From assembly GCA_004402895.1 (NCBI GenBank), contig SORT01000004.1, positions 1 to 64,000 of the forward strand: a stretch of DNA of 64,000 nt, written 5' to 3'. This DNA is from Fidelibacterota bacterium MT.SAG.3. Its GTDB lineage: Bacteria; Fidelibacterota; SORT01. The notes beneath the pieces were generated by a model, which searched no databases, was not told the DNA's origin, and saw only the letters and a program-made list of their open reading frames with translations. Below are positions 1 to 64,000 of this stretch, piece by piece (position 1 is the first letter of the stretch; the number at the start of each line of letters is the position of its first letter). Made by a program: the position numbers and the translations under genes.

Positions 1-525
1 TTGCGATACTCGTTAATGATAAACCGTTTATTAGCGAATTCCGGTTGGGCGAGGGACATATAATCTTGATGTTAACAGCGCCTTCACTCGATTGGAGTGA
101 TTTCCCGCTTAAAGGTCTTTGGGTTCCATTTATCTCAAGAGCCGTGGATTACGCCATGACGGGGCAATCTTCATTCATCGATACGGTCAGGGTAGGAAGT
201 GACCTCTCCTTTGATATGGATCTAAAGATACCGGGCAACAATCTGATGGTGAAGACGCCTAACGGAAAATCCTATGCCATACTTGCTGAAGCCAAAGGGA
301 ATAAATTCCAGGCTCGATTTGATAAAGCAGACTTACCGGGAATTTACCGGTTGATACAGGATGACAAATTACTGAAGATGAAAAGTGTTAATATTGATAG
401 AAAAGAACTGATATGGGAGAGTGAATTCAATCAGTACCTGAATGAATTTAAGAACGGGTTCGTTAAAGTTAGCTCTGTTTCAGAAATTGGGCAGGATATA
501 ATAGAATCGAGAGTAAAATTACGTC
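1..525 (+). pseudogene. C-terminal portion of a BatA/aerotolerance-type VWA membrane protein (5' truncated by window edge, 3' truncated at an inverted junction)
   Basis: Open frame from nt 3 reads ILVNDKPFISEFRLGEGHIILMLTAPSLDWSDFPLKGLWVPFISRAVDYA..., typical of the post-VWA region of BatA-like proteins; homology ends near IGQDIIESR. Confidence 0.65.
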
Positions 526-1650
526 AAAATCATCCAGGTGAACTCTATTGATCTCAGAGGGTTTTATCATCTTCAGCTCTGAACCAGCTCCATCTTTTAG
601 AGAAGTTCTTAGCGCTGCCGTAGTGAAAAAAAGATCTTTATCCGAGCCGATAGCCAATACTCTGATCTGTTCGGGGATATATAAATTAAAATACCTTCTA
701 TTGTCTGCTTTTAACGCATCATCTTCCAATTCTGCGAATCCGCTTATGAATCCCGATCTTTTAATCGGAACAGAAAATTCCGAAATCACAGCATTTCCGG
801 AGGTCGGATTCAGAATAGTCTGGCCAACTCTTGTCCCTTCAATGAACAGCTCTAACCGCACCTCACTGTTTTCTTCTGAGTTACTCCGTACCTCTATACC
901 TATTCGGACGCTGCTTCCTTCACGCAGCACCTTGCTGATAACATCTGCCCGGCTTATAGAATAATTCAGTTCATTCGATGTTAATTTCAGTAAATATATA
1001 TGGATGTCTTTAGTAGTCTTATCAATATCGTTGTCAATATTTACAACTGATTTACCTTTAAAATCACTGATAATGAAAAGCTCTTTGTTCGCTGATTTTT
1101 CATTATTCAATAATTTTATTGACTCTTCCAATGCCGATTTTAGGTCGGATGACCGATAACTGATATTGACATCCTCAAGGTCTATATTCTCCGGACTTAA
1201 CCATTTTATGCCAGCTGATACATCTCTTTCATTCTGAACGCTCGAAAGCAGGATTAGTCGGTCATTTTTATTAAATGTACCAAGTATCTCCGCAGCTGCT
1301 TGAGTTGACTCGTCAAACAATGACAATTCCTTGTTTAGAATCCGCATACTGAGAGAATTATCTAATAAAATTACGGCGTTTGTAGAGAGTTCCGCGCCCG
1401 GCAGATATCCTCTTATTGTAGGTCTGCTGAACGACAGAACAATCGAAATCACTATTAATGTTCTGATGAGCAGAAGCAACAGCCGTTTTAATCGAAGACG
1501 GTTCATCTCTTTTTTTTCCAGCTGCTTAAGAAATCTCAGTGTGCTGAATTCTACTATATGCCTTCGCCTTCTATTCAAGAGGTGCAGGATTAAGGGAATT
1601 GCAGCCGCAAAAAGTCCGAATAATGCTGCGCTGTTTAGAAAACCAGGCAT
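510..1650 (-). CDS. N-terminal portion of BatA (aerotolerance regulator N-terminal) / VWA-domain membrane protein, truncated at the inverted junction (ORF runs on to 469)
   Basis: MPGFLNSAALFGLFAAAIPLILHLLNRRRRHIVEFSTLRFL N-terminal two-TM motif and VWA-like VILLDNSLSM. Confidence 0.75.
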
Positions 1651-1707
1651 ATCAATTTTCGATTAGAGATTGAACTGGAGTAATATGAGTTAGTTTACTT
1701 AACGTGG

Positions 1708-2151
1708 TCAGTCGTTATCTATCAGATCCTCGGATAAAGATAAAGCAATACCGGAAAGCATTACTTCAGGTCCTAATGTAGTGAAATCACCAGATAGAAT
1801 TCCCCTGTCGACATTCGCATAGAGAGAACAACCAGCTCCCTTCTCCACTATCAATCCGCATAACCTGCCGTTTTCTTCTGTGATAAAAGTCACTTCATTT
1901 AGCATTTCACTTACTACATATCCGACACAGAAATGAAGCTGCAAATGAGCATTTGAGGCATAAACCGAGACAAGATTACCGACTTCTGTACCAATTTGAA
2001 TATCGGGATAAATCTCGAGGGAAAGCCAACGTTTTTCTTCAGAATTATCGAGCATGAACTTGAAATAGTTATGTTCCTCTTTGGCAGCTACGCCAAGTAC
2101 TTTTTCTATTTCCTTAATATTTTCTTTTGAAAATGTAGGTTTCATAACCAT
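1708..2151 (-). CDS. hypothetical protein
   Basis: 147-aa ORF between co-oriented genes; no recognised family. Confidence 0.6.
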   Translation of the reverse strand: MVMKPTFSKENIKEIEKVLGVAAKEEHNYFKFMLDNSEEKRWLSLEIYPDIQIGTEVGNLVSVYASNAHLQLHFCVGYVVSEMLNEVTFITEENGRLCGLIVEKGAGCSLYANVDRGILSGDFTTLGPEVMLSGIALSLSEDLIDND

Positions 2152-2211
2152 TAATGTATTGTCCTAAGACTTGTAAATTTACTTACTTACGAAGCTTTAG
2201 TCAAGATGTAT

Positions 2212-2781
2212 TTAACCTCCTACTGTCTGCATTGCAAGGGCTGTCACTATTGGAAGAGACAGGTTATCATTTATAGGAATTGGAAGCAGCTCGACCAATG
2301 TACCCGATACCATGCCTACCAACTTTTGCTCAAGGCTTATGTTACTCATTAATATCATCATCAATCCGGTAACTGTAAAAAAGGCTACTGATCCTTCAAG
2401 AGTTTTTTGCCAAAGATGTATTTTACCATATGCTGTACCCACAATTGCAGCTGCGGCGTCACTGATTGAAACGAGGAGCAGTGCTATTATGGCAATATCC
2501 TTTTCAAAAAGGTATATGGTTATCCATGCTCCCGCAATCATATATGTGACTCCTGAGAGTTTTTTTTCTTCAGCCACTCTCATTATTGGAGAGAAATATG
2601 GATGAATCTTGTTACGAAATCTCGGAATGAATAATCGTGCCAATTCCAAGGCGATTACAACCACTAACGCGATAGCAACCGCTTTAAGTATTATTTCCCT
2701 GTCGAACATTATATACCCAAACGGTATTAACAACGATACCAAATGAAAAATCTTCCTTCTTATTTCGTGTTGAATACCCAA
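2212..2781 (-). CDS. dolichol/phytol kinase-like, phosphatidate cytidylyltransferase-like integral membrane protein
   Basis: EIRRKIFHLVSLLIPFGY N-terminus and SDAAAAIVGTAYGK...EGSVAFF motif. Confidence 0.75.
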   Translation of the reverse strand: MGIQHEIRRKIFHLVSLLIPFGYIMFDREIILKAVAIALVVVIALELARLFIPRFRNKIHPYFSPIMRVAEEKKLSGVTYMIAGAWITIYLFEKDIAIIALLLVSISDAAAAIVGTAYGKIHLWQKTLEGSVAFFTVTGLMMILMSNISLEQKLVGMVSGTLVELLPIPINDNLSLPIVTALAMQTVGG

Positions 2782-3447
2782 TCAGCCCTCTTCACTATTC
2801 AAATTGGCTTTTCTCGTTAATGTTTTAAACATTTCCGAAGGGTCACTCGAATGGAAAATGGTTGAGCCGCTGACTATTAAATCAGTGCCTACCTCGGCTG
2901 CTTCTTGAATTGTCTCGAGGTTTATTCCGCCGTCTACCTCAACCAATAAATTTCCTGTTTCATTCATTCTTTTCACGTCAATTACTTTATTTAGAGCGGA
3001 TTTGATCATAGCTTGTCCGCCAAATCCCGGATCGACCGTCATTACCAATAGCAGATCTATCTCGGGAATCAACTCCAAAATGGACGAGAGCGGCGTTTCG
3101 GGTTTTATTGAGATACCTGCTTCAATTCCACCTGCCTTGATTCTTTTTATCAGTTCTGATGCGTCTCCATCCGCCTCAATATGAAATATCAGCGTATCTG
3201 CTCCCGCCTTCAGAAATTCATCTATTCTATCGCCGGGATTTTGGACCATTAAATGAACCTCAAAATGCAGGTCACTCCTGCTGCGTAAGGATTTTACCAC
3301 TGGATTACCGAATGAGAGGTTCGGAACAAAATGCCCGTCCATGACATCAAGATGAAGCCTTTCGGCTCCAGCTTCTTTCATATCAGCTACTTCTTCAGCT
3401 AATATTGCAAAATCAGCCGATAACAAGGACGGAACAATCTCACTCAT
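2782..3447 (-). CDS. rpe: ribulose-phosphate 3-epimerase
   Basis: PSLLSADFA, LHLDVMDGHFVPNLSFG, MTVDPGFGGQ, EVDGGIN motifs. Confidence 0.96.
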   Translation of the reverse strand: MSEIVPSLLSADFAILAEEVADMKEAGAERLHLDVMDGHFVPNLSFGNPVVKSLRSRSDLHFEVHLMVQNPGDRIDEFLKAGADTLIFHIEADGDASELIKRIKAGGIEAGISIKPETPLSSILELIPEIDLLLVMTVDPGFGGQAMIKSALNKVIDVKRMNETGNLLVEVDGGINLETIQEAAEVGTDLIVSGSTIFHSSDPSEMFKTLTRKANLNSEEG

Positions 3448-4217
3448 AACTCATCCAGGATCTCTGGTGGATCGGGTATCTGATCAATATCCGTAATACT
3501 AACGATGAGATCGACAGCAGTTCGTTCCTTTAATTTTATTCCCGGATTTATAGATTGCCAGATTATTGTAAACGGGATCAGGTCCTCTTCCAATCTATAA
3601 CTTATATTTCCATCTTTTAATCCGGCTTTTACTATCAATTGCTTCGCACTGATCAAACTCTTACCTCTTAAATTCGGCACCGTAAAATTATCCGGCTGAG
3701 GTCCCAACGACACTGTGATCCATATCGGAGTTCCTCTCTTTGCCTCTAAATTAGCGGGAATAGATTGAGCTATTACCGCTCCTTCAAGAATCTTATTCGA
3801 GAAATCATAAAAAATGGAATCTATTTTAAAACCGGTTCGTTCGATTTTCATATATGCATTTCTTTGCGATAATCCGATGATATCAGGCACCGTTAAGAGT
3901 CGTTCTTCAAGGGATGGCGTCAGATAAACCCGTCTTCCGGTTTTTACTCTGGATAGAGGAGCGGGCGTTTGCTCGTAGACATGTCCCGGTTCAAGTGCGG
4001 TAGCAAATTTGGGATCTTTTGTTATTACCTTGAATCCTCTGGTTTCCAATAATTTAGTAGCCTCTTCAATCTCCATCCCCTGTGTATCAGGGAGAATAAT
4101 CGCTTGCCCGTAACGTACATAAATCGGCATTAGTATAAAATCCATTATCAGCCCTACAACTGTCAGAATCAGACCGATGTAGAATAAATATTGAATGAAA
4201 TTCCAGTATTTTTTCAA
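3444..4217 (-). CDS. PASTA-domain membrane protein
   Basis: N-terminal TM then three PASTA-like repeats (DTQGMEIEEATKLLETRGF; VPDIIGLSQRNAYMKIERTGF; VPNLRGKSLISAKQLIVKAGL). Confidence 0.85.
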   Translation of the reverse strand: MKKYWNFIQYLFYIGLILTVVGLIMDFILMPIYVRYGQAIILPDTQGMEIEEATKLLETRGFKVITKDPKFATALEPGHVYEQTPAPLSRVKTGRRVYLTPSLEERLLTVPDIIGLSQRNAYMKIERTGFKIDSIFYDFSNKILEGAVIAQSIPANLEAKRGTPIWITVSLGPQPDNFTVPNLRGKSLISAKQLIVKAGLKDGNISYRLEEDLIPFTIIWQSINPGIKLKERTAVDLIVSITDIDQIPDPPEILDEL

Positions 4218-4248
4218 TTACCATCCGTAAATGTGGTATGATGTAAAA

Positions 4249-5610
4249 TCAGCTCTTTGTCATCCGTACGCAGAATGAACCGTCAATATAATGTTTAAAC
4301 GGATAGGTTGCAACAGCGCCTTTTTTGTCTGTCAGCTCTTTTGAGACGAATTTGTCAGCGCTTTCAACTTTAAAATTCAAATTGTTTTCAAGGAATTTAT
4401 CCACGACTCCCCAATTTTCTTCCTGTTCCATCGTGCATGTACTATATACAAGAATTCCACCTTTTTTCAACTGCTCAGATGCGTGCTGGAGCAAATTCAG
4501 CTGTAATTTGACCAGCTTTTCAATATCTGTCTCTTTTCTCTGCCAACGAATATCTGCTCTTTTTGCAAATACTCCCGTACCTGAACAGGGTACATCAACC
4601 AATATCCGATCCGCCAAAGGTAAATCAATAGCGCTGCCGTCCCCATGAATATAATCTATGCTGCTTAGACCAAGTCTTTCTCCATGTTCCTTGACGAGGG
4701 AGAGTCGATATTCATCAGAATCAACCGCTATGACCCGACCTGAGTCCCCCATGCTTTCCACTATCGCCCCGGTTTTACCGCCCGGCGCTGAGCAAAGGTC
4801 AATAACTGTCTCTCCGGCTTCAGGAGCCAACAGTCGTATGGGAAATCCTGCGCTTATATCCTGAATCGTGAATTCTCCTTCATCAAATGCTTCCCACACA
4901 GAATTGTCATATCCTTTTTCAAACGTATAATAATTTTTAAGAAATTTTGATTTTGTTATCTTATCCGGTTCCTTTTTCATCAGGTGACGAATTTTAGGAT
5001 GCTCTTCAAGTAAATTATTCAGTCTAACACTTAATCGAGGAACGCGGTTATTATAGCTGCAAAGCTTCTCGGTATCTGTTTTGCCGAATCTTTCTATCCA
5101 TCTTTTTATCAACCACTCAGGATGTGAATATTCGATCGATATCCTCTCTTCATCAGGAAATGATTCAATTTTTTTTTGCAGCTCCGCTTTGCTCCGTTCA
5201 AAATTTCTCAGAACAGCGTTTACGAGTCCGCCATCACGTTCATTTCCAAATTTCTTAGCGAGTTTCACCGATTCGTTTATGGCGGCATACGCCGGTATCG
5301 AATCCATGTATATCAGTTGATACAGCCCGATTATCAAAATATACCTTATCGGAATTTTTACATTCTTTAAACGACCTTTAATCAACTCCTTGAGATAAAA
5401 ATTTAAAAGTCCTTGCATGCGCGCAGTTCCTTTAACAAGCTCGGTCAGAAATCTTTTCTCCTGATCCGACAGGTTGTTATCTGATAAAGATTCAGTTAAC
5501 AACCTGTCAATATATTTCCCGGTTTTATGGGATTCCAATAGAAGTTTCACTGCTCTGTTGCGCATCGATGCCATATATTGATCATTCCAACTTTTCGCCG
5601 ACAGGCACAT
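4249..5610 (-). CDS. rsmB: 16S rRNA (cytosine-5) methyltransferase RsmB/Sun
   Basis: NusB-like N-terminus, DLCSAPGGKTGAI, DVPCSGTGVFAKRADIRW, YSTCTMEQEEN. Confidence 0.92.
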   Translation of the reverse strand: MCLSAKSWNDQYMASMRNRAVKLLLESHKTGKYIDRLLTESLSDNNLSDQEKRFLTELVKGTARMQGLLNFYLKELIKGRLKNVKIPIRYILIIGLYQLIYMDSIPAYAAINESVKLAKKFGNERDGGLVNAVLRNFERSKAELQKKIESFPDEERISIEYSHPEWLIKRWIERFGKTDTEKLCSYNNRVPRLSVRLNNLLEEHPKIRHLMKKEPDKITKSKFLKNYYTFEKGYDNSVWEAFDEGEFTIQDISAGFPIRLLAPEAGETVIDLCSAPGGKTGAIVESMGDSGRVIAVDSDEYRLSLVKEHGERLGLSSIDYIHGDGSAIDLPLADRILVDVPCSGTGVFAKRADIRWQRKETDIEKLVKLQLNLLQHASEQLKKGGILVYSTCTMEQEENWGVVDKFLENNLNFKVESADKFVSKELTDKKGAVATYPFKHYIDGSFCVRMTKS

Positions 5611-6511
5611 TCATTCCCCTTAAAAAATCTGCGCATTTAATTCTATTCTTCCCCTCTCTCTGAAGTTCCAATATTTTCAATCCACCCTTTCCTGTTGACA
5701 CGGTAAAAAATTCTTTCTCCACCGATGCAACTTCCCCCGGCGAATATTTGTCTGGCATTTCGTCTTCAACTTCGGACTTAAATATCTTTATCTTTTTGTT
5801 CATTAACTTGGTCGATGCACCCGGAAATGGTGATAATCCTCTCACCTGATTGTGTATGGACTTTGCGCTATTGCTCCAATTGATATTCAAATCAGAGGCG
5901 TTGATTTTAGGCGCGTTCGTTGCAAGAGAATCATCCTGCATCCTTTCTTCAATATTACCTGATTTTACCCCCCTGACCGTTTCGAGGAGAAGGTCTCCGC
6001 CCAATTCGGAGAGTCTGTCATGCACACTGCCAAAATCTTCATTTTCGCCTATTTTCAATGAGTCTTGCAAGAGGATATTACCCGTATCCACCTTTTTCTT
6101 TATGAAAAATGTCGTTACCCCTGTTTCTTTCTCACCTGCCATGATAGCGCGTTGAATTGGAGCCGCTCCGCGATAAAACGGAAGCAAAGAGCCATGCAAG
6201 TTTATTGTTCCCATTTTCGGTATAGTGAGCAATTCTTCGGGTAGAATTCTAAACGCCACTACGCACGCGAGATCAGCATCAATACTTTTTATCTGTTTCA
6301 AAAAGGCGGGGTCCTTCAAATTCAGCGGTTGTATCAAAGGAATATTCAGATTCTCAGCTGCAATCTTAACAGGGGTTGAAATCAGTTTTTGACCCCTGCC
6401 TTGCTTCTTATCGAGACCCGTAACTACAACGACAGGTTTATAATTGTTTTCTGATAATTTAATCAGTGATGGAACAGAGAATTCAGGAGTGCCCATGAAT
6501 ATAATTTTCAT
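5582..6511 (-). CDS. fmt: methionyl-tRNA formyltransferase
   Basis: MKIIFMGTPEFSVPSL, NLHGSLLPFYRGAAPIQRAI. Confidence 0.96.
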   Translation of the reverse strand: MKIIFMGTPEFSVPSLIKLSENNYKPVVVVTGLDKKQGRGQKLISTPVKIAAENLNIPLIQPLNLKDPAFLKQIKSIDADLACVVAFRILPEELLTIPKMGTINLHGSLLPFYRGAAPIQRAIMAGEKETGVTTFFIKKKVDTGNILLQDSLKIGENEDFGSVHDRLSELGGDLLLETVRGVKSGNIEERMQDDSLATNAPKINASDLNINWSNSAKSIHNQVRGLSPFPGASTKLMNKKIKIFKSEVEDEMPDKYSPGEVASVEKEFFTVSTGKGGLKILELQREGKNRIKCADFLRGMNVPVGEKLE

Positions 6512-6543
6512 CGCGGAACTCCTAATATAAGAAATGTCGTTCG

Positions 6544-7071
6544 TTAAACTCCTGCGGGTATTTCACCACGCGATATCATTTGAAGTTTAGATTTCAATAG
6601 ATCCCGTTTAACTGAACTAAGGTAATCTATCATCAACCTGCCTCTTAAATGGTCAACTTCATGTTGTATTACTCTTGCTAATATTCCGCTGCACTTCAAG
6701 TCTTTTTTGTTTCCCTTGACATCTTGGTAGATAACTCTTATTCCCTCGGGGCGCTCCACTTCCACTCTGACCTCGGGAATACTAAGACAACCTTCTTCGA
6801 TGACACAATTTCCCGAAAGTTCTATTATATCCGGATTCACAAGGATGAGTGGTTCAAAATTTTCTTCATCTTCTTCCGAGCTTACATCTATAACTACCAG
6901 ACTTCTCAAATCATCTACCTGTGGAGCTGCTAATCCAACTCCGACGTTGACACGCATCGTTTCAATTAAATCCTCTGTAAATCGATTCAGCTCCGAATCA
7001 AACTCTTTTACTGAGTGAGTCTCTTTCCTCAGAACGGGATCCCCGTAGAATTTAATATCCAATAATGCCAC
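6544..7071 (-). CDS. def: peptide deformylase
   Basis: GVGLAAPQV, EEGCLSIPE, QHEVDHLRGRLMID motifs. Confidence 0.96.
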   Translation of the reverse strand: MALLDIKFYGDPVLRKETHSVKEFDSELNRFTEDLIETMRVNVGVGLAAPQVDDLRSLVVIDVSSEEDEENFEPLILVNPDIIELSGNCVIEEGCLSIPEVRVEVERPEGIRVIYQDVKGNKKDLKCSGILARVIQHEVDHLRGRLMIDYLSSVKRDLLKSKLQMISRGEIPAGV

Positions 7072-7074
7072 TTC

Positions 7075-7395
7075 TTATCCTTTACTATCCTTTTTAGAAA
7101 CTACGGCGCTTCTTGAAACATTGACTTTCACGTTGTCCGAAATCTTCAAGATCAGTACTTCTTCTTTTTCCTTTATACCCTCAATCGTACCGTGCAATCC
7201 ACCTACCGTAACAACCTTGTCCCCTTTTACCAATTCTTTGAGCATAAGTTGTTTTTTCTTCTGCTGTTTCATCTGCGGTCGAATGAGAAGAAGATAAAAA
7301 ATTACAAATATAAGAATGAACGGAAGTAACCCTAATATGCCTCCGCCTCCAGACCCTTCGGAAGTCTGCCCCATTAATAACATCAAATTTATCAT
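7075..7395 (-). CDS. yajC: preprotein translocase subunit YajC
   Basis: Single TM followed by YLLLIRPQMKQQKKKQ and a KGDKVVTVGGLHGTI domain. Confidence 0.93.
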   Translation of the reverse strand: MINLMLLMGQTSEGSGGGGILGLLPFILIFVIFYLLLIRPQMKQQKKKQLMLKELVKGDKVVTVGGLHGTIEGIKEKEEVLILKISDNVKVNVSRSAVVSKKDSKG

Positions 7396-7486
7396 TTAAA
7401 ACTCTCCAAAATTTACGCAAGATGTTAAAGTAAGCGCTTATTAAAGTCAAGGTCAATCGCGATAACCTGCGCCAGATACAAATAAA

Positions 7487-7513
7487 AAAGCCGGCGTATT
7501 CGCACCGGCTTTC
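7487..7513 (-). terminator. probable intrinsic terminator
   Basis: Inverted repeat aagccgg...ccggctt followed on the minus strand by a T-rich run (complement of aataaaaaag). Confidence 0.65.
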
Positions 7514-7529
7514 AAATTACTGTATTACT

Positions 7530-7634
7530 CTAAAAAAGGAATGAAACATCAAACTGATTTGTGCCCGAATATACGGTTTCTGACACCGTTAATAATAAAA
7601 AAAGACTGATGGTAATAATGCGTAAATACATCAT
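7530..7634 (-). CDS. 34-aa putative secreted/membrane micropeptide MMYLRIITISLFLLLTVSETVYSGTNQFDVSFLF
   Basis: ATG preceded by GGAGGTG Shine-Dalgarno (GATGGAGGTGTATCAAATG), hydrophobic signal-like core, stop followed by terminator hairpin; absent from ORF track because of size. Confidence 0.6.
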   Translation of the reverse strand: MMYLRIITISLFLLLTVSETVYSGTNQFDVSFLF

Positions 7635-7727
7635 TTGATACACCTCCATCGGCTGATAATTTCAACTTCATTAATTATCATTAAAAATATGCAACCTTTT
7701 AAGGGAATTTTACGTCTTAATATTGTA

Positions 7728-7805
7728 GAAAAGAGATAGTCTAACAGCTCTCTCTTTTCACGCTCCCTTGGCTGCTGATCGAACCCGGCAATGGTTGGCA
7801 GCCAA
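7728..7805 (-). promoter_or_regulatory. tandem-hairpin structured leader candidate
   Basis: Perfect inverted repeats ttggctgc(7768-7775)/gcagccaa(7798-7805) and gaaaagaga(7728-7736)/tctcttttc(7751-7759). Confidence 0.4.
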
Positions 7806-7896
7806 ACTTTTTACAAAAAACCCTGTCTGAATATAACGACTTCACTCACCTCTGTCTAGCCAGAAACAGTATGATTTATCTTCTGAGTTTGTATAT

Positions 7897-9105
7897 CTAT
7901 TTGGCTTTAAGCGATATTTGCATAGTAGTTCCTGTCTCCTTACTTGACTCGACTAAAAACAGCTCCCCGCCGTGATATTCCTCAATGATTCTCTTGCTAA
8001 GGCTTAAGCCAAGCCCCCACCCTGTTAATTTCGTACTATATCCGGGCTTAAAAATTTCCTTCCTATACTTCGATTGAATACCAGTACCATTGTCCTTCAC
8101 ACTAATCTTCACGATTTTATTTTCCGATTGAAATTCCGTTATAACCTCAATCTTACCACCATCTCTTGACATGGCGTCTGCGCTGTTTTTAATGATATTT
8201 TCTAATGCCCATTCAAGAAGATCAACGTTTATCGGAATCTCAGGCAACTTTCCTAAATTCATCGAAATATCAATTTTTTTGTTCCGTTGGGGCAATCGTT
8301 TTTGAAGATACGAGACTACTTTCGTTATCAGTTCGTTCATGTCCGCGGGTTTCAATCCGCCTCCGGCTCCGATATGTGAAAAACGCTGTGCGACTTTATT
8401 CAGCCGCTGAAGATCAGCGCTCATTTCAGGAAGTAATTTTGCTAGCCGCTCACTGTCGGCATTCTCTAACATTTCAACCCATCCCATCAGAGAAGAGAGT
8501 GGCGTCCCAAGTTGATGAGCGGCTTCCTTTGCCATCCCCGCCCATATCAATTGCCTCTCAGATCTCCGTATAAATTGAAATCCCGCAAAACCAAATAATA
8601 TAAATAATCCCGCTATAGCGATCTCAACATACGGCAGCCACCTCAACTGAGTGATCAACTTAGAATCACCGTAGTGCAATCTTGCTATCACAATGTTCGT
8701 ATTGCTGCCCGGATCAAAATAATTAAGATCGATCGGTTCGTTCTGCTCATCCATAGCCGTCATTATATCACGTGCTTCACTCAGGGCTTGTTCACTCTTG
8801 TCCTGAGAATCAATACTCAAATTCTTCCAATCAGATGGAATATCGTCGGCAGTAGAGATAATTACAGGAAAGGTTATTCTTTTGATGAACTGCTCAAAGA
8901 AAAAACTAAAATCCTCAGCATCATAATCTGAAGCAAATTTTACATAAGTTTCAGCATAGAATTTTACCGTTTCTCGCGATTCTTCTCTCAATTGATTCGT
9001 TATGTGCTGCGAATAGTACAGCATTCCGAGAACCAATAACAGCGCTATGACAAATAGAGATGCTTTCAGATTATACGAAGAGCGATATTTGAGTGTAGTT
9101 TTCAG
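7897..9105 (-). CDS. membrane sensor histidine kinase (CTG start proposed; ORF track starts at 9036)
   Basis: H-box MAKEAAHQLGTPLSSLMGW, N-box ENIIKNSADAM, DNGTGI, GWGLGLSLSKRIIEEYHGG; extended N-terminus LKTTLKYRSSYNLKASLFVIALLLVLGM completes the first TM helix. Confidence 0.9.
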   Translation of the reverse strand: MKTTLKYRSSYNLKASLFVIALLLVLGMLYYSQHITNQLREESRETVKFYAETYVKFASDYDAEDFSFFFEQFIKRITFPVIISTADDIPSDWKNLSIDSQDKSEQALSEARDIMTAMDEQNEPIDLNYFDPGSNTNIVIARLHYGDSKLITQLRWLPYVEIAIAGLFILFGFAGFQFIRRSERQLIWAGMAKEAAHQLGTPLSSLMGWVEMLENADSERLAKLLPEMSADLQRLNKVAQRFSHIGAGGGLKPADMNELITKVVSYLQKRLPQRNKKIDISMNLGKLPEIPINVDLLEWALENIIKNSADAMSRDGGKIEVITEFQSENKIVKISVKDNGTGIQSKYRKEIFKPGYSTKLTGWGLGLSLSKRIIEEYHGGELFLVESSKETGTTMQISLKAK

Positions 9106-11651
9106 GATTTATCCTTTTTTCTTTTTATAAATTGATTGGTTATAATACCTACCAATATAAGATATCCGAATGAAGTTAACAGTAAACCTAATTTGAATCC
9201 TGACGGTTCTGACTGCATTAGAACTCTGTGCGTGCCTGCCGGAATTTCGATGCTTCTCAGCAGGTAATTTGCTCTTTTGATCTCAACTTCCTTTCCATCA
9301 AGATGCGCACGCCACCCTGCCGGATAATACAGTTCTGAAATCACTAAATTCATTTGTCCGGTTGCGGTAACGTTCATTTCAACTTTGTTAGGTGTAGAAA
9401 TTAAATCTGTTACCTCGCCCGTTGCTGCCGGATCAAGCGTTGTCTCGGGCGCAGAAGTCAGCAGCACTTCTTTTGCCGGATCAAAATCACTTTGTCTCAT
9501 CTGTTTTATTATAGATTGGTGTGAATCGAACACTTTCGCTTTGTTGACCAGCCATGCCCTGCTCATCGCTTCATCGAACTCATAAACATATATTACGGGA
9601 AAGTTAAAACCGCTCTCTTTTGAATCATATTTTTGAACCAATTTGAATTTCGGCTCTAACATCGGATAAGGACTCACCACGTATCTGACATTCAGCATCG
9701 ATAATCCCGCCAAGTCTCTTTCTATCGCCTTTCTATTCTGTTCCGGGAATAGTCTTAGCGCCGACTGTCGTGAATTTCCTTCTACCTTGTAGTATTTTTC
9801 AATAAATGAGCGATTAATCGAACTGATATCCAAATAAGATTGATATATCCCCATTTTTGCCGCATGGTATCCTCCGATGCTCTCGATCCCATGAGCAGCG
9901 AATTCTTTTGTAGAAAACAGATCTCTAACGGGAAATATTCTAAACTTTTCTCCAGAGTCTATCTTCTGACGGAAAAACAGGACAAGTGAACTTTGACGAG
10001 TTGATTTCTCCAAGAACGATGCATGTCGTGTTGGAACTTTACCAATGATTTTATTATCGACCCTGCCGAGGTCGATTAGCGTCAATGCGATGACCGCAAG
10101 TCCGATTACGGTCGGTTTTAATCCAACTTTCGTTCTGTAATACAATAATCCAAAAAAGACAAAAAGTATCAATATCATTACCCAAAAATCTGCGTAAAAA
10201 AGATCAAATCTTAAAGTGTTTATTGCGGCCGACTGCGGAACGGGATTACCTCTGATTGTTCTTTCTATACCGAGAAAAGCAGATAAAATACCGTTTTTAA
10301 ACACTCCCGCCATAACTGCCGCCAAGCCGATTCCACTCAGAGTGTAGAGCAACGTTTTTTCTGCCGAATTTTTATCTTTTTTCTTCTTCTTCTGTTTTTC
10401 AGGCTTCTTTGTATCTTTTATAATAGTCTCTAATCCATACGCAGCAAGAATCGTAACGGAAAATTGAACCAGAATCAATATCATCGCAGGTACACGGAAC
10501 TTATTAAAAAACGGCATGTAATTATAAAACATCGAGTAGAAGAGAGAGAAATGCCTGCCGAATGAGAGCAGAAGCGCAAGGATGATCACTATACCGAGAA
10601 ACAGATTCAGATCGGTTCGTTTTTTCACGAGCGCGTAAACCGCAAGCAGCAGAACCAGGATTCCCATATAGTTTGGATAGTCGGTGAACGGCATATCGCC
10701 CCAATAAGTCGAACCGCCGAAACCGTAAAACGACGGTATCAAAAAGGTCATCATTTCACCCGGACTAAACGACCATTGCGTCGCATACTGCAATCCCACA
10801 CCTCCCCCAGCGCCGCTTCCCCTCGTCGAAAACTCGCTGTAAGAGTGAACGGGAAGATAGAGCACAGCTGCGAGAGTGAAGGCAAGCAATAAGGCGACGA
10901 TTGCATATCCAATTTTCTTTCCGATAACAATTGCCTCGCGTTTCCGCTTAAATTCCAGAATTATCGAATAGACCAGATAAGCGCCCATCATCATCCACGT
11001 ATAATAGACTATCTGTATATGCTTACTTTGTAACTGAAATCCTACCGCTGCCATCATAAATCCGATGTTTGCCAAGGAAGGTTTCTTCCACAACTCCGAA
11101 ATGGCGAAAAATGCCAACGGTATATACGCTGCCGAATATGCCTGTGAGCCATGGCCGAACACTATCATAGTTATGAGATACGGATTCAACATATAAACTA
11201 TTCCGCCGAACAGTGAAATTACCTGTGATAACCCTCTTCTTTTCAGGAACAGAAATGTGAACAGACCCGCCATAAATATGTGCATCAGTAATTTAAACAT
11301 CCAGGGCAATCCAAGACCGATTCGGATTCTTCCAAGCAGTTCTCCGGGGAGATATGTCAAAGGTGTAAAACTCAGACTTTCAAATGCGGGCATACCGCTG
11401 AATATATATGGATTCCAAAATGGATATTCGTTTGCTGTCTTATAAAACTTTTTTAACGGTTCTATCGTATTAGCGGCAGAAACCAAATCGGAAGAGATAA
11501 ATATTTGATCGTTTGTATAATTATCAAAGAAAAGAATAAACTGTATTAAGAATAGAAGCGCGCCCCCTCTGAAGTAATCGCTCCCCACAATGGATTTAAG
11601 TTTTAAGAGAACGGTTTCTTTCAATTCTTTCCCGATTTTATTGAATTCCAA
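9102..11651 (-). CDS. YfhO-family large multi-TM membrane protein
   Basis: 849 aa, many TM segments, YPFWNPYIFSGMPAFESL motif and ELYYPAGWRAHLDGKEV C-terminal motif. Confidence 0.85.
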   Translation of the reverse strand: MEFNKIGKELKETVLLKLKSIVGSDYFRGGALLFLIQFILFFDNYTNDQIFISSDLVSAANTIEPLKKFYKTANEYPFWNPYIFSGMPAFESLSFTPLTYLPGELLGRIRIGLGLPWMFKLLMHIFMAGLFTFLFLKRRGLSQVISLFGGIVYMLNPYLITMIVFGHGSQAYSAAYIPLAFFAISELWKKPSLANIGFMMAAVGFQLQSKHIQIVYYTWMMMGAYLVYSIILEFKRKREAIVIGKKIGYAIVALLLAFTLAAVLYLPVHSYSEFSTRGSGAGGGVGLQYATQWSFSPGEMMTFLIPSFYGFGGSTYWGDMPFTDYPNYMGILVLLLAVYALVKKRTDLNLFLGIVIILALLLSFGRHFSLFYSMFYNYMPFFNKFRVPAMILILVQFSVTILAAYGLETIIKDTKKPEKQKKKKKDKNSAEKTLLYTLSGIGLAAVMAGVFKNGILSAFLGIERTIRGNPVPQSAAINTLRFDLFYADFWVMILILFVFFGLLYYRTKVGLKPTVIGLAVIALTLIDLGRVDNKIIGKVPTRHASFLEKSTRQSSLVLFFRQKIDSGEKFRIFPVRDLFSTKEFAAHGIESIGGYHAAKMGIYQSYLDISSINRSFIEKYYKVEGNSRQSALRLFPEQNRKAIERDLAGLSMLNVRYVVSPYPMLEPKFKLVQKYDSKESGFNFPVIYVYEFDEAMSRAWLVNKAKVFDSHQSIIKQMRQSDFDPAKEVLLTSAPETTLDPAATGEVTDLISTPNKVEMNVTATGQMNLVISELYYPAGWRAHLDGKEVEIKRANYLLRSIEIPAGTHRVLMQSEPSGFKLGLLLTSFGYLILVGIITNQFIKRKKDKS

Positions 11652-11800
11652 TTTTTATTTAAAATTGACTCTTCTTTCGATAATAAAACTATCCATCTAA
11701 ACCCTCTTATCCAATAAAAAAAGGACGGAAGAATATTCTGTTCTGACTCGTGTTCTGACAAAATTATACCAATTTTATAACCTACAACTGCTACGACGCT

Positions 11801-12796
11801 TTGTGTAAGATCATGTTAAATCGGCAGCTATATATTATTGACGGCATAAAGAATATGACGGAAGCAACTGCTATTAACCCAGTCTTAGAAATTAAAGAAA
11901 AAGTGTTTGCATCTACTTTTTATTTTCCTGATATTTATTCGATAACACTTTGCTATTTAAGACTTTATGAATATTATTTATCACGAGAAAAAATGTTAGA
12001 ATTGATCACAAAAGCCATTAAGAATCCTCGAAGAGCAGCCGAGAAAACTTGGAATATTCTGAGAAGAACACAGCATCAAGGGCAGTGTTCTATCTGTGGG
12101 ATAGAAACAATCATGTACAAATATGGCAAAAGTCTTACCGAAACCAATAAGTGTAAAAAATGTGGCGCTATCGCTCGAAATAGGCATCTTGCAATTGTAC
12201 TATGCAAAGTCTTTGGCGTAGAAAAGCCTTTTTCAATGAAGAAATTTGTAGAAAATTCAAAAGATTTGGCTGTTTATGAAGCGCAAGGAAAAGGTCCATT
12301 AAATTTTCATCTTAAAAAGCTACAGGGATATGCCTGTTCGGAGTACGATCCTGATGTTCAACCGGGAAGTAATATTCAAGAAGGGATTCGGTGCGAAGAT
12401 CTACAAAACCTCACATTTGAGGACGAGACGTTTGACCTGGTAATAACACAGACGGTTTTCGAGCACATACTTGAACCTGATAAGGCTTGGAAGGAAATAG
12501 CAAGAGTATTAAAACCGTCAGGATATCATATTTTCAGCATCCCGTTTCAGAACTCCCCAATTACTGAAAGACGTGTAAAAATAGATGATGGAGAAGAAAT
12601 CTTTATCATGACCAAAGTTTACCATAACGACGGAGTAAGAAATTCGCTTGTTTACACCGATTATGGGTTAGATCTGCTTGATCACCTCAAAGATTTCGGA
12701 TTTTCGACAGAATTGCATTCTCTTGGAGATATGGATTCAAATACATATAGAATTGACGGGGGGTATATTTTTATATCTCTAAAAGATAGACATTAA
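11801..12796 (+). CDS. class I SAM-dependent methyltransferase with N-terminal Cys4 zinc-ribbon-like motif
   Basis: CSICGIETIMYKYGKSLTETNKCKKCGA then FDLVITQTVFEHILEPDKAWKEIARVLKPSGYHIFSIPF; true start may be the internal Met near 11993. Confidence 0.8.
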   Translation: MCKIMLNRQLYIIDGIKNMTEATAINPVLEIKEKVFASTFYFPDIYSITLCYLRLYEYYLSREKMLELITKAIKNPRRAAEKTWNILRRTQHQGQCSICGIETIMYKYGKSLTETNKCKKCGAIARNRHLAIVLCKVFGVEKPFSMKKFVENSKDLAVYEAQGKGPLNFHLKKLQGYACSEYDPDVQPGSNIQEGIRCEDLQNLTFEDETFDLVITQTVFEHILEPDKAWKEIARVLKPSGYHIFSIPFQNSPITERRVKIDDGEEIFIMTKVYHNDGVRNSLVYTDYGLDLLDHLKDFGFSTELHSLGDMDSNTYRIDGGYIFISLKDRH

Positions 12797-12917
12797 TGCT
12801 TAAATTATAATGATCATCAAATTTAAAATTGGGGTTCCGAATTAAACGATTAAAAAAATTCTGTCCAAATATAAATAGATTTTAATTGTCAGGTATTTTT
12901 GCCATTACTTATTAAAT

Positions 12918-13721
12918 ATGAAGTTAAATGATATAAAAGAAAAAAGTTTTAAGTTCACGAAGTTAGAAGACGAAAAGAGCTTATATGCTCGATATTACGT
13001 TTACCATGTATCCATACGCTTGACCCGACTTCTGCTTAAGACAAATATTACAGCAAATCAGGTCACAATCGCAGGTATCCTTGTTGGCATTCTTGGAGCT
13101 GTTTCCATTATGTTGGGCACTTTGACATCTGCCATAGTCGGAGTAATCTTAATTCAAATTGGCTTCATTTTTGACGGAACAGATGGTCAAATAGCCAGAT
13201 TCAAAAACCAATCAAGTGCTCAAGGTGTTTATCTGGATATTCTGAATCATCGGATACTTAATCCCTTAATGCCGTTAAGCATGGGCTTGATGGTTTTTAT
13301 GAATACTGATAACTTTCCATTGCTGTTACTGACTATAGTAGGAACAATTGCTGCGTCTAATATTGCAACCACAACAATGCAATTCATTATTCAGGAGCTT
13401 TTAACGGCGGGCGATAAAAAGTTCTATAACATAAACGATCTTCATAAAGGCGGCTGGTATGGAGCAAAGCAAAAATCAGCTCCCATGCGGCTTATCAAAT
13501 TCTTTATTTTTCACCCTGGAAATGTTAATTTTACTTGTGTATTGTCTATCTTCTATTATTTCTATCCATCAATTGCCACAGGGTTAATCATTGTGTTTTG
13601 TCTCTCCCTTATAGGATCGCAATTAATGATGATTATTCAGTGGCATAGAAAAAATACAATACAAGAAATAGCAGAGACAACATTAAAAAAAATATTAGAA
13701 ACCTATGGAAATATAAAATGA
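12918..13721 (+). CDS. CDP-alcohol phosphatidyltransferase
   Basis: ANQVTIAGILVGILGA...FDGTDGQIARFKNQSSAQGVYLDILNHR (DGx2ARx8Gx3Dx3D-type motif with final D replaced by H). Confidence 0.85.
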   Translation: MKLNDIKEKSFKFTKLEDEKSLYARYYVYHVSIRLTRLLLKTNITANQVTIAGILVGILGAVSIMLGTLTSAIVGVILIQIGFIFDGTDGQIARFKNQSSAQGVYLDILNHRILNPLMPLSMGLMVFMNTDNFPLLLLTIVGTIAASNIATTTMQFIIQELLTAGDKKFYNINDLHKGGWYGAKQKSAPMRLIKFFIFHPGNVNFTCVLSIFYYFYPSIATGLIIVFCLSLIGSQLMMIIQWHRKNTIQEIAETTLKKILETYGNIK

Positions 13722-13849
13722 AAAGAAACGAGAATGAATCGTATTCATAGCGGCAAAATCCGGATTTTCAATATACGTTATGTTCAGTGATCTACCACCT
13801 CTCTTTAATTACAGGCTTAATAGCTTCGCGTTTAAAGCCAGCCACTAAA

Positions 13850-14085
13850 GCTATTTCTCATATATCTAATGATTGAAGGATTCTTAGTTGATTATCCTAA
13901 CAAAGTGCTGCCATTTATATCAAGGAGGCATTTTGGCAAGTCAATATTGGCAAGATGCAGTCTCTTGAAGCTCCTGCTTCAAGAATAACTGCACTCCATT
14001 AAATTCAGATGACTAGTTGATAGATAAGCCAGAGAATATTCCAAGTCGCTCCGTCAAGCCCGAAAACGATTGAGTTACCTTTCTT
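13850..14085 (-). pseudogene. decayed type I phosphodiesterase / alkaline-phosphatase-superfamily remnant
   Basis: Minus-strand translation gives KGNSIVFGLDGATWNIL and, in another frame, VILEAGASRDCILPILTCQNAS, resembling IEGGVHGVLKSTFPPLTCPAWFS of the intact gene at 18815. Confidence 0.55.
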
Positions 14086-14185
14086 CAGTTAGAAAAGATT
14101 TGCCCCATCTATTTGATCAGGATCAACAATATTTCAGTCAAATAATATCCATGCGTCTATTCACAATCAAGCAAATTCAAATGCC

Positions 14186-15505
14186 CTACTTTGTCCGTAT
14201 CCCTCTTTTCACAAATTCGAATGCATCTTTTACGCGAAATAAAACTCCCAAAAATGTCAGATTTAAGTTCTTTTTGATAATAACAGTCATGTAGACCGCC
14301 TGCGCGAAAAACCCGAACAATAACGCTCCAGCCATTCCATGCGCTCCATGTTCAGGTACGAGATAAAGTCCCGTTGCTATCGCAATGACCAGAGTTATCA
14401 ATCTTCCGTACAAAACGGTTTTCGGTTTGTTCTCCGCGAAGGCGAGTAATGAGCTCATTGAAGTGACCGGTATAAAGGTAGAAGCGATAATCAAAAGCTG
14501 TAGTATTACGTAGGAACCCTCATACCTTCCCCTATAAAGCAGCGATAAGAGCGGTTCAGAGAAATAGAAAGCAATTATATTCAGTGGCAGTAAAATCAAA
14601 TAGAGGTAGCATAAAATCTTCTCATAAAGCGCTTTAAGGTCTGATCTTCGATTTTCCAAAACAAGTTTTGAACCATATGGATACAATGTAACATCGAGAA
14701 CTTGAGGGATGGACTGATAAAATTTGTATATGAATTTTGCCGAATTATAATACGCCACCTGTATCGGACCCGATAAATACGAGATCAAATAGGAATCACC
14801 CGTATTCGCAATCAAATTAGCCGTTGCGGCTCCGACAGAATACTTTCCGAATTTAAAAATATTTTTAAGAATATTAAGAGAAAAACTCAATCGAATCTTT
14901 TTCAAAACCTGTGCGCTTAGAATAAATCCAATCAGCGCTGATGCGAATGCCGACAGAGTTGAAAGATATATCAGCTGCGATGATGCCCTGAAATTGCCCT
15001 CGAGATTAAGATAGATCAATCCTATCATCAGTATCAAAAAATAAGTCCCGTTCGCCACGAACAGTTTAACCGGTTGCCTCATAGAAATAATGATTTTTTG
15101 TGCATAAGTCTTTAAAAACATGCTTAACAGAAATAAAGGAACGGCCGATTGGAGTAATTGTCCAAATATATCAGCATTAAGAGCAGCTGCGATCGAGCCG
15201 CGGTAATATAAGATCGGAGCAATAAGAATTAGATTCATCAACATTGAAAGTAAAAATGAATTATACGGAAGTAACGGCTCCCAATCATCTTTTGACATTT
15301 CCCGTATCATATACCTGTAAACCATGGCAACACTGATAAGAGTAATGAATTGTACCATTCCTTGGGCTAACACATAGGAGCCGAATTCATCCGCTGGGAG
15401 AACCCTGACTACTAAAAAAATAGCTATAACACCGTACACAAGATAAAGCAACTGAGAACCGGCTGCCCAGAGACCTTTATCGATGTATTTATCTACTCTA
15501 AACAT
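14186..15505 (-). CDS. polysaccharide biosynthesis flippase (Wzx/MATE-like)
   Basis: 439 aa multi-TM, GSQLLYLVYGVIAIFLVVRVLPADEFGSYVLAQG N-terminus. Confidence 0.85.
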   Translation of the reverse strand: MFRVDKYIDKGLWAAGSQLLYLVYGVIAIFLVVRVLPADEFGSYVLAQGMVQFITLISVAMVYRYMIREMSKDDWEPLLPYNSFLLSMLMNLILIAPILYYRGSIAAALNADIFGQLLQSAVPLFLLSMFLKTYAQKIIISMRQPVKLFVANGTYFLILMIGLIYLNLEGNFRASSQLIYLSTLSAFASALIGFILSAQVLKKIRLSFSLNILKNIFKFGKYSVGAATANLIANTGDSYLISYLSGPIQVAYYNSAKFIYKFYQSIPQVLDVTLYPYGSKLVLENRRSDLKALYEKILCYLYLILLPLNIIAFYFSEPLLSLLYRGRYEGSYVILQLLIIASTFIPVTSMSSLLAFAENKPKTVLYGRLITLVIAIATGLYLVPEHGAHGMAGALLFGFFAQAVYMTVIIKKNLNLTFLGVLFRVKDAFEFVKRGIRTK

Positions 15506-15581
15506 AATAATTTATACATACTCTGATAAATGTGTAAATGTAAATCTGATTTTTACTGAACCCAATTTACCAAGCGCTGCT

Positions 15582-18500
15582 TTACTTCAGCAATACCATC
15601 TTCCGCGTCTGCGCGAATTCATCTGTCGTAAGACGGTAGAAGTAAATTCCCGATGCAAAATTTGAAGCATCCCACGTAACAGTGTGAACGCCGGCAGGTA
15701 TTTCACCGTCCACGAGTTGAGTCACTACCTGCCCCTGGAGGTTATAAATTATCAAACTCACGTTAGATAGATTCGGAAGAGAATACTCGATATTAGTTAC
15801 CGGATTGAACGGGTTGGGATAGTTAATCGATAAATTAAAACTAATTGGGAGCTTTTCTTCGTCAATACCAATGGGTTGCGAATTGGTGATAATAACAATC
15901 TCGAAGTTCGAATTAAATGGATCGTTACTTATTATTTTGAGCACTGTTTCAGAAAGAGTTCTGACTACAGGAGAACTTACAATCCAGGTTTCGCTTGATT
16001 GTTTTATGCCGATTTCTATGGGTATGTCAAGCACCGTATAAATAGAATCGGTTATTAAAATTTCGGATATCTGTAGCGGCGCGGCGCTGATATTTTCAAT
16101 TTGTAAGAAAAGAGTATCAGAATTCCCGACCTCGACAAACCCGAAATCTAAAGTATCGGATGGAATAACTACTAACGAAGGATATTTAGCTCCTGATACA
16201 AAAACGTTCCTTAATCCCCATTCATCTGATGTTGCAGGCGAATCTGAATGTGTATATTCGAATCTAATCGTATTCAATGAATCGACAAGATATCGGGGCA
16301 ATACTATGTTTTGTTGGATACCCCAAGACATTCCTGCCGTGATGTTTGCATCCGCTAAGTAAATTCCGTTGAGAAAGATCGACAGTTCGCCTGCTGTTGT
16401 TATGTCAAAGGCTTCAAAGCTCAACTCCGCGCTTTGCGAAAATGCGTTCTGAGTACTTTCAAAGCATAAACCTAATTCGGTTACATTTGATGAGTCAGGA
16501 CTATATTCAAAAATTGTATCGACTAATAATGAAGCGTTTATACATTCAGCTGCTAAGGGTTTCTCAACCCAAACGGGACTTGACCAAGCAAACCGATCAT
16601 TTACGTTTCCTTCCGACGTCACTCTAAGATAATAAAACGAACTTCTATTGAATGAAGAATCCCTCAGTGTAAAATCATAAGACGTTACGTTTGTACCACT
16701 GATTAAGGGTATCGAACTATATTCTTTACCATCATATTTCACTATCTCAAGATTTTTGATCAATGTATGGGACTCAACTTGACCCGTTAATTTTGGAAGA
16801 GAATCACTACTGATTTCAGAACCCATCCAAGCGTCATTCACTTTAAAATCGACTATTGTTCTATGATCCGTAGTGCCGAATACCCTGCGGGCTTTAATCG
16901 CCGCAAATACCGATTCTCTGGAAAGATCATTTGCGTAAACTCCGGTTAATCCGGTTCCGCGAGCTGTAGAGTCCAATGCCGTTGGTGCCCACATCCATCC
17001 GTTTCCCGGATAACCGAAATGATCATCGCTCGAGGCTAATATGCCTAATTTATGACCCATTGCAAGCGCATCTCTTACATAATGACCGGGCGTTCTTCCT
17101 CCGGAATATTGATGATCAAGGGGGTTTAAGAGAAATTCATTTGCGCCGTGTTGCGAATATATTTCAACCAGAGGCTGGAATTCATCGTTTCGGTAAGTCC
17201 AGTCCACTTTGCGCGATCCCCATGCAATATGATGAGGAATTGTTAATGCTCTTTGTCCCTCCAAAGCTCTCCAGAGATCCGTAGGCAGCGGATGGTTTAT
17301 AAAACCGTAAGGCTCACCGATATCTGTCGGGTAAATTATGTGTTTATGTCCTCTCCTCTCATTTGTCCACTCCCACCCAAGAAACGCTACAAAATTACCC
17401 GCATTATTATAATCTCTGGCTGCATTTCTGATTATTTCCCATATCTCCGCTGAAAGATAAAATTTTCCATACGTATGGTCGTGGTCGGTCATTGAGACAA
17501 AATCAAGATTGGCGACAAGCCTTGCGTAATCATAAAAGCTTTCTACAGATCCGTTTCCATCGCTAATATTTGTATGATTTTGGATATCCCCCCAATATAG
17601 TCTATATTCAGGTAGTGAATCTTCGACTAAAAACGGATTACTTATGAAATCACTTCCAGCAGAATCTACAGCTACTAACTGATATCTCCCCGCAGAGGGC
17701 GCGAAGTCCAACGTTACCCGTCCTGAATCATTCTCTTCGAATATTGCTGTAGTCCCAATCCCGCAATCCGCAGCGTCAACACACGAAATTGTGAGTGATC
17801 CCGCGTAATTTGTATCACGATTGTTGTATTGATCAAGGGCTGTAATCTTTACCGTTAAAATATCGCCGCTTTGCGATATAGATGGCACAGTTATTAAAAA
17901 GTGCTTTGCTTCCCTTGCAGCTATTTGTATAGTAGGAACAGGAATAATTTTGCTGAATGAGCCACTACCCTTTTTATCGGTAAGTATTGAAAATTCGTAT
18001 TTTCTTGCATGGACATTGCTCCAAGTCCTACCGTTGGGAGATAACAAGGTATCACCATAAATAATCGTTATCGTATCCCCAACAGCAGGGGGAGAGTTTG
18101 TGAATGTCATCCTTATCGCATAATAAAATGGTCTGTTTTGTCCTATACTTAAAGAAAATTCTGTTGCAGGATTGCTGGTAGCCCCACTCACAAATCCTAC
18201 ATCGGATGAATTAGAAACTTGAGGATAAGTCCAACTTTTACTAAAAGCCAAAAACGCAAAGGGCGTTCGTAACAATATCTTTCCACCGACAATAAAACTA
18301 TCTTTCTTGACTACGTAACTAAACTTCCACGATCCACTTGAACGTGCAGAGGATTTCGCAGGTGACACCCAGGCAGTATCGATACTATCCTGACTGATGA
18401 CGCTCACCACAAGTTTTGGAGTGGTTACGTCATCAAAATCAATTAGACGTTCTTCGGTAAATATATACTCCCTCAAGGCAGTTTGATCTTTGGTTTGCTT

Positions 18501-18593
18501 TTGCTCTTCAAACGAGACAAAAATTATCAAGAGCATTACTATACCAAGATCATGTATTCTATTTGTTATTCTCGTTTTTGTCTTAATTGTCAA
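15582..18593 (-). CDS. DUF3604/PHP-domain secreted protein with T9SS-type C-terminal sorting domain
   Basis: YWGDIQNHTNISDGNGS...MTDHDHTYG and C-terminal NYPNPFNPVTNIEYSLPN...YRLTTDEFAQTRKMVLLK. Confidence 0.88.
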   Translation of the reverse strand: MTIKTKTRITNRIHDLGIVMLLIIFVSFEEQKQTKDQTALREYIFTEERLIDFDDVTTPKLVVSVISQDSIDTAWVSPAKSSARSSGSWKFSYVVKKDSFIVGGKILLRTPFAFLAFSKSWTYPQVSNSSDVGFVSGATSNPATEFSLSIGQNRPFYYAIRMTFTNSPPAVGDTITIIYGDTLLSPNGRTWSNVHARKYEFSILTDKKGSGSFSKIIPVPTIQIAAREAKHFLITVPSISQSGDILTVKITALDQYNNRDTNYAGSLTISCVDAADCGIGTTAIFEENDSGRVTLDFAPSAGRYQLVAVDSAGSDFISNPFLVEDSLPEYRLYWGDIQNHTNISDGNGSVESFYDYARLVANLDFVSMTDHDHTYGKFYLSAEIWEIIRNAARDYNNAGNFVAFLGWEWTNERRGHKHIIYPTDIGEPYGFINHPLPTDLWRALEGQRALTIPHHIAWGSRKVDWTYRNDEFQPLVEIYSQHGANEFLLNPLDHQYSGGRTPGHYVRDALAMGHKLGILASSDDHFGYPGNGWMWAPTALDSTARGTGLTGVYANDLSRESVFAAIKARRVFGTTDHRTIVDFKVNDAWMGSEISSDSLPKLTGQVESHTLIKNLEIVKYDGKEYSSIPLISGTNVTSYDFTLRDSSFNRSSFYYLRVTSEGNVNDRFAWSSPVWVEKPLAAECINASLLVDTIFEYSPDSSNVTELGLCFESTQNAFSQSAELSFEAFDITTAGELSIFLNGIYLADANITAGMSWGIQQNIVLPRYLVDSLNTIRFEYTHSDSPATSDEWGLRNVFVSGAKYPSLVVIPSDTLDFGFVEVGNSDTLFLQIENISAAPLQISEILITDSIYTVLDIPIEIGIKQSSETWIVSSPVVRTLSETVLKIISNDPFNSNFEIVIITNSQPIGIDEEKLPISFNLSINYPNPFNPVTNIEYSLPNLSNVSLIIYNLQGQVVTQLVDGEIPAGVHTVTWDASNFASGIYFYRLTTDEFAQTRKMVLLK

Positions 18594-18814
18594 TTTGATT
18601 CGCCATAATCATGTTATTAAGTGCTATAATTTAATAGGGTTATGTAAATATTCCAATATTAAATAGACTCTTATGATTGTCCCATATCAATTATAAGTTT
18701 CCGAAAACTTTTACAAATCATTAGATTTCATCATATTTTTCGATTCTGATAGCGGTTGCTTATATTTTTGTAGTTTATTTTATGTATGATCAGTTGTGAT
18801 ATTCTGTTATTAAT

Positions 18815-20470
18815 TTAATCCACGTATCCCAAACCGCGAAGACGTTCTTCAATCGCTTTCTCCTCTTCAGGAGTGTAACCTTCGGAATCATCTTCAACTC
18901 CTGCCGATTCCGTATCATCCGCGTCCACATGGAATTCAGGAGGTGTTTCAAAAATTTCATTGAGAACCCTTCCGTCCATGTCACCTGGAGGTTTTATACC
19001 GTACGCTGCTAAGATGGTCGGAGTCAGATCCATAATACTTGCACCATCGATTTTTTCACCCTGTTTAATGCCCTGCCCGGTCGCGATAAAAATTCCATTT
19101 TCATCATGATGAGCTGTCTTTAACGGATCGTATAACCTTCTGTCAGCGGGAATGTTCCGTATCTCACCCCACTCATAACCGCCAATAATGAACTGAATAT
19201 CCGGAGCATTTTCGACATATGGTCCACTGTAAATATCTTCTCTTAATAGTATCTCTACGTCCAAGTCAGAACCATCCCGTGGATCAGTTATATTTTTAAA
19301 CTTTTCCGCTATCTCACTTCTGAGAGCATCATAATCTTCCTTCTCTACAATTCCTTCGGGTCTGTCTACTGTATTAATATAGATACCACCCGGTAAGGCG
19401 ACAGCCTTGGTTTTGCTCCAATCGACACCGCCTGTTTGGATCAGATCAAGAATTGACTTTCCTTTTCCTTCTATCACTCCGAGAGGAACCCGCTTCTCGA
19501 TTGATATTGGAACTATACCCCGAACGAAATTCTTCAATCCGACTTTTTCCAATACGGAGGCTATTCCCTTTTGAGTCAATCCCAACTTTCCAAGTAAGGA
19601 AGTAGGTTTTTTCAGAGTCAAATATCCTTCGTTTATAAGCCATTGATTCAGATAAAATCCCTTATCCCGCCTGTGGAACCCATGGTCTGACATAACGAAC
19701 AGCGTATATTCCTCTTTAGAAAGAATCTCAAGAAGTTCTCCGATTTCACCGTCAAGAACGGTAAAAAACTTTCTCATCTCTTCTTTTGCCCACGCCGCTT
19801 CGTTCGCATCCTCTGAATACATCTTATTGATCAGTTGATGAGACATCCTGTCCGTCCCGGTATAAACTAACATCATGAAATCTTTATTTTCTTCTTCAAG
19901 GAGAAATTTCATTGCCTTCGTACGTTTTTTCAATATCCTGTGGCAATTTTTTACAACCTCCTTAGCCGTGAACCGGTCACCTTGATCAGCATCAAGTTCA
20001 TACCCCCCCGTGACAGAGTCCAACTTTCCTTTCAGTGATTTCGGATAAGTGAAATTTGAGAGAGTCGAAGGAGCCAAAAATCCTGATATCATAAAACCGT
20101 CTACCGTCTTGGGCGGATATGCCACCGGATTATTGAATATGCCTGTTGTGTATCCTTGAGAATTCAGTATATCCCAAAGCTCGTTTTCATCGGCAACGTC
20201 ATGATTATCAAACCGTTTGATCTTATATGACTCTCTTTCAAGCCTGTAAAAATTGTACATCCCGAGTTTTCCGGGATTCTTCCCGGTAGAAAAGCTGAAC
20301 CACGCTGGACAAGTTAACGGTGGAAACGTACTCTTCAGGACTCCGTGAACGCCTCCCTCAATGAGCGATTTCATAACCGGCATGACACCCTGCTCTATGA
20401 AAGGCATAATGATATCGAACGTACCGCCATCAAGTCCTAAAAGAACTATCTTCTTTTTCTCAGCCGTTAT
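18815..20470 (-). CDS. type I phosphodiesterase/nucleotide pyrophosphatase (alkaline phosphatase superfamily)
   Basis: TCPAWFSFSTGKNPGKLGMYNFY, VMSDHGFHRRDKGFYLN, HHDENGIFIATG; catalytic KKIVLLGLDGGTFDIIMPF lies upstream of the ORF-track Met at 20407. Confidence 0.88.
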   Translation of the reverse strand: MTAEKKKIVLLGLDGGTFDIIMPFIEQGVMPVMKSLIEGGVHGVLKSTFPPLTCPAWFSFSTGKNPGKLGMYNFYRLERESYKIKRFDNHDVADENELWDILNSQGYTTGIFNNPVAYPPKTVDGFMISGFLAPSTLSNFTYPKSLKGKLDSVTGGYELDADQGDRFTAKEVVKNCHRILKKRTKAMKFLLEEENKDFMMLVYTGTDRMSHQLINKMYSEDANEAAWAKEEMRKFFTVLDGEIGELLEILSKEEYTLFVMSDHGFHRRDKGFYLNQWLINEGYLTLKKPTSLLGKLGLTQKGIASVLEKVGLKNFVRGIVPISIEKRVPLGVIEGKGKSILDLIQTGGVDWSKTKAVALPGGIYINTVDRPEGIVEKEDYDALRSEIAEKFKNITDPRDGSDLDVEILLREDIYSGPYVENAPDIQFIIGGYEWGEIRNIPADRRLYDPLKTAHHDENGIFIATGQGIKQGEKIDGASIMDLTPTILAAYGIKPPGDMDGRVLNEIFETPPEFHVDADDTESAGVEDDSEGYTPEEEKAIEERLRGLGYVD

Positions 20471-21374
20471 AACTACCCCTTTGAATTTTAAATAGTGTTC
20501 TCAGTGCCGTTTCAATAACAATGTAAAAAGACCTTATCATCGTAAACGGCAGTATAGTGAACCAATGATACCAGCTGGCGTAAATAATAAAAAATCGCAT
20601 ATTGCTTCTAAACTTGTTCTTAATCTTGAAGAATGAAAAGGCTCCGCCTGTTGCGGATGATACTTTGTGCCAAATAAGGGAGCGTGGTTCGAATACCACT
20701 TTGTACCCTGCCGCTTGCGCTTTAAAACTGAAATCAACATCCTCAGTGTAAATATAATACGCCTCATCCAAAAGACCAATCTTCTCAAAGAGCTCTCTCT
20801 TGATGAGCATACAGCAGCCTGTCGCGTAATCCACTTCATGAGAGAGATCATATTTGCCGTCGTCTTGCTTGCGCAAACCTCTATGGTATATATTCCCGGT
20901 AAAAATATTTACGAATCCCCCCGCGTACCAAATCAATTTTCTATTATTATAGTAATTGATCTTCGGCGCCACTATCCCAACTTTTTCTTCTGATTTAAAT
21001 GCTTTTACAAGATGTTCTAAAAAATCTTCATGCAGAATCGTATCGTTATTCAATATAAGGAAATATTCTGCATCCCCATTAAGAGCTTCTTTAATAGCAA
21101 CGTTATTTCCACCGGCATACATCAAATTCGTATTATTTTTAAGTAGATTTACCGAGGGGAATTCAGCTGCTATAATTTCAGCGGAACCATCGGTTGATGC
21201 ATTATCAACGATCGTTATATCAAAATTATCATACTTGACCTTCTGCAATGAATTCAAACACTCGATAGTGTCTTCCTTTCCGTTCCAAGTCAGTATGATA
21301 ACTTCGACCTTTGGAAAATTTTCTATCTCTGTCATCGGATCAAACTTTCCAAAGTCTCGACAAGATTTTCCCAT
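20460..21374 (-). CDS. family 2 glycosyltransferase
   Basis: KVEVIILTWNGKEDTIECLNSL, IVDNASTDGSAEII, LILNNDT; start probably the internal Met of MTEIENF. Confidence 0.92.
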   Translation of the reverse strand: MGKSCRDFGKFDPMTEIENFPKVEVIILTWNGKEDTIECLNSLQKVKYDNFDITIVDNASTDGSAEIIAAEFPSVNLLKNNTNLMYAGGNNVAIKEALNGDAEYFLILNNDTILHEDFLEHLVKAFKSEEKVGIVAPKINYYNNRKLIWYAGGFVNIFTGNIYHRGLRKQDDGKYDLSHEVDYATGCCMLIKRELFEKIGLLDEAYYIYTEDVDFSFKAQAAGYKVVFEPRSLIWHKVSSATGGAFSFFKIKNKFRSNMRFFIIYASWYHWFTILPFTMIRSFYIVIETALRTLFKIQRGSYNG

Positions 21375-22444
21375 GAAAAAATATGCTTGTGCTCGGCTAT
21401 GTTATTTTTAAATTCTTCAGATTTATGATTTTTGAAGAAATCAATGACCGCATCGGCTACTGCGCTGCTTGAACCGGGTTCTACTATGTACCCTGTTTCA
21501 CCATCCCGCACCACTTCCGGCAATCCACCAACCCTTGTAACAACAACAGGTACGTCAAAAGCGTATGAGATCTGCACGATACCGCTTTGCGTGGCGTTTT
21601 TATATGGAATCACAACCAAATCACTGTTCAGAAAATATTTTTGTACATCCTCGTTTGGAATATACTTGTCGATTACGTTAATTTTGTTGGAGATACCATG
21701 TTTCTGTATCAGGTCCATGTACGGTTTCTTCTCGTCATAAAACTCGCCGGCAATGGTCAATCTGACATCAACTTCCTTCAATATCTTTGGCATGGCATTT
21801 AATAAATACTTCAAACCTTTATATTTTCTTACATATCCAAAGAACAATATATTGAAAGGCGGCTTTTTTTCATTTCCATTTTGCGCGTGGTTTTCTGATC
21901 TATTTTCAAACATATCGTAAACCGGATGGAAATTTTTCACTATTACGGCATCAGGATACATCTCAAGGAGATTCACCTTATCTTCTTCCGAATGAACAAG
22001 AAACCTGTCAACGTTATTAAAAACTTGCCTGCTTAACAAACTATCTATCTTTGATTCTTCATGGGGACGAACATTGTGACAGATAAATATTCTTTTGGTA
22101 GTGTTTTTTATTTTTTTAAGTATCGAGTTATAAGCCGGACTAAAAAACGGCTGCCACCAGTGAAATACCACGGCATCCGGTTTTTGCGCTTTTATGAATT
22201 TAGCCGTTTTTCGCCAGGATAGAGGGTTTATCGAATCCAACAACCGATCTGAAGGAGCTTTGAATATTTGATCTGATACGTCAAACTGAGTTTTTCCAGG
22301 GAAAAAAATCGACGGATACATCCGTTTAAAATTCACTATAGAACAGTCATGTCCCTTTTTGATAAATTCATTATATAAACGGGTATTGTAATGGGAAATT
22401 CCCCCTCTATAAGGATGCGAGGGGCCGACTAATATGATTTTCAT
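21332..22444 (-). CDS. family 4 glycosyltransferase
   Basis: GPSHPYRGGISHYNTRLYNEF, ILFFGYVRKYKGLKYLLNAM, PEVVRDGETGYIVEPG. Confidence 0.92.
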   Translation of the reverse strand: MKIILVGPSHPYRGGISHYNTRLYNEFIKKGHDCSIVNFKRMYPSIFFPGKTQFDVSDQIFKAPSDRLLDSINPLSWRKTAKFIKAQKPDAVVFHWWQPFFSPAYNSILKKIKNTTKRIFICHNVRPHEESKIDSLLSRQVFNNVDRFLVHSEEDKVNLLEMYPDAVIVKNFHPVYDMFENRSENHAQNGNEKKPPFNILFFGYVRKYKGLKYLLNAMPKILKEVDVRLTIAGEFYDEKKPYMDLIQKHGISNKINVIDKYIPNEDVQKYFLNSDLVVIPYKNATQSGIVQISYAFDVPVVVTRVGGLPEVVRDGETGYIVEPGSSSAVADAVIDFFKNHKSEEFKNNIAEHKHIFSWENLVETLESLIR

Positions 22445-22490
22445 CTAAGAGACCTTCTGTCGGAACTAATGCCTATCCCTTAGGTTAGAT

Positions 22491-23438
22491 TTAAACATCA
22501 GAATCCACATAAGTTCTTTCAGCAATAGAGTATTTCAAATTTTCTTCCCTCGCAGTGATCATCTCCGCGAGTAATCCAAGTGAAATAAATTGGATTCCGA
22601 CTATCATCAACAGGATTCCTAGAAAGAGAATCGGCCTGTTTCCTATCCATACTCCACCGAACCATTGTATGGTCAGATATCCGTTTATTACCAATCCCGA
22701 TAAAAATAGAAACCCTCCCAAAATACCGAAGAAATGGAGCGGATTCCGTTCAAATTTCCCAAGAAATAGTACGGTGGTGAGGTCTAAGAAACCCTTTAGG
22801 AATCGGCTGGCGCCAAATTTCGTTTTCCCGAATTTACGTGGTCTATGATTCACAACCAATTCACTGACACTAAATCCGGCTAATTTTGCAAGTACCGGAA
22901 TATATCTGTGCAGCTCCCCGTAAACTCTCACGGTCTTAATGACATCTGACCGATAGATCTTTAACCCGCAATTAAAATCGTGTATTTTTATACCTGACAT
23001 CATTCGTGTTACAAGATTGAATATTTTACTCGGAAATCTTTTTGTCCACGGATCTTTTCGATTTTTCTTCCAACCGGAGATAACATCGAATCCTTCATCT
23101 AATTTCTTTATCAGAACGGGGATTTCCGCCGGATCATCCTGCAGATCGGAATCCATAGTAACAATCATCTTTCCATTGGAAATTCTGAACCCTTCGGAGA
23201 GGGCGGCGGCTTTTCCATAATTTCTTCTGAAGCGAACTCCATTTATACGGGAGTCTTTATCCGCGAGTGATTTTATTTTGTCATAGGAACTGTCTCTGCT
23301 CCCATCATCAATGAATATCAATTCATACTCGGCTGATAAATCTTTCATCACTCCACTGATTTCCTCCGCTAATTCGAGGATCGATTCTTCCTCATTGAAT
23401 ACAGGTATGATTATCGATAGTTCAGTTATTGATTTCAT
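22491..23438 (-). CDS. family 2 glycosyltransferase, dolichyl-phosphate-sugar synthase-like with C-terminal TMs
   Basis: LSIIIPVFNEEESILEL, FIDDGSRDSS, VTMDSDLQDDPAEI. Confidence 0.93.
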   Translation of the reverse strand: MKSITELSIIIPVFNEEESILELAEEISGVMKDLSAEYELIFIDDGSRDSSYDKIKSLADKDSRINGVRFRRNYGKAAALSEGFRISNGKMIVTMDSDLQDDPAEIPVLIKKLDEGFDVISGWKKNRKDPWTKRFPSKIFNLVTRMMSGIKIHDFNCGLKIYRSDVIKTVRVYGELHRYIPVLAKLAGFSVSELVVNHRPRKFGKTKFGASRFLKGFLDLTTVLFLGKFERNPLHFFGILGGFLFLSGLVINGYLTIQWFGGVWIGNRPILFLGILLMIVGIQFISLGLLAEMITAREENLKYSIAERTYVDSDV

Positions 23439-24180
23439 TACCGACTTCCTCTATGGCTAAATTTACTTTCCTGTCTGTATATTCAATTGAAATAGAGCCT
23501 CCGAGCTCTTCGCTGAAAATATGCACTATTCTCGGCAGCTTCACTCCGTTCACCGTTTCGATAATCTCGAAACGTTTTTCAATCGTATAATCTGCATTTA
23601 AAAAAGAGATGACCTGTCTCGTCAAAATTAGATCATTTTTGTCGACCCAGTTTGCCGTTTTTATACCATGTTTAATTATCTCAAAATAATATTTACCGTC
23701 ATCAATTCTATACTCGACCAAACTGTCAATATCTGTATCGGTAAATGTCACCACGCCTAACATTAGTTCTAAAAATTCATTCAAACCCGCATTAAAGGGT
23801 AATCCCATAAAATTCAGGTCGTCCGGTGATCCTTCCATGAATTCCTGTCTGAGAAAATCTCTTATAGAATAATGACCACTGTCGGCTTTCATTTCGACAA
23901 GAGGTATGCCAAGAGGACCTCTGATGCTCATCTCAATCGAATAAGGCATTTCAATCCTTATGTAGCTTGATCCCATCTGTGCCATTTCCTTGGTATCGAT
24001 TGCAATTCTCGCCTCTGCTTCCATTGTGGACAGTCTATTTTTGTTTTCCCTTAATTTAGAAATAATTTCCTTAACAGTTATTGTTTCATGTTCGAGAGGC
24101 TTAGTTGTGCTCATCAGACCGCAACCCGAAAATAAACTAAGTAGAGAGGTAAGCGTTAAAAGAAGTTTGATATTATTCAA
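23422..24180 (-). CDS. DUF4292-like lipoprotein
   Basis: Lipobox LLSLFSGC; beta-rich LolA-like domain; YSIRDFLRQEFMEG... Confidence 0.7.
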   Translation of the reverse strand: MNNIKLLLTLTSLLSLFSGCGLMSTTKPLEHETITVKEIISKLRENKNRLSTMEAEARIAIDTKEMAQMGSSYIRIEMPYSIEMSIRGPLGIPLVEMKADSGHYSIRDFLRQEFMEGSPDDLNFMGLPFNAGLNEFLELMLGVVTFTDTDIDSLVEYRIDDGKYYFEIIKHGIKTANWVDKNDLILTRQVISFLNADYTIEKRFEIIETVNGVKLPRIVHIFSEELGGSISIEYTDRKVNLAIEEVGNEINN

Positions 24181-24203
24181 AATTTAGTATAGATGAATTA
24201 TTG

Positions 24204-25808
24204 TTATTCGAAAATGTCTTTTTCTATTGTTGTTGATTCTGCTTTTTCAGCGTCTAAAGCCCTTTCGTAAAATTCTTTAGCTTTTCCCCTGTTACCCAAT
24301 TTTTGGAGAATATCACCCATATGCTCCAATACTTCAGCATTCGTTTGATCGATCTCTATCGATTTCTTTACATATTCTTCAGCTTGCCCTGTCTTCCCCA
24401 TCTTGAAATAAATCCAGCCGAGAGTATCAAGATATGCCGGATTTTTCGGAGATTTTTTCACGGCTACCTGTGACATCTCAAGCGCTTTTTTCAATTTTAT
24501 CCCCCTTACTGAAAGACTATAAGCATAATTGTTCAAGATCGTACTGTTTGTGGGGTCTTTGCTGAGCAGCTGTAAATGCAGATCATCCGACTCATCATAT
24601 TTCTTGAGATTATCATATACTGATGCAAGCACGGTTATTGTAGATATATCTTCAGGTCTAATCATGAATGCACGTTCAAGCGCTCTTTCCGCTTTTTTAT
24701 AATTTTTTACCTGGTTGTGTGCCGAGCCCAATAGATACATGACCGACCAGCTATTTGAGGCAATCTTTTCACCCTTATTCAGTACTTCAATCGCCTCATC
24801 ATATTTCTCCTGTACGAGATAAATTCTACCTAAATTTGAATAACCAACCGGATTCCGGGGAGAAAGATCAATAAGCTCTGTCAGATATTTTTCAGATTCG
24901 GAAAATTCATCAAGCTCCGCAGAGACGATGCCTAAATAAAAATATATTCTCCATTCCTTTTCATTCCCGGGTAATAACTTTATGAAGTGCTCTTTTGCGA
25001 GTTCGATATTCCCCTCGCGCCAATATAGATCACCCATAGAGATCAGAGTAGAAAGGTCGTTTGCATTTTGCTTGAGACGGTCTTGGTAAAGCTTTTTTGC
25101 CTCCTCGAACTTTCCCTTATCGACATAATAATCAGCCAGTTTCCTTCTCAGAGCTTGATTTTCCGGATTCTCTTCATAGTATTTTGAAAAGAGTTCTACC
25201 GATTTTTCTTCTTCGCCCATTCTTTCATAAAGATCACCTGCCCGTAATAGCGCCTCTCCTACCGATGAATCGGTATCATACAGCTCCTCATATGTTTGCG
25301 CGGCATTTTTTCTCATTCCCGCTCTTTCATAAGATTCTGCTAATTGGTACCATGCGTTAATGTCCTGAGAATTGAGTTTTACCAACTTATCATACCATCT
25401 TGAAGCAAGCTTATACCGTTCGGTCACAAAATAGATCCGAGCTATTAGCCCGATTGCCTCAACTCTTTCGGGTTCCAATTCGATAGCCTTCTTAGCTGAA
25501 GTTATTGCCTCAGCGTATTTCGAAAGTCTCGTATAATCCTCCGACAATGCCAGATGAATAGTAGCGGAAGTCGAATCGAATCTAAGAGCAATTTTGTATT
25601 CTTCTATTGCCGCCCTATAATTCTCTTGCAGATCAAGTAACGAACCTTCCATAAAATGATTTATGGCAAGAGCATTATATTCTCTTTCTGACTCTTTTCC
25701 CCGATTTTCAGATCTCGAACTCTTTTTGGGAGCGCTACCGCATTGAATTACCAAGAAGCTTAATATCAGCAGCGTTAAGCTGTACATCTTTAACATCTGT
25801 TTCTTCAT
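24204..25808 (-). CDS. TPR-repeat lipoprotein
   Basis: Lipobox SFLVIQCGS, many TPR units. Confidence 0.88.
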   Translation of the reverse strand: MKKQMLKMYSLTLLILSFLVIQCGSAPKKSSRSENRGKESEREYNALAINHFMEGSLLDLQENYRAAIEEYKIALRFDSTSATIHLALSEDYTRLSKYAEAITSAKKAIELEPERVEAIGLIARIYFVTERYKLASRWYDKLVKLNSQDINAWYQLAESYERAGMRKNAAQTYEELYDTDSSVGEALLRAGDLYERMGEEEKSVELFSKYYEENPENQALRRKLADYYVDKGKFEEAKKLYQDRLKQNANDLSTLISMGDLYWREGNIELAKEHFIKLLPGNEKEWRIYFYLGIVSAELDEFSESEKYLTELIDLSPRNPVGYSNLGRIYLVQEKYDEAIEVLNKGEKIASNSWSVMYLLGSAHNQVKNYKKAERALERAFMIRPEDISTITVLASVYDNLKKYDESDDLHLQLLSKDPTNSTILNNYAYSLSVRGIKLKKALEMSQVAVKKSPKNPAYLDTLGWIYFKMGKTGQAEEYVKKSIEIDQTNAEVLEHMGDILQKLGNRGKAKEFYERALDAEKAESTTIEKDIFE

Positions 25809-25966
25809 TGCAGTATTAACTTATTCAAGCTCCCTATATGTTACAAGCGAAAACTATATTTATCAAAAAAGCTTGCGGCGAATGTGATTTGACACTATTT
25901 TTTTAGATATGTGTAAAGATTACAATTATCAATGATTTGTTCAATACAATTATATACTGAACCGTT

Positions 25967-26806
25967 ATGAACGACAATATCTGGACAATGCTCAAGGTGC
26001 TGTTTACGATAGTAGTGTCCATCCTTATATACAATTATTTTAATGGAGAATTCTCTCCGAACATCGCAAAATCTACGCTTATAGACTCATCTCTCAAGAT
26101 GCTGAAAGATATATTAGCAGAGAGCGTCAATGACAATGAAACTGGGGAAAGCGCCAGAAAGAACTTCCAGTCGTTTTCTGAAAAAGTATCTAAAGGAGAA
26201 ATAACACCCGAAGAATTCCAAGACGTCGCAGCTGCTATACTAAACATCAGAATGGAGAAGGGAGTTAACATTGATAGCGATTTACAGAAGATAATTCTCG
26301 ATATGAAATTCGCGCAGAAAGAGGCAGAACTTAACAAGATGTCCGGGAAAGCCTCAGACGCTCAATATGAATCTATCGCACTGAAAATTGAAGAACTTGC
26401 TTCATTTCAGGAAGAGAACAAACCAATCTTAACTTTGAACGATCACTGGTCGAAAATTACTCCGGCTGCTGAGCCTCAGATATTTAAAAAGGGCAGCAGT
26501 GTGGAGATCATAATTGCATATGATCCTGTCGAACCTGTTAGATTATCTCTCACATCTCCAACTTCCCTTAATAGAAGGGAATCGAGCACCATTATAATCG
26601 AAAGCTCACCGAGAGTCGTGCCTCTGATCAAGATCACTGATAATTTGGATGTATTAGTAGATTCAACTATGATAATACATTTAGATTCTGTGAAATTAAT
26701 ACTCTTGAAGAAAAGTTTAGAACGACTTCAACATGCGAAAACGCTTAAAAAAATTATAATGAAAAAAATTGACGCAGCAGCTGAATCGCCACCGTCTGAC
26801 AATTAA
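25967..26806 (+). CDS. hypothetical membrane-anchored protein
   Basis: Single N-terminal TM, 279 aa, oriented opposite to neighbours. Confidence 0.55.
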   Translation: MNDNIWTMLKVLFTIVVSILIYNYFNGEFSPNIAKSTLIDSSLKMLKDILAESVNDNETGESARKNFQSFSEKVSKGEITPEEFQDVAAAILNIRMEKGVNIDSDLQKIILDMKFAQKEAELNKMSGKASDAQYESIALKIEELASFQEENKPILTLNDHWSKITPAAEPQIFKKGSSVEIIIAYDPVEPVRLSLTSPTSLNRRESSTIIIESSPRVVPLIKITDNLDVLVDSTMIIHLDSVKLILLKKSLERLQHAKTLKKIIMKKIDAAAESPPSDN

Positions 26807-26808
26807 TC

Positions 26809-27003
26809 TTATCCATAAATTTCCTTCTGATTACAGCTGCAAACTTTTACCATTTTCCGATTCGCTTTCCATGCATCTGTTTTATCAGATTTTGCAGTAG
26901 AAATGTGTCTTATATTGGTATATGTATCACCGCATACGGGGCACATATCATTTCCGCCATCTGTCTTTGCCGTTTTTGTTGCAAAACTTCTATCTTTAGC
27001 CAT
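26809..27003 (-). CDS. small zinc-ribbon-like protein
   Basis: 64 aa with CPVC...CSC motif. Confidence 0.5.
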   Translation of the reverse strand: MAKDRSFATKTAKTDGGNDMCPVCGDTYTNIRHISTAKSDKTDAWKANRKMVKVCSCNQKEIYG

Positions 27004-27022
27004 TTATAATACTCCTGTAGAA

Positions 27023-28810
27023 TCAGACCTTTTTATCTGATCCAATAATAGATTTCTTTTTCATCTTTCCCCCTTTAGATTGTGTATGTCCAATCAGAGC
27101 CTTATCTGCCTTTGCTATAAGAGCATCAGGTGTTTCTCCATCATCAGGATATGTTGAAACTCCTATAGCTATCTCGAATGTAATATAATCCTCCTTATAT
27201 TCCAATACACTCTTTTCCAGATCTTTTCTTACCCTCTCAGCGATCTCGATCGCCAATTCCTTTGAGACGCCTAATATTACCAAACTAAATTCATCGCCTC
27301 CGTAGCGAGTGACCGTATCCGACTCGCGAATCAGTTGTTTTGCTTGCTGTCCGACTGTCTTAAGTACCAAATCCCCCGCTAATTGGCTGTATTTTTTATT
27401 AATTTTACCGAAATTATCTATATCTATGATAAAGATAGAAAATTTTTCTTCGTATCTCTTAGCTCTGATTATCTCTTTTTCTATAGATTCTTTAAAGTGT
27501 TTAATATTCGGTAACCCTGTGGTCTTGTCATATAAATTTTGCGACCTTTTTTCAATGAGAAGTTTCAACCTTGAAATAGCCTGACCCGTCATAGTGCCTA
27601 TGGAAGTAAGAACAGCTTTATCCCTGTCGGAGTATTTCGCGGGTGAAACGCTGTCCAATCCAATTACACCATATATTTCGTCTCCTATGGAGATAGGAAC
27701 TCCGAGATAAGAATGATATTCACCGCTTATTTTTTCATCACTCAAAAATCGCGGCTTAAAATATCCATCCTCTTCTGATTCAGGAATGAGTACCGAGCTG
27801 TTCTTGGAGAATACGTATCCGTGTAAACCACCCTCTACCGGATATTCTACACCATCAACATAATTATCCTTAGTTCCTTCGGTCGAATAGATCTTCAAAG
27901 TATCCTTCTGTGAATCTTTGATAAGCGATATGGTTATTACATCGCTTTCTATAAGCGATCGGCATGCTACGGAAGCATAATTAATCACATCTTCTATTCT
28001 TTTAGCCCTCTGAATAGAAAGAAGTGATGTATGAAGCTCGCTGATTAAATGCAATCTCCCATGAAAGTTGAAAATATATTCCAATTGAGAGATAGTTTTT
28101 TCTAAAAGTAAAGCGAACCGCTCCATTAATTTTTTATCCGAATCTCCAAACGAGTCTTCAGCGCTGCTATCCACAAATAAAACCCCAAAAGGTTTTTGCG
28201 AATAATATACAGGTGTTCCGAGCAGAGATTTCACAGGCGCTGAATCTGAGAGATAGTCAGGAACCTCATCTATCTCATTGAAGCTTTTAACAAGTATTGT
28301 TTTTCCGGTTTGCAGGATCTTTCCCAGTATCCCCTCACCCATGGCGATCTCTTTGTGAAAGTCATCGAATTCTTCGTCAGGAACTGCCGCCTGAATACTC
28401 ATCGTGGAACCACCCATATAAAATGCGGCGGATCGCGCTACGAACGTATCGCTAAGAGATTCGAGAAAAAGTTTCAGATAAGAAGAATATTCCTGTTCAG
28501 CTGTATAATCTGGGATTTTTGTCAGGTCAATTTCTTCCCGGCTCATGCTTGAAGATGAAAATTTCCTTGTCAACTCTTTCAAACTGACTTCTCTGTTTAA
28601 TTTTGATCTGTTTGATCTTACCAACAGCAGCATCCCGCAGCCGAAAAGCGTCAAGGCTGCCATAATCCTAAACAGACTGAGATAGATGGAATCCGAGCTG
28701 CTTGGCATAAAATATAATAGAATTAGTGAGGTGAAAAACAACAACCCAACACCAATAGTTGAAATCCTCTCTCTTTTGCTGTCGGATGATTTATGTTCGG
28801 AAATTAACAA
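27023..28810 (-). CDS. GAF-GGDEF diguanylate cyclase
   Basis: Two GAF-like domains, YDKTTGLPNIKHF and RYGGDEFSLVI. Confidence 0.92.
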   Translation of the reverse strand: MLISEHKSSDSKRERISTIGVGLLFFTSLILLYFMPSSSDSIYLSLFRIMAALTLFGCGMLLLVRSNRSKLNREVSLKELTRKFSSSSMSREEIDLTKIPDYTAEQEYSSYLKLFLESLSDTFVARSAAFYMGGSTMSIQAAVPDEEFDDFHKEIAMGEGILGKILQTGKTILVKSFNEIDEVPDYLSDSAPVKSLLGTPVYYSQKPFGVLFVDSSAEDSFGDSDKKLMERFALLLEKTISQLEYIFNFHGRLHLISELHTSLLSIQRAKRIEDVINYASVACRSLIESDVITISLIKDSQKDTLKIYSTEGTKDNYVDGVEYPVEGGLHGYVFSKNSSVLIPESEEDGYFKPRFLSDEKISGEYHSYLGVPISIGDEIYGVIGLDSVSPAKYSDRDKAVLTSIGTMTGQAISRLKLLIEKRSQNLYDKTTGLPNIKHFKESIEKEIIRAKRYEEKFSIFIIDIDNFGKINKKYSQLAGDLVLKTVGQQAKQLIRESDTVTRYGGDEFSLVILGVSKELAIEIAERVRKDLEKSVLEYKEDYITFEIAIGVSTYPDDGETPDALIAKADKALIGHTQSKGGKMKKKSIIGSDKKV

Positions 28811-28953
28811 TCGTAAGCCATTATATAAGGAGTATATCGAGGCTTAATTTAAAATAAAATGACAGAATGTCAATAAAGATTGATTCGCGCGATGATAGAC
28901 GGAATTATCCCATAACGAAAGATTTCGCTATCACTGATTTATAAAACTTAAAA

Positions 28954-29487
28954 CTACTCGTTTATTACTTCATTCTCCGAAGGGTTGTCAAGATCGGTCT
29001 CGTCATCTTCCTCTTCATCGATCTTTTCATCTTCTATAGTAGCTTCTTCCTCGATCACATCAAGTGAATTATCTTCATTTTTCTCAATATACCTCGGGCT
29101 TGATAATGCAGGCATTCCATCTTCATTACCGATAGAGATTCCATCATACATGAAATAGCCTCCGCTCACAAGTATCATCAATACGGCAAACCCTGCAGCA
29201 AGGGCTTTTATGCCAACAGGACTTGACTCGAAGAGCTCCATTATCTTATCTCTGAGTGAGTTTTCAGCATGTGAATTCAGCTTTTCGTAAAGCCGAGTCT
29301 CAAAATCCTCCGAGGCGTTTACCTTAGTCATTCTTTTGACACTTCCGAGAATATTTTTTATCTCTGATTTTAGTTCCGAACAATCTGAACAAATCGCCTC
29401 ATGTTCGAGCATCGATTTATTTTTTTGAGTAGTTAGTTCGTTGTCAATATAGTTCGTGAGATTCTCACGATATCCGTTACAATCCAT
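28954..29487 (-). CDS. anti-sigma factor with zf-HC2 domain
   Basis: CNGYRENLTNYIDNEL...LEHEAICSDC, one TM, acidic C-terminus; adjacent to ECF sigma. Confidence 0.8.
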   Translation of the reverse strand: MDCNGYRENLTNYIDNELTTQKNKSMLEHEAICSDCSELKSEIKNILGSVKRMTKVNASEDFETRLYEKLNSHAENSLRDKIMELFESSPVGIKALAAGFAVLMILVSGGYFMYDGISIGNEDGMPALSSPRYIEKNEDNSLDVIEEEATIEDEKIDEEEDDETDLDNPSENEVINE

Positions 29488-29561
29488 CGATAGGCATCCT
29501 CCTTTGGTATCGGATTTTCTGTCTTGATTTCTTTTTCATTACTCTTGCTTGTTCTTCCAAC

Positions 29562-30161
29562 TTAATGATTCATCTCTTTCAACAAGTCTCTGAGTTTTAG
29601 TCTCCCCCTGTTGACCCGAGACTTTATTGTTCCGAGCGGCACTCCAACTATCATACTAATTTCATCATAAGAAAGTTCCTGAATATCTCTAAGAATTATG
29701 ACCGTCCGGAACTTTTCCGGTAATTGTTGTATGGCTGCTTGAACGATCTTTTCGGTAAAAAGAGTATCTACATCTTCTTCAGGAGTTTTGTCACTTGCCG
29801 GCAACTCGAATTCTTTTTCATCGGGACCCATTCTGGAAATTGAGAATATCCGGCGTCTTTTCCGTTTACGCAGCTCTGTTTTAGCTAAATTCCCTGCTAT
29901 AGTGTATATCCAGGTTGAAAATCGCGCTATATTTTCATAAGCATTCTTATTTTTATAAACTTTCAGGAATGTATCCTGCACAATATCTTCCGCTTCGTCC
30001 ATCTGACCTAAAAATCTGAATACGAAATTCACGAGCCTGTCCTTGTAACGGTGAATGATCTCTTCAAATGCATATTCATCACCGTTTTGGAATCGAGCGA
30101 TCAGATCCTCATCACTGAATTTATTACTCTCCTCAGGCAACGGCTTCACCTTTTTTATCAA
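29562..30161 (-). CDS. ECF RNA polymerase sigma factor (RpoE-like)
   Basis: DEAEDIVQDTFLKVYKN, ARFSTWIYTIAGN, LSYDEISMIVGVPLGTIKSRVNRGR. Confidence 0.95.
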   Translation of the reverse strand: MIKKVKPLPEESNKFSDEDLIARFQNGDEYAFEEIIHRYKDRLVNFVFRFLGQMDEAEDIVQDTFLKVYKNKNAYENIARFSTWIYTIAGNLAKTELRKRKRRRIFSISRMGPDEKEFELPASDKTPEEDVDTLFTEKIVQAAIQQLPEKFRTVIILRDIQELSYDEISMIVGVPLGTIKSRVNRGRLKLRDLLKEMNH

Positions 30162-31155
30162 ACATTTTCAGTACCAGCTCGGTAAAAATTACTCGATGAG
30201 GAATCTTGGTCTGTTTGATCTTGAGATCTGATTCTCTTACCAATATAAGAGATTCAACCAGATCAGCCCGTTTCCAATATTTTGCGGCATCCTTCTTATT
30301 TTGCTCCCTCGGAGACCAACGAGCAGAGGAATTACTTCCTGTTTCCAAATAAACCAGAGTGTTCATTATAAAATTATAAATTGTTATTGTAATCGCTGTA
30401 GGTTTTTCTCCTCTCTCGAGCATATTATCAATTGCAGATAATGTCCAGTTCAAATCCTTGTTTGCGAAATACTTTTCTAAATCAAACGGAGAAAGCTGAC
30501 GTGAGAAGCCGATAGCTTCTTTCACATCATTCTCTTCGATTAATTCTTTCTCGCCGATAAATATGGATAATTTTTCTATCTCCATATCTATCATCTGAAG
30601 CGTATCTCCTGCATATTCGGCGATCAACCCGGAAGCGTCACGCGATATATTTTTATCTCTCGATTTTGCCAACAGTGTTATCCACTGAGGCATTTTATTT
30701 GCGAAGGGGGTCTCTATTTTCACGCTCATAAGATTTTTATTTATCGAAGAATACCATTTTCTGCGGGCATCAAAATTCAATGATACGAGAATGACGCAAT
30801 TATCAAGAATGGGATCGTTCATATATTGCGCCAAACCTTTTATTCCTTGCTCGTTCATTCGCTGAACGTCGTGTATTACGATCAGCTTTTTATTCGTGAA
30901 AAGATTTGCGGTCGACAGAGAATTAATTATATTTTCTGCCTTATCCGAGGCTGCATGAAACGTCTCTAACGTATAATCAGAGTCATCAGAGCCGTGAAAT
31001 TGCTTTTTTACCTTATCTATGAACCTATCACGAAGATAAGAATCCGCCCATAGCTTCCTGCCTGCTAATAGATAAACAGGTTTTAACCCATCTCTTTTCA
31101 GTGACCGTTCAGCATCACTGTAATTTTGAGGCGCTGAACCGCTCGTTTTAGCCAT
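30133..31155 (-). CDS. holA: DNA polymerase III subunit delta
   Basis: HolA-like architecture; LKRDGLKPVYLLAGRKLWADSYLRDRF and EIEKLSIFIGEKELIEENDV. Confidence 0.85.
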   Translation of the reverse strand: MAKTSGSAPQNYSDAERSLKRDGLKPVYLLAGRKLWADSYLRDRFIDKVKKQFHGSDDSDYTLETFHAASDKAENIINSLSTANLFTNKKLIVIHDVQRMNEQGIKGLAQYMNDPILDNCVILVSLNFDARRKWYSSINKNLMSVKIETPFANKMPQWITLLAKSRDKNISRDASGLIAEYAGDTLQMIDMEIEKLSIFIGEKELIEENDVKEAIGFSRQLSPFDLEKYFANKDLNWTLSAIDNMLERGEKPTAITITIYNFIMNTLVYLETGSNSSARWSPREQNKKDAAKYWKRADLVESLILVRESDLKIKQTKIPHRVIFTELVLKMFDKKGEAVA

Positions 31156-31279
31156 CACTTTCACCACTAAGACGCTTTTTTTCTTCGTTTTTCTTAACAG
31201 CCATTCTCAGCGTAAATGCGAACCCTCCCCAAACGAAACCAAGAAATAACACCATGGTCACTATTGTATTAAGCTCCAT
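31148..31279 (-). CDS. MetS-like small subunit of NSS-family transporter, 43 aa (MELNTIVTMVLFLGFVWGGFAFTLRMAVKKNEEKKRLSGESDG)
   Basis: Single TM with WGGF motif, start overlaps NSS transporter stop (CAAGATGGAGCTTAA); not in ORF track. Confidence 0.75.
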   Translation of the reverse strand: MELNTIVTMVLFLGFVWGGFAFTLRMAVKKNEEKKRLSGESDG

Positions 31280-32744
31280 CTTGCGATTCTCCGTTTGAGG
31301 TCATTTTAACGAGCATCTTGTTAAAAACAATAAAAAAAGTTATGACCACCCCCCACTGCAGCAGAGTGGTACCAATATTATAAGTGTGGAACGGATTCCA
31401 TATGGCATCCGGATCAAATTCTGTTGCCGAACGCCAAAACCACCACCCGAGCATAACAGCAAATTCTATCGGAATCAACCATTTTATTATGATCGAGAAC
31501 CATCTCCCTGCCTGAATATCATTTCCTTCAACATTCACAAGCTCTTTTCTGAATTTGTCTGCTCCGTACTTAATTACAGCCAATGCGACGAAGAGTCCGC
31601 TGACCATCAATCCGATACCCCACACCCAATCCTGATTGTTGAAAAACCCAAGCCAGACAGCTGAAGGAATTCCAAGTAAAAAACCGGTTACGCCGACCAC
31701 CTTTATAGCCTTCTTTCTATTCATACCCATGTCCATGAATATCCGTGTCGACAGCTCTATCATCGCTAACAGAGATGAAAAGGCAGCTAACGACAGCGCT
31801 AAAAAGAATAAAGTTTCGAAAATCGCTCCTCCCGGCATTTTTTCGAAGAGCTGCGGAATCACGATAAAAGTCAGTCCGGTATTTCCCGCGCCCAATGAAT
31901 CCATTGCTACCGATGCGGATGCGGAGAGCGCGAATACCGTTGGTATCACTGCTAATCCTGCAAGCAGCGACGCAGCGTTGTTTCCGAATCCCGCTATGAC
32001 CGAGTTTAGAACTATATCTTCTTTTTTATCCATATATATAGCGTACGTCATGAGCAGACCCCATCCAGCCCCTGTTGACCATGCAGATTGGGAAAGCCCC
32101 TCCAGCCATACCCGATGGTCTTTTAACTTTTCAAAATCAACACTAAAGAGATAGTTCAAACCTTCGGCGGCGCCGGGAAGTGTCAGCGCCCTGACAGCTG
32201 CGATAATTAAAAGTAAAAACAGTAATGGCACCACAACTTTATTTACTTTCTCTATGCCGCCTCTGACGCCTCTATGAATTACAAACGCGCCTATAGACAT
32301 AGCGAGGAAATGAAAGAAAACCGGTCCATAACCGGAAGAAGTATATCTGCTCCATTCGGCGGCATGATCCAGTCCCGCAAGTCCGCTCGTCAATGAGGTG
32401 TAGAAATACCGTATGCTCCAGCCCGTTACCACGGAATAATAAAACATGATACCCATTGTACAGAATGCCACAAAGGCGCCCATCCATGCGAATTTCGGAC
32501 CCATGATAGCTATGAAAGAACCGATAACTCCTTTGCGTGATTTTCTTCCCATAGCGTATTCGGCGATTATAAGCGGTATAGACCACAGGAATAAGAAGAC
32601 GATCCATGGGATCAGGAATGAACCACCCCCATTCTCCGCCGCGATCCGCGGGAACCGCCATATATTTCCCGCGCCGATTGCCATACCAAGAGAGGCAAGT
32701 ATTAAAGCCCACCTGGAACTGAAAATTTCCCTTTGTTCACTCAT
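31269..32744 (-). CDS. sodium-dependent NSS/SNF-family transporter
   Basis: FSSRWALILASLGMAIGAGNIWRFPRIAAENGGGSFLIPW signature. Confidence 0.95.
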   Translation of the reverse strand: MSEQREIFSSRWALILASLGMAIGAGNIWRFPRIAAENGGGSFLIPWIVFLFLWSIPLIIAEYAMGRKSRKGVIGSFIAIMGPKFAWMGAFVAFCTMGIMFYYSVVTGWSIRYFYTSLTSGLAGLDHAAEWSRYTSSGYGPVFFHFLAMSIGAFVIHRGVRGGIEKVNKVVVPLLFLLLIIAAVRALTLPGAAEGLNYLFSVDFEKLKDHRVWLEGLSQSAWSTGAGWGLLMTYAIYMDKKEDIVLNSVIAGFGNNAASLLAGLAVIPTVFALSASASVAMDSLGAGNTGLTFIVIPQLFEKMPGGAIFETLFFLALSLAAFSSLLAMIELSTRIFMDMGMNRKKAIKVVGVTGFLLGIPSAVWLGFFNNQDWVWGIGLMVSGLFVALAVIKYGADKFRKELVNVEGNDIQAGRWFSIIIKWLIPIEFAVMLGWWFWRSATEFDPDAIWNPFHTYNIGTTLLQWGVVITFFIVFNKMLVKMTSNGESQDGA

Positions 32745-32759
32745 TTAATCACCTGTTTG

Positions 32760-33581
32760 TCAAACATATAATATCGTAACTACTCCGAGGGTTATACAAT
32801 ACCAGCTGAAATAATGAAGCTTCCCTCTCTTCATAATTCCCATAAGAAGCCGAATTGCTACTATACCCGTCAAAAACGAGGCAACAATTCCTACGCCGGC
32901 TACTGATAAACTCAATTCTTGCAACCCATATTCCATTATGTCAATAATCTGAAGCAGGGTTGCGCCCGCTATTGCCGGAATCGCAAGTAAAAAAGAAAAT
33001 CGCGCCGCTTCTTCTCCCGAGACTCCTCTCAGCATCCCTGCTCCTATAGTCGAACCGGCTCGTGATATACCCGGTATTATTGCAAACGCCTGAGCAAATC
33101 CAATTGTCAATGCACTGCCTACCCCTATTTTAGCAGATCTGTTTGTAGCGAACTTTGTAGAAAATAGTATAATCCCCGTGAAAATAAAAGCATATCCGAC
33201 ATATTTAGGGGCGCTGAACAGCATTTCAAAATTATCTTTGAAGAGTATTCCGATAACTCCGGCTGGGAGTGTGGCTACCAAAATCATTATAAAGAGTCTG
33301 AATTGCTCGTCGGAATGATAAATTGCCGTAACATTTTTCGGGTTTCTGATCATCTTTATGACCGCAACTGTCATAACGCGGATATCTTGCCTGAACATCA
33401 CAAAAATACTCATCAGTGTTCCGAAATGAACGAATATCTCGAAAGAAATTCCTGATTTCTTGATTCCCAATAATGCCTGAGCTACGACTAAATGCCCGGA
33501 GCTGCTTATAGGCAAAAATTCGGTAAATCCTTGCAAGACTCCCAACAGCAAAGAGTCATTTAATGTCAACTGAGTTATCAT
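32760..33581 (-). CDS. uppP: undecaprenyl-diphosphatase
   Basis: LGVLQGFTEFLPISSSGHL and IIPGISRAGSTIGAGMLRG. Confidence 0.96.
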   Translation of the reverse strand: MITQLTLNDSLLLGVLQGFTEFLPISSSGHLVVAQALLGIKKSGISFEIFVHFGTLMSIFVMFRQDIRVMTVAVIKMIRNPKNVTAIYHSDEQFRLFIMILVATLPAGVIGILFKDNFEMLFSAPKYVGYAFIFTGIILFSTKFATNRSAKIGVGSALTIGFAQAFAIIPGISRAGSTIGAGMLRGVSGEEAARFSFLLAIPAIAGATLLQIIDIMEYGLQELSLSVAGVGIVASFLTGIVAIRLLMGIMKRGKLHYFSWYCITLGVVTILYV

Positions 33582-33647
33582 AAAAGTAGGAAAGTGAATT
33601 TATCGGCAATCGATCCGATTAGCAAGGAATTTTAAGCTGTTGTCCGC

Positions 33648-34397
33648 CTACGGGTTTATCCTCATAAGACCCCACATTCTCCCCGATTTGTCCCCCTCCC
33701 GCCTATAGGAAAAATAATTTTCTTCGTCGCATTTGTTGCAAATGTCGCTTACCTCAATATTTTCGGGTAATATCCCTGATTTTTCCAACTGTGTCCGTAC
33801 AACGTCCTTCAAATTCAGATGCATTTTATCGTTCTTCGAGGGAGTCAGGAACCTTCTGTCAAACTGGTCTGCTACTTCACTGCTCACTTCATAGCATGAA
33901 GCTTCTATTGATGGTCCGATTCCGCATTTGATGTTCCCCGGATCGCTTCCGTATGATTCTAACATCAAACGAACAGCCTCTTCCGCAATGGCATCCCGTG
34001 TTCCTCTCCAACCGCAGTGGACAACAGCGCATACTTTTTCAACACTATCATATAAAAACAGCGGAAGACAATCGGCAGCGCTGACAATCAGTGATAGATC
34101 TTTCTTTGAAGTAATAAGCCCGTCACTCTCATCAAACAGTCCCGGTTCATTTACCTGCCTGACATTTCGGGAGTGAATCTGTTTGCCGACGGCAATTTTA
34201 TCAGCGCTTGTCCCGGCTGCATTGAAGAACAGCTCCCGATTTTTACGCACTTCATCAACATCGGCGAATTTTGTGAAGCCGAGATTCAGTTTAGAATCAG
34301 AGTTTTGAATTGTGCTGAACAGGCAAGTCAATTCTTCGTATTGCTGAAATATTTCAAATTCCCAAAACCTTAAATTATCGGCAGATCTGTAAGGCAT
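33648..34397 (-). CDS. pgeF: PgeF/YfiH multicopper polyphenol oxidase-fold protein
   Basis: ADCLPLFLYD, VHCGWRGT, GIGPSIEASCYEV, FSYRREGDKSGRMWGLM. Confidence 0.92.
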   Translation of the reverse strand: MPYRSADNLRFWEFEIFQQYEELTCLFSTIQNSDSKLNLGFTKFADVDEVRKNRELFFNAAGTSADKIAVGKQIHSRNVRQVNEPGLFDESDGLITSKKDLSLIVSAADCLPLFLYDSVEKVCAVVHCGWRGTRDAIAEEAVRLMLESYGSDPGNIKCGIGPSIEASCYEVSSEVADQFDRRFLTPSKNDKMHLNLKDVVRTQLEKSGILPENIEVSDICNKCDEENYFSYRREGDKSGRMWGLMRINP

Positions 34398-34406
34398 ATT
34401 AGGGAA

Positions 34407-36293
34407 TTAATTTATCTTAACTATTTCTTTATTGGAAAATTCGAGAATATGAATTGAATTATTTACTCTTTTGGAATATCCGGTAAAATTGATCATACCC
34501 GATACACCGTTGAAATCATTCAATTCAGTCAGCTTATCTTTGAAGTCTTCTCTCGTTCTAACCTTATCCCCTATCAATTGTAAAACCATATTCATGCAGT
34601 CGTAACCGAATATATCAGTACGAAACGGCTCCTCATTGTATAATTCTTTATATCTATTCTTCAGGTTTTGTAACGCCAAGTTATCGGCGCCCCTGTATAT
34701 ATCCGAAGTAAAGGCAACGCCGTCCAAGTATCTTGAAATATCCTTGTCGAAGAGCATATCTTCATCATACCAGTTCTGTCCTCCAAGAATTTGAGTTTTA
34801 AAATTCCAGAAAGCGAACTGCGGAGCTAAATATTTTATCTCCCCGAATTCTATCGGAAGATAGAAACCATCTATGACATCTAATATCACTTTTCCGGAAT
34901 CTATTTCTTCGACAGGTTTTGAAAGCTCCGTCAACATCTCCATCATCACCGAATCACTTAAAGTGGTGTCAGCTAATATTGCTGCTGAATCGGGCGGTTC
35001 CTCCGCCAGATACAATTCTTCCCGAATTCGGAAACCTATTCTTCTGAATTGCTTGAACTGCAATCTCAGGTTTTTGGGTTCTCCGTAATACCAACTCTGA
35101 GCGACAATTTCTCCACCCCGCGCATCGATCTCCCTCGCAAAGCTATCCGTCATTTGCTTGCCGTAATCGTTAGCCGGCGATAATATCGCTATCTTCTTAA
35201 GCCCGAGGGAATCGATTGCAAATTTGGCTAATGCCTTCCCCCTTACTGTGAGATCAGAGTTTGCCTGAAATGAATATGAACCTATTCCAGCGATACCATC
35301 TTTTGTAGCGGTAGGTGATATCATGGGTAATCCGGCGCTGTTCGCTATTGCCGCGGCTGAGGTTGCGTTATCGGACATCATCGGTCCAATCACTACCATC
35401 ACGGATGGGTCTTCCGCAAATTTCATCATCTCCTTCACGGTCTTTACCTGATCAGATTCGTTATCCATTATAGTTAATTTGAACATTTTCCTGATTTCGG
35501 ACGGTTGTTCATTAAAAGCCGTTTTTATACCCCTGAGGATGTTCAAGCCGTTTTCGGCGTTTTCTCCCGTCAATGGTAATAATACGCCAATATTTACCGT
35601 ACTCGTACCCTTCAACAGTTTCCCATCTCTAATCCGTTGGATATCCTCTTTAAAAGGGGGATTTTTATAGATGGAAAGAAATGAGCCTGCTTCCTTTTTG
35701 GCGAGTTCAGTTGCGCCGATTTTGTACAGATTTTCAGATAACTTTAGAGTCAAATATGCTTTTTCAACAATGTTAACCGTTTCCCTTCTCTGTTTCCTGA
35801 TATCATCGAGCGTAACCTTATTTTCCAATATATATCCTGCCAATGTTAACCCCTTAGTGCGCAACGGAGCGCTTCTCGCATTGACAGCAACCGTCAAAAA
35901 TTCCCTGGTTGCCTTAGGGAATTCACCCAACCTATAATATATTTCACCCAGATTATGCCTTGCGTTCTCAGCAAGCGGGTCATCGTGATAGTTTATCAGA
36001 AAATCTTTTTGAACCCTTTTTGCCCTGTCATATTTACCCAATTTGTATAGCGTTTTACCGAACATGAGATGATTGATTCTCTTGCTGGAATAATCAAACC
36101 TTATCTTATACAAATCCTCTAAAATCGACAGCGCCGAAGAATACTCGCCTTTTTTATATTCTTCTACGGCTTTTTTTGAGAGGCTCTCAACCGCTAAATT
36201 ATCTATACCCGTCTGAGCGTATGACAGAGTACAGACGAGTAGAGAAATTGCAAACGACCTGCCTAACTTTTGACTTATATTTCTTAAGTTCAT
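34407..36293 (-). CDS. TPR plus periplasmic-binding-fold (LpoA/branched-chain amino-acid receptor-like) protein
   Basis: STVNIGVLLPLTGENAENGLNILRGIKTAFNE, VVIGPMMSDNATSAAAIANSAGLPMISPTAT. Confidence 0.82.
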   Translation of the reverse strand: MNLRNISQKLGRSFAISLLVCTLSYAQTGIDNLAVESLSKKAVEEYKKGEYSSALSILEDLYKIRFDYSSKRINHLMFGKTLYKLGKYDRAKRVQKDFLINYHDDPLAENARHNLGEIYYRLGEFPKATREFLTVAVNARSAPLRTKGLTLAGYILENKVTLDDIRKQRRETVNIVEKAYLTLKLSENLYKIGATELAKKEAGSFLSIYKNPPFKEDIQRIRDGKLLKGTSTVNIGVLLPLTGENAENGLNILRGIKTAFNEQPSEIRKMFKLTIMDNESDQVKTVKEMMKFAEDPSVMVVIGPMMSDNATSAAAIANSAGLPMISPTATKDGIAGIGSYSFQANSDLTVRGKALAKFAIDSLGLKKIAILSPANDYGKQMTDSFAREIDARGGEIVAQSWYYGEPKNLRLQFKQFRRIGFRIREELYLAEEPPDSAAILADTTLSDSVMMEMLTELSKPVEEIDSGKVILDVIDGFYLPIEFGEIKYLAPQFAFWNFKTQILGGQNWYDEDMLFDKDISRYLDGVAFTSDIYRGADNLALQNLKNRYKELYNEEPFRTDIFGYDCMNMVLQLIGDKVRTREDFKDKLTELNDFNGVSGMINFTGYSKRVNNSIHILEFSNKEIVKIN

Positions 36294-38116
36294 TCCACCG
36301 TCACGCTTTTAGCAAGATTTCTCGGCTGATCCACGTTGCAACCTCTTAGAATAGCGATATAATACGCTAACAGTTGGAGGGGAATTACCGCAACGATAGG
36401 AAGGAAATGACTCTCAACTTTCGGGATGGTTATTACCCAATCTGCGATCCTTCCAATATCTTTATCTCCTTCGGTTGCAATTGCAATTACTGATCCGTTC
36501 CTTGCCTTCACCTGTTCGATATTATTGATGACCTTATCATAAGTTCTGTCTTGCGGCGCTATCACAACTACCGGCATCTTCTCGTCTATCAGTGCAATGG
36601 GACCATGTTTTATCTCCGCTGCCGGGTATCCCTCAGCATGTATGTATGAAATTTCCTTAAGCTTCAATGCCCCTTCAAGAGCGACCGGATAATTAAAACC
36701 TCGTCCAAGATATAGAAAATTATCCGCATGTTTGAATATTTCAGCTATCTTTTTTATCTCTCCTGAAGAATCGAGGACTGACTGAGCGAGATCCGGTAAT
36801 TTGTTCATATCATTGACAAATTTCTTACCCTCCGCTAAGGTTTGGTTTTTTCGTCGTCCTAACAGTTGCGCGAGAAGAGTCAGCACCGCCACCTGAGAAG
36901 TAAATGCCTTGGTCGATGCAACTCCGATCTCAGGTCCCGCATGAATATAAACTCCACCATCCGTTTCTCTTGCGATAGAACTTCCGACTACATTACAGAT
37001 TCCAAGCACGGTCGCGCCCTTCTCCTTAGCCATTCTTATTGCCGCCAAAGTGTCGGCAGTTTCCCCCGACTGGCTTATGGCAAGAACGACTGTATTCTGA
37101 TCTATTATGGGATCTTTATACCTGAATTCTGACGCATATTCTACCTCGACAGGTATCCCCGCCATACTTTCAATCACACCTTCGCCTATCATGGCAGCGT
37201 GGTAAGATGTCCCGCAAGCTGTTATATAAAATTGTGAAGCGGATTCAATATTGTGCACATAATCACGTAGTCCTCCGAGTTTTGCCGTTCCGTTTTTCAG
37301 GTCTAACCTGCCCCGGATCGCATCTTTTAAAGTATCGCACTGTTCGTTGATCTCTTTCAGCATGAAATGTTTATAACCGCCTTTTTCTATTCTGCCGATA
37401 TCCCATAGAATTTTTTTCACTTCCTTAGCCACGGGGATATTATTACTGTCAATTGTTTCCACTCCTTCGCCCGTCACTATCGCTAACTCTCCGTCGTCAA
37501 TGTAAATAACATCTTTTGTAAATTCTAAAATTGCCGCTACATCCGAAGCGATATAAAATTCGTCACCCGCTAATCCGGCGATTAGAGGGGGACCCAAACG
37601 TGTCGCAACTATCTTCCCCGGTTCGTTACCCGCCATAACGGCGATCGCGTATGACCCGATGATCCTCGAAGTCGCTTCTGCGACCGCTTCCTCCAAATTT
37701 CCCTTGTACAGGTACTCAATAAGATTTACAAGAACCTCAGAATCAGTTTCAGTTTTGAATTTGATTTTTTCTTTTTGGAGATATTTTCTAAGAGACTGAT
37801 AATTTTCAATTATTCCATTGTGAACCATTACAATCTTGCCGTTGAAGCTGATATGAGGATGAGCGTTCAATTTACTCGGTACCCCGTGAGTTGCCCATCT
37901 TGTATGTCCGATTACTGCTTCACCGCGCAGCCCACTTTTTGCAATCGCCCGGTTTAGCTGCTCTATCTTCCCTTTCTGCTTGGTCACTTTCAACCTGCCG
38001 TTACTCTGAACAGCTATGCCCGCCGAATCGTATCCTCTATATTCCAACCTCATTAATCCGTTCATCACCATCGGCACACCGTTTTTCTTTCCAACATATC
38101 CTACAATTCCGCACAT
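36290..38116 (-). CDS. glmS: glutamine-fructose-6-phosphate aminotransferase
   Basis: MCGIVGYVG..., LEYRGYDSAGIAV, QSGETADTLAAIRMAK, NLAKSVTVE C-terminus. Confidence 0.98.
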   Translation of the reverse strand: MCGIVGYVGKKNGVPMVMNGLMRLEYRGYDSAGIAVQSNGRLKVTKQKGKIEQLNRAIAKSGLRGEAVIGHTRWATHGVPSKLNAHPHISFNGKIVMVHNGIIENYQSLRKYLQKEKIKFKTETDSEVLVNLIEYLYKGNLEEAVAEATSRIIGSYAIAVMAGNEPGKIVATRLGPPLIAGLAGDEFYIASDVAAILEFTKDVIYIDDGELAIVTGEGVETIDSNNIPVAKEVKKILWDIGRIEKGGYKHFMLKEINEQCDTLKDAIRGRLDLKNGTAKLGGLRDYVHNIESASQFYITACGTSYHAAMIGEGVIESMAGIPVEVEYASEFRYKDPIIDQNTVVLAISQSGETADTLAAIRMAKEKGATVLGICNVVGSSIARETDGGVYIHAGPEIGVASTKAFTSQVAVLTLLAQLLGRRKNQTLAEGKKFVNDMNKLPDLAQSVLDSSGEIKKIAEIFKHADNFLYLGRGFNYPVALEGALKLKEISYIHAEGYPAAEIKHGPIALIDEKMPVVVIAPQDRTYDKVINNIEQVKARNGSVIAIATEGDKDIGRIADWVITIPKVESHFLPIVAVIPLQLLAYYIAILRGCNVDQPRNLAKSVTVE

Positions 38117-38126
38117 AATCAGTTAA

Positions 38127-39683
38127 TCACTCCCATTCAATCGTTGCAGGTGGTTTAGAGCTAATATCATATAACACGCGGTTAACACCCTCTACTTCGT
38201 TAATGATCCTGTCTGAAATTTTACTTAATAGTTCAAGCGGAAGCCGCCCCCAATCAGCTGTCATACCATCGACGCTTGTTACGCTCCTTAGAGATATCAC
38301 CTTCGAATACGTTCTTTTGTCTCCCATGACTCCTACACTTCTCACGGGCAGTAATACGGCGAATGCCTGCCAAACTTTTTCATAATACCCTGATTTATGG
38401 AGCTCGCTAATGAATATATCATCAGCTGACCGAAGAAGTTCTAAGTCTGATTCAGTAACTTCTCCCGGACATCTTATAGCTAAACCCGGACCCGGAAACG
38501 GATGCCTGCCGATTACTTCCTCGGAAAGTCCGAATTCTCTTCCGACTATTCTAACTTCATCCTTGAACAGTTCCCTAAACGGCTCTATCAACTCGAACTT
38601 CATATCCTCAGGCAGTCCTCCAACATTATGGTGAGACTTTATTGTTTCGGACGGTCCTTTGACCGGATTACTCTCTATAACGTCCGGATATAAGGTTCCC
38701 TGCGCCAAAAATTTATGCTCGTCAAATTCGGCTGCGATATCATCAAACACATCTATGAAAGTCTTCCCGATCGCCTTCCTTTTAGCCTCCGGATCGCTTA
38801 TTCCGGCTAAAGCTGAATAAAAATTTTCCTTCCGCTCAAATAGTTGAACGTTCATGCCCTCTATTTCCGAAAACATCTTCATTGTTTTTTCCGCTTCATT
38901 CAATCTGAGCAAACCTGTGTCTATGAAAACACAAGTCACATTTTCACCAAGCGCTCTGTTCAATAAAACAGCCATTACAGTCGAATCCACACCTCCGCTG
39001 ACAGCGCATAACACTTTTTCATTCCCGACACGTTTCTTTATATCCTTTATTGAATCCTCTATAAAAACTCGAGTGGTCCAATCGCCTTCAATTTCAGAGA
39101 CCTTCCGCACAAAGTTCTCGATTATCAGAGATCCTTTTTCTGTATGCGCGACTTCGGGATGAAATTGAAGACCATAGATACTTTTTTCAATATGTCTTAT
39201 CGCTGCAAAATCAGAATTTTCAGTGTATCCGAGTTTTTTAAAGCCTTGCGGAAGCTCCTCGATCTTATCAGCATGACTCATCCATACGGTGGATTCGCCA
39301 TTGAAACCGTCAAAAAGCGCATCATCCTCAACTATAGTCAACTCCGCCCTTCCATATTCTTTTTTAGGCGCAGCTTTTATTTTTGCACCAAAATAATACC
39401 CGAGTAATTGCATTCCGTAGCATATCCCGAGGATCGGTATATCCATATCAATTATTTCTTGCGAGGCAATCGGAGCTTCATCGTCGTAAACACTCGACGG
39501 ACCGCCGGAGAGTATAAGCGCTTTCGGATTTAACTTCCGAATCTCTTCAATTGGCGTATCGAAAGGCACTATCTCCGAATAAATACGACTTTCTCTCACA
39601 CGGCGAGCTATTAGTTGCGTAAATTGGGAGCCGAAATCTAAAACTACTACTTTATCCTGATCTTTCATTTGGTAAGGTTCCAA
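38127..39683 (-). CDS. guaA: GMP synthase (glutamine-hydrolysing)
   Basis: VLDFGSQFTQLIARRVRE, GICYGMQ, AVSGGVDSTVMAVLL, KPPATIEWE C-terminus. Confidence 0.98.
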   Translation of the reverse strand: MEPYQMKDQDKVVVLDFGSQFTQLIARRVRESRIYSEIVPFDTPIEEIRKLNPKALILSGGPSSVYDDEAPIASQEIIDMDIPILGICYGMQLLGYYFGAKIKAAPKKEYGRAELTIVEDDALFDGFNGESTVWMSHADKIEELPQGFKKLGYTENSDFAAIRHIEKSIYGLQFHPEVAHTEKGSLIIENFVRKVSEIEGDWTTRVFIEDSIKDIKKRVGNEKVLCAVSGGVDSTVMAVLLNRALGENVTCVFIDTGLLRLNEAEKTMKMFSEIEGMNVQLFERKENFYSALAGISDPEAKRKAIGKTFIDVFDDIAAEFDEHKFLAQGTLYPDVIESNPVKGPSETIKSHHNVGGLPEDMKFELIEPFRELFKDEVRIVGREFGLSEEVIGRHPFPGPGLAIRCPGEVTESDLELLRSADDIFISELHKSGYYEKVWQAFAVLLPVRSVGVMGDKRTYSKVISLRSVTSVDGMTADWGRLPLELLSKISDRIINEVEGVNRVLYDISSKPPATIEWE

Positions 39684-40426
39684 CTCTTTATAAGCTCTAT
39701 ATTCGCATAATCCGTAAGATCAAACTGGATAGGGGTCACAGATACCATATTATTGAAGATAGCACTGTCATCAACCGAATCACCTTGCTTCATCTTTACT
39801 TTTTCACCTGCCATCCAATAATATGTGCGTCCCCAGGGATCGGTTCTTTTATCAAATAATTCATGGTATACTGCTTTGCCTTGTTGGGTAGTCAGTACTC
39901 CCTCGATTTCTTCTTCAGCAACATTGGGCACATTTACGTTCAAAAGGGTACCGATCGGTAACCCTTTCTCAAGAACTATCTTGATCAATTTCTTGGCAAA
40001 TTTTGCAGAATAAGCAAAATCAGGATTTTTATAGGCTGCAAGGGAGATAGCTATTGACGGTATTTCAAGAATCGTTCCCTCAGTCGCTGCGCTTACTGTA
40101 CCGGAATATATAATGCTTATGCCGGTATTATTACCCAAATTTATCCCTGAAATTACTATATCGGGCTTCTCATCAAGCAATGCCCAAACTGCTATCTTTA
40201 CGCAATCAGCCGGTGTACCGCTTACCGCATAACCGAAAAAATCGCCGCGCCTGTTTACTTTTTCGACTCTAAGGGGGTCTGTAAGGGTAATCGCATGTCC
40301 CACCGCGCTCATCTCCGTGGCAGGAGCAACCACATTCACCTCTCCCAATGACTTGATACTCTCGTATAAGGCAATAATTCCCGGAGCGTATATACCATCA
40401 TCATTGGTAAGCAGAATTTTAATCAT
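39665..40426 (-). CDS. surE: 5'/3'-nucleotidase SurE
   Basis: KILLTNDDGIYAPGI, VSGTPADCVK, VISGINLGNNTG, YSGTVSAATEG. Confidence 0.97.
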   Translation of the reverse strand: MIKILLTNDDGIYAPGIIALYESIKSLGEVNVVAPATEMSAVGHAITLTDPLRVEKVNRRGDFFGYAVSGTPADCVKIAVWALLDEKPDIVISGINLGNNTGISIIYSGTVSAATEGTILEIPSIAISLAAYKNPDFAYSAKFAKKLIKIVLEKGLPIGTLLNVNVPNVAEEEIEGVLTTQQGKAVYHELFDKRTDPWGRTYYWMAGEKVKMKQGDSVDDSAIFNNMVSVTPIQFDLTDYANIELIKSWNLTK

Positions 40427-41261
40427 TGTTAAAAAACCTGATGATACTTGAAACTCTCGACTTCATCTTGCTCCTCTCAACGATCATATCCGCGAAACCT
40501 TTTTCAATTAGAAATTCAGCTCGCTGAAATCCTTCGGGCAGGTCCTGTCCTATCGTTTGCTTGATGACTCTCGGACCGGCAAATCCCACAAGCGCTCCCG
40601 GTTCAGCTATGATGATATCGCCAAGCATACCAAAACTTGCGGTCACGCCCCCGGTAGTAGGATCGGTCAGTATGGATATAAATAATGGTCCCTTTTCCGA
40701 GATCAGACTCAGTTTGGCGCTTGTTTTCGCCATTTGCATAAGTGAAAGAATTCCCTCCTGCATTCTTGCGCCACCCGAACTGCAAACAATAATAATAGGG
40801 CAATTATTTTCGCGAGCCATGTCAATACCCCTCGCAACTTTTTCTCCCACCGCAGAACCCATGCTGCCGCCTATAAATCCAAAATCCATCGCTCCCAATA
40901 CCACCGGAAAGCCGTCAATAGTTGCCTGTCCTATTCTACAGGCATCCTTGAGACCCGTACGTTTTTTTGCTTCCTTTAGTTGCTCAGAATATTTTTTGGA
41001 AGTCTTGAATCCTAATGGATCAACAGACATTAAATTGGGCGATATCTCCCGATAACTGTTTTCATCGGCTAAGATCGGTATATATAATTTACTTCCCATC
41101 CGAAAATGATGCCCGCATTTCGGACAGACATGAAGAGCCTTTTCAAGTTCCTTCCGGAACAGTATCTCTCCGCATCCTTTACATTTCGTCCATAGATTAT
41201 CAGGCATATCCCTTTTCTGGGATGTCCGTAAACCCTTCTGTACCCTCTTGAACCAGTTCAA
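40419..41261 (-). CDS. accD: acetyl-CoA carboxylase carboxyltransferase subunit beta
   Basis: CKGCGEILFRKELEKALHVCPKCGHHFRM zinc domain; SSGGARMQEGILSLMQMAKTS. Confidence 0.97.
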   Translation of the reverse strand: MNWFKRVQKGLRTSQKRDMPDNLWTKCKGCGEILFRKELEKALHVCPKCGHHFRMGSKLYIPILADENSYREISPNLMSVDPLGFKTSKKYSEQLKEAKKRTGLKDACRIGQATIDGFPVVLGAMDFGFIGGSMGSAVGEKVARGIDMARENNCPIIIVCSSGGARMQEGILSLMQMAKTSAKLSLISEKGPLFISILTDPTTGGVTASFGMLGDIIIAEPGALVGFAGPRVIKQTIGQDLPEGFQRAEFLIEKGFADMIVERSKMKSRVSSIIRFFNND

Positions 41262-41270
41262 TTGAGTCCC

Positions 41271-41966
41271 TTAAATCATGACAGCATCACCGGACTGCTC
41301 CCTGTTCCATTTTTTAGCCTTAAATTCCATCTTATAATCGGGTTCCAGTTCCGCGCTGTTCGAGGTTTCACCTTTTGAGAACATCTTTTCGCCTAATCTG
41401 GCTATCCCCTCTGCAATAGGAGAATTCTCATCTCCATACAATTCATACATCTTCGACAAAGAATCAGATTCAGAGGTCGTGAATGTTTCTCCTATGAGAA
41501 CTGTGCGTCCGATAATTTCCTTATTTAAAAAATCTGATGAAATAATTTGATGAGGTTCTATTTCCATATATGTTTCTGAATTATACTCAAAAAGCGCTGT
41601 ATGATATTGTCCTTTTTTGGCTCGAACAATTGGTCTTATGAAAACTCCTCCCTCAGGGATATTATGGATAAGTCCGGAAAGCGTAGGTATAGCAACAATC
41701 GGAATAGTCGCCGCCGAGCATATTCCCTTTCCAAATGCCAACCCGATTCGTAACCCCGTCAAGGAGCCTGGACCGATCGAAACTCCGATCGCATCAAGTT
41801 GAGCAATATCCGTATCAGCGTCTTCGAGAACATTTTTCGTCATTTCAGCGAGTGGCGTCGAATGTCCAAATTCTACCTGTTCTCCCTTTGAAGCAAGTAT
41901 CAAGCCATTTTGAATCAAGGCTACACTGCAAATCGAGGTCGATGTTTCAATAGCCAACAGTTTCAA
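41271..41966 (-). CDS. tsaB: tRNA t6A biosynthesis protein TsaB
   Basis: MKLLAIETSTSICSVAL, GVSIGPGSLTGLRIG. Confidence 0.93.
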   Translation of the reverse strand: MKLLAIETSTSICSVALIQNGLILASKGEQVEFGHSTPLAEMTKNVLEDADTDIAQLDAIGVSIGPGSLTGLRIGLAFGKGICSAATIPIVAIPTLSGLIHNIPEGGVFIRPIVRAKKGQYHTALFEYNSETYMEIEPHQIISSDFLNKEIIGRTVLIGETFTTSESDSLSKMYELYGDENSPIAEGIARLGEKMFSKGETSNSAELEPDYKMEFKAKKWNREQSGDAVMI

Positions 41967-41967
41967 T

Positions 41968-42429
41968 CTAACTATCCCCAGCCGATACTATTCTTAGAAT
42001 TCGACCGGTCTCTCTATCTTCGTCATGCCGAAAATATATCCACATGGCGTCTTCCGGGATAATCTCTTTTACTTTGTCAGCCCACTCGATGATACAGACT
42101 CCATCTCCCATCATATAATCCTCTATTCCTATTGCAGCGGCATCCTCTGAACCTGAGAGCCTGTATGCGTCAAAATGATATATTTTGAAGTCGGCATCGT
42201 ACTCATTCGCGATTGTGAACGTTGGACTTATCACCGGATTTTTAACATCAAGTCCTTTGCATAGCCCCTTGGTAAAAACGGTTTTCCCCGCGCCTAACTC
42301 TCCCACAAGGGCTATCACTTCACCACCATTCAGCCGTGAAGCAAAGTTTTTCCCTTCGTTAAATGTCTCTTCAGCGCTCAGTGTAACAATTTCTGCCTCA
42401 CCGATAGCGGGTTGTGAAATGGACATCAA
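41968..42429 (-). CDS. tsaE: tRNA t6A biosynthesis ATPase TsaE
   Basis: ALVGELGAGKTVFTKGL, SPTFTIANEY, HFDAYRL, IEWADKV. Confidence 0.94.
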   Translation of the reverse strand: MMSISQPAIGEAEIVTLSAEETFNEGKNFASRLNGGEVIALVGELGAGKTVFTKGLCKGLDVKNPVISPTFTIANEYDADFKIYHFDAYRLSGSEDAAAIGIEDYMMGDGVCIIEWADKVKEIIPEDAMWIYFRHDEDRETGRILRIVSAGDS

Positions 42430-43994
42430 TACTTTGCCTTCAAGGTTAAAACGGGAAGGATCATCTCCTCCAATGATATGCCGCCATGCTGAAATGTGTT
42501 TTTATAAAGGTTTAAATATTTGTTGTAATTAGTCGGATATAAAAAGAAATGCTCATTTTTAGCAAAAATAAAATTGGTATTATTCGCAGAGGATGGCAAA
42601 TTCCAATCTTCGGGATTTTTCAATAAAAATGCGTCCTTATCATCGCACTTCAAACTTCTTCCGTATTTATACCTCAACCCTGTAGAGGTTGCCCTGTCGC
42701 CCAAAACCTGCGTGCCTTTCGTAACTCTTATACTCCCGTGATCGGTAGTCAGAATAATTGTTTTCCCCATTTCTGAAAGTTGTATGAGGACTTTGTAAAG
42801 CCACGAATTTTCAAACCATGAACGAGTCAAATTTCTGAACCCTGATTCGTCAGGCGCGATCTCTTTAAGCACATCTGATTCGGATCTCGTATGGGTAAGT
42901 ATATCAACAAAATTTACTACAAGAGTTATCAGAGGAACATTCCCATAAGTAGGAATTTGTTTCTCTATTTTTTTACCTTCGTTAATATTGAGAATTTTTG
43001 AATATTTTGCGGCGGGCTTCAGCTCAATTTTCAACCGTTCCAATTGATTATTCAGATAGATTTCTTCGTGTCGATTCATCGAATGTTCATCTTCCCATGC
43101 TTTTCGCCAAATATCCGGATACGCTTTCGACAATTCATTCGGAAATAGACCACTGAATATCGCGTTCCTTGAAAATGGTGTAGCTGTCGGAAGTATTGAA
43201 TAGGCATAATTTCGTGTTATGTTAAAATATTCATATAGAATATCCTCGATTGAATACCATTGATCCAATCTCATACAATCCACTACAACGAAGACAACTT
43301 CAGATTCTTCCTTTAGCAGAGGATATACAAATCTCGAGAAAATGTCCGTTGACAGTGTAGGACTCTCGTTTCTTGCGTCGGTCACCCAGGAAGCGTAATT
43401 GCGAGTAACAAATTTACCAAATTGTGTATTGCACTCTTTCCGCTGTTCCGATAACATCATTTCGAGACCGGAATCTTTATTTGAATCCAATTCCACTTCC
43501 ATTTCTGAAAGTTTGGTGTGTATGTCTATCCAGGTGTTTGCCGAAGGTTGATCGTTAAGCAGATCACTTATTTTATTGAACTCACTGACATGATCTCTGG
43601 ACATCCTGTCCGAAGATATTTGTTTTTTTTCTAATATCTTTTTGCAGGCTGACAATATTTGACTTGGATTGACCGGTTTTGTAAGATAATCAGATATCTT
43701 ACCTGCAATCGCTTCATCCATCAAGCTTTCTTCTTCATGTTTTGTGATCATTATAACAGGTAGACCGGGAGATATTTGTTTCAATTCTTCTAATGTGGAT
43801 AGACCGTCCCGACCACTCATCATTTGATCTAAAAGCACTAAATCGAAATCTTCCTCTTTGACATGCGAAATCGCATCTTCTCCATTGGTAACTCCGGTTA
43901 CTTTGTAACCTCGTTCTTCAAGGTACATAAGGTGCGGTTGAAGTAAATCAATCTCATCATCCGCCCATAAAATAGTGCCGCGTATCATACTCAA
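42426..43994 (-). CDS. porX: PorX-type response regulator with PglZ (alkaline phosphatase-fold) output domain
   Basis: Receiver ILWADDEIDLLQPHLMYLEERGY...LVLLDQMM..., PglZ-type VVVDCMRLDQWYSIEDIL, ILTTDHGSIRV. Confidence 0.9.
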   Translation of the reverse strand: MSMIRGTILWADDEIDLLQPHLMYLEERGYKVTGVTNGEDAISHVKEEDFDLVLLDQMMSGRDGLSTLEELKQISPGLPVIMITKHEEESLMDEAIAGKISDYLTKPVNPSQILSACKKILEKKQISSDRMSRDHVSEFNKISDLLNDQPSANTWIDIHTKLSEMEVELDSNKDSGLEMMLSEQRKECNTQFGKFVTRNYASWVTDARNESPTLSTDIFSRFVYPLLKEESEVVFVVVDCMRLDQWYSIEDILYEYFNITRNYAYSILPTATPFSRNAIFSGLFPNELSKAYPDIWRKAWEDEHSMNRHEEIYLNNQLERLKIELKPAAKYSKILNINEGKKIEKQIPTYGNVPLITLVVNFVDILTHTRSESDVLKEIAPDESGFRNLTRSWFENSWLYKVLIQLSEMGKTIILTTDHGSIRVTKGTQVLGDRATSTGLRYKYGRSLKCDDKDAFLLKNPEDWNLPSSANNTNFIFAKNEHFFLYPTNYNKYLNLYKNTFQHGGISLEEMILPVLTLKAKY

Positions 43995-44136
43995 ATTCTG
44001 CTCCGTTACTTTATTACTAAGCTTTTAAAAGTAAACAGATTACAATCAGCAGTCAACAAATTTCGAGCCTGCTGATTCGGTTATCTGATCATACGGTAGC
44101 TTTATTTTCTATAGGCAGAATTTCTTTAGTGAGAAA

Positions 44137-46473
44137 TTATTTGGTTGTCATGACAAACTCGCCTTGCCAATCATCCGGTGGCTGCGTTTGTTTGAAGAGT
44201 TCGCATCTTTTAACATAGGTAAGTGAGGGCCCATCTTCGGGAATAATCTCAAGGGCGTTATGGAATTTACCTAATGCCAAATCCCATTCTTTATCCCAAT
44301 AAAAATTTATTCCCTCTTCAAAAAACTTACTGGTTTTACTCATTTCAGGAGAAAGCTCTCCTTTCTTCGCAAGTAACTCATACACATCTATCGGGATAGC
44401 TTTACCTTTTACTACCAATTTGTCTAAAGGCCTGACCTCTATCTTATCCTTCGCCATCTGATATGTAGTAGCGCCGATCATGATCTTTGAGTTATACTGT
44501 TTATTCGCTCCTTCAAATCGTGATGCCTGATTGACCGCATCTCCCATAACTGTATACTGAAATCGTTGTGCCGACCCCATGTTGCCCGCGCTGACGTCAC
44601 CGGAGTTTATACCCATTCGTACATATATTTCCACGTCGAACTCGTCTTTGATCTCTCCTCTCAACACCTCGAGATTTGCCTGCTGGTCAACGGCGGAAAA
44701 ACAAGCCTTCCATGCATGATCGGGATCTTCCATAGGGACTCCAAAATCGCACATTATCGCATCACCCTCATATTTGTCCACATATCCGTCATAAGACATA
44801 AGAATTTCCGTCATGGGAGAGAGATATCTGTTTAAAACCACCGCAAGATTCTCGGCTGATAATCTCTCGCTTATTGAAGTAAAATCCGCTACATCGGAGA
44901 AAAACACCGTCGCCGACATCTTTTTACCTGAGAGACCGAACGCGTCAGGGTTATTCTGCAGATGTTCTAAAACTTTAGGGCTGACATAAGTGGAAAACAT
45001 ATTATTGATCTTTTTCTTTTCCCGTTGCTCTATTACGAATTGGTAAAGAATATTTCCGCCATATGTAATTAAAAGCCCCAGAAGTGGAGTTACTATAGGT
45101 ACCAATACAGAACTGCCGATGACGGGTATTCCTACCACCTGTGGATTATTCAGGGTGTTAAGAAAATTATCAGTTAACAATACGTTCATAATCTTTTTGA
45201 ATATCCATAGACTATCACCGAAAAACATACCGATACCGATGTCAGCATAAGCAACACCGATCAAAAACAGTACTATACCACCGAATACCGGACCTAACCA
45301 CATCAAAAATCCGAAAGATATGATACTCAGAATAATAAGCCATGTCAATTCATAGCCGAAACCAAGTTCCTCGATATAATTCTGATCGAGAATCGTCTGG
45401 ATGGCATGAGCATGTGTCTCCATTCCGGGCATAAGTTGAGGCACTCCAAGGAAGTTATAAAATGGTGTCTCCTTTAAATCGAGTTGTGTTTCAACCGCCA
45501 CGCCGATGATTACTATCTTGTCTTTGAACGGACTATCCTGCAACATACCTATAGATGCCATGAATCCGTCTTCGTAAAATAATTCCATCCAATCGTTGTC
45601 TTCCATCGGCTCTTTGAGTTCGAAATCCCCGTCATCCAGCACTCCTGAAACGGGATATCGATTAAACGTCCTCCAAGGTCCTAATGGCGGCGCAGGACCT
45701 GCATTTGAAGGAGGACCGTAAAAGTTTACCATAAATGTATTTGATCGGTGATAACTGGGTATATAAAGACCTCCGTAATCAAATCCCTTTTCTATAGGTA
45801 TCAATTTCTCGTCGTCGGGAATATCTAAATAATGCTTTATTGCTTTTATTGGCAATGATAAGTGAAGTACCGGATCACCGGATACCATTGAAAAGAGTAA
45901 CGCTTTTCTTGTTACTCCATCCCGGTCTTTTATCTCGCCTATCAGTCCTGTCTCCGCGCCGGCATCACGCAGAACCTGAATCGGATAATTAACATAATCA
46001 GGAGGAATTCGTGTCTTCTCTTGAACATATTTCGCAGCTAAAATAACGTCCACGCCCTGGCTTTTCGCGTATTTTATTGACTCCCCGAATAAAGAATCTC
46101 CAACAAATGATTTACTGTCTTCCGAATCAAATTCGATATCAAATACTATGACCGCTGCTCCTGCTCGGGTGAGGTTCCTAACAACTCTTCCCCAAACATC
46201 TCTCGGATAAGGCCAGGCGTACGGTATCAATCTCCATGATTCATCGTCGAGAGAAACTATTACAACGTCCAAACTGTCTTTTGAAATCGGTTCAGCTGCT
46301 GTTATGCCGCTTAATGGACCTCTGGTAAGGAACCTGAAATCGACAATACTCAATTCCGCAGGTTCAAGAGTTCCGTTAAGGCTTAATGCTAAAACGATAA
46401 AAAGTCCCACCACTGTAATAATGAGACCCACGAAGACTTTCCTTGCTTCAATTTTAGGTAATTCAAATTTCAT
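44137..46473 (-). CDS. CHASE2-domain class III adenylate/guanylate cyclase
   Basis: N-terminal CHASE2 (VVIVSLDDESWRLIPYAWPYPRDVWGRVV), three TMs, cyclase domain VFFSDVADFTSISERLSAE, YVDKYEGDAIMCDFGVP. Confidence 0.92.
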   Translation of the reverse strand: MKFELPKIEARKVFVGLIITVVGLFIVLALSLNGTLEPAELSIVDFRFLTRGPLSGITAAEPISKDSLDVVIVSLDDESWRLIPYAWPYPRDVWGRVVRNLTRAGAAVIVFDIEFDSEDSKSFVGDSLFGESIKYAKSQGVDVILAAKYVQEKTRIPPDYVNYPIQVLRDAGAETGLIGEIKDRDGVTRKALLFSMVSGDPVLHLSLPIKAIKHYLDIPDDEKLIPIEKGFDYGGLYIPSYHRSNTFMVNFYGPPSNAGPAPPLGPWRTFNRYPVSGVLDDGDFELKEPMEDNDWMELFYEDGFMASIGMLQDSPFKDKIVIIGVAVETQLDLKETPFYNFLGVPQLMPGMETHAHAIQTILDQNYIEELGFGYELTWLIILSIISFGFLMWLGPVFGGIVLFLIGVAYADIGIGMFFGDSLWIFKKIMNVLLTDNFLNTLNNPQVVGIPVIGSSVLVPIVTPLLGLLITYGGNILYQFVIEQREKKKINNMFSTYVSPKVLEHLQNNPDAFGLSGKKMSATVFFSDVADFTSISERLSAENLAVVLNRYLSPMTEILMSYDGYVDKYEGDAIMCDFGVPMEDPDHAWKACFSAVDQQANLEVLRGEIKDEFDVEIYVRMGINSGDVSAGNMGSAQRFQYTVMGDAVNQASRFEGANKQYNSKIMIGATTYQMAKDKIEVRPLDKLVVKGKAIPIDVYELLAKKGELSPEMSKTSKFFEEGINFYWDKEWDLALGKFHNALEIIPEDGPSLTYVKRCELFKQTQPPDDWQGEFVMTTK

Positions 46474-46558
46474 TGTTTACTTAAATTGTATGAAAATTCA
46501 TTAAACTTCCTTCAAAGTAGAGCACAGTAGCTTAAGGAATTGTTAAATTTACCTTCAA

Positions 46559-49393
46559 CTAAAACGAAATAGAGTATCTTGCCCTGACTATATAATCATT
46601 GAATGTCTTTTCCGGTTGAACGCGTTTTTTAAATTCAGCGCTCGCAAGAATCGATTGTTTTGGAGTTATATAATATCGTGCTCCACCGCCGAGCCTGGTT
46701 TCATTGAATTCTATTGTACCTGAAGTAGAAGTATATTTCAGATTACCGTTTATCTCGAGTTTATCAGCAAACATCAAATATTTTCCGCCTACCCCGAAGA
46801 AAGTGTAACCAAATTCGGACAGCTCCGATTTATTATTATTAGTCAAGAATTGTACCTGCGTTTTAAGCGGGAAATTATATTCAGTGTTCACTACTAATGC
46901 AATTGCTGCTGAAGTATTATTAGACGAGGAAAAGGAATTGTACTTACCATCTTCATTTTCATCTGTGAAATTTTCATTCGGATCCCTGCGGCCATTCAAA
47001 TTATCGTCTTCAAATTTTTCGTTCAGTCGCTCCTGTTCAAACTCGTCTTTCGACTCGGAATTTGATACATTCAGATTTAGTCTATGCTTTAAGCCGAGAG
47101 CCTCAACATCATATCCGATTGAAAATGTGGAAGTTACAGTAGCATTATTTAATCTCCTGTCTATATACCCGAGTAAGTCGTCTATTCTTGTTGTATCGAC
47201 ACTGTTGTCACGAATAATGTTGCGTACATTAAGACTTATCCGCGGCATATCACGACCGGGGTATAAAGAGATACCGCCGTCAAATGAAGTGGTTGTAGTA
47301 GTATTTTCTTTGTCTTCAGCCAGATTATTCTCCAATCGTTCAAACCGCAGACTGACTATAAATTTACTGTTAATCATCCTTATCCTGTCAGATATGTCAA
47401 ATCCCTTAATGTCTTTTCTGATGAACGGGTTTGCCAACGAATTATATTCACTTCCCACAAAGCGGTAATTAGCGCGAAGGAAGTTCTTAAAATAACTCAT
47501 TTTTAATCCGGCATTATACGTCAGAGAGTTTAAACCCCTCGGATCAAGCGGAATCATGGTTTGATTCAAGATAAAAATCTTTTCATAATCTCCCGGATCA
47601 ATCGGTATATCTCTGCCATCAATCTTTCCGTCAAAATCATCATCTAACAGTGTATCCAGATTATCCTTTGTAAAAGGACCTCCTGTTATATCCCTTGCGA
47701 GCAGACTGAATGCCGCCTCTCCTTCTAATATGATGCGATTGTTATCAATGCCATAGAACAGGTCGGTTCCTAACAGCATGTTATCCTTCGGTGCGTGTCC
47801 CAAAATTACTTCAATTTTCTCTCCATCGGGAGCATCAGAGGATAAATAATCGAATACCGCAGGCCTGCCACTCTGAAGATTTAAACCAACTCTGTCCGGT
47901 AGGTTGGTCGCTATTAGCGAATCATCTCTGGCTTGCGCGAATGTGAATCCCCATTGGAAACGCCTATTCGGACCGAAACTTGCTCTCATTGCCAGAAGAT
48001 TCCTACTAAAAGTCCCACCCCTAAAGACTTTTCCTACTCCATCCCAAACGCCATTGCCTTCTCCGGAGTCTCCGGTATTTTTAATTCCGTCTTTTCCGAA
48101 ATCATCGAATTTCTCATCACCATTCCAAACGCCATTACCATCTAAATCAGTAAACGGTTCTCCGAGGTCATATACTCCGTTGCCTTCTCCCAGATCCCCG
48201 GTTCCTGCTATACTATCAATTCCAAAATCATCGAATGCCTCAGCCTTATCCCAAACACGGTTGCCGTTCTCGTCAGTAAGCACCTCAGATTTCGGCATAA
48301 TATCAGCAGGTATCTCTCTCTCAAGTTCACCGTACACAGCATGCAGATTAAAGTATCCAAGATCGAGAATACCCTCAACTCCTCTAATTCTTTTTCCGTA
48401 AATTGTTAGCGGTGTTACGTTCGGATTAAGATCGCCGAAATTAACCGTTAAATATTTCGTATTAAGCCCGAACATAAATCGATTCTTCGGCTGCAAAAAT
48501 TCATTCTCTTTAGAGGTTAAATATGCCAAACCTTTATAATTTACAAAATCGTAATTCCCTCTGAACGAAAGACGAGACGTTGTCACATCATCGGTTACTC
48601 CCTGAATCTTGTCACCACGAGAATCGACAACCGCCTTACCGCTGATCTTAAACCTGCTTTCAGTTCTCACTTTGTCACTTACGACCGTAAAGTCCCATTG
48701 GAGTGGCACTAAAGGCTCCCCTGATAAATCTGATGCTTCGATAATTACCGTCTTTAATCCCGGATCGAGATCATCAGACGCATACGTTATCAACTCTTCT
48801 GAAATGATGCTGCTCCCCGTAATATTAATACCATTTAGATAAATTGCAATCGAGGACAGATCAATATCATCGTTATAAAACAATGATACCGCTATAAGAG
48901 TCTCTTCCACCTTTGTCCGCGAATTAGGTTCAGGACTTAATATTATCATGTTACTTCCCGCAACCGCACCCTGCATCTGCGCTGCCTCCTGAAGTTCAGC
49001 GGCTTTTACTATCAGCGTAGGAATGAATACAGGCTGGTCATACGGATTGTTTTCCGGATAGGCTAACTGTCCTCCACCTTGTAATTCCGCTATGATAAGA
49101 TATTCCAATCCTGCGTCCGTCACTTCACTTGCAGGAATGACAGCGGACCAGAATCCTGAGGATTCAAACATGCTGAATTCTTTGTACGACTGAGAACCCC
49201 TTTGTCTGTAAAGAACTTTCAGCTCCGTCACGGGTGCGGAAGAATTTTCAACTGACACGAAGATCTCAACCTCTTTTCCTATCTCCACTCCCGCAGGGGG
49301 AGAATGTATAATTCTTCCCTGAGCATAAAGAAGAGATGGTATTATCAGAATTAAAAACGTGGTAAATAGATGTCGTTTTGAAAATTGTGGCAT
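46559..49393 (-). CDS. large secreted/outer-membrane beta-barrel protein with Asp/Gly-rich Ca-binding-like repeats
   Basis: Signal peptide, N-terminal Ig-like region, D-G-N repeats, C-terminal ...ARYSISF beta-signal. Confidence 0.75.
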   Translation of the reverse strand: MPQFSKRHLFTTFLILIIPSLLYAQGRIIHSPPAGVEIGKEVEIFVSVENSSAPVTELKVLYRQRGSQSYKEFSMFESSGFWSAVIPASEVTDAGLEYLIIAELQGGGQLAYPENNPYDQPVFIPTLIVKAAELQEAAQMQGAVAGSNMIILSPEPNSRTKVEETLIAVSLFYNDDIDLSSIAIYLNGINITGSSIISEELITYASDDLDPGLKTVIIEASDLSGEPLVPLQWDFTVVSDKVRTESRFKISGKAVVDSRGDKIQGVTDDVTTSRLSFRGNYDFVNYKGLAYLTSKENEFLQPKNRFMFGLNTKYLTVNFGDLNPNVTPLTIYGKRIRGVEGILDLGYFNLHAVYGELEREIPADIMPKSEVLTDENGNRVWDKAEAFDDFGIDSIAGTGDLGEGNGVYDLGEPFTDLDGNGVWNGDEKFDDFGKDGIKNTGDSGEGNGVWDGVGKVFRGGTFSRNLLAMRASFGPNRRFQWGFTFAQARDDSLIATNLPDRVGLNLQSGRPAVFDYLSSDAPDGEKIEVILGHAPKDNMLLGTDLFYGIDNNRIILEGEAAFSLLARDITGGPFTKDNLDTLLDDDFDGKIDGRDIPIDPGDYEKIFILNQTMIPLDPRGLNSLTYNAGLKMSYFKNFLRANYRFVGSEYNSLANPFIRKDIKGFDISDRIRMINSKFIVSLRFERLENNLAEDKENTTTTTSFDGGISLYPGRDMPRISLNVRNIIRDNSVDTTRIDDLLGYIDRRLNNATVTSTFSIGYDVEALGLKHRLNLNVSNSESKDEFEQERLNEKFEDDNLNGRRDPNENFTDENEDGKYNSFSSSNNTSAAIALVVNTEYNFPLKTQVQFLTNNNKSELSEFGYTFFGVGGKYLMFADKLEINGNLKYTSTSGTIEFNETRLGGGARYYITPKQSILASAEFKKRVQPEKTFNDYIVRARYSISF
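48050..48270 (-). repeat. tandem repeat units encoding [F]DDFG.D.I..TGD.GEGNGV[YW]D
   Basis: FDDFGIDSIAGTGDLGEGNGVYDLGEPFTDLDGNGVWNGDEKFDDFGKDGIKNTGDSGEGNGVWDG within the CDS. Confidence 0.75.
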
Positions 49394-49484
49394 AGTGTCT
49401 CCCTACACTAATAAGTTTATCCGAAAACTCTATTGAAAGTCAAGATTTCCGGATAAACTTATAAATTATTTATTCTGTCCTAGC

Positions 49485-50234
49485 TCAATAATCGATTATG
49501 ATTTCTTTACTGTCTCCAGCCGGATTTTCCAAATTTATTATTATTCGGTTCCCTGCGCCATCATCGCCCGGATCTGCCGGAACTCCTCCTTGAGGCGTAG
49601 GCTGTACGTCTATTGTTCCATCGGGATTTGATGTTGCAGATTGACCGACTGTAACTGTTACAGTCTGACCGCTTTCATTGTTTGTTACTGTAACAGTACC
49701 CTCTGTTACGATAATTTGGTCACCCGCCGGTGTAGAAATAATCCAAAGAACAGTACCTTTTACCGACGCGACCGATGTTGGAGTGGTGATGGTAAATTCG
49801 CCGTTACGCTGGGGCGATATCTCTGCTTTCACTTTCCCGAATGCCATATGAATGCTCTTATTAAGACCTGTTCCTGACCTTACCGCCTTTATTTCTAATT
49901 CAGAATTTTCCCTTATCTTAAGAAGAGTTTTATCATCTATAAACATCAGGGCTATGTAACCGTCATCTTTTGTTCTAATCCAATCTCTATCGTTGATCTG
50001 CTTGCCCCGCTTAAGATTTGGAGTATAATCGCCACCGGGAACTTTTAATTCTGTTTTTCCTTTGACCTTGGCTGCCACTGCTATAGATCTTGTTCCCTGC
50101 GCAAAAACAGAGCTGCTAATCAAAAGGTTCAGTAACAGTAAATATAAAATATTCTTATAAATTGATCTCATTTTCTTCTCCTTGACGGTGTAAAATTTAT
50201 GGAATTTCAATTCGAATTGCTGTAACCTCACCAC
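49485..50234 (-). CDS. FecR-domain secreted protein
   Basis: Signal peptide then DWIRTKDDGYIALMFIDDKTLLKIRENSELEIKAV...TPTSVASVKGTVLWI; start probably at MRSIYKNIL near 50171. Confidence 0.88.
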   Translation of the reverse strand: MVRLQQFELKFHKFYTVKEKKMRSIYKNILYLLLLNLLISSSVFAQGTRSIAVAAKVKGKTELKVPGGDYTPNLKRGKQINDRDWIRTKDDGYIALMFIDDKTLLKIRENSELEIKAVRSGTGLNKSIHMAFGKVKAEISPQRNGEFTITTPTSVASVKGTVLWIISTPAGDQIIVTEGTVTVTNNESGQTVTVTVGQSATSNPDGTIDVQPTPQGGVPADPGDDGAGNRIIINLENPAGDSKEIIIDY

Positions 50235-51393
50235 TATCCATTAGTCTTACGAGGTCATTTACAGCTTCGGCGTCTGCCGTTTCACCGTTAAGCAATATAC
50301 TTGTTACCGTCGTATAACCCACCAACTCTCCATTACCTGTAAAATAAATATCAAAGGCTGTCTCTCCAAGTATCAGTTGTAATGCGGATAAAACAGGATC
50401 GGTGATAACACCACCTACGCCGGTATCATCCCCTTCACCAGTAAGATCGGCGATTTTGAATACCAAAATATTGCTATTCCAATCTTCTTCACCACCTGTC
50501 GTAAGACAAGTTTTTTTCACTGACCAAACATAAGTTTTTCCATATTCCAACTGTTTGGCGTCTGCCGTTGCAGGATATAGAAGTATTTTACTTGACGGAT
50601 CATCACCCACATAGTAACCGTCACCGCCGAATGGGAGATATGCGTCATCATTCAGAGCTTCTTGCAATGAACTATGATTTTCCGGATCGTATAGACTAAC
50701 CCGAACTCCATATTTGCACCCTTCGGATTCCCACTCAAATCTTGGAAAGGTAGTAAAAATTTCGATCTCTTCAGCAAGAGAAGCGCCCGGCCATATAAGA
50801 TCCAATGTTGTCGGGTTAGTTATATCAATGATCTTACTTTCGAATGGATTGTCAACACTTAAAGCAGTGCTTGATTGCACTGAGAATATAAAGCTATAGG
50901 CACCCGCAGGAAGCTTACCCGAATGGGTTACAGCCTCAATCAGCGCATCTTTTTTAGCCGGATCAGTATCTCCAATGTTCCTTTGTATGGGAACACTGAA
51001 TTTAACCTCTTCACCACTGCTATCGGTAATTCTATTGATGTCATCAACGAGTTGCGTGTTCGATATTCTGATAAATCCATTAATCTCAAACTCACTCGTT
51101 TGAGCATAAATAATCTCTGTGTTGTTTAGATCAAGGGAGGGAACTGTAGCATTCATCGAAAACGTAATTTTTATAGACTGGGGATATTCAGTCGCTGACA
51201 GCTCGTACTCGAAAATGGGCGCACTACTTGAAGCGTCAGTCACCCCAAAATCGCCAACATAGAATATCACAATATTATCAGGCGATAAGATTTCCCTAAC
51301 TATTACCGTTCCCTGCCCCATCAAGGGAACAGAGAATATTAGTAAGCTAATTGACAGAAAGAGTATTTTAAAAAAGTTTGTATCAATTTTCAT
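50197..51393 (-). CDS. secreted protein of unknown function
   Basis: Signal peptide (ILFLSISLLIFSVPLMGQG), 398 aa, start of a co-oriented FecR/barrel/cyclase series. Confidence 0.7.
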   Translation of the reverse strand: MKIDTNFFKILFLSISLLIFSVPLMGQGTVIVREILSPDNIVIFYVGDFGVTDASSSAPIFEYELSATEYPQSIKITFSMNATVPSLDLNNTEIIYAQTSEFEINGFIRISNTQLVDDINRITDSSGEEVKFSVPIQRNIGDTDPAKKDALIEAVTHSGKLPAGAYSFIFSVQSSTALSVDNPFESKIIDITNPTTLDLIWPGASLAEEIEIFTTFPRFEWESEGCKYGVRVSLYDPENHSSLQEALNDDAYLPFGGDGYYVGDDPSSKILLYPATADAKQLEYGKTYVWSVKKTCLTTGGEEDWNSNILVFKIADLTGEGDDTGVGGVITDPVLSALQLILGETAFDIYFTGNGELVGYTTVTSILLNGETADAEAVNDLVRLMDSGEVTAIRIEIP

Positions 51394-51583
51394 ATGCGCT
51401 CCTTTTTAATGAACTAAACATATTTTCCCACTTGTCAATATTAGTGACAAATTCTCTTAACAACTGTGAGACTCATCATATTATTAAAAGTTCCTTTATA
51501 ATGTGCTCCCCGTCACTTTGCCGATATTTATCGGTTTCAGCTGTTCAGTGGAATATAATGGATTATCAATATTTTATCAAGAT

Positions 51584-51617
51584 AAAAAAACCTCACTGAA
51601 AAGTGAGGTTTTTTTTA
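51584..51617. terminator. bidirectional-looking intrinsic terminator downstream of 5S rRNA
   Basis: aaaaaaacctcac-tgaaaa-gtgaggtttttttt. Confidence 0.85.
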
Positions 51618-51624
51618 AATAAAG

Positions 51625-51741
51625 ACCCGGCGACGACTTACTCTTCCACCCCGTTGCCGGGGCAGTACCATCAGCGCTGGAGGGCTTAACTACTCTGTTC
51701 GGAATGGGAAGAGGTGTGGCCCCTCCGCCATAATCGCCGGG
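51625..51741 (-). rRNA. rrf: 5S ribosomal RNA
   Basis: Minus strand TCCCGGCGATTATGGCGGAGGGGCCACACCTCTTCCCATTCCGAACAGAGTAG... Confidence 0.92.
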
Positions 51742-51837
51742 AACGCTTAAATCATGACTAATAGAGTAATTTGTTTTAAGGGTAGTTTTCGTGCAACTAC
51801 TTGATCTGACTAAAAAGAAGTAATCAAGCCTCACGGC

Positions 51838-54945
<3,108 letters not shown>

Positions 54946-55224
54946 AATTCCTTGTAGTCATATCAATTGTAGTTACATTTCTGTATTCTACCCTTAAAAC
55001 AAATTACTCAATTGTCAAAGAACACTCTCATGGCCCCTACTTTCAATATTTGAGGCATCAATAAGTATACCACTATTTCAACTTTCTGTCAAGAATTATT
55101 TTACGGATTGCGACAGAAAAATCAACTTTCTCGGCGATTTTAAAAATAGAATATCACTAATTCAATTAAGACCCCAATTTGAATAGTTTTTTCTTGTATA
55201 GTTGATTGGGATCCTCAAAGGAGT

Positions 55225-55300
55225 CCTACATAACCTGCGGAAGAACCTACAACCACCACCGTGCGAAAAGGCGTCGCTCTCCTAATTGAGCTACCGCCTA
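55225..55300 (-). pseudogene. decayed tRNA-Ala-like relic
   Basis: Minus strand GGCGGTAGCTCAATTAGGAGAGCGACGCCTTTTCGCACGGTGGTGGTTGTAGGTTC aligns with the intact tRNA-Ala but lacks a proper T-arm/acceptor 3' half. Confidence 0.6.
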
Positions 55301-55329
55301 ATTTAGTTGGGGTAATATTTTAATAAGAG

Positions 55330-55355
55330 AACTGCCCTTTCGAGCAGTTTTTTCT
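55330..55355 (+). terminator. terminator-like hairpin in rRNA spacer
   Basis: aactgc-cctttcga-gcagtt followed by tttttct on plus strand. Confidence 0.4.
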
Positions 55356-55357
55356 CG

Positions 55358-55430
55358 TGGAGCTGATCGGGATCGAACCGACAACCTCCGCCGTGCAAGG
55401 GCGGCGCTCTCCCAGTTGAGCTACAGCCCC
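55358..55430 (-). tRNA. tRNA-Ala (TGC)
   Basis: GGGGCTGTAGCTCAACTGGGAGAGCGCCGCCCTTGCACGGCGGAGGTTGTCGGTTCGATCCCGATCAGCTCCA folds as a cloverleaf. Confidence 0.95.
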
Positions 55431-55452
55431 AATAAATTGGGGAGCATTACCT

Positions 55453-55541
55453 GTGGGGCTAAATGGATTCCCCGCCTGAACAGCTTAGTCGGGCAGGCTC
55501 CAGAGGAATTCCCTCCGGAAGAACCAATGACCCTACGTCAA
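55453..55541 (-). repeat. tRNA-Ile 3'-half relic interrupted by a ~50-bp insert
   Basis: gtggggctaaatggattc at 55453-55470 duplicates 55542-55559; gaaccaatgacc at 55521 resembles tRNA-Ile gaaccattgacc; insert 55471-55520. Confidence 0.7.
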
Positions 55542-55542
55542 G

Positions 55543-55616
<74 letters not shown>

Positions 55617-55801
55617 AAATAATTTCGAGCAGTTATACTTTTCAGGCTTGGCTCGCACAATAAAAAAAGCCCGAAACCTGCAAGGCACCGTTTAGTTCCT
55701 TGAGGGACCTTCGGACCCTTAATTTGACAACATCGGTATGTGCTTCACATCCGTCAATAACTTTGTTCGACCTATCTGTTCTCTTTCGAGAACTAACTCC
55801 C

Positions 55802-57367
<1,566 letters not shown>

Positions 57368-57576
57368 TGTTGTTTTTTTACACTTTTGAGTTATAATAAG
57401 GGCTCATTATTAACGTTTGTTCCGCACATACCTGTTGTCAAAGAACACTTCCACAACATAGTTGTGGACGCCTCTAATTTCAGAGGCATCAATAAATATA
57501 CCAATACTCCGATATTCAGTCAAGCTCTATTTAGCAATAATTAAACTAATATTGGAATAATATCAGAAAAGAAACG

Positions 57577-58404
57577 CTATAAAGTAAGTAAAAGTCGTTC
57601 CTGAGCAGCTATGACATTTGAAGAGAGCGCTTGTGCCGGAGCAACTATGTTTTCGTCTATAAATTCATCGGTATGATTTGGGTCATGGTGGAACAGAACC
57701 AATTTTTTTACGTTCGCTTCCTCGGCTATTTTAACACCCTCGACGAAAGTACTGTGCCCCCATCCTACGTGCCCGTCCAGATATTCTTCAGGCGTATACT
57801 GCCCATCATAAACCAAAATATCGGCATCCTTTGCCAGCTCCATCATATTTGAATCAAAGCCCTCTTTGGGATGCTCATTATCAGTGGCGTATGTAAACAC
57901 CTTGTCTTCGTGCTCTACCCTAAAGCCGAGACAACCGCCCGGATGGCTTAAATGCTTCGCGGTGACGGAAGTATCACCAATAATAATCGGCTCATTCCCG
58001 TTTATCTCAATCACTTCTACCTGAGAAGGAAGTCGATCAAACGGCACCGGGAAATATATGTCGCCCATCAATACCTTCAGCTTATCATAAAATTTGGAGT
58101 TTTCGTATTTTCTCCCGTAAAAGACCACTCTGTTTTTTTCCTCAAATATCGGTTTGAAAAACGGGAGCCCCTGAGTATGATCCCAGTGGAGATGAGAAAA
58201 AAATATGTGGAACTCTAAAGGTTTATCCGGATTAGATTTCGAAACTTGCTCACCGAGATTTCTAATCCCGGTCCCGGAATCAAAAATGATCTTATGACCT
58301 GAATCAATTATCAGCTCGACGCATGAAGTGTTGCCACCATAACGCAGGAATCCCTGTTCCGGCACCGGTGTGCTACCGCGAACGCCCCAAAATTTTACAC
58401 GCAT
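57577..58404 (-). CDS. MBL-fold metallo-hydrolase
   Basis: MRVKFWGVRGSTPVP, FSHLHWDHTQGLPFF, LFHHDPNHTD. Confidence 0.92.
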   Translation of the reverse strand: MRVKFWGVRGSTPVPEQGFLRYGGNTSCVELIIDSGHKIIFDSGTGIRNLGEQVSKSNPDKPLEFHIFFSHLHWDHTQGLPFFKPIFEEKNRVVFYGRKYENSKFYDKLKVLMGDIYFPVPFDRLPSQVEVIEINGNEPIIIGDTSVTAKHLSHPGGCLGFRVEHEDKVFTYATDNEHPKEGFDSNMMELAKDADILVYDGQYTPEEYLDGHVGWGHSTFVEGVKIAEEANVKKLVLFHHDPNHTDEFIDENIVAPAQALSSNVIAAQERLLLTL

Positions 58405-58499
58405 AAGTCTACCTCGCTGAAATCAGATTCTTAAGTGTTCAATGTAACATATTTCTGAAAGAATACCAATTTTTTAATTATTATTATTCTCCATTGATA

Positions 58500-58527
58500 A
58501 AGCCCCGATTATTAAATCAGGGCTTTA
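58500..58527. terminator. terminator-like hairpin
   Basis: aaagcccCgat-tattaa-atcAgggcttt downstream of the PorV-like relic. Confidence 0.5.
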
Positions 58528-58553
58528 TATCTTGCTGCGCTATACTCTTTATG

Positions 58554-59154
58554 TTAAAATGACAGCGTTATTGTAAACCATTGTCGGTTATCGAATATTG
58601 CCGCTGATTGGTACGCATAATCTATGCTCAAACCCATATCAGGCGTTAAATCATATAAGAGCCCTACTCCGGCACTCGGACCCCATAGGAAATCCTCTGA
58701 CGAATTTGTAAAGGAGTTTTCATCTCCCTCGCATCACTGTTGTATCCAATGTTATAGCTACCCCTTAGAAATATGATGTTATTTAAGGAGTATTCAGCTC
58801 CGAACTTAAATTCATCCAGAGAAAAATTATTGTTCACAAAGTCACTGGACAGGGTCAAAGTATTCTGTTCGTCCAACAAGAATTCATACCCTAATCCGAG
58901 TTCCAACCGAAGTCATATATGCTAGTGAAGGGCAAATTAAGTGTGTGACCTGAAGTCGATTTTTGCAGACGTGGGCCGCTCCCCCTCGATAATCTTTTAA
59001 CCGTATTAAAATCGACTGTGCTGCTTAATGACACTGTCTCCTCAACCGGCGCTATCTGTTTGACGAAAGCGCCGCGTTTATCACGGTTCCCCGTTCCAGC
59101 AATCGTAACCGAGGCAAGTGCTAATATTACAATCAAAATAATAGCATTTTTCAT
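58554..59154 (-). pseudogene. PorV/PorQ-like outer-membrane protein relic (internal deletion and two frameshifts)
   Basis: Signal peptide ORF 58891-59154, middle frame ELGLGYEFLLDEQNTLTLSSDFVNNNFSLDEFKFGAEYSLNNIIFLRGSYNIGYNSD, then another frame SSEDFLWGPSAGVGLLYDLTPDMGLSIDYAYQSAAIFDNRQWFTITLSF*. Confidence 0.7.
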
Positions 59155-59220
59155 GTTGTCGTTCTCCTTACTTTTGTTAATGTATTTGCAGAGATGCCGT
59201 ACTCCCTATGTTATCCAGTT

Positions 59221-59286
59221 TCTCTTTATCTATGTCTTATAAAGAGATTTGGCTCTATTTCCCATCCCGAAAGGGCATAAGCCAAA
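59221..59286 (-). promoter_or_regulatory. tandem-hairpin structured leader candidate
   Basis: tctctttat(59221-59229)/ataaagaga(59239-59247) and adjacent tttggct(59248-59254)/agccaaa(59280-59286) with inner cccgaaaggg. Confidence 0.4.
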
Positions 59287-59421
59287 CCGGTTGTTTATCT
59301 ATTAAGACATTGTCTTTCGTACTGCCGAATATATAGAGCCCTTAAAATTTGTCATGTCCTTTTTTAATAATTCTGCCGCTTTGGATTTGTCAGAAGTCAG
59401 TTAAAGCCTCAGATTATGGCA

Positions 59422-60657
59422 CTACGCCCTTTTTAGGCGACGTTTTATTACGGGGGCGATTTTAGTCGTAATGACCCTCTCATCAATTACGCATTCTGTT
59501 ATAGCTTCCATAGAAGGAACTTTAAACATAACATCCTGCATAGCCTCTTCTAATATAGCACGCAACGCTCTTGCGCCTGTCCCGCGTTCCTTCGCCAACT
59601 CAACCACTTTTTGTATTGCGCCTTCTTCAAATATTAGGTCTACGCCGTCCAACTTAAATAATTTCTTATACTGCTTAATCAGTGAATTTTTCGGTTCAAG
59701 GAGGATTTTTCTTAAGGCTTCCTCGTCTAATTCTTTAAGAGTTGACAATACCGGCAACCTTCCGACAAGCTCGGGAATCAGACCGTATTTAATCAGGTCT
59801 ACGGGTTCGCATTTAGTTAATATATCACCTATTTTCATCTCTCCGGGACTCCTAACTTCCGCCCCGAATCCCATGAGGCTACTTTTTATTCTTCCTTTTA
59901 TCAATTCCTCAAGACCGTCAAACGCTCCACCGCAAATAAACAATATATCCTTTGTATTTACATTCACTAATGGCTGTTCAGGGTGTTTCCTTCCACCCTT
60001 CGGAGGTACGCTTGATATAGTGCCCTCAAGTATTTTCAGTAGAGCTTGTTGAACACCTTCGCCGGAAACATCCCTTGTGATAGAAGGTGACGAAGTTTTT
60101 CTGCCGATCTTATCAATTTCATCGATATATATGATTCCCTTCTCCGCCTTTTGAAGATCATAATCGGCAGATTGAAGAAGGCGAACCAGTATGTTCTCAA
60201 CATCTTCACCTACATAGCCTGCCTCTGTGAGAATTGTGGCATCCACGATTGTAAATGGTACCTCGAGAAAACGAGCCAATGTTTGTGCTATGAGAGTCTT
60301 TCCGGTACCAGTCGGACCTATCAGAAGTATATTACTTTTATCAATCTCAACATCTTCAAAGATTTTTCTGCTTGATATCCTCTTATAATGATTATATACC
60401 GCGACAGATATCGCTATCTTTGCATGCTCCTGACCAACGACATATTTATCCAGCTCCTTTTTGATTTCCATCGGAAGGTGCATCTTAACTTCATGTTTGA
60501 CATCATTTAATTGGATATCGGATTTAAGCAATTCGACAGATTCAAACACGCATTGATCACAGATAGCTACATCACTACCCTGAATTATGCGAAACGATTC
60601 AGATTCAGATTTTCCACAAAAAGAGCAGATCAGCTCTATTTTATTTTTTTTCACCAT
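59422..60657 (-). CDS. clpX: ATP-dependent Clp protease ATP-binding subunit ClpX
   Basis: Zinc finger [45 protein letters not shown]. Confidence 0.97.
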
Positions 60658-60669
60658 TTATTTAGGCAT

Positions 60670-61260
60670 CTAATCCTTGTCATCTGAACGGTGCATGATT
60701 TTGTCCACTAATCCATATTTCACAGCTTCTTCAGCACCCATGAAAAAATTTCTGTCGGTATCCTTTTCAATCTTGGATAATTTTTGACCTGTTGCAACCG
60801 ACAGAATCTTGTTCAGCTGTTTCCGCAGTTCAAGAATTTCCTTAGTCTGAATCTCGATGTCAGTAGCCTGCCCCTGAACTCCTCCCATAGGTTGATGGAT
60901 CATCACTCTCGAATGAGGTAAAATAAACCGTTTAGACTTCGCGCCAGCTGCGAGTAAAATAGCTCCCATGCTCGCTGCCTGACCCATGCACATAGTAGCG
61001 CAATCGGGTTTCACGTATATCATCGTATCGTATATCGCCAATCCGGATGTTATCGCGCCACCCGGGCTGTTTATATATATATTTATATCCTTGTCGGGAT
61101 CTTCCGCTTCTAAAAACAAGAGCTGAGCGATGACTATGCTCGCCAAATTGTCTTCTATCGGTCCGCCTATGAATACAATCCTTTCTTTAAGAAGCCGTGA
61201 ATAAATATCGTACGCCCTTTCTCCTCTCCCTACCTGTTCTACTACCATCGGTATATACAA
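60670..61260 (-). CDS. clpP: ATP-dependent Clp protease proteolytic subunit ClpP
   Basis: [47 protein letters not shown]. Confidence 0.98.
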
Positions 61261-61287
61261 ACCGTTATCACTCCTTTTTAATTGATA

Positions 61288-62589
61288 CTAATGATGATGA
61301 TCGGCATGCGTCATCGAATTAAAATCCGTCAGCGTTATACTTTGTTCATTGAATTTTGAGTTATTCTTAAGTACTTCCATGACTTTTGATTCAATGATAT
61401 CCTGCCTGACCTTTTCTCGCTGATCATTATCACTTTTCAGTTTCATAGCAGCCGTTTTATCCAATCCATAGAGCTCCGCTGTCTTCTCCATCCGTTCATC
61501 GATTTCATTAGCCGCTACCTCGAGCTTTTCTTTTCTGAACAAAGATTTTCTAATCATGAGCCATTTCATATTCCATATGGCTCCCACTCTATAATTTTTC
61601 CTTAAAAAATCCTCGTCTACGTCACCTTTGTTCTCACTCTTTGCCCGCTGGATTAGCCCGTCAAGGTAACTTGTCACCATCGTTTCAGGTACTTCTATGT
61701 TAGTTAGACGTACCATTTCGTCTGCAAGAGCGTTATTGACGAGATTAAGACTCTCGGAATCATATCTTGCCTGGATATCCTGTCTGAGTCGTTCGCTCAA
61801 CTCTGCAACACTCTTTAAGGATGGGTTGACCTTTTTTGCAAATTCATCATCCACTTCCGGAAGCATGTGCTCTTCCACGCTATTAACTTTGAATCTATAA
61901 ACATAATTATGAGAATGATCGCCATGCTCCTGACTGATTCTCACAACTCTTTCATCGCCCGGAACAGCCCCTTTAAGCTGCTCTGAAGCCTGCATGCCGA
62001 AATCACCTTCACCGAGTTTTATAACTCTCTTTTCAACCTTCTTTCCAATTAGCGGAGTCATAGACTCGTCCAATTCCTGTATGTCCACCTCGAGAAAATT
62101 TCCCAGCTCCGCTCCTTTTCCGGTATTAAGCACTTCCGCGTAATTCTCACGAATTTCATCCATTGCCTTGTCAACGTCGTCATCACTTACATCGATTTTA
62201 TATTTTAACGCTTCCAAATTGTTTTTCTTATAATCATGAAGTTTGAATTCAGGCTCGGTCTGCACTTCGATCAGCATTACAAGACCATCCCCCTCGTGAA
62301 AATCAACCTCGATCAGATTGCCGCTGTCAACAGGATCGATGTCCGCCTCTTTTATTATATCTTGATATCGCTCGCGGAGGACCTTATCGATAAACTCGGT
62401 TTCTATTTCTTTTTTATATTTCTTTTTGACTACAGCTGTGGGTATTTTCCCGGCTCTGAATCCAGGTTCCTTTATGTTCTTTTTGAAATCAGAAATTGTT
62501 ACATTATAATCGTCTGAAAGATCAGTCCATGGGATTTTTATATCCAATCTGACAAGACTGTCTTCAGCTATTTGTGTTTTTATTTTCAT
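61288..62589 (-). CDS. tig: trigger factor
   Basis: GFRAGKIPTAVVKKKYK N-terminal signature, PPIase-like and C-terminal domains, upstream of clpP-clpX. Confidence 0.94.
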   Translation of the reverse strand: MKIKTQIAEDSLVRLDIKIPWTDLSDDYNVTISDFKKNIKEPGFRAGKIPTAVVKKKYKKEIETEFIDKVLRERYQDIIKEADIDPVDSGNLIEVDFHEGDGLVMLIEVQTEPEFKLHDYKKNNLEALKYKIDVSDDDVDKAMDEIRENYAEVLNTGKGAELGNFLEVDIQELDESMTPLIGKKVEKRVIKLGEGDFGMQASEQLKGAVPGDERVVRISQEHGDHSHNYVYRFKVNSVEEHMLPEVDDEFAKKVNPSLKSVAELSERLRQDIQARYDSESLNLVNNALADEMVRLTNIEVPETMVTSYLDGLIQRAKSENKGDVDEDFLRKNYRVGAIWNMKWLMIRKSLFRKEKLEVAANEIDERMEKTAELYGLDKTAAMKLKSDNDQREKVRQDIIESKVMEVLKNNSKFNEQSITLTDFNSMTHADHHH

Positions 62590-62689
62590 CCATATCCTTC
62601 TTTATAAAAATCGTCTAAAGTTAAATTCTGCCCGTTGGGTTGTCAAGATGATTTAAGTCTTTTATAGATATTAGAGTGAGCTCTTTACT

Positions 62690-63166
62690 TTATAAACTAA
62701 AAGCTACACCTAAAATAATTACCGATCCGATAGCTATAGAAGTAAACGCTATGAATAACCCTTTGCTCATGCCCGTGAGCTGATTTTCGATACGCTCTAC
62801 CTTCTCGAATAAAATATCCGCGTCTTCAGTAAACCTTCCCTCAGGATAAAGTCTTTTATAAGTTCTTAACTTCTCCCTCGCTTTACTTAACCACCGGGAA
62901 TTCCTTTGCCTGTCAGCTAATTCCTTATATGCCGCAGCCATCATAAATGTCGATTCCTCCGCTGCCATGGAAGATGGAAACAACAAAGTAATAGAATGGA
63001 AAGTTGCAATTGCATCTTGGTATCTATTCGCCTTATAAAAATATTTTCCATTAGATAAAATATCATCAGGACAACTTTGAGCTGATCCTACTGAATTTAC
63101 AACTATTAGCAAAAAGATAAATAGAGCTGTATTAAATACTGTAATTCGCATTCCTCTTTTATACAT
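62690..63166 (-). CDS. BamD/YbgF-like TPR secreted protein
   Basis: Signal peptide, ANRYQDAIATFHSITLLFPSSMAAEESTFMMAAAYKEL and C-terminal TM. Confidence 0.65.
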   Translation of the reverse strand: MYKRGMRITVFNTALFIFLLIVVNSVGSAQSCPDDILSNGKYFYKANRYQDAIATFHSITLLFPSSMAAEESTFMMAAAYKELADRQRNSRWLSKAREKLRTYKRLYPEGRFTEDADILFEKVERIENQLTGMSKGLFIAFTSIAIGSVIILGVAFSL

Positions 63167-63584
63167 TTGCGGTGTCTCCCAAAAAATTCTATGAGACTAA
63201 GGTATGCTTGTGCTATTTTATAATCAAGGTGTGCATATGAATTTTTCTACTACATTTTTTTAATGTGAGCAGGATTGATCAATCTAAAAGAAGGGTGATC
63301 TTATTCAGAGCCTGCTTCCTGCCCGCTGTAAATAAGCAGAATACTGTTGAGAGTTACGGTGTCAAGGCAGCGAAACACTAAAGTTGGTGCTTATGAAGTA
63401 ATAACGAAGTATTGTTACGATTTAAGCTTGACCTCATTCGTATTTTCCTTATTTTATATCAGCATCTATATTAGATAGTTCATTTTCATAACAGTAATAA
63501 AACTTGCCGGAAGATGAGGATAATATCATAATTTTAGATTCATCAATAAATTTTAACAATTTTTATATTCGAGAGGAATGACAA

Positions 63585-64000
63585 ATGAATATTATAGCTA
63601 AAATCGTAATCAGCCATTTCTTGCTCCTGTTTGTTTTCAACTCTATGATGCTCTGGGGGCAAACCGTTATCACACATCCTATTGGGGACAGAATTACCCC
63701 CGAAGAAGCGATTGAATATAGTCTATTTTCTGACATAGCTGGTTTTGAAATCGCAGAGCTTCAATTATCCCCGGCGGGCGGAGATAAATACACTCTTACA
63801 TATTACTATAGAAGTGGAGGTAAACTGGAAACATCATCCTTCCGTTTTGGGGATGGAATCAAGAAATTAATGAACCGTTCGCTTTTTCAACAAGATTCCT
63901 TGAACTCTTATTTAGCTGTTTCAGCAGATTTAAACATTAAACTTGGTCTCAAATCAGGTTCGACTATTATTGTCAAATTTGAAAGGTGGAGTGGAAATAC
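63585..64000 (+). CDS. secreted protein of unknown function, 3' truncated by window edge
   Basis: ATG after gagaggaatgacaa; MNIIAKIVISHFLLLFVFNSMMLWGQTVITHPIGDRITPEEAIEYSLFSDIAGFEIAELQLSPAGG..., open to window end. Confidence 0.7.
   Translation, partial: MNIIAKIVISHFLLLFVFNSMMLWGQTVITHPIGDRITPEEAIEYSLFSDIAGFEIAELQLSPAGGDKYTLTYYYRSGGKLETSSFRFGDGIKKLMNRSLFQQDSLNSYLAVSADLNIKLGLKSGSTIIVKFERWSGN

Follow-up and report, generated by a model that had tools for sequence, protein, structure and literature searches.

Interrupted spare tRNA tails in a Neomarinimicrobiota rRNA operon probably belong with GIY-YIG units that lie behind tRNA genes

Certain mobile ORFs of fungal mitochondria sit in the 3' part of a gene, supply a replacement 3' end for it and displace the native 3' end downstream as a second copy, as in Allomyces atp6 and in Glomus atp6, atp9, cox2 and nad3 (PMC3630166). 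The endonuclease of these elements is of the LAGLIDADG type or, in atp9, of the GIY-YIG type (PMC3630166). In phages, the GIY-YIG homing endonuclease SegB, often located beside tRNA genes, drives the amplification of a tRNA segment (PMC13096335). These two systems are the closest precedents for the arrangement that we describe here.

In a Neomarinimicrobiota bacterium, the ribosomal RNA operon contains broken second copies of two tRNA genes. Here, we propose that both belong, as ORF-less members that are either non-autonomous or decayed, to a class of intronless GIY-YIG units of the homing type that target tRNA genes; we consider this assignment likely. Like the fungal elements, these units (tRNA-tail units) combine an endonuclease ORF with a duplicate of the gene's 3' end that lies farther downstream; unlike them, they are bacterial, lie at tRNA genes, have a spare T-arm that contains a palindrome, encode a single-domain GIY-YIG protein, and occur in tandem arrays and as ORF-less versions. 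With SegB and other free-standing GIY-YIG homing endonucleases of phages (PMC13096335; PMC1564403) they share a free-standing GIY-YIG nuclease adjoining tRNA genes, but they are found in cellular genomes of the FCB group as a regular unit with a duplicated tRNA tail and a palindrome, and homing is here our inference. The association of short, dispersed palindromes with a small gene of nuclease type also recalls the tagged REP/BIME sequences and their RAYT transposases (PMC3733652). In contrast to REP/BIME, however, the core TTCCGNAGGAACTCCNNNGGAG shows on inspection neither GTAG nor CGTC as a conserved tag, the gene encodes a GIY-YIG protein and not a Y1 transposase, and the position is fixed in tRNA T-arms. 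We know of no link between tRNA genes and the UPF0213 family of single-domain GIY-YIG proteins, whose members (PDB 1ZG2 and 1YWL) are the nearest solved relatives by sequence, at a weak E = 3e-6. A search of open-access full text found no description of tRNA-tail GIY-YIG units or of T-loop palindromes, and NCBIfam holds no specific model for these small GIY-YIG proteins; the units are apparently widespread and undescribed.

The features of the locus, all within the 64 kb of DNA that was analysed (the window), are as follows.

55542..55616, minus strand: intact tRNA-Ile(GAU) (ARAGORN; Rfam tRNA, 78.9 bits)
55453..55541, minus strand: tRNA-Ile tail unit, a 3' partial copy with an interrupted T-loop and an 18-bp identical tail
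55471..55520, minus strand: 50-nt T-loop insert with two palindromes, TTCCGGAGGGAATTCCTCTGGAG (family A) and CCTGCCCGACTAAGCTGTTCAGGCGGG (family B)
55357..55430, minus strand: intact tRNA-Ala(UGC) (ARAGORN; Rfam tRNA, 66.3 bits)
55185..55312, minus strand: tandem copy of the tRNA-Ala region (source 55346-55442; alignment score 77.5 against a shuffle maximum of 27)
55196..55299, minus strand: tRNA-Ala relic with an interrupted T-loop
55214..55242, minus strand: 29-nt T-loop insert TTCCGCAGGTTATGTAGGACTCCTTTGAG (family A variant)

Read on the minus strand, the tRNA-Ile relic consists of GGTTC (55525-55521), the 50-nt insert TTCCGGAGGGAATTCCTCTGGAGCCTGCCCGACTAAGCTGTTCAGGCGGG (55520-55471) and GAATCCATTTAGCCCCAC (55470-55453). 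A preliminary description of this DNA had claimed a T-loop split by a hairpin-forming insert of ~50 bp, flanked by an 18-bp direct repeat of the tRNA 3' end. Each of these observations proved correct: the placement is exact, the insert, when folded, forms two hairpins side by side (-24.3 kcal/mol, z = -3.2), and the repeat GTGGGGCTAAATGGATTC at 55453-55470 is identical to 55542-55559, the tail of the intact tRNA-Ile. The interrupted T-arm and acceptor end of the reported tRNA-Ile relic are thus real, but the relic is the 3' part alone (variable region, T-arm and acceptor tail) and not a whole tRNA. Overlooked at that time was the second relic, of tRNA-Ala (55299-55196), which differs from its intact copy by a single large alignment gap, the 29-nt insert exactly between GGTTC and GATCCC; by itself, this insert folds poorly (z = 0.2). 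Both inserts start alike (GGTTC followed by TTCCG(G/C)AGG), as nowhere else in the window, and the motif GGTTCTTCCG[C/G]AGG has exactly 2 sites in the 64 kb, one per relic, against 0.5 expected even at 2 mismatches. At this locus ARAGORN and Rfam called the intact tRNA-Ile and tRNA-Ala only and neither relic as a tRNA, and Rfam at a permissive threshold found no additional RNA family in the spacer. Weak Rfam matches to plastid ycf2 in the spacer lie antisense to the tRNAs and were set aside.

Among about 18 rRNA spacers from relatives in the phylum, all are plain, with tRNA-Ile and tRNA-Ala (in one case tRNA-Ile alone) and without extra copies. In other Neomarinimicrobiota, and in Bacteroidota, BMS3Abin03 and Calditrichia, the 22-nt core of the insert splits the T-loop of surplus tRNA copies, and these interrupted copies typically sit directly downstream of an intact tRNA. 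In a genome of the same family but another genus (G003), the second copy of an ARAGORN-called tRNA-SeC has a 57-nt insert at the same T-loop site, containing both palindromes of the window's Ile insert, and a pattern scan revealed more T-loop inserts in G001, G003, G049 and G051. A simple drift of the spacer had been expected to go with a unique insert and a spacer identical across the clade; related inserts occur at the same tRNA site elsewhere and the relatives' spacers are plain, so neither is the case. The suggestion of a miniature mobile repeat that targets T-loops fares well in that related inserts recur at one T-loop position across several tRNAs and several genomes, and needs amending in that the palindrome is one part of a larger unit and the genes hit are surplus copies beside an intact tRNA.

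Scanning 84,980 named genomes yielded ten stretches, from Candidatus Neomarinimicrobiota, Bacteroidetes, bacterium BMS3Abin03, a Calditrichia bacterium and one Eubacterium record (with no tRNA at the site), and on these taxa we assign the motif to the FCB group, and the window, from the names of its relatives, to Neomarinimicrobiota. Matches to the short pattern GTTCTTCCGNAGG outside the named families lay mostly in apparent coding sequence and were discarded. Viral contigs gave 52 matches for GTTCTTCCGNAGGAACTCC, none with tRNA context in its flanks, which we judged coincidental, as we did GTTCTTCCGAAGGAACTCC, which in viral contigs L132-L183 falls within one conserved, apparently coding sequence common to most of them. 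Two further observations concern tRNA-like sequence. In the genome of the window, G000:C36:8516-8533 (L126) reads CTGGGTTC, TCCCGAAGGAACTCCCTTGGAG and GATTCTCAGAC in succession and resembles a family A insert within a degenerate T-arm of tRNA-SeC, and at four sites in G001 and G003 (L088, L089, L091 and L093) a T-loop insert lies in repeated tRNA-like sequence beginning CTTTTAAGCCATTGGCC, near which ARAGORN calls no intact tRNA.

Three loci (L192, L189 and L186) have an ORF of 80-82 aa between the intact tRNA and the interrupted tail, matching GIY-YIG (Pfam PF01541) above the cut-off. A complete unit is laid out as an intact tRNA, a small GIY-YIG ORF on the same strand, and a second copy of the tRNA 3' end, often with the terminator; a palindrome interrupts or replaces the T-arm of this second copy. 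A protein search of 61 Neomarinimicrobiota genomes, in which small GIY-YIG genes are common, found many relatives, which often stood in tandem. An intact tRNA on the same strand ends less than 200 nt upstream of 38 of the 78 distinct matches (the three seed loci included), and about half of the matches have no tRNA close upstream; after the ORF, 24 of the 38 tRNA-adjacent matches have a second copy of the tRNA tail that scores above all 100 shuffles. For the 58 loci, seeds excluded, whose flanks each reached at least 250 nt, a tRNA within 200 nt upstream was on the same strand in 28 and on the opposite strand in 0, and downstream tRNAs were fewer (5 on the same strand, 1 on the opposite); the tRNAs near these loci are of 13 anticodon kinds.

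The GIY-YIG start codon often lies 2-50 nt past the tRNA end, and at L219 and L245 the repeat spans from inside the tRNA through the terminator, with the start codon at or just after the end of the repeat. The proteins are single-domain, about 80-100 aa long, and show no obvious DNA-recognition domain. Their catalytic residues are conserved (among 72 proteins: Y in 70, the second Y in 72, G in 71, R in 71, H in 71 and E in 70); in L189, whose ORF served as a search query, G replaces the catalytic Glu. Units measure about 80-700 bp, and complete units of about 320-370 bp hold the GIY-YIG ORF only. The window contains no GIY-YIG remnant that we could find, and the sole GIY-YIG match in its own genome (G000:C28:1294-1494, L217), which begins 3 nt downstream of tRNA-Ser(gct), is interrupted by an in-frame TAA and lacks a tail copy that outscores shuffles; it is a pseudogene in a decayed unit. 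Hence the link from the relics to GIY-YIG genes is one of architecture only: each relic appears to belong to the class by its place behind an intact tRNA, its tail copy and its palindrome at the same T-loop bond.

Occupied and empty sites can be compared at tRNA-Asp. The flanks of the G028 tRNA-Asp unit, which has a GIY-YIG ORF and two identical tRNA-tail copies, were joined as a predicted empty site and searched for in 19 genomes of the same family. In G087, a member of the same genus as G028, this site was matched contiguously (730/730, 88%), the unit being absent. Also at tRNA-Asp, G048 has a unit with the same class of palindrome but no ORF, G040 and G052 have short, decayed units, and G006, of another genus, has a GIY-YIG unit. 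Tandem arrays contain units with and without an ORF, and the two kinds may be interleaved in one array (L242; in G018, four GIY-YIG units and ORF-less ones that share the same tail). Thus ORF-less units like those in the window are expected relatives of the complete ones.

A tree of 32 GIY-YIG proteins was built on 84 columns, and many of its forks are weak. On it, the tRNA label required 15 changes against a shuffled mean of 21.1, with 0 of 200 shuffles as low; the host label required 21, a figure not directly comparable because it has more classes. The Asn, Ser and Asp/Gly groups each unite different host families. Clustering by tRNA fits target-specific elements, and may partly reflect vertical descent at orthologous tRNAs.

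What fills the spare T-arm varies. Units with family A or B have the palindrome between C56 and R57 of the T-loop, tRNA-Asp and tRNA-Gly units have the T-arm partly or wholly replaced by TCCCGA...TCGGGA (family C), and a tRNA-Met unit has a fourth palindrome, so that in different units the same position is filled by four different palindrome families. When folded, 26 of 31 inserts (with boundaries chosen by hand) beat their shuffles by more than 1 standard deviation, the mean z being -2.9. Outside tRNAs, family A has another 4-35 sites per genome, where controls gave no match, family C is likewise dispersed, and family-B-like sites recur in genomes of the family; hence the palindromes are repeats of a wider kind.

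In light of this architecture, how might such units arise? They are probably selfish elements with tRNA genes as their landing site, and our results best support a mechanism of intronless homing in which the gene end is displaced, the cutting and the homing being what we infer. As an intronless homing endonuclease, the nuclease would cut tRNA loci that carry no unit, at the T-arm or close to it, and repair from an occupied locus would install the nuclease together with its tRNA tail. The new tail would keep the tRNA functional and the spare tail would be displaced downstream, where a palindrome in its T-arm may destroy the cut site, protecting the second copy, and may block the production of a mis-made tRNA from the tail. 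Since the intact tRNA retains its T-loop, self-protection would need a recognition site extending beyond the tRNA into the sequence now occupied by the ORF. Tandem gain and loss between tail repeats could then yield arrays and ORF-less units. In a variant that we find improbable, the GIY-YIG nucleases would recognise DNA hairpins that resemble a T-arm, move units as tandem cassettes behind tRNA genes, and spread the palindrome families A-D dispersed in FCB genomes, much as RAYTs do with REPs, constituting a new bacterial mobile system.

Homing behind tRNA genes has to be weighed against several other accounts. Dispersed palindromes of the REP or MITE kind might insert by chance between GTTC and GAAT of T-loops and survive only in redundant, decaying tRNA duplicates, with the GIY-YIG genes as unrelated neighbours. 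We take this to be possible but rather doubtful: family A is indeed found outside tRNAs, for example inside CCCCTCTAATAAGAGGGGTG-GATTT repeats, family C is dispersed too, and ORF-less units such as those in the window require no nuclease. At many loci, however, the intact tRNA, a GIY-YIG ORF and the interrupted tail follow directly on one another, the polarity towards a same-strand upstream tRNA is strong (28 against 0), four palindrome families occupy one position, and the tRNA-Asp and tRNA-Gly units have part of the T-arm replaced rather than interrupted. That the units instead make a functional RNA, the T-arm with its built-up hairpin acting at the 3' end to stabilise or terminate the tRNA-GIY-YIG transcript, or to prevent processing of the tail as a tRNA, we consider quite unlikely. 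The short distance from tRNA end to start codon, the good folding of the inserts and the inclusion of the tRNA terminator in the repeats would suit such a role, but the hairpin has no U run after it and ORF-less tandem copies leave nothing to stabilise.

The tRNA T-loop and 3' end serve as attB for many integrases. Together with the 18-bp direct repeat of the tRNA tail, this makes a footprint left by a tyrosine-integrase element (a prophage or genomic island) after its deletion conceivable, and the preliminary description had offered an att site as one reading. No integrase gene was found in the complete units, whose associated enzyme is a GIY-YIG nuclease, which largely refutes this account; one palindrome at the break in many tRNAs is not to be expected of att sites, the units measure about 80-700 bp, and we rate this account as very improbable. 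Ordinary spacer drift or an assembly artefact draws on the state of the genome assembly, which is fragmented and 69% complete, but is scarcely credible given the same architecture in independent assemblies, including the single-contig G018, and plain spacers in relatives.

If the units are tRNA-targeting homing elements, small GIY-YIG genes would gain a role, and intronless homing with displaced gene ends would be extended from fungal mitochondria and phages to bacterial chromosomes. In addition, tRNA pseudo-tails and some dispersed palindromes would be explained. Why the spare T-arm is so often converted to a palindrome is a testable puzzle.

Three observations bear on where such palindromes are found. 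At several loci (L106, L113, L119, L125, L128 and L131), a family A palindrome of 20-22 bp is nested in a dispersed repeat, between CCCCTCTAATAAGAGGGGTG and GATTT...GACGGGGTGTGT, apparently without target duplication. The tRNA-Asn unit of G024 has an intact T-loop and carries its palindrome in the anticodon arm instead. At G018:C1:456104-456596, TCCCGACACACATGTCGGGA is repeated, partly at 85-bp spacing, near a tRNA-like match; this is probably another tail array, with the palindrome perhaps in the anticodon arm.
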